Shown piece by piece: positions 1 to 42,218 of a stretch of DNA of 42,218 nucleotides. Positions within the stretch are counted from its first letter, which is position 1, and each line of letters opens with the position of its first letter. Location: positions 1 through 42,218 of the forward strand of contig CALBOV010000002.1 in assembly GCA_937896565.1 (NCBI GenBank), written 5' to 3'. A program made the position numbers and the translations under genes. Under the pieces are notes generated by a model. It ran no database searches. It was not told the DNA's origin and saw only the letters and a list, made by a program, of their open reading frames with translations. This stretch comes from an uncultured Salinisphaerales bacterium (GTDB lineage Bacteria > Pseudomonadota > Gammaproteobacteria > Nevskiales > OUC007).

Positions 1-905
1 AGGGCAACAACGACCTGTTGTCGCTGACTCAGCCCGACATCATCCGCGAGATTCACGGTCAGTATCTGGACGCCGGCTCGGACATCGTCGAGACCAACAC
101 GTTTTCGGCGACGACGATCGCCCAGGCCGACTACGGCATGGAGTCACTGGCCTACGAACTGAACAAGGTCTCGGCCGAACTGGCCCGCGAGGCCGCCGAG
201 GCCCGCAGCACCGCGGACAAGCCGCGCTTTGTGCTCGGAGCCATCGGCCCGACCAATCGCACGGCATCGATCTCGCCCGACGTGAACGACCCCGGCAAGC
301 GCAACGTGACCTTCGACGAACTGGTCGTGGCCTACAAGGAAGCGGCGACCGGCCTGCTGGACGGCGGCGTCGACGGACTGCTGATCGAGACGATCTTCGA
401 CACGCTCAACGCCAAGGCGGCGATCTTCGCCTGCAAGCGACTGCTGCGCGAACGTGGCGTGGATATCCCGCTGTTGATCTCCGGCACCATCACCGACGCG
501 TCGGGCCGCACCCTGTCCGGCCAGACCACCGAGGCGTTCTACAACTCCATGCGCCATGCCCGCCCGCTGGCGATCGGGCTGAACTGCGCGCTTGGCCCTG
601 ACGCGCTGCGCCAGTACGTCGCCGAGATGGCCCGGATCGCCGAGGGCTACACGCTGGCCTACCCGAATGCCGGCCTGCCGAACGAGTTCGGCGAGTACGA
701 TCTGGAGCCGGAGGACATGGCCGAATACGTCGGCGAATGGGCCGAGTCCGGTCTGGTGAATCTGGTGGGCGGCTGCTGCGGCTCCACCCCGGAGCACATC
801 GCCGCGATCGCCGGAGCGGTGGCCGGCAAGGCGCCGCGCAAGCCCGCGTCGCTGGACCCCGCCATGCGCCTGTCCGGCCTGGAACCCTTCACGGTCGCCG
901 CCTGA
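1..905 (+). CDS. metH: Methionine synthase, homocysteine-binding subunit (split MetH, N-terminal half; 5' end outside window)
   Basis: This is the Zn-dependent homocysteine methyltransferase domain of cobalamin-dependent methionine synthase, which activates homocysteine for methylation in the cytoplasm. The reading frame is open from the left edge ([14 protein letters not shown]), so the true start lies upstream. It follows E. coli MetH closely from memory: NTF near the start, [15 protein letters not shown] in the middle, and the zinc ligands in GLNC (about base 590) and GGCCG (about base 770). It ends at [12 protein letters not shown], just after the RLSGLEP linker that in one-piece MetH leads into the pterin domain. 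The next gene begins 16 bases later with that pterin domain. The two polypeptides together therefore rebuild full MetH and presumably form a complex. The clean boundary argues for a stable gene split, not a frameshift. Confidence 0.93.
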
Positions 906-921
906 ACCACATCGAAAAGCA

Positions 922-3564
<2,643 letters not shown>

Positions 3565-3781
3565 CGGAAGCACGTGGCCATCTGTGGCCTGTGGCATCCC
3601 GAAAGGCGCTCGACTAGACTGACTTGATCGGCCATCTGTCCGGGTGGGGGGACTCGACAGATTCAATGACCAGACATCCAGTCACTGGCGTTGTCGGCCC
3701 GGAGCGAGGGAACGCCCGAACCATTTTGGCCGCTGCTGCCGTCGTGTTCCGCCGCTTGCCGTTCCAAGCCGGCGTCAGCCG

Positions 3782-5479
3782 ATGCGGCTGAACGACTCGC
3801 CGATTCTGCCCGCGCTCGCGGCCCTGGTATTGGCCGTTGCCGGCGTGATCCTGTTCCGCGAATACGCCGGTCAGGCGCCACCGCCGCTGGTCACCGAGGC
3901 GTTGGTCATTCTGGCGATCCTGCTGGTTGCACTGACGTTCCAGGCCTACCGTCAGACCCGGGAGGATGGCGACCTGTCGGACAGGGCGTCCTGGGCATTC
4001 ACCTGGCATGACGACACGCTGCAGCTCACACCGCGGCTGTCCTCGGAAATCGGGCTCGGCTCCACATCGTGGACCGATACCGCGCTGTATGCGCGGCTTG
4101 CTCCGAACGATCAGTCGGCCGTCAGGCGGGCGGTCAAGCAGCACCTGGAGCACGGTACCGCCTTCGCCCTGCCGCTGAGCATTCATCGCAGCAATGGCGA
4201 CAGACTGGGCATGTGGATGCAGGCAGAAGCCGTCGATCGCACCACGGCGTCGGAGGCGACGATCACCGGAATTCTGCGCCCTCTGACCGACGACGAGGCG
4301 GTGCTGGCCAAGGCGCTGGAGCGGGTGAGCCTTGCCGTGAGTGGTGGCCGAGACGGCCTGTGGGACTGGGACATCGAGTCCGGCGAAACCTGGTTCTCCC
4401 CACGGTTTCTCGCACTGCTCGGATACCCGGAAGACGATGGATTCCCGTCGAATTTCCCGGGCATACAAGACCGCCTCCACCCGGCGGAGGCGCAGGAGGT
4501 GCTGGCTCGGATGGGGGCACTGCCCCGCGAGGAAACCGGCTTCGACATCGAGTTCCGGCTGCGCACGCGATCCGGCGAATACCGCTGGTTCCGGTCACGC
4601 GGCGAGGCGTTGCGAGGCGCGGACGGGCGAGCCTACCGCATGACCGGGTCCATTCAGGACATCCACGACCGCCGGGACGCGATCGCGCGCGCGAGCTCCA
4701 TCAATGACGAGGCCCGGGGGCTCGCGCACCTCATGGACATCCTGGAATTTGCCCCTGACATCGCGTTCTGGTCCTGGGATATCGCAACAGGCTTCTTCTG
4801 GAACTCGGACAAGTTCTCCAGAGTGCTGGGCATCGACGACGTGCATCAGCGCATCAGCACCCGGGAGACGTTCTGCGGTTTTCTGCACAAGGATGACCGG
4901 TCTCGCGTCTACCGCGCCATGGAAACCGCGATCGAGGACGTTGCGCCGTTCCGTCAGAGCTTCCGCGTCGTGCTGCCAAGCGGAGACACGCGATCCATCG
5001 AGATGTGGGGCGCGGCACTGTCCGACCGCGACTCGCTGGTTCGCGCGCAGACCCAGGTGTTCGGCGGTGCCATCTGGAGTCGCGAAACCGCCGAACACAC
5101 GGCGCGCTACCGGGACCGGCTGGAAGCTGCCGTCGCGAAGGCGCCGATCCCCTGCGTGGTGCTTGATGCCGAGCGGCATGTCGTGCTGATCAATGCCGCG
5201 GCCAGCAACGTCTACGGCCTCGATACGACCGGCTTCCCACTGGTAGGGCGATCCATGCACCGGGTGATTGAGACCGAACCCCTGGCCGACTACGCGGCCG
5301 CCTGCGAGGATTTGCTGACCGGCCGCGAGGAGACGGTCATCCTCGACGTGATCCGGACGTCCGCTGGCCGCCGGCAATCGCTGCAACTCCGGCTGGAAGC
5401 CCTCCGCAGCGAGGATTTCGGCGTCGACGGCATCGCCGAGTTCGTGAGCCGGCAGGGCGAGGGCGACATCACGGCGTAG
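3782..5479 (+). CDS. Membrane-anchored multi-PAS sensory protein without an output domain
   Basis: The 565-residue protein has two hydrophobic segments near the N-terminus (about residues 9-25 and 35-52), then a soluble part that looks like three or four PAS domains in tandem. PAS-like marks include LWDWDIESGETWFSPRF with RLHPAE and EYRWFRSRGEALR, then FWSWDIATGFFWNSDKFSR, and a last one with LDAERHVVLINAAASNVYG. The frame stays open upstream to 3644, but those 46 residues are Arg/Cys-rich and unlike a protein; ATG 3782, directly before the first membrane segment, is a better start although no clear Shine-Dalgarno is visible. No kinase, GGDEF, EAL, HTH or methyl-accepting domain follows; the protein ends about 60 residues into or after the last PAS. 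It is convergent, 4 bases apart, with the EAL response regulator. It may sense a signal for that system through protein contact, or may have lost its output domain. Confidence 0.78.
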   Translation: MRLNDSPILPALAALVLAVAGVILFREYAGQAPPPLVTEALVILAILLVALTFQAYRQTREDGDLSDRASWAFTWHDDTLQLTPRLSSEIGLGSTSWTDTALYARLAPNDQSAVRRAVKQHLEHGTAFALPLSIHRSNGDRLGMWMQAEAVDRTTASEATITGILRPLTDDEAVLAKALERVSLAVSGGRDGLWDWDIESGETWFSPRFLALLGYPEDDGFPSNFPGIQDRLHPAEAQEVLARMGALPREETGFDIEFRLRTRSGEYRWFRSRGEALRGADGRAYRMTGSIQDIHDRRDAIARASSINDEARGLAHLMDILEFAPDIAFWSWDIATGFFWNSDKFSRVLGIDDVHQRISTRETFCGFLHKDDRSRVYRAMETAIEDVAPFRQSFRVVLPSGDTRSIEMWGAALSDRDSLVRAQTQVFGGAIWSRETAEHTARYRDRLEAAVAKAPIPCVVLDAERHVVLINAAASNVYGLDTTGFPLVGRSMHRVIETEPLADYAAACEDLLTGREETVILDVIRTSAGRRQSLQLRLEALRSEDFGVDGIAEFVSRQGEGDITA

Positions 5480-5483
5480 GACT

Positions 5484-6746
5484 TCAGCGGTTGGCGAGGC
5501 TTCGAGCCGACCATCCGTCCATCCAGGTCATCAGTGAGTCGCTGTCCATGGGACGGGCGAAATAAAACCCCTGGACCAGATCGCAGCCAATCGCCTCGAC
5601 CAGCGCGAGCTGGTCCTGGGTTTCCACGCCTTCGGCGGTGATGGTCAGCTCCAGCTGCTTGGCCAGATGCACCGTGGATTCCAGGATCGCCCGGCCCCGG
5701 TCGCTGACCATCGCCTCGACCACGAAGGAGCGGTCGAGCTTGAGTTCGGAGAACGGCAGGTCCTGCAGCTTCTGCAGGTTGGAATAGCCGGTGCCGAAAT
5801 CGTCGATGGACAGGCTGAACCCGCGCAGCGCAATCCGGCTGAGCAGCTCCATGGCGGCCTTGGCGTCCGCGGCGATGCGTGACTCCGTCACCTCCAGGTA
5901 AACGGCTTCCGGCTGGATGTGCTGCTTGTCGAGAATGTCCAGCAACTTGCGGACAACCGCGTCGCCCGCGTCGCCATCACCGAGGTTGAGTATCTGCATG
6001 GACATGTTGAACGAGGTATCCACGCGATAACCGCGCGTCGCCCAGTCGGCCATGTCGTCGACGCCCTGCGACACGATCGCCAACGTCAGTTCATTGATCA
6101 GGCCGGCCGCCTCGGCCAGCGGAACGAACACGCCCGGTGAGACATGGCCGTAGGTTGGATGTTTCCAGCGCGCCAACGCCTCCACACCGCCGATCGTGCG
6201 ATCGTCCAGCCGCACCTTGGGCTGGTACACGGGATAGACATGACCCTGCTCCAGCGCGTGTCTGAGATCGTCCGCCGTCGGCCGGAAGCTGGAACGGGCA
6301 CCGAAGTGCCTGGGCGTACGCGCCTCCTGCTCCGCCCGCCGGAACATCCTCCTCAGATCGGCCTGCGTCACGGGCTTCTGCAATACGCCCAGGAGATGCA
6401 GCCGGTGGCTTCGGGCGAGCCGCCCCGCGGTGTCGAGAATCGCCCGGCGCTCTCCGGACACGAGGATCACACCCCCGGCGAACCTGAGATCCGCCAGCCG
6501 GCGCACGAACTCCAGACCGTCCATGTTGGGCATGTTCAGATCGCAGAGAATGGTGTTGATGTCACCGGGATGATCCGCGACCACGGACAGCGCTTCCGCC
6601 CCGTTCAGGCAGCATCGCACCTCGTCCACGCCGATTTCATGCAGCGCCCGCGTCAGCACCTGCTGGGTGATCTCGTTATCCTCCACCACCAGCACGCCAC
6701 CCGTTGACGCCTTTGCCGAACCCTGGCCGCCCACGCCGTTGGTCAT
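5484..6746 (-). CDS. REC-EAL response regulator, predicted c-di-GMP phosphodiesterase (RocR-like architecture)
   Basis: This 420-residue protein has an N-terminal receiver (about 17-140; phospho-acceptor Asp69 in CDLNMPNMDG, conserved Lys in LQKPV) fused to a C-terminal EAL domain (about 160-410). The EAL signature is intact (GVEALARW, Glu189), and the other catalytic and loop motifs are present: LEVTES, DDFGTGYSNL, LKLDRSF, AEGVET and QGFYFARP. It should therefore hydrolyse c-di-GMP to pGpG, controlled by phosphorylation. Its ATG overlaps the stop of the upstream hybrid kinase gene (ATGA, 4 bases), which makes that kinase the obvious phosphodonor. The architecture matches Pseudomonas RocR, the phosphodiesterase partner of the RocS hybrid kinases. 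There is no HTH, so its output is local c-di-GMP turnover, not direct gene control. Confidence 0.93.
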   Translation of the reverse strand: MTNGVGGQGSAKASTGGVLVVEDNEITQQVLTRALHEIGVDEVRCCLNGAEALSVVADHPGDINTILCDLNMPNMDGLEFVRRLADLRFAGGVILVSGERRAILDTAGRLARSHRLHLLGVLQKPVTQADLRRMFRRAEQEARTPRHFGARSSFRPTADDLRHALEQGHVYPVYQPKVRLDDRTIGGVEALARWKHPTYGHVSPGVFVPLAEAAGLINELTLAIVSQGVDDMADWATRGYRVDTSFNMSMQILNLGDGDAGDAVVRKLLDILDKQHIQPEAVYLEVTESRIAADAKAAMELLSRIALRGFSLSIDDFGTGYSNLQKLQDLPFSELKLDRSFVVEAMVSDRGRAILESTVHLAKQLELTITAEGVETQDQLALVEAIGCDLVQGFYFARPMDSDSLMTWMDGWSARSLANR

Positions 6747-9508
6747 GACTGTGTCCTTATCCAGTCCTTCAATTGGTCTTTCGCCTCCGGCAGTTGCCCA
6801 ACCAGTGGCCCGATACGGTCCATGTCACCGGCATCCGCGGCGTGTTCAATCTGTTCGAGCAGGTCACGGAGACGAATCGCCGCCACGCTCGCGGCCGCCG
6901 ATTTGGAGCCGTGGGCAACCTGCTTGATCGTGTTCGGATCGGGTGGCTTGAGCGTGAGCGCCGCCCGCAATTCATCGATCGTGGACTCGAGCTGCTTCAG
7001 GTAGCTCTCGCAGAGCTGACGATGAAACACCGGGTCGTCCCCGATCGCGGCCCTGGCGGCCGCGACATCTACGACCGGCGGCGCCGCCGTGTCGTTCCCC
7101 GGCGCCGGCTGCCGCGGCGGCGAGTCGCCCATCGGTGGCGGCTCATCCTCGGTGTCACCCGGCAGCCACTTTTCCATCAACTGCTTCAGCGCGCCGATCG
7201 CAACCGGCTTGCTCACGAAGCCGTCCATGCCCGTGTCGATGCAGGCCTCCCGCTCGCCGGATATCGTCGCCGCGGTGATCGCGATGATCGGCGTACGCCG
7301 TGACGCACCGGCTTCGGCGCTCCGAATCATCGTCGTCAGCGTGAATCCGTCCACCCTGGGCATGTGCAGATCGGTCAGCAGCAGCGCGATCCGTCGCCGG
7401 CTCCAGATCTCGTACGCGTTCTGTCCGTCATCGGCGACGATCGCCGTGTAACCGAGCGAGGCCAGCTGCCGCACGATGACTTCCTGATTGATCTTGTTGT
7501 CTTCCGCCAGCAGAACCAGGCTGCCGGCGGCCTCGGCCTGGTCCTGGGTCAGCAGCGAGCGGCGCGATGCTGGCAGCGCTTCCGCATGCGCCTTAGCGGG
7601 CGCGCTGCCATTGATGCGACCGTCAGCGATGGCCAGCGCGTACAGCAGCGTGGACTGCCGTAACGGGTTGCTCGGACAGGCAACCACGCCGTTGTCCTCC
7701 CGCCGCGGCTCCTCGCCGCTGAGCACACGCAACGCGACCGTGGCCATGCCCTTCGGGTCCGACGGGGAGCGGTCGCGCAGCCATTCGAAAATCTGATCGT
7801 GATTCGGCAATTCGCTGTCGATGATCACGTGATTGACGGGGGGGCCGGCCGGCGCGTTCAGGGCCGATCGCAGTCGCGGTATCGAGTCGCAATTCACCGG
7901 CACGCCACCAGCGTGGGCGACATAACGTGATGCATAGTCCAGCAGCGTATCCCGTATCGACACGATCGCCACCGCGGCGCCGTCCAGGCGGCACTCCGGC
8001 GGAATCGCGGGTGAGGTGTCCACCGTTGCCAGCGGCAGGGCCACCGAGAACACGCTGCCGGCACCCTGCGTCGATTGCACGCGAATGGTGCCGCCCAGCA
8101 ATTCGACCAGGCGCGACACGATACTCAGCCCGAGACCGGTACCCCCGAATCGGCGACTGGTCGAGGTGTCCAGCTGGGTAAAGGGACGAAACAGTTGCTG
8201 CTGCTGTTCCTGCGACATCCCGATCCCGTTATCGCGCACGTGAATGGTCACGGGCACCGTCTGGTCGGTCATCTCCCCGCAATCCACGGTGACCAGCACC
8301 ATGCCAACCTGATACCGCTGACCCGCCGAGAACTTGATCGCGTTGGTGATCAGATTGCTCAGAATCTGGCGAATCTTGGCCAGATCCCCCCCGACCAGCG
8401 CCGGCAGCTCCGGCGCCACGAAGCTGTGCAGCTCGACGCGCCGCTGCGAGGCGAAACCCTGCATGGTCGCCACCTGGTCATGAACCAGTGATTCCAGATC
8501 AAAGCTGATGACTTCCCGCGCCATCTGGCCGGACTGGATTTTGGAGAAATCCAGGACATCGTTGATCACCGTCAGCAACGACTCGCCCGATCGCTGGATC
8601 AGGTGCACCAGCCGTGTCGCCTCGGCCGGCATGGGCTCCCGCGAGAGCAGGTCCGCGGTGGCCACGATCCCATTCATTGGCGTACGGATCTCGTGGCTCA
8701 TCATCGCCAGGAACGCGTCCTTGGCGTTGCCGGCGGCGTCGACCTCGCCCCGGAGCGCCTCGACCTCCAGCGAGCGCGCCCGGAGCTTGTCGGCCATGCG
8801 CTGGAGTTGCTGCGCGACCTTGTTGAGAGGTTCGATGGCTCCCGCGAAGCGCCGTCTGCTGGGCACGATGGCCAGCAGGATCAGCACCGTCAGTCCGAAG
8901 ATGGTCAGCAGCGCGTTGATGGTTGCGGTCAGCTGAAAGTGCTCGATCTGCTCCTTGTATGCCGCCACCTCGGTGTCGACCTGCGCGTCATAGGCGGCGA
9001 TTAGCTGATCGGTGCGGCGCGCGACTTCCTGCAGGTAGTCCGCCGAGCAGGTGCCGGGTTCCTGGAGCAGGAAATTGACATGACCTTCCGTGAGACTCGC
9101 GACTTCCCGGAGGCGTGCCGCACGGTTTCCCTGCTGCACGATCGTCGATTGCGCGGTGACCAATTCCTGCATCATCTCGCTCTCGCTGGACGAAAGGCGA
9201 TCCATCGAGGCGGCGCTGGGCGGCGCGCAGACACGAAACTTGCGCCGCCAGCCCAGTTCGGCCGCATGCCAGCGCTGCTTTCCCATGGTATTGACGACTT
9301 CGGTGGACGTGGTCAGCGCGCCCGCCGTCCGCGTCCTGGCGACCAGGGCGAGACACACCGTCAGCACGAAGAACAGCGCGACCACGCCAGTGGCCCGCAG
9401 AACGCCACGCCGATACCGCCGAAGCTCTGCCAGCACATCGTCGAGTTGCCGTGCGTAGTCAACGCCGTCGGCGGACGACTCTCGGCCGTGACCCGGATCC
9501 CCAGACAT
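6743..9508 (-). CDS. Hybrid sensor histidine kinase (HK-REC-HPt)
   Basis: This 921-residue inner-membrane phosphorelay kinase has two transmembrane segments (about 40-60 and 200-220) that flank a periplasmic domain of about 140 residues. A coiled linker, a DHp domain with the H-box SHEIRTPMNG (His272) and a CA domain follow, with the N-box (QILSNLITNAIKF), G1 (DNGIGM), F (LFRPFTQ) and G2 (GGTGLGLSIV). About 480-620 resembles a degenerate receiver without the acidic pocket. The active receiver has Asp713 in LLLTDLHMP and the lysine in VSKPV. The C-terminal HPt has His866 in VAHGSKSAAAS. The frame also allows TTG at 9514, but AAGGGG sits at proper distance from ATG 9508. The stop overlaps the REC-EAL start, so the two are coupled. 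The architecture resembles RocS/EvgS-type kinases, here without a solute-binding-protein-like sensor domain. Confidence 0.93.
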   Translation of the reverse strand: MSGDPGHGRESSADGVDYARQLDDVLAELRRYRRGVLRATGVVALFFVLTVCLALVARTRTAGALTTSTEVVNTMGKQRWHAAELGWRRKFRVCAPPSAASMDRLSSSESEMMQELVTAQSTIVQQGNRAARLREVASLTEGHVNFLLQEPGTCSADYLQEVARRTDQLIAAYDAQVDTEVAAYKEQIEHFQLTATINALLTIFGLTVLILLAIVPSRRRFAGAIEPLNKVAQQLQRMADKLRARSLEVEALRGEVDAAGNAKDAFLAMMSHEIRTPMNGIVATADLLSREPMPAEATRLVHLIQRSGESLLTVINDVLDFSKIQSGQMAREVISFDLESLVHDQVATMQGFASQRRVELHSFVAPELPALVGGDLAKIRQILSNLITNAIKFSAGQRYQVGMVLVTVDCGEMTDQTVPVTIHVRDNGIGMSQEQQQQLFRPFTQLDTSTSRRFGGTGLGLSIVSRLVELLGGTIRVQSTQGAGSVFSVALPLATVDTSPAIPPECRLDGAAVAIVSIRDTLLDYASRYVAHAGGVPVNCDSIPRLRSALNAPAGPPVNHVIIDSELPNHDQIFEWLRDRSPSDPKGMATVALRVLSGEEPRREDNGVVACPSNPLRQSTLLYALAIADGRINGSAPAKAHAEALPASRRSLLTQDQAEAAGSLVLLAEDNKINQEVIVRQLASLGYTAIVADDGQNAYEIWSRRRIALLLTDLHMPRVDGFTLTTMIRSAEAGASRRTPIIAITAATISGEREACIDTGMDGFVSKPVAIGALKQLMEKWLPGDTEDEPPPMGDSPPRQPAPGNDTAAPPVVDVAAARAAIGDDPVFHRQLCESYLKQLESTIDELRAALTLKPPDPNTIKQVAHGSKSAAASVAAIRLRDLLEQIEHAADAGDMDRIGPLVGQLPEAKDQLKDWIRTQS

Positions 9509-9514
9509 CGGCAA

Positions 9515-9885
9515 CTACCCCTTGGCCTCCATCCGGTGGACGCCACTTTCCGGGAACGCACGTCAGTTGTTGGTGGTTTCCGTGCAATTCCGCATTTAAA
9601 GGTTTGATCTGTGCAGAACGGCACGAGCATGAACCAAGGCCACGCAGATTGCTACCTTTTGGGTAGTAAATCCGGCGAGGCGCTCGAAAACGGCGGAAAT
9701 GCCGTCATTTCTCCCAAGGGGAGTCGAGGCGGCCCGGTTCCCGAACGTCACCGCGGGGGATGGCATCCGGCATGCCGCCGGCCCCAAACCCTCGTAGACT
9801 TGCGCCTGGCGGCGCGGATGGTTGCGACCTCTGGTCAGAGCGCGTTCCGCCTCGGCGTATCCCCTGGCGTGCATCCGGTCATCGA
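9515..9885. other. Intergenic region, no convincing gene
   Basis: These 371 bases separate the minus-strand kinase operon from the plus-strand DUF4169 gene, so promoters for both should lie here. I see two short perfect inverted repeats: CTACC/GGTAG with a 5-base loop at 9652-9666, and GAAATG/CATTTC with a 4-base loop at 9696-9711. Open frames exist on both strands, but their translations are Arg/Pro/Gly-rich with no recognisable motif, so I do not call them. I could not match the region to a known riboswitch; the GEMM c-di-GMP consensus was considered because of the neighbour and is not visible. Confidence 0.5.
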
Positions 9886-10086
9886 ATGGGCAAGGTCAGC
9901 AACCTCAACAAGTTTCGCAAGCGCAAGGCACGTGAAGATGCCGCGACCCAAGCGGCGGAGAACCGGGTCCGGTTCGGGCGCACGAAGGAACAGCGGCAGC
10001 GTGATGACGCGCAGTCGGAGCGGACGAAACATCGGCTGGATCAGCATCGTCGTGAGCAGGCGCCCGACGAAGACAGCTCTGGATGA
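9886..10086 (+). CDS. DUF4169 family small basic protein
   Basis: This is a 66-residue, highly charged protein. It begins MGKVSNLNKFRKRKARED and continues with an alanine-rich stretch, NRVRFGRTKEQRQRDD and a Lys/Arg-rich tail. The N-terminal NLxxxRKRKAR pattern followed by NRxxFGRTKxER is the hallmark of the DUF4169 family as I remember it; most members I recall are alphaproteobacterial and their function is unknown. The frame is open back to 9760, but residues before ATG 9886 are Pro/Arg-rich filler, and family members start with this motif, so I take 9886. The protein should be a soluble helix with no catalytic residues. It is convergent with the SirB2-like gene, leaving 25 bases between the stops. 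Confidence 0.75.
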   Translation: MGKVSNLNKFRKRKAREDAATQAAENRVRFGRTKEQRQRDDAQSERTKHRLDQHRREQAPDEDSSG

Positions 10087-10111
10087 GTCAACTCACGGCG
10101 TTCCGGCCGAT

Positions 10112-10516
10112 CTACACCCAACCGGGTAGTGAGAGCACGCCAAGCGGGTGCCGGGTCAGAGCAATGGACAGCATGAACAGATAGGTCGCAATCGCCGCGA
10201 CGAAGAACGTCGCACGATGACGCCGGCTGCGCCCCTTGCGTAGCGCCCAGATTCCCAAACCGATGTAGACCAGCAGCAATGTGAGCTTCACGGCCAGCCA
10301 TGACGACGTGATCGGCGATTGACGCGTGATCCACATCAACACGAGTCCGGCGAGAAGCAGCACGCTGTCGTTGGCGTAGGTCAGGCGCTTCAGACCGGGT
10401 TGCCGGCTCCAGGCGGAATCGCCCAGCATCAGCAACCCACGGAGCACGAACAACGCGCCCGACAGGAGCACGGTGGTGACGTGCAGCGTTTTGACCAGCG
10501 AATAGAACTCGGGCAT
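10112..10516 (-). CDS. SirB2 family integral membrane protein
   Basis: This 134-residue protein has four hydrophobic segments (about 5-30, 45-65, 70-92 and 100-122), separated by short basic loops. The opening FYSLVKTLHVTTVLLSGALFVLR and the NDSVLLLAGL stretch fit the SirB2 family (the YchQ group in E. coli). SirB2 was named as an invasion-gene regulator locus in Salmonella, but the molecular role of the family is not established, and I infer none. The start ATG 10516 is the only one before the first membrane segment. The gene stands alone on the minus strand; 85 bases separate it from the monooxygenase stop at 10602, so it could be transcribed by readthrough from that operon. Confidence 0.82.
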   Translation of the reverse strand: MPEFYSLVKTLHVTTVLLSGALFVLRGLLMLGDSAWSRQPGLKRLTYANDSVLLLAGLVLMWITRQSPITSSWLAVKLTLLLVYIGLGIWALRKGRSRRHRATFFVAAIATYLFMLSIALTRHPLGVLSLPGWV

Positions 10517-10601
10517 TCAAGCGACCGCCATGGAGCGGTCCGCATCGTAACGCGACCACGAATCAGGTCACGCCACGCTCCGCCGCCGATCTCACACGGT
10601 G

Positions 10602-12119
10602 TCAGGCCACCTCGCGTGTCGGCGCGGCCATCGTTTTCCGCTCCGATGACGCCGGATATAACCGCATCGTGCCGTCCTCGATCCGGCTCAGCCGTGTCGC
10701 CGCAAGGTCCAGAATGTAGTTCTGATGCACGCGCCAGGGCGCCTCGCTGCCCTGCTGCGGCATCACCCCCCGGGCGCGCTGGATATAACCGGCGTCCAGA
10801 TCGACCATCAGCTCCGGCTCGACCGATTCCCCGCGCTCCGGCAGGCAAACGTTCGCGCCTCGCTTGTCCATCCGCTTGAGCAGCCGGCAGACATACTGGG
10901 CGGTCAGATCGCATTTCAGCGTCCACGAGGCATTGGTATAGCCGAAGGCGAAGGCGAAGTTCGGCACGCCGTCGAGCATCATGCCCTTGTAGATCAGCTT
11001 GTCGGCCGTGTTGACTGGCTCGCCATCCACGCTCAGCGATGCACCGCCGAACAGCTGGATCACCAGACCCGTCGCGGTCACGACAATGTCGGCCTCGATG
11101 TCCTGGCCGGATCGCGTGCGGATGCCCGTGGGCGTGAACCGCTCGATGTGGTCGGTGACGATGGAGGCCTGGCCCTTGCGCAGCGCGCGGAACAAGTCCC
11201 CGCCCGGAGCGATGCAGAGCCTCTGATCCCAGGGCTTGTAGCTGGGATTGAAATGCGTGGCCGCATCGACCCCGCTGCCAAGCTGCTTCTGCGCGAAGTG
11301 CAGCAGCTTGGAGCGCGTGTCATCCGGGCGCCGGCGCGCGTACTGATAGAAGTACATGCTCAGCGCGATGTTCTTCCAGCGGGTCAGCGAACCGGCTGTC
11401 CGCTTGGGCAGATACCGACGCAGCTTGCCCGCCATCGCGTCGATACGCGGCAGGTTGACGACGAAGGTCGGCGAGCGCTGAAGCATGGTGACGTGCTCGG
11501 CGTCCTCCACCAGCGACGGCACCAGCGTGATGGCCGTGGCGCCGCTGCCGATGACGACGATGCGCTTGCCCGTGATGTCCAGGTCCTCGGGCCAGTGCTG
11601 CGGATGGACCCGCAGACCCTGGTAGTCCTCGACATGCGGGAAACTCGGCAGATAGCCGGCCTGGTAGTCGTAGTAACCCGAACAGGCATAGAGAAAGCGA
11701 CAGGTGAACACCTGCTCGGTTCCGTCCGTCGCGCAGGTCACCGTCCAGCGCGAGGATTCGGAGCACCAGTCAGCCTTGGTCACGCGATGGCCGAAACGGA
11801 TGCTCCGGTCGATGCCGTACTTGGCCGCGGTGTCCTGGATGTAGCGGCGGATCGATTCGCCGTCGGCGATGCTGACATCGCTGTCCCAGGGCTCGAAGGG
11901 AAAGCCCAGCGTGCTCATGTCCGAATCCGAGCGGATGCCCGGGTAGCGGAACAGATCCCAGGTCCCGCCGATGGCGTCACGCGCCTCGACGATGGCGTAG
12001 GTCTTGTCCGGGCATTCGGTCTGCAACCGGTACGCGGCATCGATGCCGGACAGGCCGGCACCGACGATCAGCACATCGAGGTCGCGCATCGCGCTGGACT
12101 GGCTGCCGTCAAATGCCAC
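10602..12119 (-). CDS. Flavin-containing monooxygenase, probable Baeyer-Villiger type
   Basis: This 505-residue FAD- and NADPH-dependent monooxygenase has an N-terminal FAD Rossmann motif (VLIVGAGLSGIDAAYRL), GGTW and the RYPGIRSDSD stretch. The Baeyer-Villiger-type fingerprint appears as YQGLRVHPQHWP (pattern YxGxxxHxxxWP; Phe is more usual in first place), and the second Rossmann motif is VVIGSGATAITL. A late TATGL motif is also present. Such enzymes insert oxygen next to ketones or oxygenate soft nucleophiles; the substrate cannot be read from sequence. The GTG start at 12119 has GGAG seven bases upstream and overlaps the SDR stop by 11 bases; ATG at 12086 is the alternative but lacks a Shine-Dalgarno. 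The pairing with an SDR recalls the mycobacterial mymA/sadH neighbourhood. Expression is probably controlled by the divergent TetR gene. Confidence 0.9.
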   Translation of the reverse strand: MAFDGSQSSAMRDLDVLIVGAGLSGIDAAYRLQTECPDKTYAIVEARDAIGGTWDLFRYPGIRSDSDMSTLGFPFEPWDSDVSIADGESIRRYIQDTAAKYGIDRSIRFGHRVTKADWCSESSRWTVTCATDGTEQVFTCRFLYACSGYYDYQAGYLPSFPHVEDYQGLRVHPQHWPEDLDITGKRIVVIGSGATAITLVPSLVEDAEHVTMLQRSPTFVVNLPRIDAMAGKLRRYLPKRTAGSLTRWKNIALSMYFYQYARRRPDDTRSKLLHFAQKQLGSGVDAATHFNPSYKPWDQRLCIAPGGDLFRALRKGQASIVTDHIERFTPTGIRTRSGQDIEADIVVTATGLVIQLFGGASLSVDGEPVNTADKLIYKGMMLDGVPNFAFAFGYTNASWTLKCDLTAQYVCRLLKRMDKRGANVCLPERGESVEPELMVDLDAGYIQRARGVMPQQGSEAPWRVHQNYILDLAATRLSRIEDGTMRLYPASSERKTMAAPTREVA

Positions 12120-12984
12120 GAGCGCTCTCCGTGGACACGGCGGCCGCGGGGTCCTTGCGTGGGTACCGACGCAGGATCAGCGACTGGTAGCCGGACCCCA
12201 GCAGGCGGGCGATCTTGTCCAGGGCCCGGGCGTCCGGGCCTACCACCACGCGGCGGGCGTTGCGCTTGACCGCGTTCAGAATGATCTCGGCCGCGCGATC
12301 CGGCGTGGTGGTCTGAATCATCTTCTCGGCCATGCGCTTGTGGGACTCGACCGAGTCGCCGGTCAGGCGGGTCACGCTGTCGTCGATGCGACCGGACTGA
12401 TTGATTCCGGTCGCCACACCACCCGGATGAACACAGGTCGCGCTCACCGGTGCGCCTTCCATGTCCAGTTCCATGCGCAGCGTCTCGGTGTACCCGCGAA
12501 CCGCGAACTTGGCGGCGCAGTAGGTCGCCTGGGTGGGCATGCCCACCAGCCCGAACAGGCTGGACAGATTGACGATGTGACCCTCACCGGATGCGCGCAG
12601 ATGCGGCAGAAAGGCCTGCGTGCCGTGAACGACGCCCCAGAAGTTGATGTTCATCAGCCACTGGAAGTCGTCCAGCGATGCGGTTTCCGCCGCGGCGGCA
12701 TGCGCGACGCCGGCGTTGTTGAACAACAGGTTGACGCGACCATGGTTTGCGACGATGTCCTCGGCCCAGGCAAACACCGCGTCCCGATCGGCGACATCCA
12801 GCGTCGTGGTCGTCACGGTCGCACCGGCGGCCTCCGCGAGCCTGGCCGTTTCCAGCAGGTTTTCGGCGTTGATATCGCTGAGCGCCAGATCAACGCCTGC
12901 CCGTGCCAGGTTGAGTGCCAGCGCACGACCAATACCCGAACCCGCGCCGGTGATGGCGGCGACCTTGCCCTTGAACTGTTTCAT
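12109..12984 (-). CDS. Short-chain dehydrogenase/reductase (SDR), SadH-like
   Basis: This is a 291-residue classical SDR. It has the cofactor-binding motif TGAGSGIG near residue 12, an acidic residue after strand 2 (LALSDIN) that favours NAD(H), NNAG near 90, the catalytic Ser in NLSSLFG and the YCAAK Tyr/Lys pair near 155-160. The C-terminal stretch VVVGPDARALDKIARLLGSGYQ is typical of SDRs annotated as SadH-like, so the substrate is perhaps a secondary alcohol or ketone feeding the adjacent monooxygenase (inference). It is the first gene of a two-gene minus-strand operon. Its start ATG 12984 faces the divergent TetR gene across about 50-66 bases that contain two operator-like repeats. Confidence 0.93.
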   Translation of the reverse strand: MKQFKGKVAAITGAGSGIGRALALNLARAGVDLALSDINAENLLETARLAEAAGATVTTTTLDVADRDAVFAWAEDIVANHGRVNLLFNNAGVAHAAAAETASLDDFQWLMNINFWGVVHGTQAFLPHLRASGEGHIVNLSSLFGLVGMPTQATYCAAKFAVRGYTETLRMELDMEGAPVSATCVHPGGVATGINQSGRIDDSVTRLTGDSVESHKRMAEKMIQTTTPDRAAEIILNAVKRNARRVVVGPDARALDKIARLLGSGYQSLILRRYPRKDPAAAVSTESARGI

Positions 12985-13003
12985 CGAAAACCCGCTATGT
13001 GAA

Positions 13004-13043
13004 GACGAATGTCGTCACTTTACTTCTGAGGACAAGTGTCGTC
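13004..13043. promoter_or_regulatory. Candidate TetR operator pair
   Basis: Two similar 13-mers with partial dyad symmetry lie in the short divergent region: GACGAATGTCGTC at 13004-13016 (perfect 5-base arms GACGA/TCGTC) and GACAAGTGTCGTC at 13031-13043 (one arm mismatch). Their starts are 27 bases apart, and both end in TGTCGTC. Their position between the SDR start and the TetR start fits autoregulation and control of the monooxygenase operon. The second copy overlaps the upstream GTG start candidate of the TetR gene. Confidence 0.5.
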
Positions 13044-13698
13044 AAATGTGATGATGAATGCAGCAGCCCGCCCCCGCCGGGTCTACGGGGGACAAAGTCA
13101 CGAAGACCGCATGGCCGAACGGCGCAAGGCGTTCGTGGATGCCGGTTTCGAGTTGATCGGCACCGAGGGCTACCGGGCCGCGACGGTCCGGGCCGTGTGC
13201 AAGCATGCGGGGTATACCGACCGATACTTCTATCAGCTGTTCGGCAGCACGGAGGGCCTGCTGCTGGCGGTTTACTCGCAGGTCAGCGAGCAACTGAAAC
13301 AGGCCCTGGTCACGGCGATGGACGGTACCGACGCCAGCATCGAGGCCCGCAGCGAGGCAGGACTTCGGGCGTTTTTCCGCTTCATGCGTGATCCGCGTAA
13401 CGCCCGCATCATGATCTCGGAGGTGCTGGGCGTCAGCGACGAGATCACGGCGCTCTACATGCGAACCGTTGTGGAGTTTGCCGGGCTGCTCATGGCCGCG
13501 ACGGCATCGCTGGAACCCAGCCTCGCCGAACCGAACGAGGACAACGCCATATTCGGTCAGTCGCTGATCGGAGCGGTGATCTACGCGGCCGGCGCCTGGG
13601 CCATGGGCGGCTACCGCCAGCCGGAGGAGAGCGTGATCGCCGGCTGTCGGTCCATTCTCATCGGCGCGCTGACGCAACGCCTGAAGGAAGCTCCTTAG
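13036..13698 (+). CDS. TetR/AcrR family transcriptional regulator
   Basis: This protein of up to 220 residues has a TetR DNA-binding domain about 25-75 (RRKAFVDAGFELIGTEGYRAATVRAVCKHAGYTDRYFYQLFGS: helix-turn-helix then the YFYxxFxS signature) and an all-helical ligand domain behind it. The start is uncertain. GTG 13036 lies 3 bases after GAGGA and inside an operator-like repeat; ATG 13051 or 13054 would give 215 or 214 residues with an intact DNA-binding domain, and the shorter forms are likely. It is divergent from the SDR/monooxygenase operon and is presumably its repressor, relieved by substrate. The stop shares two bases with the stop of the convergent mini-protein gene. Confidence 0.9.
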   Translation: MSSNVMMNAAARPRRVYGGQSHEDRMAERRKAFVDAGFELIGTEGYRAATVRAVCKHAGYTDRYFYQLFGSTEGLLLAVYSQVSEQLKQALVTAMDGTDASIEARSEAGLRAFFRFMRDPRNARIMISEVLGVSDEITALYMRTVVEFAGLLMAATASLEPSLAEPNEDNAIFGQSLIGAVIYAAGAWAMGGYRQPEESVIAGCRSILIGALTQRLKEAP

Positions 13699-13949
13699 GC
13701 CGACCCGGTGCTGCGGCGCTGCAGGGCGTCGAATTCCTGATCCAGCTGCCAGTCGCGGTCGGCGACCACGGCCTCCAGCGACGCGATGCGCTCGCGCAAT
13801 GCCGTGGTCTCGCTGTCGTCCCGGTTGTCGCGGCCCATCCCGCAGGCCCAGTCATCGATACGCCAGTCGAAGCGGCGGTCCAGCCACATCATCAACGTGA
13901 TGAAACCACCCAGCATCAGAAACTTGACGATCAATTCCACCGATTCCAT
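13695..13949 (-). CDS. Small PspB-like protein (one membrane helix plus coiled coil)
   Basis: This 84-residue protein has one N-terminal transmembrane helix (about 4-22), a WLDRRFDWR juxtamembrane stretch, and a C-terminal amphipathic helix (LRERIASLEAVVADRDWQLDQEFDAL) that should form a coiled coil. That layout and the RERIxxLExxV pattern resemble phage-shock protein B and related envelope-stress mini-proteins. However, no pspA or pspC lies nearby, so the assignment is by architecture only. GGAG stands seven bases before ATG 13949. It is transcribed alone, 74 bases downstream of the polytopic membrane protein stop, possibly in the same operon. Confidence 0.7.
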   Translation of the reverse strand: MESVELIVKFLMLGGFITLMMWLDRRFDWRIDDWACGMGRDNRDDSETTALRERIASLEAVVADRDWQLDQEFDALQRRSTGSA

Positions 13950-14023
13950 CGCATTGCTCCAGAGGATTTACGGTGATAGTCCCGTCCTCCGACGGATTTC
14001 TTACAACACCGGAGCAACAAATT

Positions 14024-15502
14024 TCAGGTCATCCGTTCCACGGTCAGCGGCTGGGCGATAATCCACAGCCCGGCGATGGTGAGCATCACCATCAACACCA
14101 GCAGCGCGAGCTGGCTGACGGCGGCATCGCGGCGCGAGCGAAACACCCGTACGGCGACACGGTGGGAGACGTAAACCCCCAGCACGTGACCGATCAGGAT
14201 CAGTGCGACCTGCGTGTGCCAGACCCAGGCCATGTCCGGCAGAAACGGCGCCCTGAGCTTCATCGCGGTTCCGAACAGGTTCCAGCCCCAGCCGAAGGGG
14301 TCGGACAGCAGGCTGACGATCTTCAGACCCTGCGTGAGCAGCAGGGTGGCGTAGTGGGTCATGTGGTAGACCAGCGCGATCGGCAGCAGCGGGTAGGCGA
14401 AATCCAGCGCCAGATCCCTCAGGCCGCGGTCGCTGCGCGTCAGTGCCCTGGCCACGGCGATGCAGAGCATGTAGACCCCGAAGTAGATGAACGGTGACGC
14501 GATCAGACAAAGCGTCTCCCAGCCGATGTACCACTGACGCGCCAGCAGGATGTTCTCGATCGGACGGGTACCGATCAGCTGCTCGACCCAACCGGTCGGG
14601 TCGTTCCAGAACAATCGCACCCAGAACTGGGTGGCGCGCAGCCCGTCGAACGCGGTGGTCGACAGCATCGCCATGATGAACACCACGGTGCTCAGCCGCT
14701 CCGGCCGTTCGTCCACCAGACCCGACAGCGGCGTGCGACCCAGCAGGCGCGACGGCTGCCCGCCATTGCCGCGCCGAAACGCCAGCGGCGCCATGCGACC
14801 GATGTGGCGGAAGTACACCGAGAAGAACTCGCAATGGCCGAACCAGGCCCGGACTCCGACCAGCCAGACGCCAAGCACGTTGATCCCCGTATACGCCAGC
14901 AGCAACCCGCCAAGCTGGCGCGGCACGCCACGGCCGAACAGCTCGAACCAGATGAAACCGAGCAGCAGCACCAGCGCCGGCCAGTCGCCCAGCCGCTCGT
15001 GGTAGGTGACGCGCCCGCGCACAAACTCCGGCCAGCCGCGGCCCAGTGCGGCCGCGAGCCCGCGCCAGGGGTTCAGCACGGCGTACACGTTGCCGATCAA
15101 TGCCGTGACATAGGTCAGCCCCAGCACGATCACGACCCAGAAGAACGTCATGCTGAAGTTACGGTACGGATCACGGTTGCCAACCAGTGCCGTGGCGATC
15201 GTCAGCAGCAGCAGCGCCACGCTGAACCCTTGCAGGACGGGGCGGGCACGGCGCAGGCCGCGCGCCCAAACGGTCCCGGTCAAATCGCGGGCCGGCCGCA
15301 TCGATCCGACCGTGGGCACGGCGACGAAATACAGCGCGATCAGAAAGGACACCACTAGCACCGCGGTGGCGCCCCAGGCATATAGCCAGAACGGGACCGG
15401 CAGGTTGTACAGGCGGCCGAACCCGTGCGCGGCGACGACGGTCGGCAGGCACAGGATCAGCCCAAGACCCGCCCGGGCGGCGCGTGTTGGCCGGCTCAGC
15501 AT
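14024..15502 (-). CDS. Polytopic inner-membrane protein of unknown function (AHGFG family, possibly FedA/FedB-like)
   Basis: This 492-residue protein has about eleven or twelve hydrophobic segments spread over its length. The N-terminus has a signal-like helix ending VVAAHGFGRLYNLPVPFWLY; this AHGFGxxYxLPxP start is shared, as I recall, by uncharacterised membrane proteins of many bacteria and by the fenitrothion hydrolase subunits FedA/FedB, but I cannot confirm the match here. Conserved-looking loop residues include NPWRG, HCEFFSVYF, HMTHYATLLLTQG and WHTQVALILIGHVLGVY; the several membrane-embedded His residues could bind metal or haem (inference). It begins 39 bases after the stop of the lipoprotein gene on the same strand, so the two are probably co-transcribed. 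I assign no reaction. Confidence 0.8.
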   Translation of the reverse strand: MLSRPTRAARAGLGLILCLPTVVAAHGFGRLYNLPVPFWLYAWGATAVLVVSFLIALYFVAVPTVGSMRPARDLTGTVWARGLRRARPVLQGFSVALLLLTIATALVGNRDPYRNFSMTFFWVVIVLGLTYVTALIGNVYAVLNPWRGLAAALGRGWPEFVRGRVTYHERLGDWPALVLLLGFIWFELFGRGVPRQLGGLLLAYTGINVLGVWLVGVRAWFGHCEFFSVYFRHIGRMAPLAFRRGNGGQPSRLLGRTPLSGLVDERPERLSTVVFIMAMLSTTAFDGLRATQFWVRLFWNDPTGWVEQLIGTRPIENILLARQWYIGWETLCLIASPFIYFGVYMLCIAVARALTRSDRGLRDLALDFAYPLLPIALVYHMTHYATLLLTQGLKIVSLLSDPFGWGWNLFGTAMKLRAPFLPDMAWVWHTQVALILIGHVLGVYVSHRVAVRVFRSRRDAAVSQLALLVLMVMLTIAGLWIIAQPLTVERMT

Positions 15503-15541
15503 CCGACGGCGAAGCTCACGACCGGAATTCTCCGACGAACG

Positions 15542-17737
15542 CTACTCCGACGGCTGCTGGCGCGCCGATTCCGAGGCCACCAGCGTCTGCTCCCAGAGCT
15601 GCAGGTAGGTTTCGGCGGAGTTGTACAACGCGGTGACGGCGTCCTGTCCACCCTCGATGCGAATCCCTTCAACAATGTCGGCGACCAGACCGTAGTTGGA
15701 CATGCCTTCCTCGTCCATGATCCAGGTCTTGCCACCCGGAATGGACAGGGCATCGACCTGCACCGGCCGGATGCCGGCGGCGGCGAACTGCGGGCCCCAG
15801 CCATCTCCGCTGAACAGGGTGAACGGATACTCGATGGGCTCGGCGCCGGCACCGCGTGATCTCGGCAGTGTGCGCAAGCCGTTGGCATCGGCGCCATAGC
15901 CAACCGACAACGGCCGGTCGGTACCGGAGGCCTCCCAGATCGGCTTGATCTGATCCAGGAACTCGACGAAGTCCGCGCCGTTGGGCAACGCCGGATAGAT
16001 GATGCCGCCCTGGCGGATGATCTGCTCGGCCTGGGCGTTGGAGATGCCGCCCTGACCACCGTGACCGGACACCATGGGGTAGTTCGGCGTCAGCGCCGCA
16101 CCCTTGTCGAGCATGTACTGCTTGCTCAGAAGCTCGGCGTGATCGATGTCGAGCACGAAGCCCTTCTTCATGATCTTGTCGATGGCGTACTCGCCCAGCT
16201 CGGTCACCGTCCTGGCGTTGCACTGGCGCCCCGGCGGATAGATCGGCAACTGGCCCTGGGTCAGGTCCATCAGCAGCTGGGTGACGGGATCACCGAACTG
16301 GGTGATCGCGCCGGTTTCCAGCTCCGCGCCGGCGTTGTAGAAATAGGTGTCGCCCTCACCGCCGTCCGGGCAGTCGTAAGTCTTCCAGAAGCCGCGGGTG
16401 TCCAGAAAGCCGACGTAGTTCAGCACCGAACTGAAGATGCCGGCGCCGCCGAGGGCGCTGTCCACGTCGTGGAACGGAAAGACCTGACGCACGCCCAGAT
16501 CCCAGGCCTCGTCGATCTCGCGATCGATGTCCTCACGGGTGCAGTCGCTGTTCTCGCTGCCGTCGAGGTTGTAGGTCAGGCGACAGTGGAAGATGTTCGA
16601 GAACTCCAGGCCCAGGATCACCGCGAGCTTGCCGTCGGCGATGATTTCACGCGCCTCGGCCGGCGTCTTGACGATGCGGAACCAGCCCTTGCCGGGACCG
16701 CCTTCCTGGGCATCGATGTACTGCTCGATGTCGTAGAGGAAGGCGACCTGCTGCGTGCCGGTTTCCATGTCCACGCATTCGGCGGTCTTGTCGCCGTAAG
16801 TGGCGCGAGCGAGGTTGCAAAGCGCCTCGATGGTCGTGCCGTGAACCACCATGACCCGCAGCCCGGCCATGTAGGCGCGCTCCACCCAGCGGTAGTACAT
16901 CTGCTGGTGGAGGAAGGAATCCTGCTTCGGCCAGTCGATGAATGACGGCCAGCCCTGGGTGTCGTGAGTCTGCAACGGATCGGCATCCAGCAGGATGTTC
17001 TCCGCGCTAAGAATGCCGTTGGGGCCGTGCATCAGAACGCAGTTCTTCAGCGCCTCGGGCGCACCGAAGCGGTTGATCGCCTGGCCGTACATGACGCCGC
17101 CGGCGGATGGCCCGACATCACCGCTGCCATCGGACAACTCGGACCCCATGCCCATGTGGGCATGCACCTCGGCGAAACCGATGACCGGCTCGCCAGCGGC
17201 CGGCCCCGTGAACGTGTCACCGACGACATTGACGGGCATGGACGGATAGGGCGTGCAGCCGGTGGTCGGCTCGAAGCTGAGCTGGGCCGGCGTGTCGCCC
17301 GGGACCAGGGTTCCGGTCTCGTCCACCATCAGCGACCGCTCCAGCGTAGTCGCCGTGAATCGGCCACTGCCGCCATCGACCGTCCAGTCCGAGCCGTCGG
17401 CCGGTGAGGTGTCCGCGCTGATCGACGACCCGCTCGCCGTCAGCAGCGTTTCATCGGCGGTATAGAACAGGTACCGGCCCAGACCGGCGGCGCGCATGAA
17501 GAAATGTTCGGCCCCGGCCGCATCGGCGGTAGTGACGAACGCCGTGCCGTCGCGGCCGATGTACTGGTTGTCGGCCCGCAGCAGGTAGCAGCCGTTGGCA
17601 AGGTCATACTTGGAAACCGGCGGCTCGCCGACATCAACCGGGCCGCCGGACGAGGACCCGGAGGATCCACAGGCCACGACCATCGCGGCCACGGTCAACA
17701 TTGCGCCTGCTCGCGCGACACGAAGAATCGATCGCAT
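15542..17737 (-). CDS. Large lipoprotein with amidohydrolase/membrane-dipeptidase-like metal-dependent hydrolase fold
   Basis: This 731-residue exported protein has a signal peptide with lipobox VVAC (Cys23), then a Ser/Gly linker. Residues 45-160 are a separate beta-rich module (NGCYLLRADNQYIGRDG, RYLFYTADETLLTASG) that may be trefoil- or fascin-like. From about 185 a likely TIM-barrel hydrolase begins: EVHAHMG gives the HxH metal pair at 192 and 194; later candidates are MVVHGT, FPFHDVD, VLDIDHAEL, VSGHGG and GYGADANG. The order recalls membrane dipeptidase (M19)/amidohydrolase barrels, but the length is unusual and no single family fits fully, so the substrate is unknown. GGGGAG lies seven bases before ATG 17737. 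It is followed closely by the polytopic membrane protein gene. It should sit on the periplasmic side of a membrane. Confidence 0.8.
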   Translation of the reverse strand: MRSILRVARAGAMLTVAAMVVACGSSGSSSGGPVDVGEPPVSKYDLANGCYLLRADNQYIGRDGTAFVTTADAAGAEHFFMRAAGLGRYLFYTADETLLTASGSSISADTSPADGSDWTVDGGSGRFTATTLERSLMVDETGTLVPGDTPAQLSFEPTTGCTPYPSMPVNVVGDTFTGPAAGEPVIGFAEVHAHMGMGSELSDGSGDVGPSAGGVMYGQAINRFGAPEALKNCVLMHGPNGILSAENILLDADPLQTHDTQGWPSFIDWPKQDSFLHQQMYYRWVERAYMAGLRVMVVHGTTIEALCNLARATYGDKTAECVDMETGTQQVAFLYDIEQYIDAQEGGPGKGWFRIVKTPAEAREIIADGKLAVILGLEFSNIFHCRLTYNLDGSENSDCTREDIDREIDEAWDLGVRQVFPFHDVDSALGGAGIFSSVLNYVGFLDTRGFWKTYDCPDGGEGDTYFYNAGAELETGAITQFGDPVTQLLMDLTQGQLPIYPPGRQCNARTVTELGEYAIDKIMKKGFVLDIDHAELLSKQYMLDKGAALTPNYPMVSGHGGQGGISNAQAEQIIRQGGIIYPALPNGADFVEFLDQIKPIWEASGTDRPLSVGYGADANGLRTLPRSRGAGAEPIEYPFTLFSGDGWGPQFAAAGIRPVQVDALSIPGGKTWIMDEEGMSNYGLVADIVEGIRIEGGQDAVTALYNSAETYLQLWEQTLVASESARQQPSE

Positions 17738-17845
17738 GTCTGCTCCCCAGAAGCCCGATGGCCGGATTCACACGAAATTCATGTTGCCAGCGCGTCACCG
17801 CACGCGAACTGGTAAAAGTGGCTCATCTTCCCACGGCGTATCCGC

Positions 17846-18178
17846 ATGATCGACAAGCTGGAGCGCATTCTCGCCACCGCACGCGCGATCCCGCCGGGCC
17901 GGGTGACAAGCTACGGCCGGCTGGCGATGCATGCGGGGTTTCCGCGTGGAGCGCGGCTGGCCGTGGCCGCACTGCGCGGCGCCGACGACGAGACCGTGCC
18001 CTGGCACCGGATTCTCCGCGCCGACGGCCGCATCGCGTTTCCGCCCGATCATCCCCACCACGCGGAACAGGCGCAGCGGCTGCGGGCCGAAAGCGTGATG
18101 GTTCGAAACGGCCGCGTGGACCTGGGCCGCTTCGGCTGGCGCGTGGACGCTCCGGACCTGTTGCTGCCCCCGGACTAG
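17846..18178 (+). CDS. Alkyltransferase-like (ATL) DNA repair protein
   Basis: This 110-residue protein contains the DNA-binding domain of O6-alkylguanine-DNA alkyltransferase (PPGRVTSYGRLAMHAGF, then ALRG), but the active-site PCHR motif is PWHR (TVPWHRILRADG). The acceptor cysteine is thus replaced by Trp. That substitution defines ATL proteins such as E. coli YbaZ/eAtl and yeast Atl1. They bind O6-alkylguanine without repairing it and direct the lesion to nucleotide excision repair. The length fits the family. The gene stands alone, in a head-to-head position with the lipoprotein gene across about 108 bases, and its stop overlaps the stop of the convergent HAD gene by 4 bases. Confidence 0.9.
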   Translation: MIDKLERILATARAIPPGRVTSYGRLAMHAGFPRGARLAVAALRGADDETVPWHRILRADGRIAFPPDHPHHAEQAQRLRAESVMVRNGRVDLGRFGWRVDAPDLLLPPD

Positions 18179-18849
18179 GCCACGGGCGCGGTGATCGGCG
18201 TGCTGGTGTTCAATCCCAGCAAGGCCGGCAGGTCATGCATGCGTTCGAAGAGATGGTGGGCGCCGGCGGCGCGCAGGCGGTCGGTCGGTACGTCGGCCGT
18301 GTAGGCGAACACGGTCATGCCCGCCGCGACGCCGGCCATGACCCCAGCCGCCGAATCCTCGATGACCGCGCAGCGCTCCGGCGCGACGCCCATGGTCTCG
18401 GCGGCCAGCAGGTAGACGTCCGGCGCGGGCTTGGACCGCTCCACGTCATCGGCGCTGAAGATGCGGCCCTCGAACCGGGGCCACAGGCCGGTCTTGCCCA
18501 GGGTCAGCTGCATCTTGGCGTGCTCGCCGGCGGAGGCGACACAGGCAGGCACCGGCAGCCGGTCGAGCACGTCGACCACGCCTTCCACGGGCGTGACCTC
18601 CTCCAGCAGCGCCATCGCGGCGCGGCGGCGCAGTTCCGGGACGAAGTCCTCCGGCGCCGGGCGGCCGAGTTCCTGGTGGATGATGTGCAGGCAGCGGTCC
18701 ATGGCCTGGCCGACGAACTTCTGGAACATCGCCTCCAGCGTCAGTTCCAGCCCCAGTTCGCCCAGCATCTCGCAGAACACGCGATTGGTGATGCGCTCGG
18801 AATCGACGAGCACACCGTCGCAGTCGAAGATGACCAGGTCGTAATCCAT
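18175..18849 (-). CDS. HAD-superfamily phosphatase, beta-phosphoglucomutase/YjjG-YqaB-like
   Basis: This 224-residue haloacid-dehalogenase-type phosphatase has motif I DYDLVIFDCDGVLVDSE (Asp nucleophile and second Asp), a helical cap (about 18-85), motif II CVASAG, motif III Lys in SKPAPDVYLLAAETMGV and motif IV VIEDSAAGVMAG. The substrate is probably a small sugar phosphate or glycolytic side product, but cannot be read from sequence. The frame extends to 18951, but those 34 residues are Arg-rich and antisense to the next gene's coding. ATG 18849 directly precedes motif I and overlaps the upstream stop by one base (TGATG), so it is translationally coupled to the methyltransferase-like gene. 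Confidence 0.9.
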   Translation of the reverse strand: MDYDLVIFDCDGVLVDSERITNRVFCEMLGELGLELTLEAMFQKFVGQAMDRCLHIIHQELGRPAPEDFVPELRRRAAMALLEEVTPVEGVVDVLDRLPVPACVASAGEHAKMQLTLGKTGLWPRFEGRIFSADDVERSKPAPDVYLLAAETMGVAPERCAVIEDSAAGVMAGVAAGMTVFAYTADVPTDRLRAAGAHHLFERMHDLPALLGLNTSTPITAPVA

Positions 18850-19649
18850 CAGGGTTTGACGAACTTCAGCGTCATGCGATCGGACTCGCCGATGGCGGCG
18901 TAGGTCTCGCGATCGGTGTCGCCCAGCGCGAAGGAGGGCGGCAGCGTCCACACGCCCTTGGGATGATCGGTGTCGTCCTTCGGGTTGGCGTTGATCTCGC
19001 TTTTCGCCGCCAGCTTGAAACCGGCGTTACGCGCCATCCGGATCACTTCGGCCTCGGTGATGTAACCGGTGTGGCCGGACTTCAGTGCCTCGAGATCGGC
19101 ACCGGCCGGCGCGCGATGGTCGACGACGCCCATCACGCCGCCGGACTTCAGCGCCGCATGCGCCGCGAGGAAGAAATCCATCGCCTGATCGTCCCACCAA
19201 AGGTTGTGCACGTTGCGGAACGTCAGCACGACATCGACGGTACCCGGCTCGGCGAAGGTCCAGTCGCCGACGTCGGAGGTCGCGATGATGGTCTTGCCAT
19301 AGCGCTTCTTGTCGCTCAGCTTGCCCAGCAGCTGACCGTGCAGGCGGCGGCGGTAGCTGGGCCCGTCTCGCGGACCCACATCGTAGGCGGCCGCGATGTA
19401 CTGACCATCCTCAGCGAGATAGGGCGCGAGAATCTCGGTCCAGTAACCGGCCGACGGCCAGAACTCGGCCACCGTGTGATCGGGCTGCACGCCAAAAAAC
19501 GCGAGGGCCTCGGCGGGATGTCGGGCGGCATCCCTGGCCACGTAGGCCTCGGTCCGATGATCCGACGCGATGACCTCGGGCAGTGTCGGACCGGCGAACG
19601 CGTAGCCACCGACCAGCAGGCCGGCGATGAAAACGGTGATGCGATGCAT
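18849..19649 (-). CDS. Exported class I SAM-dependent methyltransferase-like protein (COG4798 type)
   Basis: This 266-residue protein has an N-terminal signal peptide (MHRITVFIAGLLVGGYAFAG, likely cleaved after Ala). A Rossmann-type methyltransferase fold follows: motif I region HTVAEFWPSAGYWTEILAPYL, an acidic/NVH stretch TFRNVHNLWWDD, and VVDHRAPAG. The HPAEALAFFGVQPDHTVAE start is characteristic of predicted methyltransferases that carry signal peptides. Motif I reads WPSAG where relatives usually have WPGGG, so SAM binding may be weakened. A secreted SAM enzyme is puzzling because SAM is cytoplasmic; the protein may use another ligand. GGGAGA is seven bases before ATG 19649; the longer frame to 19715 is rejected. 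It is coupled to the HAD phosphatase downstream. Confidence 0.87.
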   Translation of the reverse strand: MHRITVFIAGLLVGGYAFAGPTLPEVIASDHRTEAYVARDAARHPAEALAFFGVQPDHTVAEFWPSAGYWTEILAPYLAEDGQYIAAAYDVGPRDGPSYRRRLHGQLLGKLSDKKRYGKTIIATSDVGDWTFAEPGTVDVVLTFRNVHNLWWDDQAMDFFLAAHAALKSGGVMGVVDHRAPAGADLEALKSGHTGYITEAEVIRMARNAGFKLAAKSEINANPKDDTDHPKGVWTLPPSFALGDTDRETYAAIGESDRMTLKFVKP

Positions 19650-19711
19650 GGCGGGTCTCCCTGTCAGATGCCGCGAGAGTAGACCATCCGGCGGCCCGAT
19701 GCCGGGGTGAA

Positions 19712-19960
19712 TCACAGCAGGCGGTCCCGCAGCACCGCTCGGTAGCGTCTGCTCACCGGCACCCGCGCCCCCGATCGCAGCCGCAGCTCGCCGTCCCCCG
19801 TGTCATGCACGCGAATGTCGCCAACGTGCAGCGTGATGTAGTTGCCCGCGGACTCGATCCAGTCGATGTCGCTGACCTTGACGAGAAACTCCCGGCCCAG
19901 CTTCTTGACCAGGAAACGGTCGATCACGGGCTGGGGATTCGGCGCGTCGTCGGACAGCAT
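19712..19960 (-). pseudogene. LytTR-domain regulator remnant with internal deletion
   Basis: The 82-residue frame reads VIDRFLVKKLGREFLVKVSDIDWIESAGNYITLHV, the start of a LytTR DNA-binding domain, and ends in RVPVSRRYRAVLRDRL, the end of that domain. The roughly 30-35 residues that normally stand between (LRETL... through RxHRSxIVNLxxI) are missing, and GDIRVH runs straight into DTGDGELRL. The deletion is in frame. The N-terminal membrane or receiver part seen in full-length regulators is also absent: only about 14 residues precede the domain. I infer an inactivated relic, though a very small functional protein cannot be excluded. It lies 62 bases upstream of the methyltransferase-like gene on the same strand. 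Confidence 0.6.
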
Positions 19961-20064
19961 CCGGGCTTCGCCTGTTCGGGCTCAAGGCCCGGCGGTCATT
20001 CGATCAACCGGGCCGCCGACAGTTGGCGACGGGCCCGGTGATGTCTTCGCCTTCGGCGTAAACC

Positions 20065-20544
20065 CTAGTGGTCGTGACCGTCGGCATGGGCGTGGCCATG
20101 CTGCATTTCCTGCGGCGTGGCTTCACGCACCTCGGTGATTTCGATGTCGAACACCAGCGTCTGACCAGCCATCTGGTGGTTGGCGTCCACGGTCACGGTG
20201 TCGCCCTCGACCGCGGCGATCCGCACCGGGATGTCGCCCTGCTCGGTGGAGGCGCGGAACATCATGCCGGGCTCGACCTTGTCGACGCCCTGGAATGCTT
20301 CCAGCGGTACCTGCTGCACCCGCGCGGGATCATGGGGACCATAGGCCTTCTCCGGCGGGATGGTCGCCTCGAAGCGGTCACCCGCGGCCTTGCCGGCCAT
20401 CTCTTCTTCCAGTCCGGCGATGATGCCGCCCGTGCCATGAAGGTAGGCCATCGGTTCGGCTTCACGGGAGGACTCCAGCACTTCACCCTCCGGGGTCTTC
20501 AGAATGTAGTGGAAGCTGGCGACGGTGTTTTCGGCAATCTGCAC
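20065..20544 (-). CDS. slyD: FKBP-type peptidyl-prolyl cis-trans isomerase SlyD
   Basis: This 159-residue cytoplasmic prolyl isomerase/chaperone has the FKBP part split by the insert-in-flap domain: residues 1-70 with LKTPEGEVLESS, MAYLHGTGGIIAGLEEEMAGK and the AYGPHDPARVQQV flap start; the IF domain about 75-125 (GMMFRASTEQGDIPVRIAAVEGDTVTVDANHQMAGQ); and the closing strand LVFDIEITEVREAT. The tail is His-rich (HGHAHADGHDH), though shorter and Cys-free compared with the E. coli metal-binding tail, so nickel binding may persist in simpler form. The start is GTG 20544 with AGGA 5 bases upstream; that Shine-Dalgarno lies in the 3' arm of an inverted repeat (20545-20574). Confidence 0.95.
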   Translation of the reverse strand: MQIAENTVASFHYILKTPEGEVLESSREAEPMAYLHGTGGIIAGLEEEMAGKAAGDRFEATIPPEKAYGPHDPARVQQVPLEAFQGVDKVEPGMMFRASTEQGDIPVRIAAVEGDTVTVDANHQMAGQTLVFDIEITEVREATPQEMQHGHAHADGHDH

Positions 20545-20574
20545 GGTGAATCCTGTAGAAAAAGAGGGTTCACC
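20545..20574 (-). promoter_or_regulatory. slyD: Inverted repeat over the slyD ribosome-binding site
   Basis: Read on the minus strand, GGTGAACCC and GGATTCACC form a 9-base stem with one mismatch around a 12-base U-rich loop. The 3' arm contains AGGA, the only Shine-Dalgarno candidate, and ends directly before the GTG start. Folding would hide the ribosome-binding site. It could also be a protein-binding dyad; conservation is unknown. Confidence 0.45.
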
Positions 20575-20755
20575 GTATCACAGGCCCCGTTGGCGAATCG
20601 TGACGGTCCCGATCGAGCAGACGGTCGGTTCCCCCGCGTCCGGGCGGGGACTTCAGAAATTCTCAACGAAGCGCCCGGAAACCTTCACCCGAGATCGGTT
20701 CCAAGGGCCGCGCTTTTGGCATAGCGTAGATTTTCCGCTGACAAGGAGTCCGGCC

Positions 20756-21319
20756 ATGAGCAAGGTACTGATCGTCTACGCCACTGACTACGACCACACC
20801 AAGGTCTGCGCGGAAGCGCTGGCCAGGGGCGTGGAGTCCACCGGCGGCACCGCCATCGTCAAGGATGCCGGTGATGCCACCGGCGAGGACATCGAGGCGG
20901 CCGACGCGCTGGTGCTGGGCTCACCCGTGCACATGGGCTCGCCCGACTGGAAGATCAAGCAGTTCATCGACCAGCAATGCTCGGGGCTGTGGATGAAGAA
21001 CGCCGGCATCGGCAAGGTTGGCGCGGTATTCGGCACCGGCAGTGGTTTCGGCAGCGCGGGTGGCGGCATCGAACTGACGCTGCTGGCCCTGCTGAACAAC
21101 CTGGCGGAACTGGGCATGGTGCTGGTCCCGTTGCCGAAGAACACCGAGAACTACGCCGACGGCGGCCTGCAGTGGGGGCCTTACGCCCGCGTCCACAGCA
21201 AGGACACGATGGAACCGCTGGAGGTCTCGGAGGTACAGCTCGGCATCATGACCGCGCATGGCGCGAACATCGCCCGGGTCGCTGACGCCGTCGCCGGACA
21301 GGCGTTGTTCAAACCGTGA
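20756..21319 (+). CDS. WrbA-like flavodoxin-family NAD(P)H oxidoreductase
   Basis: This 187-residue flavodoxin-fold protein opens with [26 protein letters not shown], an FMN phosphate loop. [19 protein letters not shown] and [39 protein letters not shown] follow, in the same order as in WrbA (NAD(P)H:quinone oxidoreductase), though the sequence is divergent. It probably performs two-electron reduction of quinones or another acceptor, limiting radical formation. The start ATG 20756 has AAGGAG seven bases upstream; the frame extends to 20525, but that part is not protein-like. The stop overlaps the GTG start of the macrodomain gene (GTGA), so the two are coupled. Confidence 0.87.
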
Positions 21320-21825
21320 ATCGCCTCTCCGCGATCCACGCGGACATCACCACGCTGAAGGTCGACGCCATCGTCAACGCCGCCAACCGCAGCCTGCTCG
21401 GTGGCGGTGGCGTGGACGGTGCGATTCATCGCGCCGCCGGTCCGGAACTGCTGGCCGAATGCCGCGGCCTGGGCGGATGCGAGACCGGGCAGGCGAAGAT
21501 CACGCGCGGCTATCGGTTGCCCGCGGCCTGGGTGATTCACACGGTGGGACCGGTCTGGTCGGGAGGCGACGCCGACGAACCGTCGCTGCTGGCGGGCTGC
21601 TACCGCAACAGCCTGCGGATCGCCGCCCAGCATGGTTTCGACACGGTGGCGTTTCCGGCGATCTCCTGCGGTGTCTACGGCTATCCCGTCGACGCCGCGT
21701 TGAGCATCGCGGTGCGGGAGTGCGGGGACTGGCTGGACCAGCAGACGTTTCCGTCCCGGGTCCGGCTGGTGGGGTTCGATGCGGCGATGACCGCTCGCAT
21801 GGAGGCGGCCATCGGTGCCGGATGA
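21316..21825 (+). CDS. ymdB: Macrodomain protein, O-acetyl-ADP-ribose deacetylase (YmdB-like)
   Basis: This 169-residue single macrodomain has the ADP-ribose-binding and catalytic motifs [27 protein letters not shown] (Asn and Asp of the MacroD/YmdB class), [13 protein letters not shown], and [17 protein letters not shown] with the conserved Gly-rich phosphate loop. The family hydrolyses O-acetyl-ADP-ribose and removes mono-ADP-ribose; YmdB also modulates RNase III in E. coli. The GTG start overlaps the upstream flavodoxin stop by 4 bases, so an NAD(P)H-dependent redox enzyme and an ADP-ribose-processing enzyme are made together. The length fits the family (YmdB is about 177 residues). Confidence 0.94.
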
Positions 21826-21832
21826 GACCGGA

Positions 21833-22048
21833 TCAGCTTGCGGCGTCGAGCTCGGCGAAACGGCGGCGCAGTTCGCGCTCCTCGTTGGTCACCGCGTCCT
21901 CCAGTTCACCGACCCGGCGCTCCAGCTTCTGGATTCGCTCGACCAGCTCCTCCGGCGGGCGTTGCTGCCGACCCTTGAGGTAGGTGGTGATGACCCCGGT
22001 CGTGGTGCCGAAGACCACGATGATCGCGACCATGGTGAAAACATCCAT
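21833..22048 (-). CDS. Small membrane protein with C-terminal coiled coil (PspB-like architecture)
   Basis: This 71-residue protein has a membrane helix (MDVFTMVAIIVVFGTTTGVITTYL), then a charged heptad-rich helix (ELVERIQKLERRVGELEDAVTNEERELRRRFAEL). The start ATG 22048 follows GGGGA; the frame runs back to 22111, but the added residues precede the membrane helix and lack a ribosome-binding site. The layout matches the mini-protein at 13695-13949, though the sequences differ. No function can be assigned; such proteins include PspB-type and phage-shock-associated regulators. It lies between the macrodomain gene (convergent, 7 bases) and the MFS gene (divergent, 68 bases). Confidence 0.7.
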   Translation of the reverse strand: MDVFTMVAIIVVFGTTTGVITTYLKGRQQRPPEELVERIQKLERRVGELEDAVTNEERELRRRFAELDAAS

Positions 22049-22116
22049 CGGTTCGTCCCCGCATGACTGACAATGCATGACATGATTGCGCGCCGCGCAC
22101 CCCGCTGCCAAGTTTC

Positions 22117-23316
22117 ATGAGTTCAGCCACCGACTGGCGCACACCCCGGCTGTTCCTGATGCTGATGGCCGTCGCCTTGCCGCTGGGCTATGCGACGTGG
22201 AACGCGTTGCTGAACAATTTCGCCATCGAGATGGCGGCGTTCGACGGCGGCGACATCGGGCTGTTGCAGTCCATCCGCGAGGTTCCCGGCTTTCTCGCCT
22301 TCACCGCGGTATTCCTGCTGGCGGTGGTGTCGGAGCAGCGGCTGGCGCTGCTGTCGATCGCGCTGCTCGGCGGCGCCGTGGCCGTGACCGGCCTGTTCGC
22401 CACCACCACCGGGTTGCTGATCACCACCTTCATCATGTCGGTGGGTTTCCACTATCTGGAAACCCTGAAGCAATCGCTGTCCCTGCAATGGCTGAGCAAG
22501 AACGAGGCGCCGGCCGTGCTCGGCCAGCTGATCTCGGTGGCGGCGCTGACCTCGCTGATCTCCTACGGCGTGGTCTGGGTGCTGCTGGAAGTGTTCGACG
22601 CCGGTTACACGGTCGTCTACGCGACCAGCGGGCTGGCCTGCCTGGCGCTGATGATCTTCATGGCGGTGGCGTTTCCGACCTTCGAGGCGCCGAACCCGCA
22701 GCGCAAGCAACTGATCCTGCGGCGCCGCTACGGGCTTTACTACGCGCTGACCTTCCTCGCCGGCGCGCGGCGGCAGATCTTCATGGTCTTCGCCAGCTTC
22801 CTGCTGGTGCAGCGCTTCGACTATTCCGCCTCGGCCATCGCCGCGCTGTACCTGATCAACCACGGCGTCAGCTGGCTGGTCGCACCGACGATTGGTCGCT
22901 GGGTTGGCCGGTTCGGCGAACGCCGCATCCTGGTCATCGAGTACGTGGGTCTGATCGCGGTGTTTCTGGGCTATGCAATCGTGAACAGCGGCGCGCTGGC
23001 CGCCACGCTTTTCGTCGTCGACCACATCTTCTTCGCCATGGCCATCGCGCAGAAGACCTATTTCCAGAAGATCGCCGATCCCGGTGACATCGCCGGCACC
23101 GCGGGCGTGAACTTCACCATCAATCACATCGCCGCGGTGGTGATCCCGGCCAGCTTCGGCCTGATCTGGCTGGCGGCGCCGGAGTGGGTCTTCATCCTCG
23201 GGGCAATGATGGCGACGATCTCGTTGCTGCTGGCCCTTTGCGTGCCCGACGAACCGACGCAGGACACGCCGATCCGGGCGTGGTGGCGACGGGTCACGCC
23301 GGCCCGGGCGACGTGA
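22117..23316 (+). CDS. Major facilitator superfamily transporter
   Basis: This 399-residue integral membrane protein has about twelve hydrophobic helices in two halves, split by a central basic loop (NPQRKQLILRRRYGLYY, about 200-215). The MFS-type loop GRWVGRFGERRILVIEYVG lies between helices of the second half. No substrate-specific signature was recognised. Its stop overlaps the GTG start of the IYD-like nitroreductase by 4 bases (GTGA), so transporter and flavoenzyme are co-translated, which suggests the transporter moves that enzyme's substrate or product (inference). The start ATG 22117 gives a short N-terminal cytoplasmic tail (MSSATDWRTPRL). Confidence 0.9.
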   Translation: MSSATDWRTPRLFLMLMAVALPLGYATWNALLNNFAIEMAAFDGGDIGLLQSIREVPGFLAFTAVFLLAVVSEQRLALLSIALLGGAVAVTGLFATTTGLLITTFIMSVGFHYLETLKQSLSLQWLSKNEAPAVLGQLISVAALTSLISYGVVWVLLEVFDAGYTVVYATSGLACLALMIFMAVAFPTFEAPNPQRKQLILRRRYGLYYALTFLAGARRQIFMVFASFLLVQRFDYSASAIAALYLINHGVSWLVAPTIGRWVGRFGERRILVIEYVGLIAVFLGYAIVNSGALAATLFVVDHIFFAMAIAQKTYFQKIADPGDIAGTAGVNFTINHIAAVVIPASFGLIWLAAPEWVFILGAMMATISLLLALCVPDEPTQDTPIRAWWRRVTPARAT

Positions 23317-23990
23317 ACAAAGCGGATCACGGCACCGTACCGCTGGACGGCTTCGTGCATCGCGAGCCGGAGGATCTGGTGGAACGCGCCCGGGCGTTCG
23401 CGGATGTCCTGTCACGGCGCCGGACCGTTCGCGACTATTCCGATCGCTCCGTTCCGCGGGCGGTGATCGAACACGCGGTCCGCGCGGCCGGATCGGCACC
23501 CAGCGGCGCGAACCAGCAGCCCTGGCATTTCGTCGCCATCGCCAACCCCGACCTCAAGCGTCGCATCCGCCAGGCGGCCGAGGCCGAGGAACGCGCGTTC
23601 TACGAACACCGCGCACCGGAAGACTGGCTGGACGCGCTGGCGCCGCTGGGCACCAACGCCGACAAGCCGTTTCTGGAAACCGCGCCCTGGCTGATCGCCG
23701 TGTTCTACGAGCGCCACCGCGTGGACGAGCAGGGCCAGCGGCAAAAGACCTACTACGCCATCGACTCCGTCGGCATCGCCACCGGCATATTGATCACGGC
23801 GCTGCACCAGGCCGGGCTGGCGACACTGACCCACACACCCAGCCCGATGGGCTTTCTGACGGATGTGCTCGGCCGCCCAAAACATGAACGTCCGTTCGTG
23901 CTGCTGGTCACCGGCTATCCCGCCGACGCCGTGCGCGTGCCGGCCATCGACCGCAAGCCGGTGTCGGACATCCTGACGCTGCTCGACTGA
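23313..23990 (+). CDS. Nitroreductase-fold flavoprotein, iodotyrosine deiodinase (IYD)-like
   Basis: This 225-residue FMN enzyme of the nitroreductase superfamily contains [13 protein letters not shown] (FMN phosphate contact), [15 protein letters not shown], and a C-terminal [11 protein letters not shown]. It aligns by eye with human iodotyrosine deiodinase along most of its length (for example [25 protein letters not shown]). The three residues that clamp the halotyrosine zwitterion in IYD are present with the same spacing: Glu93, Tyr97 and Lys118 (Y minus 4 and Y plus 21). A reductive dehalogenase of halotyrosines or related phenols is therefore plausible. The frame is open to 23184, but GTG 23313 overlaps the MFS stop as GTGA, like other pairs here, and gives the right N-terminus. 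Confidence 0.88.
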
Positions 23991-24043
23991 CGGGCCGCCA
24001 CTGCCGTTCGGTGGATCATCTCCGGTTAAGCGGCCGCCAAACC

Positions 24044-24049
24044 TATAAT
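24044..24049 (+). promoter_or_regulatory. ttcA: ttcA promoter -10 box (possible leaderless start)
   Basis: A perfect TATAAT stands only 6 bases before the ttcA ATG at 24056. A transcript starting 7 bases downstream of the box would begin at the A of the start codon. No Shine-Dalgarno is visible, and no good -35 hexamer is seen 16-18 bases upstream. Confidence 0.45.
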
Positions 24050-24055
24050 GCGCGG

Positions 24056-24922
24056 ATGAACGAGACCGTGACCACCACCGACCCCCGCCGCGACAAGCGC
24101 GAGGCCGACAAGCGCGCCAAGCGCCTGCGCCGCCAGGTCGGCCAGGCCATTGAAGACTTCAACATGATCGAGGCCGGCGACCGGGTCATGGTCGCGCTGT
24201 CCGGTGGCAAGGATTCCTACGCCATGCTGGAAATCCTGCGCTCGCTGCAGGCGGCCGCACCGGTGGACTTCGAACTGTTCGCGGTGAACCTTGACCAGAA
24301 GCAGCCCGGGTTTCCGGAGCATGTGCTGCCCGACTACCTGCGCGGCATCGACATGCCGTTCGAGATTCTGGAGCAGGACACCTACTCGGTGGTCACGCGG
24401 GTGATTCCGGAGGGCAAGACCTATTGCAGTCTCTGCTCGCGACTGCGTCGCGGGGCGCTTTACACCTACGCCCAGGAACACGGCTTCACCAAGATCGCGC
24501 TGGGTCACCACATGGACGACATGGTGGAAACCCTGTTCCTGAACCTGTTCCACGGCGGACGCATGGCGTCGATGCCGCCGAAGCTGAAGTCGGACAAGGG
24601 CGATCACGTGGTGATCCGGCCGCTGGCCTACTGCCGCGAGAAGGACCTGGCGGAATACGCCGAGGACAAGGCGTTTCCGATCATCCCCTGCAATCTCTGC
24701 GGCTCGCAGGACAATCTGCAACGCGTGGCGATCAAGCAGATGCTCCAGCAATGGGATCGGCTGTCTCCCGGCCGGGTGGAGACCATCTTCAAGGCCATGG
24801 GCAACATCGCGCCCTCGCAGCTCGCGGACCGTTCGCTGTTCGATTTCGCGTCACTGCGCATCGATGAACGTCCCGAGAGCGATGCCGCCGCCGGCTGGCT
24901 CGTCGGCCAGGTGAGTTCATGA
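24056..24922 (+). CDS. ttcA: tRNA 2-thiocytidine(32) synthetase TtcA
   Basis: This 288-residue iron-sulfur enzyme thiolates C32 of certain tRNAs using ATP activation. The PP-loop SGGKDS lies near residue 50 ([15 protein letters not shown]); [13 protein letters not shown] and IPCNLCGSQ supply the CxxC pairs that hold the 4Fe-4S cluster; and [19 protein letters not shown] is the family signature. Length and order match E. coli TtcA. ATG 24056 is preferred over the in-frame 24011 start because the latter lies upstream of a perfect -10 box. The stop overlaps the TraB/GumN start (ATGA). Confidence 0.96.
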
Positions 24923-25806
24923 ACCGCCGCCTGCTGATCCGTGCCCGCGGCTGGATCGCGATGCTGGCGCTGATCGTCGTTGGCAGCGTCCATGCGGCGC
25001 CGTTGTTATGGGTGATCGAGGACAGCGACTCGAAGCTTTATCTGGCCGGTTCGCTGCATTTGCTGCCCGAGAGCGCCTATCCGCTGGACCCGGCGCTGGA
25101 GCAGGCTTACGCCGATACCGAACGGCTGGTGCTGGAGGCGGATCTCAAGCAGCTCGAGTCGCCGACCAACCAGACCATGCTGCTTGCCGCCGCCCAGGCC
25201 GACACCGATGCGACGCTACGCGAGCGGATCGGCGACGCGCTGTACGAGGATGTGCGCCGCCAGGCCGAACGCCTGGGTCTGCCGCTGTTCAGCCTGGACA
25301 GCCTCAAGCCCTGGTTCGTGGGCCTGATGCTGGAGCTCTCCGCCTACCAGCAGGCGGGCTTTCGTCCCGAGTACGGGCTGGACCAGCACTTCAGCCAGCG
25401 GGCGATCGCCGATGAAAAGCCGATTCTCGGTCTGGAAACCGTGGACGAGCACATGAGTCTGCTGGTGGGGCTGGGTGACAACGGTGTCGACAGCACAACG
25501 ACGCTGGCGGCAACACTGAGCCAGTTCGACGCGTACGACGATTTGCCGAATACCGTGTACACGGCCTGGCGAACCGGCGACCTGGATGCCATGGCCGAGC
25601 TGGTCGAGACCATGCGCACCGAGCAGCCGGCTGCCTACGAACGGCTGCTGGCGAATCGCAACCAGCGCTGGGTCAGTGAACTGTCGGCGTTGCTGGACGG
25701 CGCGAGCAACGTGCTGGTCGTGGTCGGCGCCGCGCATCTGCCGGGGGAACATGGTCTGCTGGCGCTGATGCGCACCGAGGGACTGGAGCCGCGCCGGGTC
25801 GACTAG
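24919..25806 (+). CDS. TraB/GumN family protein
   Basis: This 295-residue exported protein has an N-terminal signal peptide ending SVHAAP (about residue 27). The TraB/GumN domain carries its conserved pieces: [28 protein letters not shown] at the start (the GSxH motif), [28 protein letters not shown] and the closing [18 protein letters not shown] (the GxxHLxG motif). The two GxxH motifs with the conserved Glu suggest a Tiki-like metalloprotease fold, a relation proposed for this family; bacterial members remain poorly characterised. It is coupled to ttcA by a 4-base overlap, though no functional tie to tRNA thiolation is known. It is convergent with mnmE, 12 bases apart. Confidence 0.93.
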
Positions 25807-25818
25807 GTCGCGTCGCCG

Positions 25819-27162
25819 CTACTTGCCAACGCAAAAGCTCGAGAAGATCTCGCCCAGCAGTGTTTCGGTGTCCACCGGACCATTGATCTCGCCGAGAATC
25901 CGGTTGGCTTCCGACAAATCCTCGGCCAGCAGTTCCGGCGCGCCATGCACGTGGAGTTGCTCGCCCGCCCGTTGCAGCACGGCCGACGCGCGTTCGATCG
26001 CGTCCAGATGCCGCCGCCGCGCGCTGAACTCGCCAGCCAGGTTGGCCTGAAGACCGGAGCGCTCGCGGATGACCGCGATCAAATCCTCGATGCCCGCGCC
26101 GTTGAGCGCCGAAATCGCCACCGAGCCATCCTCGCGCGCGCCTGCCGCCGCACCGGACCGATCGCACTTGTTGTGCACCGGAATCACTCGCGGGTCACCA
26201 GCGAGTACTGCGAACACGGGATCGGTCTTGGCCGGATCCGGTTCGCCGTCGACGCGCAACATCAGCACCAGATCGGCATCATCAACCGCGGCCCAGGCAC
26301 GGCCGACACCGATTCGCTCGACCGGATCGTCGGTTTCGCGAATGCCCGCGGTGTCGAGCAGCAGGATCGGCAGGTCGCCCAACACGATGCGTTCGCGCAG
26401 CACGTCACGCGTCGTGCCCGCGACATCGGTGACAATCGCCGCGTCCTGGCCCGCGAGCTGATTGAGCAAGCTCGATTTGCCGACGTTGGGCGCCCCGAGA
26501 ATAGCCACGCGCAGACCCTCGGACAGGGCACGACCATGCCGGGTCCGTCGTTGCAGATCGAACAAATGCCCGGTCAGTCGGTCCAGCCGCGCCGCGACTT
26601 CGCCGTCGGCGAGAAAATCAATGTCCTCATCGGCGAAGTCGATCGACGCCTCCACCCAGGTCCGCAGCTCCAGCAGCTCGCGGCATAAGTCCTCGATCCG
26701 TCGGGAAAACGCGCCGGTCAATGACCGCTGGGCCGCCCTGGCGGCCGCGACGCTCTCGGCGTCGATCAGGTCAGCCACCGCTTCGGCCTGGGTCAGGTCG
26801 AGCTTGTTGTTGTCGTAGGCGCGCCGGGTGAACTCTCCGGGCGCGGCCGCACGGCAGCCCAGATTCAGCACGCAGGCCAGCAGCGCATCCAGCACCACCG
26901 GACCGCCATGACCCTGCAGTTCGAGCACGTCCTCGCCGGTGTAGGACGCCGGCGCGCGAAAGTGGATGGCGAGCCCGCTGTCGAGCACCGAACCGTCAGG
27001 GGACCGGAATTCCCGATACACCGCGCGGCGGGGTTCCGGCAGACCTCCGAGCAAGGTTGTCGCGACCGTGGAAACCGCCGGACCGGAGATGCGGATCACG
27101 CCGACGCCGCCACGACCGGGCGGGGTCGCGATGGCGGCGATGGTGTCAACGTGATCGGACAT
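25819..27162 (-). CDS. mnmE: tRNA uridine-5-carboxymethylaminomethyl modification GTPase MnmE
   Basis: This 447-residue protein works with MnmG to modify wobble uridine 34 of tRNA. The N-terminal folate-binding domain starts MSDHVDTIAAIATPPGRGGVGVIRISGP. The helical domain surrounds a G domain with all motifs: G1 GAPNVGKSSL, G2 DVAGTTRD, G3 DTAG, G4 NKCD. The C-terminus is FCVGK, the CxGK end required for catalysis. The frame offers GTG 27186 eight codons earlier, but family members begin at this ATG; neither has a strong Shine-Dalgarno. The position next to yidC-yidD-rnpA-rpmH near the origin is the ancestral gammaproteobacterial order, and 173 bases separate it from yidC. Confidence 0.97.
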   Translation of the reverse strand: MSDHVDTIAAIATPPGRGGVGVIRISGPAVSTVATTLLGGLPEPRRAVYREFRSPDGSVLDSGLAIHFRAPASYTGEDVLELQGHGGPVVLDALLACVLNLGCRAAAPGEFTRRAYDNNKLDLTQAEAVADLIDAESVAAARAAQRSLTGAFSRRIEDLCRELLELRTWVEASIDFADEDIDFLADGEVAARLDRLTGHLFDLQRRTRHGRALSEGLRVAILGAPNVGKSSLLNQLAGQDAAIVTDVAGTTRDVLRERIVLGDLPILLLDTAGIRETDDPVERIGVGRAWAAVDDADLVLMLRVDGEPDPAKTDPVFAVLAGDPRVIPVHNKCDRSGAAAGAREDGSVAISALNGAGIEDLIAVIRERSGLQANLAGEFSARRRHLDAIERASAVLQRAGEQLHVHGAPELLAEDLSEANRILGEINGPVDTETLLGEIFSSFCVGK

Positions 27163-27335
27163 CGGGGGTGGCGGCGTTGTGGTCACGGCTCGCCATTATG
27201 GGGTGGGGACGTGGTTTGCAGGGCGGATGCGGTCGCGTCGACGTGACTTCACCGGACACCAGCCCTTCTCGTGCATCCCATCCCTGCACTCGCAGCCCCC
27301 TACCGTCCACCGGCCGGGCGCGAGCAATGCTCGCA

Positions 27336-29015
27336 CTATTTCCGGCCAAGCCCCTCGGTTTCCAGCTTGCGGTAGATGTACCACTGCTGGGCGATGCCAA
27401 CGAGGTTGGACACGAACCAGTACAGCACCAGTCCGGAGGGGAAGAAGGTGAAGAATGCGGCCAGACCGATCGGCATCGCGCTCATGATCTTCTGCTGCAT
27501 CGGGTCCATGGTCATCGCCTGACCGGACAACTTCTGCTGGAAGTACATCGAGATCCCGAACAGCACGGGGAGCACGAAGTAGGGATCGGGGGCCGAGAGA
27601 TCCTGGATCCAAAGGAAGAAGGGCGCCTGCCGCAGTTCCACGGATTCCAGCAGCACCCAGTACAGCGCGATGAACACCGGAAACTGCACGAGCATCGGCC
27701 AGCAGCCGGCGAAGGGGTTGAAGCCCTCCTTCTTGTACAGGTCCATCATCGCCTGCTGCATCTTCTGGCGATCATCGCCGTAGCGGTCCTTGATCGACTG
27801 GATGCGCGGCGCGAACTTGCGCATCTTGGCCATCGACCGGTACTGGGCTTCCGACAGCTTGAAGAACGCGAGCTTGATCGCGAGCGTGACCAGGATGATC
27901 GTCAGTCCCCAGTTCAGGACGACGCTGTGGACCTTGTCCATGATCCAGAACAGCGGTTCCGACAGGGGTGTCAGCAAACCGTAGTCGACGGACAGCTGCA
28001 GGCCGGGCGCGACATCCTGCATCCGTTTCTGCAGCTTCGGACCGATGTAGAGCCGCTGCGTCAGCGTCTCGCTGCCGCCGGCGGCGACCTCGGTTTTCTC
28101 GCCGATCAGCTGGGCCAGATAGCCGGTGGACGAGGACGGCTTGGTCACCAGTCGCACGGTCTGCTCGGCCGGCGGGATCACCGCGGCGATGAAATAGTGC
28201 TCCATCATCCCGGCCCAGCCACCCGTCTGGGTGACATCCAGCGGTTCTTCCTCGATCTTCTCGAAGTCGGCCTTGCGGAAGCGGTACTTCGTCTCACCGG
28301 GCTTCTGCTCGTACCAGGTGGCACCGTCGAACTGGCGGACAAAGGGTGTGCCGCCCTCGGTATCGGCCTGGGTCCGCCACACCTGGCCGTAGGCACTGAC
28401 CGCCCAGGGCGCCTCGGTGGCGTTGCTCACCGCATAGTCCAGACCGATGACGTAACGACCGGGCTCGAAACGATAGATCTTGGTGACCTGACGACCCGCG
28501 CCATCGGTCCAGGTCAGCGGCACATCCAGCGCCTGTCCGTCCTGCATCGCGTAGCGGCGGCGCTCGGACCGGTAGGCCACCTTGTGCGTCGGCGCGCCCT
28601 CGCCCAGCAGGCCGGTCTGGACCACGAAAAAGCGCCGGTTGTGCTGGTGCAGCAGAGCCAGCGGTTCCTCGCTGTCGGCCTCGACGGGGTAGTCGAGCAA
28701 TTCCACACGAATGAGATTGCCGCCCTGCGGGTCGATGAATGCCCGCATGACGTCGGTGGTGACGACGATGGTTTCGGTGCTCGGGGCGACCTGTTCCACC
28801 GGCGCGGATTCATCGGTCGATGACTCGGCCTGCGGTGCGTCGCTGGACGCGGTGGGCGACGCGTCCAGATCCGGCACATCATCATCACCCGCGATCTGTT
28901 CGATCGGAGACGGCGAACGCGGTTCCGGCGGGACCTGATCGGCCTTCCATGCCTGGTACATGAAAAAGCCGATCACGGCGAGCGCGGCGATCAGCGGGAA
29001 GCGTATGGATTCCAT
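27336..29015 (-). CDS. yidC: Membrane protein insertase YidC
   Basis: This 559-residue inner-membrane insertase helps SecYEG-dependent and independent insertion of membrane proteins. It has an N-terminal transmembrane helix (residues 6-21, SIRFPLIAALAVIGFFMYQAW), an acidic Pro/Ser/Ala-rich linker (about 28-90), the large periplasmic beta-sandwich of Gram-negative YidC (about 90-340), then five helices with conserved pieces: GLTIILVTLAIKLAFFKLSEAQYRSMAKM with an Arg-poor groove entrance, the cytoplasmic hairpin KIRDRYGDDRQ-like loop, NPFAGCWPMLVQFPVFIALYWVLL, and FPSGLVLYWFVSNLVGIAQQWYI. It starts 15 bases after the yidD stop, consistent with one operon rpmH-rnpA-yidD-yidC. Confidence 0.97.
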   Translation of the reverse strand: MESIRFPLIAALAVIGFFMYQAWKADQVPPEPRSPSPIEQIAGDDDVPDLDASPTASSDAPQAESSTDESAPVEQVAPSTETIVVTTDVMRAFIDPQGGNLIRVELLDYPVEADSEEPLALLHQHNRRFFVVQTGLLGEGAPTHKVAYRSERRRYAMQDGQALDVPLTWTDGAGRQVTKIYRFEPGRYVIGLDYAVSNATEAPWAVSAYGQVWRTQADTEGGTPFVRQFDGATWYEQKPGETKYRFRKADFEKIEEEPLDVTQTGGWAGMMEHYFIAAVIPPAEQTVRLVTKPSSSTGYLAQLIGEKTEVAAGGSETLTQRLYIGPKLQKRMQDVAPGLQLSVDYGLLTPLSEPLFWIMDKVHSVVLNWGLTIILVTLAIKLAFFKLSEAQYRSMAKMRKFAPRIQSIKDRYGDDRQKMQQAMMDLYKKEGFNPFAGCWPMLVQFPVFIALYWVLLESVELRQAPFFLWIQDLSAPDPYFVLPVLFGISMYFQQKLSGQAMTMDPMQQKIMSAMPIGLAAFFTFFPSGLVLYWFVSNLVGIAQQWYIYRKLETEGLGRK

Positions 29016-29030
29016 GGGATCAGTATTCCC

Positions 29031-29297
29031 CTAGGCATCGTGATGTCGACACAGAGTCGAATCATCAGGATGGGGCAAGTGGCAGCCGGGCACGGGATCG
29101 TGTCCACCGGGCCGCAGCGGATGGCAACGCGCCAGTCGTCGGATCGCCAGGATCCCGCCACGCAACACGCCATGCGCGTGCAGGGCCTGGACCGCATACT
29201 GCGAGCAGCTCGGCGTGTAACGGCATCGCTGCGGCAGCAGCGGACTGAGCAGGCGCTGGTAAAGCCGGATCAGCAGTATCAATGTACGTGCGATCAT
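29031..29297 (-). CDS. yidD: Membrane protein insertion efficiency factor YidD
   Basis: This 88-residue YidD protein has an amphipathic N-terminal helix ([20 protein letters not shown]), followed by the family core [46 protein letters not shown] with its conserved cysteines. YidD is a small peripheral inner-membrane protein that improves YidC-dependent insertion. Its ATG overlaps the rnpA stop as ATGA, and yidC follows after 15 bases. Confidence 0.95.
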
Positions 29298-29662
29298 TGC
29301 AGCTTCCGACGGTGCAGCGCATCCAGCGAGGATCGGAGTTCAGCGGAACTCAACGCGGCCAGACCATGCTTGCCGGTCACGACCACGTCGATGCCATGCA
29401 GATCGCTGGTGCGAAACCACTCCCGCGTGACGCGCTTGATCCGGTTCCGATCCACGGCACGCTTCGCGCACTTCTTGGAGATCGCCAGCCCCAGGCGCGC
29501 GGGCGCATCGTGTGTCGACGGCGCGACCACGAGCATCCAGTGGCGATCGTGAATCCGTCGGCCACTCCGGAAGACCGCACGGTACTCCGCCGGTCTCAGC
29601 AGCCGTCGGTCGCGAGGAAATCCGAAGGGCTTACGGGGCGAGGCGCTTGCGACCCTTGGCAC
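29294..29662 (-). CDS. rnpA: Ribonuclease P protein component
   Basis: This 122-residue basic protein subunit of RNase P processes tRNA 5' ends. The core begins [17 protein letters not shown] and includes [28 protein letters not shown], with the RNR motif that contacts M1 RNA. The GTG start at 29662 lies inside the rpmH coding region, which ends at 29631, so the two overlap by 32 bases in different frames; AAGG stands six bases upstream. The first 15 residues are thus encoded in rpmH and precede the usual family start, while translation from within rpmH is known in some bacteria. Coupled to yidD by ATGA. Confidence 0.94.
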
Positions 29663-29765
29663 GGCGTGCCTTGATCACCTTGCGGCCACCAACGGTTGCC
29701 ATGCGTGCGCGAAAACCATGGGTGCGCTTGCGACGCAAGGAATGCGGCTGGAACGTCTGCTTCAT
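29631..29765 (-). CDS. rpmH: 50S ribosomal protein L34
   Basis: This 44-residue, very basic protein ([20 protein letters not shown], then [22 protein letters not shown]) is a textbook L34. It is the first gene of the minus-strand rpmH-rnpA-yidD-yidC group and faces dnaA across the origin-proximal gap. The open frame continues to 29828, but L34 starts at this ATG. A sigma70-like promoter is seen 46-76 bases upstream. Confidence 0.98.
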
Positions 29766-29811
29766 CGGTCTGATCTCGTGGACGGTGCCCGGACCGGGCG
29801 AAAGGGCGCGG

Positions 29812-29841
29812 ATAGTACTGAAAAACACCGTCTTGCATCAA
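29812..29841 (-). promoter_or_regulatory. rpmH: Putative rpmH promoter
   Basis: On the minus strand, TTGATG (29836-29841) and TACTAT (29812-29817) stand 18 bases apart, each matching four of six sigma70 consensus bases. Transcription would begin about 40 bases before the rpmH ATG. The perfect DnaA box at 29852-29860 lies just upstream and might let DnaA affect this promoter. Confidence 0.45.
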
Positions 29842-29851
29842 GCCGCACGCC

Positions 29852-29860
29852 TGTGGATAA
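29852..29860 (-). promoter_or_regulatory. Perfect DnaA box between rpmH and dnaA
   Basis: TGTGGATAA on the plus strand is the exact reverse complement of the DnaA consensus TTATCCACA. It sits in the 294-base rpmH/dnaA gap, about 200 bases before the dnaA start. It probably serves dnaA autoregulation or is a second part of the origin; in pseudomonads both the rpmH-dnaA and dnaA-dnaN gaps hold boxes. Confidence 0.75.
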
Positions 29861-30059
29861 CTAGCCCGGCGCGATTCCCGACACCTGATCGATTCCCTAC
29901 GTGACCTGGACGTCGCGGTCGGGGCTGGTCTGGCGTCGCTTCGTTCGAAGCGCTGGCCCCGGCGGGTGTCTTCGGACAGGCGGCATGGGCGCGAGGATCA
30001 TCCTTCGGTCCGGGCTCGCTTGCCCGGCCCCTGAACTGACGACAACGCAGGTGTCTGTG

Positions 30060-31400
30060 GTGGATTCCAATGCGCTCTGGCAGCGCTGTCTTGAACGGCT
30101 CGAAACCGTGCTCTCCGAATCCGACGTCGGCACCTGGGTGCGCCCGCTGCACGCTCATTCGCAGGACGGCAATCTCGAACTCATCGCTCCCAACCGGCCG
30201 GTGATGGAGAATGTGCGCTCGCAGTACCTCGCCACCATCAGCGCCGTCTGGAGCGAAGTGGTCGACCTGGAAAGTCCCCGGGTCACGGTTCGTGTCGGCT
30301 CGGCGGAAGCCTCAAGCTCGCCGGAACCCGGTGATGCACCCGTTGCGGCGCCGACGCCCAAACCCGAATCGCCGCACAGCAGCAGCCGGCTGGATCCGCG
30401 CTACACCTTCGAGCGCTTCGTGGAAGGCAAGAGCAACCAGATCGCGCGCGCGGCGGCCCAGAAGGTAGCCGAGTCACCTGGTACCTCCTACAACCCCTTG
30501 CTGATCTACGGCGGTACCGGGTTGGGGAAAACCCATCTGATGCACAGCGTGGGCAACTACCTCAGCGCCCGCGGCGGACCGAACCGGGTGGTCTACATAC
30601 CAGCCGAGCGCTTCGTCAACGACATGGTGCTTGCGGTGCGTCACAACCGCATGGACGGCTTCAAGAACTTCTACCGGACGGCGGAAGCCCTGCTGATCGA
30701 CGACATCCATTTCTTCGCCGGCAAGGAGCGGTCACAGGAGGAGTTCTTCCACACCTTCAATTCGCTGCTGGAGGCGAACCGGCAGATCATCCTGACCTGC
30801 GACCGCTATCCCGCCGAGCTGGACGCTCTCGATGACCGCCTGCAGAACCGGTTCTCCTGGGGCCTGTCGGTGGCGGTGGATCCGCCCGAACTGGAAACCC
30901 GGGTCGCGATCCTGATGAGCAAGGCCGAGCAACTGGGCGCGGCAGTACCGGAAACGGTGGCCTTCTTCATCGCCAACCGGATTCGCTCGAATGTCCGCGA
31001 GCTGGAGGGCGCACTCAACCGACTGGTGCACACCGCCCAGTTCACCGGGACCGCGATCGATATCGATTTCGCCCGGTACGCGCTGCAGGACATCCTGTCG
31101 GTGCATGAACGCATGGTGACCATCGAGAGCATCCAGCGCACCGTCGCCGAGTACTTCAGCATCCGGCTGTCGGACATGACCCAGCGCAGCCGGCGGCGCT
31201 CCATCGCCCGCCCCCGGCAGATGGCGATGGCCCTGGCCAAGGAACTCACCTCGCACAGCCTGCCGGAGATCGGCGATGCCTTCGGTGGCCGGGATCACAC
31301 GACGGTGCTGCATGCCTGCCGGACAATCCAGAAGCTCAAGGACTCCGATCGGGCGATCCGCGACGACTACGATGCCCTGTTGAGAACCCTGAGCCGATGA
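30060..31400 (+). CDS. dnaA: Chromosomal replication initiator protein DnaA
   Basis: This protein of about 446 residues is the AAA+ initiator that melts oriC. Domain I begins VDSNALWQRCLERLETVL with the WxRPL segment; a flexible Pro/Ser-rich domain II follows (about 85-125). Domain III has Walker A GGTGLGKTHL, Walker B LLIDDIHFFAGK, sensor DRLQNRFSWGL and the Arg-containing box VIR-type VRELEGALNRL. Domain IV holds the DNA-binding motif FGGRDHTTVLHACR. The frame extends upstream to 29901, but family members start at this point. GTG 30060 is preferred, with AGG eight bases upstream; GTG 30057 is equally possible. A GTG start is common for dnaA. Transcription runs into oriC and dnaN. Confidence 0.97.
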   Translation: MDSNALWQRCLERLETVLSESDVGTWVRPLHAHSQDGNLELIAPNRPVMENVRSQYLATISAVWSEVVDLESPRVTVRVGSAEASSSPEPGDAPVAAPTPKPESPHSSSRLDPRYTFERFVEGKSNQIARAAAQKVAESPGTSYNPLLIYGGTGLGKTHLMHSVGNYLSARGGPNRVVYIPAERFVNDMVLAVRHNRMDGFKNFYRTAEALLIDDIHFFAGKERSQEEFFHTFNSLLEANRQIILTCDRYPAELDALDDRLQNRFSWGLSVAVDPPELETRVAILMSKAEQLGAAVPETVAFFIANRIRSNVRELEGALNRLVHTAQFTGTAIDIDFARYALQDILSVHERMVTIESIQRTVAEYFSIRLSDMTQRSRRRSIARPRQMAMALAKELTSHSLPEIGDAFGGRDHTTVLHACRTIQKLKDSDRAIRDDYDALLRTLSR

Positions 31401-31641
31401 TGTGGATATCTAGGGGATGGAATGTGACAATGCCGGATCGGCCGGGACACGCACATTCTGTCCACAGGAACCCAGCGGGGATACCCCGATGTTTTCAGGG
31501 GTGGTTGAGTTCTCGTAACTCTATGATTTTGAATCGAAAAACCGCTGTTGTTCACAGGTCGGCGGGCAGCCTACTACTACGACTATCTTTTAAAAGACTC
31601 TTTTATATAAGTATTGACCGAAGGAGTTCGGGGACCACGTC
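31401..31641 (+). other. oriC: Replication origin oriC (dnaA-dnaN gap) with DnaA-trio-like element
   Basis: This 241-base gap holds DnaA-box-like 9-mers: TGTGGATAT at 31401-31409 (one mismatch, reverse), CTGTCCACA at 31458-31466 (two mismatches, forward) and TTGTTCACA at 31548-31556 (two mismatches to the strict consensus, forward). After the last box comes a GC-rich spacer (GGTCGGCGGGCAG), then CTACTACTACGACTA at 31571-31585, a run of trinucleotides like the DnaA-trio described in Bacillus oriC, then an AT-rich tract TATCTTTTAAAAGACTCTTTTATATAAGTA. The order box, GC-rich, trio, AT-rich is that of the basal origin unwinding system. An AAGGAG/GGGGA ribosome-binding region for dnaN closes the gap. 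Confidence 0.85.
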
Positions 31642-32742
31642 ATGAAGTTCGAGATTGATCGCGGATCGTTCCTGCAGACCATCCAGGCTGTCATCGGTGT
31701 CATCGAGCGACGCCAGACGATGCCAATTCTGTCGAACTTTCACATCGAGGCGTCGGAGACCGGTTTGCGACTGACCGGGACCGATCTGGAGCTGGAACTC
31801 GTCAGTCACGTCCAGGCGCAGATCGACCAGCCCGGCGCGGTCACCGTGCCCGCCCGCAAGCTGTTCGACATCTGCCGCGGCCTGCCCGAAGGTTCGGTGA
31901 TCCGGGCCGAGCTGAGCGATCAGAAATTCATTGTTCGCTCCGGCCGCAGCCGCTTCACGCTGGCCACGCAACCGGCGGCCGAGTTCCCCTCGTTGGGCGA
32001 TATCGATTCGGCCGATCGCCACGCCATTCCCAACCTCGCCTTGCGTCAGGTGCTGAACCGCACGATGTTCGCGATGGCGCAGCAGGATGTGCGCTACTAC
32101 CTCAACGGTTTGCTGCTGGCACTGCGTCGCGATCGGCTGCGCGCCGTTGCAACCGATGGCCACCGGCTGGCGATGTCCGACGTGGATGTGGATCTGGACA
32201 TCGCCGAGGAGCGTCAGGTCATCGTTCCCCGCAAGGGCGTGCTGGAGCTGAACCGGCTGCTGTCCGATGACGACGAGACGGTCAGTCTCTCGCTGACCAA
32301 TAACCATCTGCAGGTGGACCTGGGCACCATCCTGTTCACCACCAAGTTGATCGATGGCCGTTTTCCGGACTACGAGAAAGTCGTGCCGATTGGCGGCGAC
32401 AAGATTCTCACCGGGGATCGCGAGGTGATCCGCCAGGCACTGGCGCGAGCCGCGATTCTGTCCAACGAAAAATTCCGCGGCGTGCGGCTGGTGCTCGATC
32501 CGGGGCTGCTGAAGTTGCAGACCGAGAACCCGGAGCACGAGGAAGCCGAAGAGGAGATCGAGGTCGACTACGACGGCGCTCCGCTGGAGATCGGCTTCAA
32601 CGTCAACTACCTGCTCGATGCGCTGGGTGTGATGGAAGGCGACGCCTTCAAGTTCGCGATGAGTTCGCCGGACGCCGGTGGGCTGCTCACCGAAATGGGT
32701 ACGGACGCGCACAAGTACGTCGTCATGCCCATGCGGCTCTGA
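31642..32742 (+). CDS. dnaN: DNA polymerase III subunit beta (sliding clamp)
   Basis: This 366-residue ring-forming clamp tethers replicative and repair polymerases to DNA. It has three repeats of the clamp fold with typical pieces: MKFEIDRGSFLQTIQAVIGVIERRQTMPILSNF at the start, GTDLELELVSHV, ATDGHRLAMSDVDVD near 170, RFPDYEKVVP near 240, and the C-terminal KYVVMPMRL that closes the hydrophobic binding pocket. The size matches E. coli (366). It follows oriC, with GGGGA seven bases and AAGGAG fifteen bases before ATG 31642. recF starts 49 bases downstream. Confidence 0.98.
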   Translation: MKFEIDRGSFLQTIQAVIGVIERRQTMPILSNFHIEASETGLRLTGTDLELELVSHVQAQIDQPGAVTVPARKLFDICRGLPEGSVIRAELSDQKFIVRSGRSRFTLATQPAAEFPSLGDIDSADRHAIPNLALRQVLNRTMFAMAQQDVRYYLNGLLLALRRDRLRAVATDGHRLAMSDVDVDLDIAEERQVIVPRKGVLELNRLLSDDDETVSLSLTNNHLQVDLGTILFTTKLIDGRFPDYEKVVPIGGDKILTGDREVIRQALARAAILSNEKFRGVRLVLDPGLLKLQTENPEHEEAEEEIEVDYDGAPLEIGFNVNYLLDALGVMEGDAFKFAMSSPDAGGLLTEMGTDAHKYVVMPMRL

Positions 32743-32791
32743 TCGCAACCAGCGAACTTCTCTCGGGTCATCTGGCTGACCCGTTTCCGAC

Positions 32792-33865
32792 GTGCTGATT
32801 CGCTCATTGGCGCTGACCGACTTTCGTTGTCATGCCGGACTGCGTTTGTCCTTTTCGTCTGCCGCCGGCGGTGGTGCCGCGATCGTCGGCGACAACGCCA
32901 CCGGCAAGACATCCATACTCGAAGCGATCTACCTGCTCAGCCGCGGGTTGTCGTTTCGGGGCAGTTCCCCCACCGACGTGATCCGGCACGGATGCGACCA
33001 TGCGCTGGTGGTCGGCGAGCTCGAGTTGCCGGACGGTCCGACCCGGGTTGCGGTGCAGCGGGAACGAACGCAGATTCAGACCCGACTGGGTCGGACGAAA
33101 GAGATCCCCATCGTCGAACTGGCGCGTGCGCTGCCCATCCAGGTCATGGACCCGCGAGCGCACCGGTTGATCGACGAAGGCCCCGTACACCGCAGGCGGC
33201 TGCTGGATTGGGGAGTGTTCCACGTGGAACATTCGTTCATTCAGGACTGGCGTCAGTTCCAGCGTCTGCTGCGCCAGCGCAACGCGGCATGTCGGCAGCG
33301 CGACCGGCAGCAACTGCGTGCGTGGAATCCCTCTTACATCGAGTTGTCGCGTCGCATCGATGACGCTCGTCGCAGACATCTGGATGAGGTCGCGGGCGGA
33401 TGGAGCCGCCACGTTGAGGCATTGCTCGGTTCGGATCACGCGCCGAGGATTGGCTATCGAAGTGGCTGGCCCTCAGGTGTCGACTTCGCCGAAGTACTCG
33501 ATTCGGTGGAGGCGCGGGAGCTCGATGCGGGCCACAGCGTTGTCGGTCCGCACCGGGCTGATCTGCGATTGCAGCTGGATGGTCGCCAGGTCCGTCACCA
33601 GGCATCCCGGGGCCAGCAGAAGGCGCTGGTGCTTGCGTTGCTGCTGGCCCAGGTGGAAGTGGTCAGTCAGCGTCTCGGTCAAGCGCCGGTCCTGCTGATT
33701 GATGACTTTGGCGCCGAATGGGGAGAGGGCATGCGGAGGCGTGCCGTCGCGCAGCTCAACGCGAGTCCGGTCCAGTGGATCTCGACCTGGCTGGATGCGC
33801 CCGATTCCGGCTTGGACATCCGTGACATGTTCCACGTGGAACATCTGGCGGACACCACTCCGTGA
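32792..33865 (+). CDS. recF: DNA replication and repair protein RecF
   Basis: This 357-residue SMC-like ATPase loads RecA at gaps through RecOR. Walker A is GDNATGKTS near residue 32, the ABC signature region is ASRGQQKALVLALLLAQ (about 270) and Walker B is VLLIDDFGAEW. It starts with GTG 32792 (VLIRSLALTDFRCH), the usual family start. Two 16-base parS palindromes lie inside the coding region, translated as VFHVEH (about residue 142) and MFHVEH (about residue 346); the second lies in a short C-terminal tail after the last conserved segment. It stands between dnaN and gyrB as in E. coli; the gap to gyrB is 31 bases. Confidence 0.96.
   Translation: MLIRSLALTDFRCHAGLRLSFSSAAGGGAAIVGDNATGKTSILEAIYLLSRGLSFRGSSPTDVIRHGCDHALVVGELELPDGPTRVAVQRERTQIQTRLGRTKEIPIVELARALPIQVMDPRAHRLIDEGPVHRRRLLDWGVFHVEHSFIQDWRQFQRLLRQRNAACRQRDRQQLRAWNPSYIELSRRIDDARRRHLDEVAGGWSRHVEALLGSDHAPRIGYRSGWPSGVDFAEVLDSVEARELDAGHSVVGPHRADLRLQLDGRQVRHQASRGQQKALVLALLLAQVEVVSQRLGQAPVLLIDDFGAEWGEGMRRRAVAQLNASPVQWISTWLDAPDSGLDIRDMFHVEHLADTTP
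33216..33231. promoter_or_regulatory. parS: parS site 1 (ParB-binding centromere) inside recF
   Basis: TGTTCCACGTGGAACA is a perfect 16-base palindrome equal to the pseudomonad-type chromosomal parS sequence. It lies in recF, about 1.6 kb from oriC, and encodes VFHVEH in the recF frame. ParB binds here to nucleate the partition complex. No parAB genes are in the window. Confidence 0.9.
33828..33843. promoter_or_regulatory. parS: parS site 2 (ParB-binding centromere) at the recF 3' end
   Basis: This is a second identical TGTTCCACGTGGAACA, here extended to an 18-base palindrome by flanking A and T. It lies 612 bases downstream of the first copy, encodes MFHVEH in the recF C-terminal tail, and is about 2.3 kb from oriC. 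Confidence 0.9.
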
Positions 33866-33878
33866 TACCATGAACTAG

Positions 33879-36311
<2,433 letters not shown>

Positions 36312-36332
36312 GCCCTGTCGATGCCCTGAATT

Positions 36333-36361
36333 GAAAAAGCCGCGTTCGTCGCGGCTTTTTC
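36333..36361. terminator. Bidirectional intrinsic terminator between gyrB and ald
   Basis: GAAAAAGCCGCG (36333-36344) pairs perfectly with CGCGGCTTTTTC (36350-36361) around a TTCGT loop: 12 base pairs with the A/T ends supplying the U-tract in both directions. It sits 22 bases after gyrB and 28 before the end of the convergent ald gene, so it probably serves both. Confidence 0.9.
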
Positions 36362-36388
36362 TTTATTTATCAGGAGGTTATCGATCGA

Positions 36389-37513
36389 CTACGCGGCGTG
36401 AGACAGGATTTCGTCCGCCGGCACGTAGTCATAGTCCAGGGCTTCGGCAACGGCCTGACAGGTGATCTTGCCCCGGTGCACGTTCAGCCCGTTGCGCAAA
36501 TGGCGATCCGTCTGCAGCGCCTGCTTGTGTCCCTGACTGGCGAGCTTCAGCACGAACGGCAGCGTGGCATTGGTCAGCGCGAACGTCGACGTTCTCGCAA
36601 CGGCGCCGGGCATGTTGGCGACGCAGTAGTGCACGACATCGTCGACGATGTACGTCGGATTGTCATGGGTGGTGGGCTTGGAGGTCTCCGTGCAGCCGCC
36701 CTGGTCGATGGCGACGTCGACGATGACCGCCCGCGACCGCATCAGCCCGAGCATGTCCCGCGTGATGATCTTGGGTGCGGCCGCACCGGGAAGCAGCACC
36801 GCGCCAATCACCAGGTCGGCGTGGCGAATGCTGTGCTCCAGCGCGTCGGCCGTGGAGAACAGCGTCGTCATGCGTCCCTGGAACAGCTCGTCGAGCTGGC
36901 GCAGCCGTGGCAGTGAGCGATCGATGATGTTGACGTCGGCGCCCAGCCCGACCGCCATGCGCGCGGCGCTGTAGCCCACCACGCCACCACCAATGATGCA
37001 GACGTTCGCCGGGGCCACGCCCGGCACGCCGCCGATCAGCGTGCCGTTGCCGCCCTGAGCACGCTCCAGCGCATGCGCGCCGGCCTGGATGGACATGCGG
37101 CCGGCCACCTCGCTCATCGGTCGCAGCAACGGCAGCCCGCCCTGATCGTCGGTCACCGTCTCGTAGGCGATGGCCGTGCAGCCGGACTCGACCAGCAGTT
37201 CGGTCTGGGTCGGGTCCGGGGCCAGATGCAGATAGGTGAACAGCACTTGGCCGTCACGCAGGCGTTTGCACTCGACCGGCTGCGGCTCCTTCACCTTGAC
37301 GATCATCTCGGCCTGCTCGAACACGCCTTCGGCGCTGCCCAGAATCTCGGCGCCGGCCTGCACATAGGCTTCGTCGCTCAACCCGATGCCGTCCCCGGCC
37401 AGCGTCTCCACGACCACGGTGTGACCGCGCGCCGTGAGTTCGCGGACCCCGGACGGGGTCAGACCCACGCGGTACTCGCGGGCTTTGATTTCCTTCGGAA
37501 CACCGATTTTCAT
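36389..37513 (-). CDS. ald: Alanine dehydrogenase
   Basis: This 374-residue NAD-dependent enzyme interconverts L-alanine and pyruvate plus ammonia. It starts [20 protein letters not shown] and has the substrate Lys in VKVKEPQ, the catalytic His in [24 protein letters not shown], the NAD Rossmann motif [37 protein letters not shown] and [25 protein letters not shown]. Length and motifs fit Ald and not the proton-translocating transhydrogenase relative, which lacks the C-terminal part. The frame is open to 37840, but ATG 37513, behind a GGGG, is the family start. It is divergent from tamA, with about 100 bases between starts. Confidence 0.97.
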
Positions 37514-37547
37514 GAACAACCCCAGACGGAAAAAAGGCTGACGACCG

Positions 37548-37553
37548 TATAAT
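37548..37553 (+). promoter_or_regulatory. tamA: tamA promoter -10 box
   Basis: A perfect TATAAT lies 60 bases before the preferred tamA start at 37614. Transcription would begin near 37560, after the alternative ATG at 37557, which excludes that start. The -35 region (GACGGA at 37525-37530) is poor. Confidence 0.5.
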
Positions 37554-37613
37554 TCCATGGCCTTGGAAACCAGGGACGGAACTTGTCCGGGAACCGGGCA
37601 CCCAAGGGCATGC

Positions 37614-38357
37614 ATGCCAGCACACAGTCTTCGATATTGTAAAGCGTTCGTCGCCGCAGGCCTTTTGTTCGCCGCGTATCCGCTGCTTGCGGCGACGGTG
37701 GACGTGCAGCTTAAGGGCATTCGCGACGACGCCATCCGCAACAACACCGAAGGCTTTCTGGCCATCAAGAAGCTGGAGGGCAACGACAGCGCCCGACCGC
37801 GAGCGATTCGCAGGCTCCACCGGCGCGCCGAACAGGACATTCAGGACGCGCTCCGACCCTTCGGCTTCTACAATCCGGTGATCCGTTCCGAGCTGGAACC
37901 GGTGGACGGTGGTTACAAAGCCACTTATGTGGTCGACACCGGGCCGCCCACGACCTTGCGTGACATCCGTATCGAGATCACCGGCCCGGGCTCCGGCGAA
38001 CAGGCGTTGCGCGATACCGTGCAGGCCAGCCGCCTGCGCGCTGATGCGCCGCTTCGGCATCCGCTTTACAACGCCACCAAGTCGGCGATTCGGGACACCG
38101 CGTTCAAACTCGGTTATCTGGATGCCCGATTCACCGCGCATCGTCTGGCGGTTGATCCGTCGGTCAACCGCGCCGATGTGGAGCTGGTGCTGGAAAGCGG
38201 GGACGCCTACGAGTTCGGCGAGATTCGCATTGACCAGGATGTCCTCGATCCCGAGTTCCTCAATCGCTACGTCAATGTTCGCACCGGCGAGCGTTTCGAT
38301 TCTTCCGAACTGGTGAACCTGCAACTCCACCTCGCCGATCTCGGTTACTTCGATTAG
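37614..38357 (+). pseudogene. tamA: tamA, N-terminal (POTRA) part before an in-frame amber stop
   Basis: This 247-residue product has a signal peptide (MPAHSLRYCKAFVAAGLLFA, cleaved near LLAA) and three POTRA-like repeats: VDVQLKGIRDDAIRNNTEGFL, then about 100-170 with LRDIRIEITGPG, and about 175-247 with YEFGEIRIDQDVLDPEFLNRYVNVRTGERFDSSELVNLQLHLADLGYFD. It stops at TAG 38355-38357, exactly where the third POTRA should continue YFDxVQV. The following codon continues the same frame as the TamA barrel. TamA is the outer-membrane Omp85 half of the TAM envelope machine; without the barrel this fragment should not be inserted. ATG 37614 has AAGGG five bases upstream. A single change such as CAG to TAG would explain the stop. 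Confidence 0.85.
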
Positions 38358-39362
38358 GTGCAGGTCGATGCCAACAAGGACGATGCGCAGGACCACCGGA
38401 TTCCGGTGGTTGTTCGCACCACGCCGCTCGCGTCCCAGCGCTACGAGGCCGGCGTCGGCTACGGCACCGACACCGGTGCGCGGCTAACCGCCGGCGCGGA
38501 GTGGCGCCGGCTCAATCGCCAGGGCCACCAGCTGGACTTGTCGTTCCAGCTCTCCGAAGTGATCAACACGCTGACCACCCAGTACCTGATCCCGGTCGGG
38601 AGCGTACCCGGCGATTCGGTGACATTCTCGGCCGGCGCGGAGGACGAGGACCTGGAGGATGGCGAGCGCCGGACCCTGCGCCTGGAGGCGGCGCGCAACT
38701 GGCAGCTGGGCGACTGGTATCGTCGCTACTACCTGCAATTCCTGCGTGAAGACTACGAGCTGTCGGACGAGCAGCGTCTCAGCATCCTGTTGACGCCCGG
38801 CGTGAGCTTCACGCGCACGGAGGTGTCCGACCCGGTGTTCGCCCGTAGCGGCTGGAGTACCTTCTTCGACGTGCATGGCGCGGTGCGCGACGTGTTGTCC
38901 GACACCAGCTTCATCCAGTCCCGGCTCCGCCTGCAGGGGGTGCTGCCGGTGTTCAGCCGCGGCCGCCTGCTGCTTCGGACCGAGGTCGGCGGCAGCTGGA
39001 CCGAGGAATTCTCCGACCTGCCAGCCTCGGAACGATTCTTCGCCGGCGGGGACAGCAGCGTGCGCGGTTACGCCTACGAATCCCTGGGTCCGGAGGATGA
39101 CGAGGGTCGCGTGATCGGCGGGGAGTTCCTGCTCACCGGTTCCGTCGAATACGAGCAGATCATCTGGCGTGGCATGGGCGCCGCCGTGTTCGTCGACGCC
39201 GGCAACGCCGCCGACGCGGGCATCCCCGAACCTGTCTACGGGGCCGGCATCGGGTTTCGCTACCGCTCTCCGGTGGGTGTGATTCGCATTGATGTGGCCC
39301 ATCCCTTCGACGATCCCGAGCGCGCCGCACGGCTGCATATCGGCGTGAGGGCGGGCCTGTGA
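38358..39362 (+). pseudogene. tamA: tamA, C-terminal (Omp85 beta-barrel) part after the amber stop
   Basis: This is the same frame as the preceding piece, open for 334 codons: VQVDANKDDAQDHRIPVVVRTTPLASQRYEAGVGYGTDTG, then a 16-strand-type barrel with the Omp85 signature RFFAGGDSSVRGYAYESLGPEDDEG (VRGF-like VRGY in the L6 loop) and GAVFVDAGNAADAG..., ending SPVGVIRIDVAHPF...LHIGVRAGL. A GTG directly follows the TAG and could allow re-initiation, but the product would lack a signal peptide and POTRAs, so it could not reach the outer membrane alone. Coding quality is undiminished (no further stops or frameshifts), so the interruption is recent, an error, or read through. Its stop overlaps the tamB start (GTGA). 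Confidence 0.85.
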
Positions 39363-42218
39363 AGCGAACCTGGGTGCGCTGGCTGAAGTGGATACCGGTC
39401 GGGCTGACGGCAACCGTCGCGCTCATCGTGCTCATTGCGCTGACCACGGAGATTGGCGTCGCGATCGCATGGTCGCTGGCGCGCGACCGCCTGCCGGCCG
39501 GAGTGCAGATCGACGATGTCCAGGGGCGCCTCGTCGGTCCGCTGACGGTGACCGGCGTCAATGTCGAGACCGAGGCCATGAGCCTGCGAGTTGACCGCGC
39601 CGTGCTGGACTGGCGCGCCAGCCGCCTGCTGATGGCGCAGGTCCAGATCGCGGAACTGGCGGTCGACGGCGTGGACATCGTGCTGCGACCCACCCACTCA
39701 CCGCCGCCGCCCGAAACCGACGAACCGCCGTCTCTCGATTTCCGCGCGCCGATCACGCTGGTGATCGAGCAGGCCGGCCTGAGCGATTTCAGCCTCAAAA
39801 CCGCGCCCGACGCTGAGCCGCTGATCGTCGAATCGCTGGAACTCGCCGGGGTCTGGGACCGCAACAGCCTGCAGGTCTCCGAACTGGATGTCCGCTCGCC
39901 GCTGACCGGACACCTCAGCGCCAGCACGCTGGTGCTGCTGGAACGTGGCGGCCTGCGTGTCCAGTCACTGAAACTCGCCGAAGTCGATGCCGCGCTGGAG
40001 GCCCGGCTCTCGGGGCACTTCCATCGCGCCTTCGGCCGCTACGCCGTGAAACTGACCGGTGACTGGACAGCTTTGCGCTGGCCGTTACAGGGCGATCCGA
40101 TGCTGCGTTCCCCGCGCGGCAGCATCGATGTGGTGGGCACGCTGCCCGAACTCGCCGGTGAATTGCAGGCGCAGTTGCGCTCACGTGGCGACACCGTGTC
40201 GGTCGCCGCAAGCGGCGGTCTCGAGGACGAACGGGTCGATGTCACGCTGAGCTGGGACGCCCTGGCCTGGCCGCTGGAGGAGTCCGCCGGTCCGGTTCAG
40301 GTCAGCGTGGATGGCGGCCAGCTCACCGGCAAGGGGCCTGTCGACGCCGTGCGTCTGCGCGGCGGCACGCGCGTGATCCCGACGGAGTTCAAGCCCATCC
40401 GCATCGATCTGGAGGGGATTGCCAGTACCGAACGCGTGGAGCTCAAGCCGCTGCGGATTGGTGTCGCCGGCTCGGAGACCAGCCTGACCGGCGGCCTGCG
40501 CTGGCAGCCCGCGCTGGCCGCCGACCTGCAACTGGTCACGCGCACACTGGACCCGTCGGCCCTGTCCGAGCAGCTGTCGCAATGGCCCGGACAGATCGCC
40601 GCGAACGCGGCACTCGAAGTCAGGACGGTCGACGATACGATCCAGGTGCGGATACCGCGCCTGCATGCCGAGGGTTCGCTGCGCGAACAGCCCCTGCAGG
40701 TCGATGCCGCGGCCACCGCCAGCCCGGATGCCGTGCGCGTGAGGCAGCTGCAGCTGCGGGCACTGGGTGGGTCGATAACCGGGGAGGCCGACCTGTCGCT
40801 GCGCCAGCAGCTCGCTGGATCAGCCACGTTGACCGCCCGCGATCTGGACCCGTCCCTGCTGCTGGAACAATGGCCCGGCGAGATCGACGCCGATGTCACA
40901 TTGCAGCTGGCGGGCACGCGCGCCTCACCGATCGTCCGGGTGCCGACGCTGACCGTGGAAGGCCGCTTGCGCGAGCGGCCGTTGCGGCTGGACGCCGCGC
41001 TCCGCTATGCCAACGACACCGCCGACATCGAGCGGCTGACGCTGGCCTCCGGCCAGTCCGAACTGCATGTGGATGGCCAGGCATCCGCCAGCAGCCTGGC
41101 GGTGGACTGGGACATCAGCAGTCCGGATCTCGCCGATTTCTACCCCGGCCTGACCGGGAGCCTGAAAGCGGACGGCCGCGTCGAGGGTCCCGTCAGGACA
41201 CCGCGCGTAATCGCGAGCCTGCGGGGTGAATCGCTTGGCTATCAGCGCTACTCGCTGGCCGGTATCGATGCCGAGGCCGACATCAATATCGCTGACGGCA
41301 GCACCCTGCTGCTGGACGCGCGGGTGGCCGATGCGCAGATCGAGGCGACGGGTATTCGCACGCTGGTGCTGGAGACCCGGGGCAGCGCGGACGATCTGAC
41401 GCTGGAACTGGAAACCCAGACCACCGAGGGCGATCTGACGCTGGGCCTGTCCGGCCAGGTCGATCTCGACAGTCTGGCCTGGACCGGCGACCTGACCCGG
41501 CTGATCATCGATCCGGTGGACTTTCCGCCCTGGACGCTGGAGTCGCCGACGCCGGTGTCGTTCCACGCACCGGACTGGTCCGTGGGCGATGCCTGTCTTG
41601 CCGCGGAGCCCAACGTCAAGCGCCGTCCCTCGATGAGCCGGCGTCGCAGCCGCCTGTGCCTGCGTGCCGGGTCCGATGACCAGGGCCTGAGCGCGCAGAC
41701 CGACATTGAATTCTTTGATCTGGCGTATCTCACGCCGCTGCTGCCGCCGGCCACTCGACTGAGCGGTTCGCTCAGCGGCAACGCGACCTACTCCCGGGGT
41801 GAGGGGCGCGAAGCGGTGACCGCCGATCTCAGAACATCGGCGATCGAACTTGCCGGCACCCGCTCGCCGGACGATCCGCTGGATGTCGCCTTCGCGCCGG
41901 GCGAGCTGACCATCGCCAATGAAGGCGAACAGACGATCCTCACCGTTCGTCTGCCGCTGGAGGATGAGCCCGCCGCGGGTCTGGCGCTGGACGCCACGCT
42001 GCAAGGCCAGGGACCACTGGTTGAGCGGCCCCTGGAGGGGCGTCTGACCGCGGAGCTCACCAATCTCGACTTCATCGCGTTGATCCTGGATGCGTTGACT
42101 GACGTGACCGGCCGGTTCGATGCCGACATGCGGCTGGCCGGTCGTCTCGGCGCTCCCGAGATCGGCGGCGAAATGCACCTGCGCAACGCGGCCGCGTCAG
42201 TGGATGTGGCCGGTGTCG
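39359..42218 (+). CDS. tamB: Translocation and assembly module protein TamB (right end outside window)
   Basis: This is an inner-membrane-anchored AsmA/TamB-type protein that spans the periplasm and works with TamA in outer-membrane assembly or lipid transport. At least 953 codons are open to the window edge by my reading. The N-terminus has one membrane anchor (about 10-30, WIPVGLTATVALIVLIALTT) after basic residues (MKRTWVRWLK), followed by the family start VQIDDVQGRLVGPLTVTGVNV. The rest is a long repeat-like beta-rich taco/beta-helix region with many LxLxxLxLxG patterns, as expected. A Pro-rich insert (HSPPPPETDEPPSLDF) lies near residue 115. The conserved C-terminal DUF490 domain is not reached. 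The GTG start overlaps the tamA stop (GTGA), so translation should depend on ribosomes finishing tamA. Confidence 0.9.
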   Translation, partial: MKRTWVRWLKWIPVGLTATVALIVLIALTTEIGVAIAWSLARDRLPAGVQIDDVQGRLVGPLTVTGVNVETEAMSLRVDRAVLDWRASRLLMAQVQIAELAVDGVDIVLRPTHSPPPPETDEPPSLDFRAPITLVIEQAGLSDFSLKTAPDAEPLIVESLELAGVWDRNSLQVSELDVRSPLTGHLSASTLVLLERGGLRVQSLKLAEVDAALEARLSGHFHRAFGRYAVKLTGDWTALRWPLQGDPMLRSPRGSIDVVGTLPELAGELQAQLRSRGDTVSVAASGGLEDERVDVTLSWDALAWPLEESAGPVQVSVDGGQLTGKGPVDAVRLRGGTRVIPTEFKPIRIDLEGIASTERVELKPLRIGVAGSETSLTGGLRWQPALAADLQLVTRTLDPSALSEQLSQWPGQIAANAALEVRTVDDTIQVRIPRLHAEGSLREQPLQVDAAATASPDAVRVRQLQLRALGGSITGEADLSLRQQLAGSATLTARDLDPSLLLEQWPGEIDADVTLQLAGTRASPIVRVPTLTVEGRLRERPLRLDAALRYANDTADIERLTLASGQSELHVDGQASASSLAVDWDISSPDLADFYPGLTGSLKADGRVEGPVRTPRVIASLRGESLGYQRYSLAGIDAEADINIADGSTLLLDARVADAQIEATGIRTLVLETRGSADDLTLELETQTTEGDLTLGLSGQVDLDSLAWTGDLTRLIIDPVDFPPWTLESPTPVSFHAPDWSVGDACLAAEPNVKRRPSMSRRRSRLCLRAGSDDQGLSAQTDIEFFDLAYLTPLLPPATRLSGSLSGNATYSRGEGREAVTADLRTSAIELAGTRSPDDPLDVAFAPGELTIANEGEQTILTVRLPLEDEPAAGLALDATLQGQGPLVERPLEGRLTAELTNLDFIALILDALTDVTGRFDADMRLAGRLGAPEIGGEMHLRNAAASVDVAGV

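Follow-up and report, generated by a model that had tools for sequence, protein, structure and literature searches.

The outer-membrane assembly gene tamA on a contig of a draft genome from a marine gammaproteobacterium is interrupted by a single in-frame TAG codon, and we consider it probable that this represents a very young allele of a dispensable gene, with function lost or strongly reduced, produced by a genuine C-to-T nonsense change. Whether it is such a change, of recent origin and private to this genome, or a mistake in the consensus, the event is an ordinary one, and a novel mode of decoding is unlikely. The evidence for this assessment comes from the anatomy of the gene, the codon present in its relatives, the pattern of selection on both sides of the stop, and the manner in which TAG is used elsewhere in the genome.

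Anatomy and surroundings of the interrupted tamA gene

The stretch of DNA that was analysed (the window; 42,218 nucleotides) is a complete contig (C2) of a draft genome (G000) that consists of 414 contigs and is 88.5% complete with 4.4% contamination. Its closest relatives are two congeneric genomes, namely G002 (JAGLCS010000042.1), an Abyssibacter MAG that is the nearest named relative, and G001. The barrels encoded by these two genomes are 93% and 84% identical, respectively, to that of the tamA gene described here. From approximately 10.6 kb onward, the window is collinear with contig 13 of G001 and contains no further broken gene.

Model matches identify dnaA and gyrB within positions 29901-36311, and the two genes between them are positioned as dnaN and recF, identities that are assigned by position. 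The dnaA-gyrB block is followed by genes for alanine dehydrogenase, TamA and TamB, and the region of the replication origin is probably part of this contig. At the other end of the contig, an open reading frame (922-3564) encodes three domains of methionine synthase (pterin-binding, B12-binding and activation) without the homocysteine-binding domain, and the preceding frame (18-905) may be a separate gene for this missing part. The features relevant to tamA are as follows.

37614..38357, + strand: tamA 5' part, encoding the signal peptide, POTRA1-2 and most of POTRA3, and ending at the in-frame TAG
38355..38357, + strand: in-frame TAG, which is CAG in both congeners and a sense codon in approximately 55 aligned relatives
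38358..39362, + strand: tamA 3' part, encoding the end of POTRA3 and the Omp85 barrel, with GTG as its first codon and without a signal peptide
39359..42218, + strand: tamB, with an NF047952 match, a GTGA overlap with the tamA stop and a frame that runs open to the end of the contig

The nucleotides TAC TTC GAT TAG GTG CAG GTC place the TAG at 38355-38357 in frame with tamA (37614-39362), as an earlier note made from the sequence alone had reported, and this is the only stop inside the frame. If the TAG is taken as a sense codon, the product is 582 residues in length, which matches the approximately 582 codons given in that note for the joined frame. The 5' part (247 amino acids) begins with a segment resembling a signal peptide and matches PF17243 (POTRA_TamA_1). 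It also matches the POTRA model PF07244 at positions 1-54 of 79, and because this match breaks off at position 54, the TAG is placed within POTRA3. The 3' part (334 amino acids) matches PF01103 (Omp85), and the two halves match the NCBIfam model NF047950 (ATportTamA; length 569) consecutively, at positions 6-229 and 234-565. These Pfam and NCBIfam matches bear out the arrangement described in the earlier note, wherein a signal peptide and POTRA repeats precede the TAG and an Omp85 barrel and a coupled tamB follow it.

The read-through product aligns over its full length with the TamA chain of PDB entry 8us1 (E 9e-87), and its residues 7-578 are covered by the chain of entry 9xdc. Since the product aligns at the position of the stop with TamA chains of solved structure, and also with the unbroken tamA frame of a congener, the stop does not lie in a chance frame. 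Combined, the two halves supply a TamA-type POTRA followed by an Omp85 barrel, and tamB lies downstream as expected of a TamA gene (NF047952 match at 39359-42217). The frame is broken by the TAG at 38355-38357 and is uninterrupted in all aligned relatives. Judged on these features, the locus is a TamA gene by descent, but one that encodes no intact TamA. It resembles the TamA of the translocation and assembly module (E. coli, 4c00; P. aeruginosa tamAB) in having three POTRA domains and an Omp85 barrel, and in P. aeruginosa, too, tamA is reported to be followed immediately by tamB, with the stop codon of the first gene overlapping the start codon of the second (PMC13098762). It differs from the E. 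coli and P. aeruginosa genes by the one in-frame TAG in POTRA3.

No second tamA copy or duplicate of the region was found in the assembly, which holds one such locus. A second TamA that might serve as a backup was considered and rejected; the other Omp85 matches lie on contigs C18 and C230. The match on C18 is a 776-codon frame that is probably BamA, whereas that on C230 (L003) is a short Omp85-family protein distinct from both BamA and TamA.

The homologous codon in relatives and the age of the stop

The homologous codon is CAG (glutamine) in both congeners and AAT in a genome of the same family (G003). All of the approximately 55 distinct TamA relatives, a count that leaves out ten minus-strand loci misoriented in the alignment, carry a sense codon at this site, with Q, N, S, T, K, L, Y and G as the encoded residues. 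Because of this distribution, the TAG is considered private to this assembly and the result of a single C-to-T transition that converted CAG to TAG, and the site at codon 248 accepts many residues. A two-gene tamA shared by relatives, which the earlier note had raised as an arrangement incompatible with an interrupted gene, is absent; the gene is uninterrupted in all relatives that were checked.

Rates of substitution relative to G002 were estimated by the Nei-Gojobori method, and changes were assigned to lineages by using G001 as the outgroup. The 5' part yields a dN of 0.121 and a dS of 1.3, and the 3' part yields a dN of 0.042 and a dS of approximately 0.95. The resulting dN/dS of approximately 0.04 for the 3' part shows that this region is under strong purifying selection. 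On the G000 lineage, 11 amino-acid changes fall in the 5' part, 11 in the 3' part and 65 in tamB, compared with 16, 8 and 69, respectively, on the G002 lineage, such that neither an excess nor a relaxation of change on the G000 lineage is seen in these regions. Because selection after the stop shows no relaxation, the stop, if real, would be very young. An old pseudogene was rejected on the same grounds, and tamA carries no further lesions. The conservation of the 3' part dates from before the mutation and is uninformative on function after it.

Stops that interrupt the frames of otherwise conserved genes have been described as widespread in bacteria and mostly short-lived, a CAG/TAG case among them, and artefacts were named as a concern (PMC7918605; 2021). 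The tamA stop resembles these cases in the CAG/TAG difference between orthologues, in the purifying selection and in being short-lived. However, the stop described here occurs in one genome only, and therefore neither persistence nor readthrough can be argued from it. Among the titles and abstracts listed, none was relevant to premature stops in tamA.

Termination and decoding at UAG

The earlier note correctly listed error, recent inactivation, suppression and recoding as explanations but left them unranked, and several genomic features argue against the latter two. The gene for RF1 (prfA) is intact, scoring 533 bits against a cut-off of 423 and retaining the GGQ and PxT motifs. Of 202 genes for which the 3' end was compared with homologous sequences, 49 terminate in TAG. 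The search for a suppressor tRNA, as proposed in the earlier note, revealed no CTA anticodon among the 43 tRNA genes found in this 88.5% complete genome; a tRNA-Leu with the anticodon tag decodes CUA and is not an amber suppressor. In this organism, TAG is thus a normal, functioning stop codon. Reassignment or recoding of UAG is rejected on the basis of the intact RF1, the tRNA complement, the common use of TAG as a terminator and the private nature of the stop, which is conserved in none of the orthologues aligned.

Readthrough without reassignment would require that a near-cognate tRNA or a suppressor decodes UAG to give a low level of full-length TamA, possibly for regulation. Given the variety of residues tolerated at the site, nearly every amino acid inserted there should be acceptable. 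The 3' part is also conserved, and readthrough has been argued to be common for such stops (PMC7918605). Nevertheless, we regard this explanation as unlikely, since RF1 is intact, the 43 tRNAs of this incomplete genome include none with a CTA anticodon, and no stable RNA structure that might promote readthrough lies downstream of the TAG (fold z-score -1.09). Moreover, the stop is found in no relative, and therefore the conservation of the 3' part reflects the time before the mutation. We give still less credence to the proposal that a real UAG is read through sufficiently to supply some full-length TamA and coupled TamB, and would thereby act as a dimmer on TAM in this population.

The GTG immediately 3' of the TAG could in principle restart translation, such that the barrel half is made separately and TamA consists of two chains. 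The earlier note doubted this arrangement, and we consider it extremely improbable: the barrel half indeed has no signal peptide, no clear ribosome-binding site precedes the GTG, and the gene is split in none of the relatives aligned. Recent inactivation and consensus error are the explanations that remain.

Consensus error and the consequences of a nonsense allele

The main competing explanation is a consensus or assembly error, which we judge possible but distinctly less probable than a genuine mutation. The organism would then have CAG, and the TAG would reflect either a miscalled base or the choice of a minor allele during the collapsing of strain variants. The draft is fragmented, incomplete and partly contaminated (see above), the change involves one base that is private to this assembly, no decay surrounds the stop, and no other copy of the region exists. 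However, a survey for interrupted genes in a 756-kb sample, of which approximately 266 kb (approximately 7% of the genome) had homologues among the sequences compared, revealed no other in-frame stop or frameshift in the homology-checked sequence. With tamA as the sole interrupted gene there, the assembly is not error-prone in general. The window was chosen because it holds the stop, and the rarity of the tamA case in this survey counts neither for nor against any explanation. General assembly trouble was rejected, as inspection showed the other stop and frameshift candidates in the sampled genome to be shadow frames, adjacent genes or sequence preceding start codons. A codon-usage census by itself is too insensitive for this purpose and failed to flag tamA.

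We infer that the base itself is real in the organism. The favoured course of events is a C-to-T transition that changed glutamine codon 248 of tamA to TAG in this strain or population, such that UAG would end translation inside POTRA3. The 5' product would be an exported periplasmic POTRA fragment missing the final strands of POTRA3 as well as the barrel, and the barrel itself would be either not made or not exported. If translation restarted at the GTG that follows the TAG, the resulting barrel fragment would remain cytoplasmic because it has no signal peptide. Translation of tamB would probably also fall through loss of the coupling provided by the GTGA overlap. P. aeruginosa tam knock-outs are viable but outcompeted (PMC13098762), and therefore a tamA null allele can exist.

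This case has value mostly for calibration. A draft-genome gene that is intact apart from one clean stop looks striking, but the use of close relatives and of stop codon usage traces the stop to a private point change. If the base is real, this environmental bacterium would carry a naturally occurring null allele of tamA.
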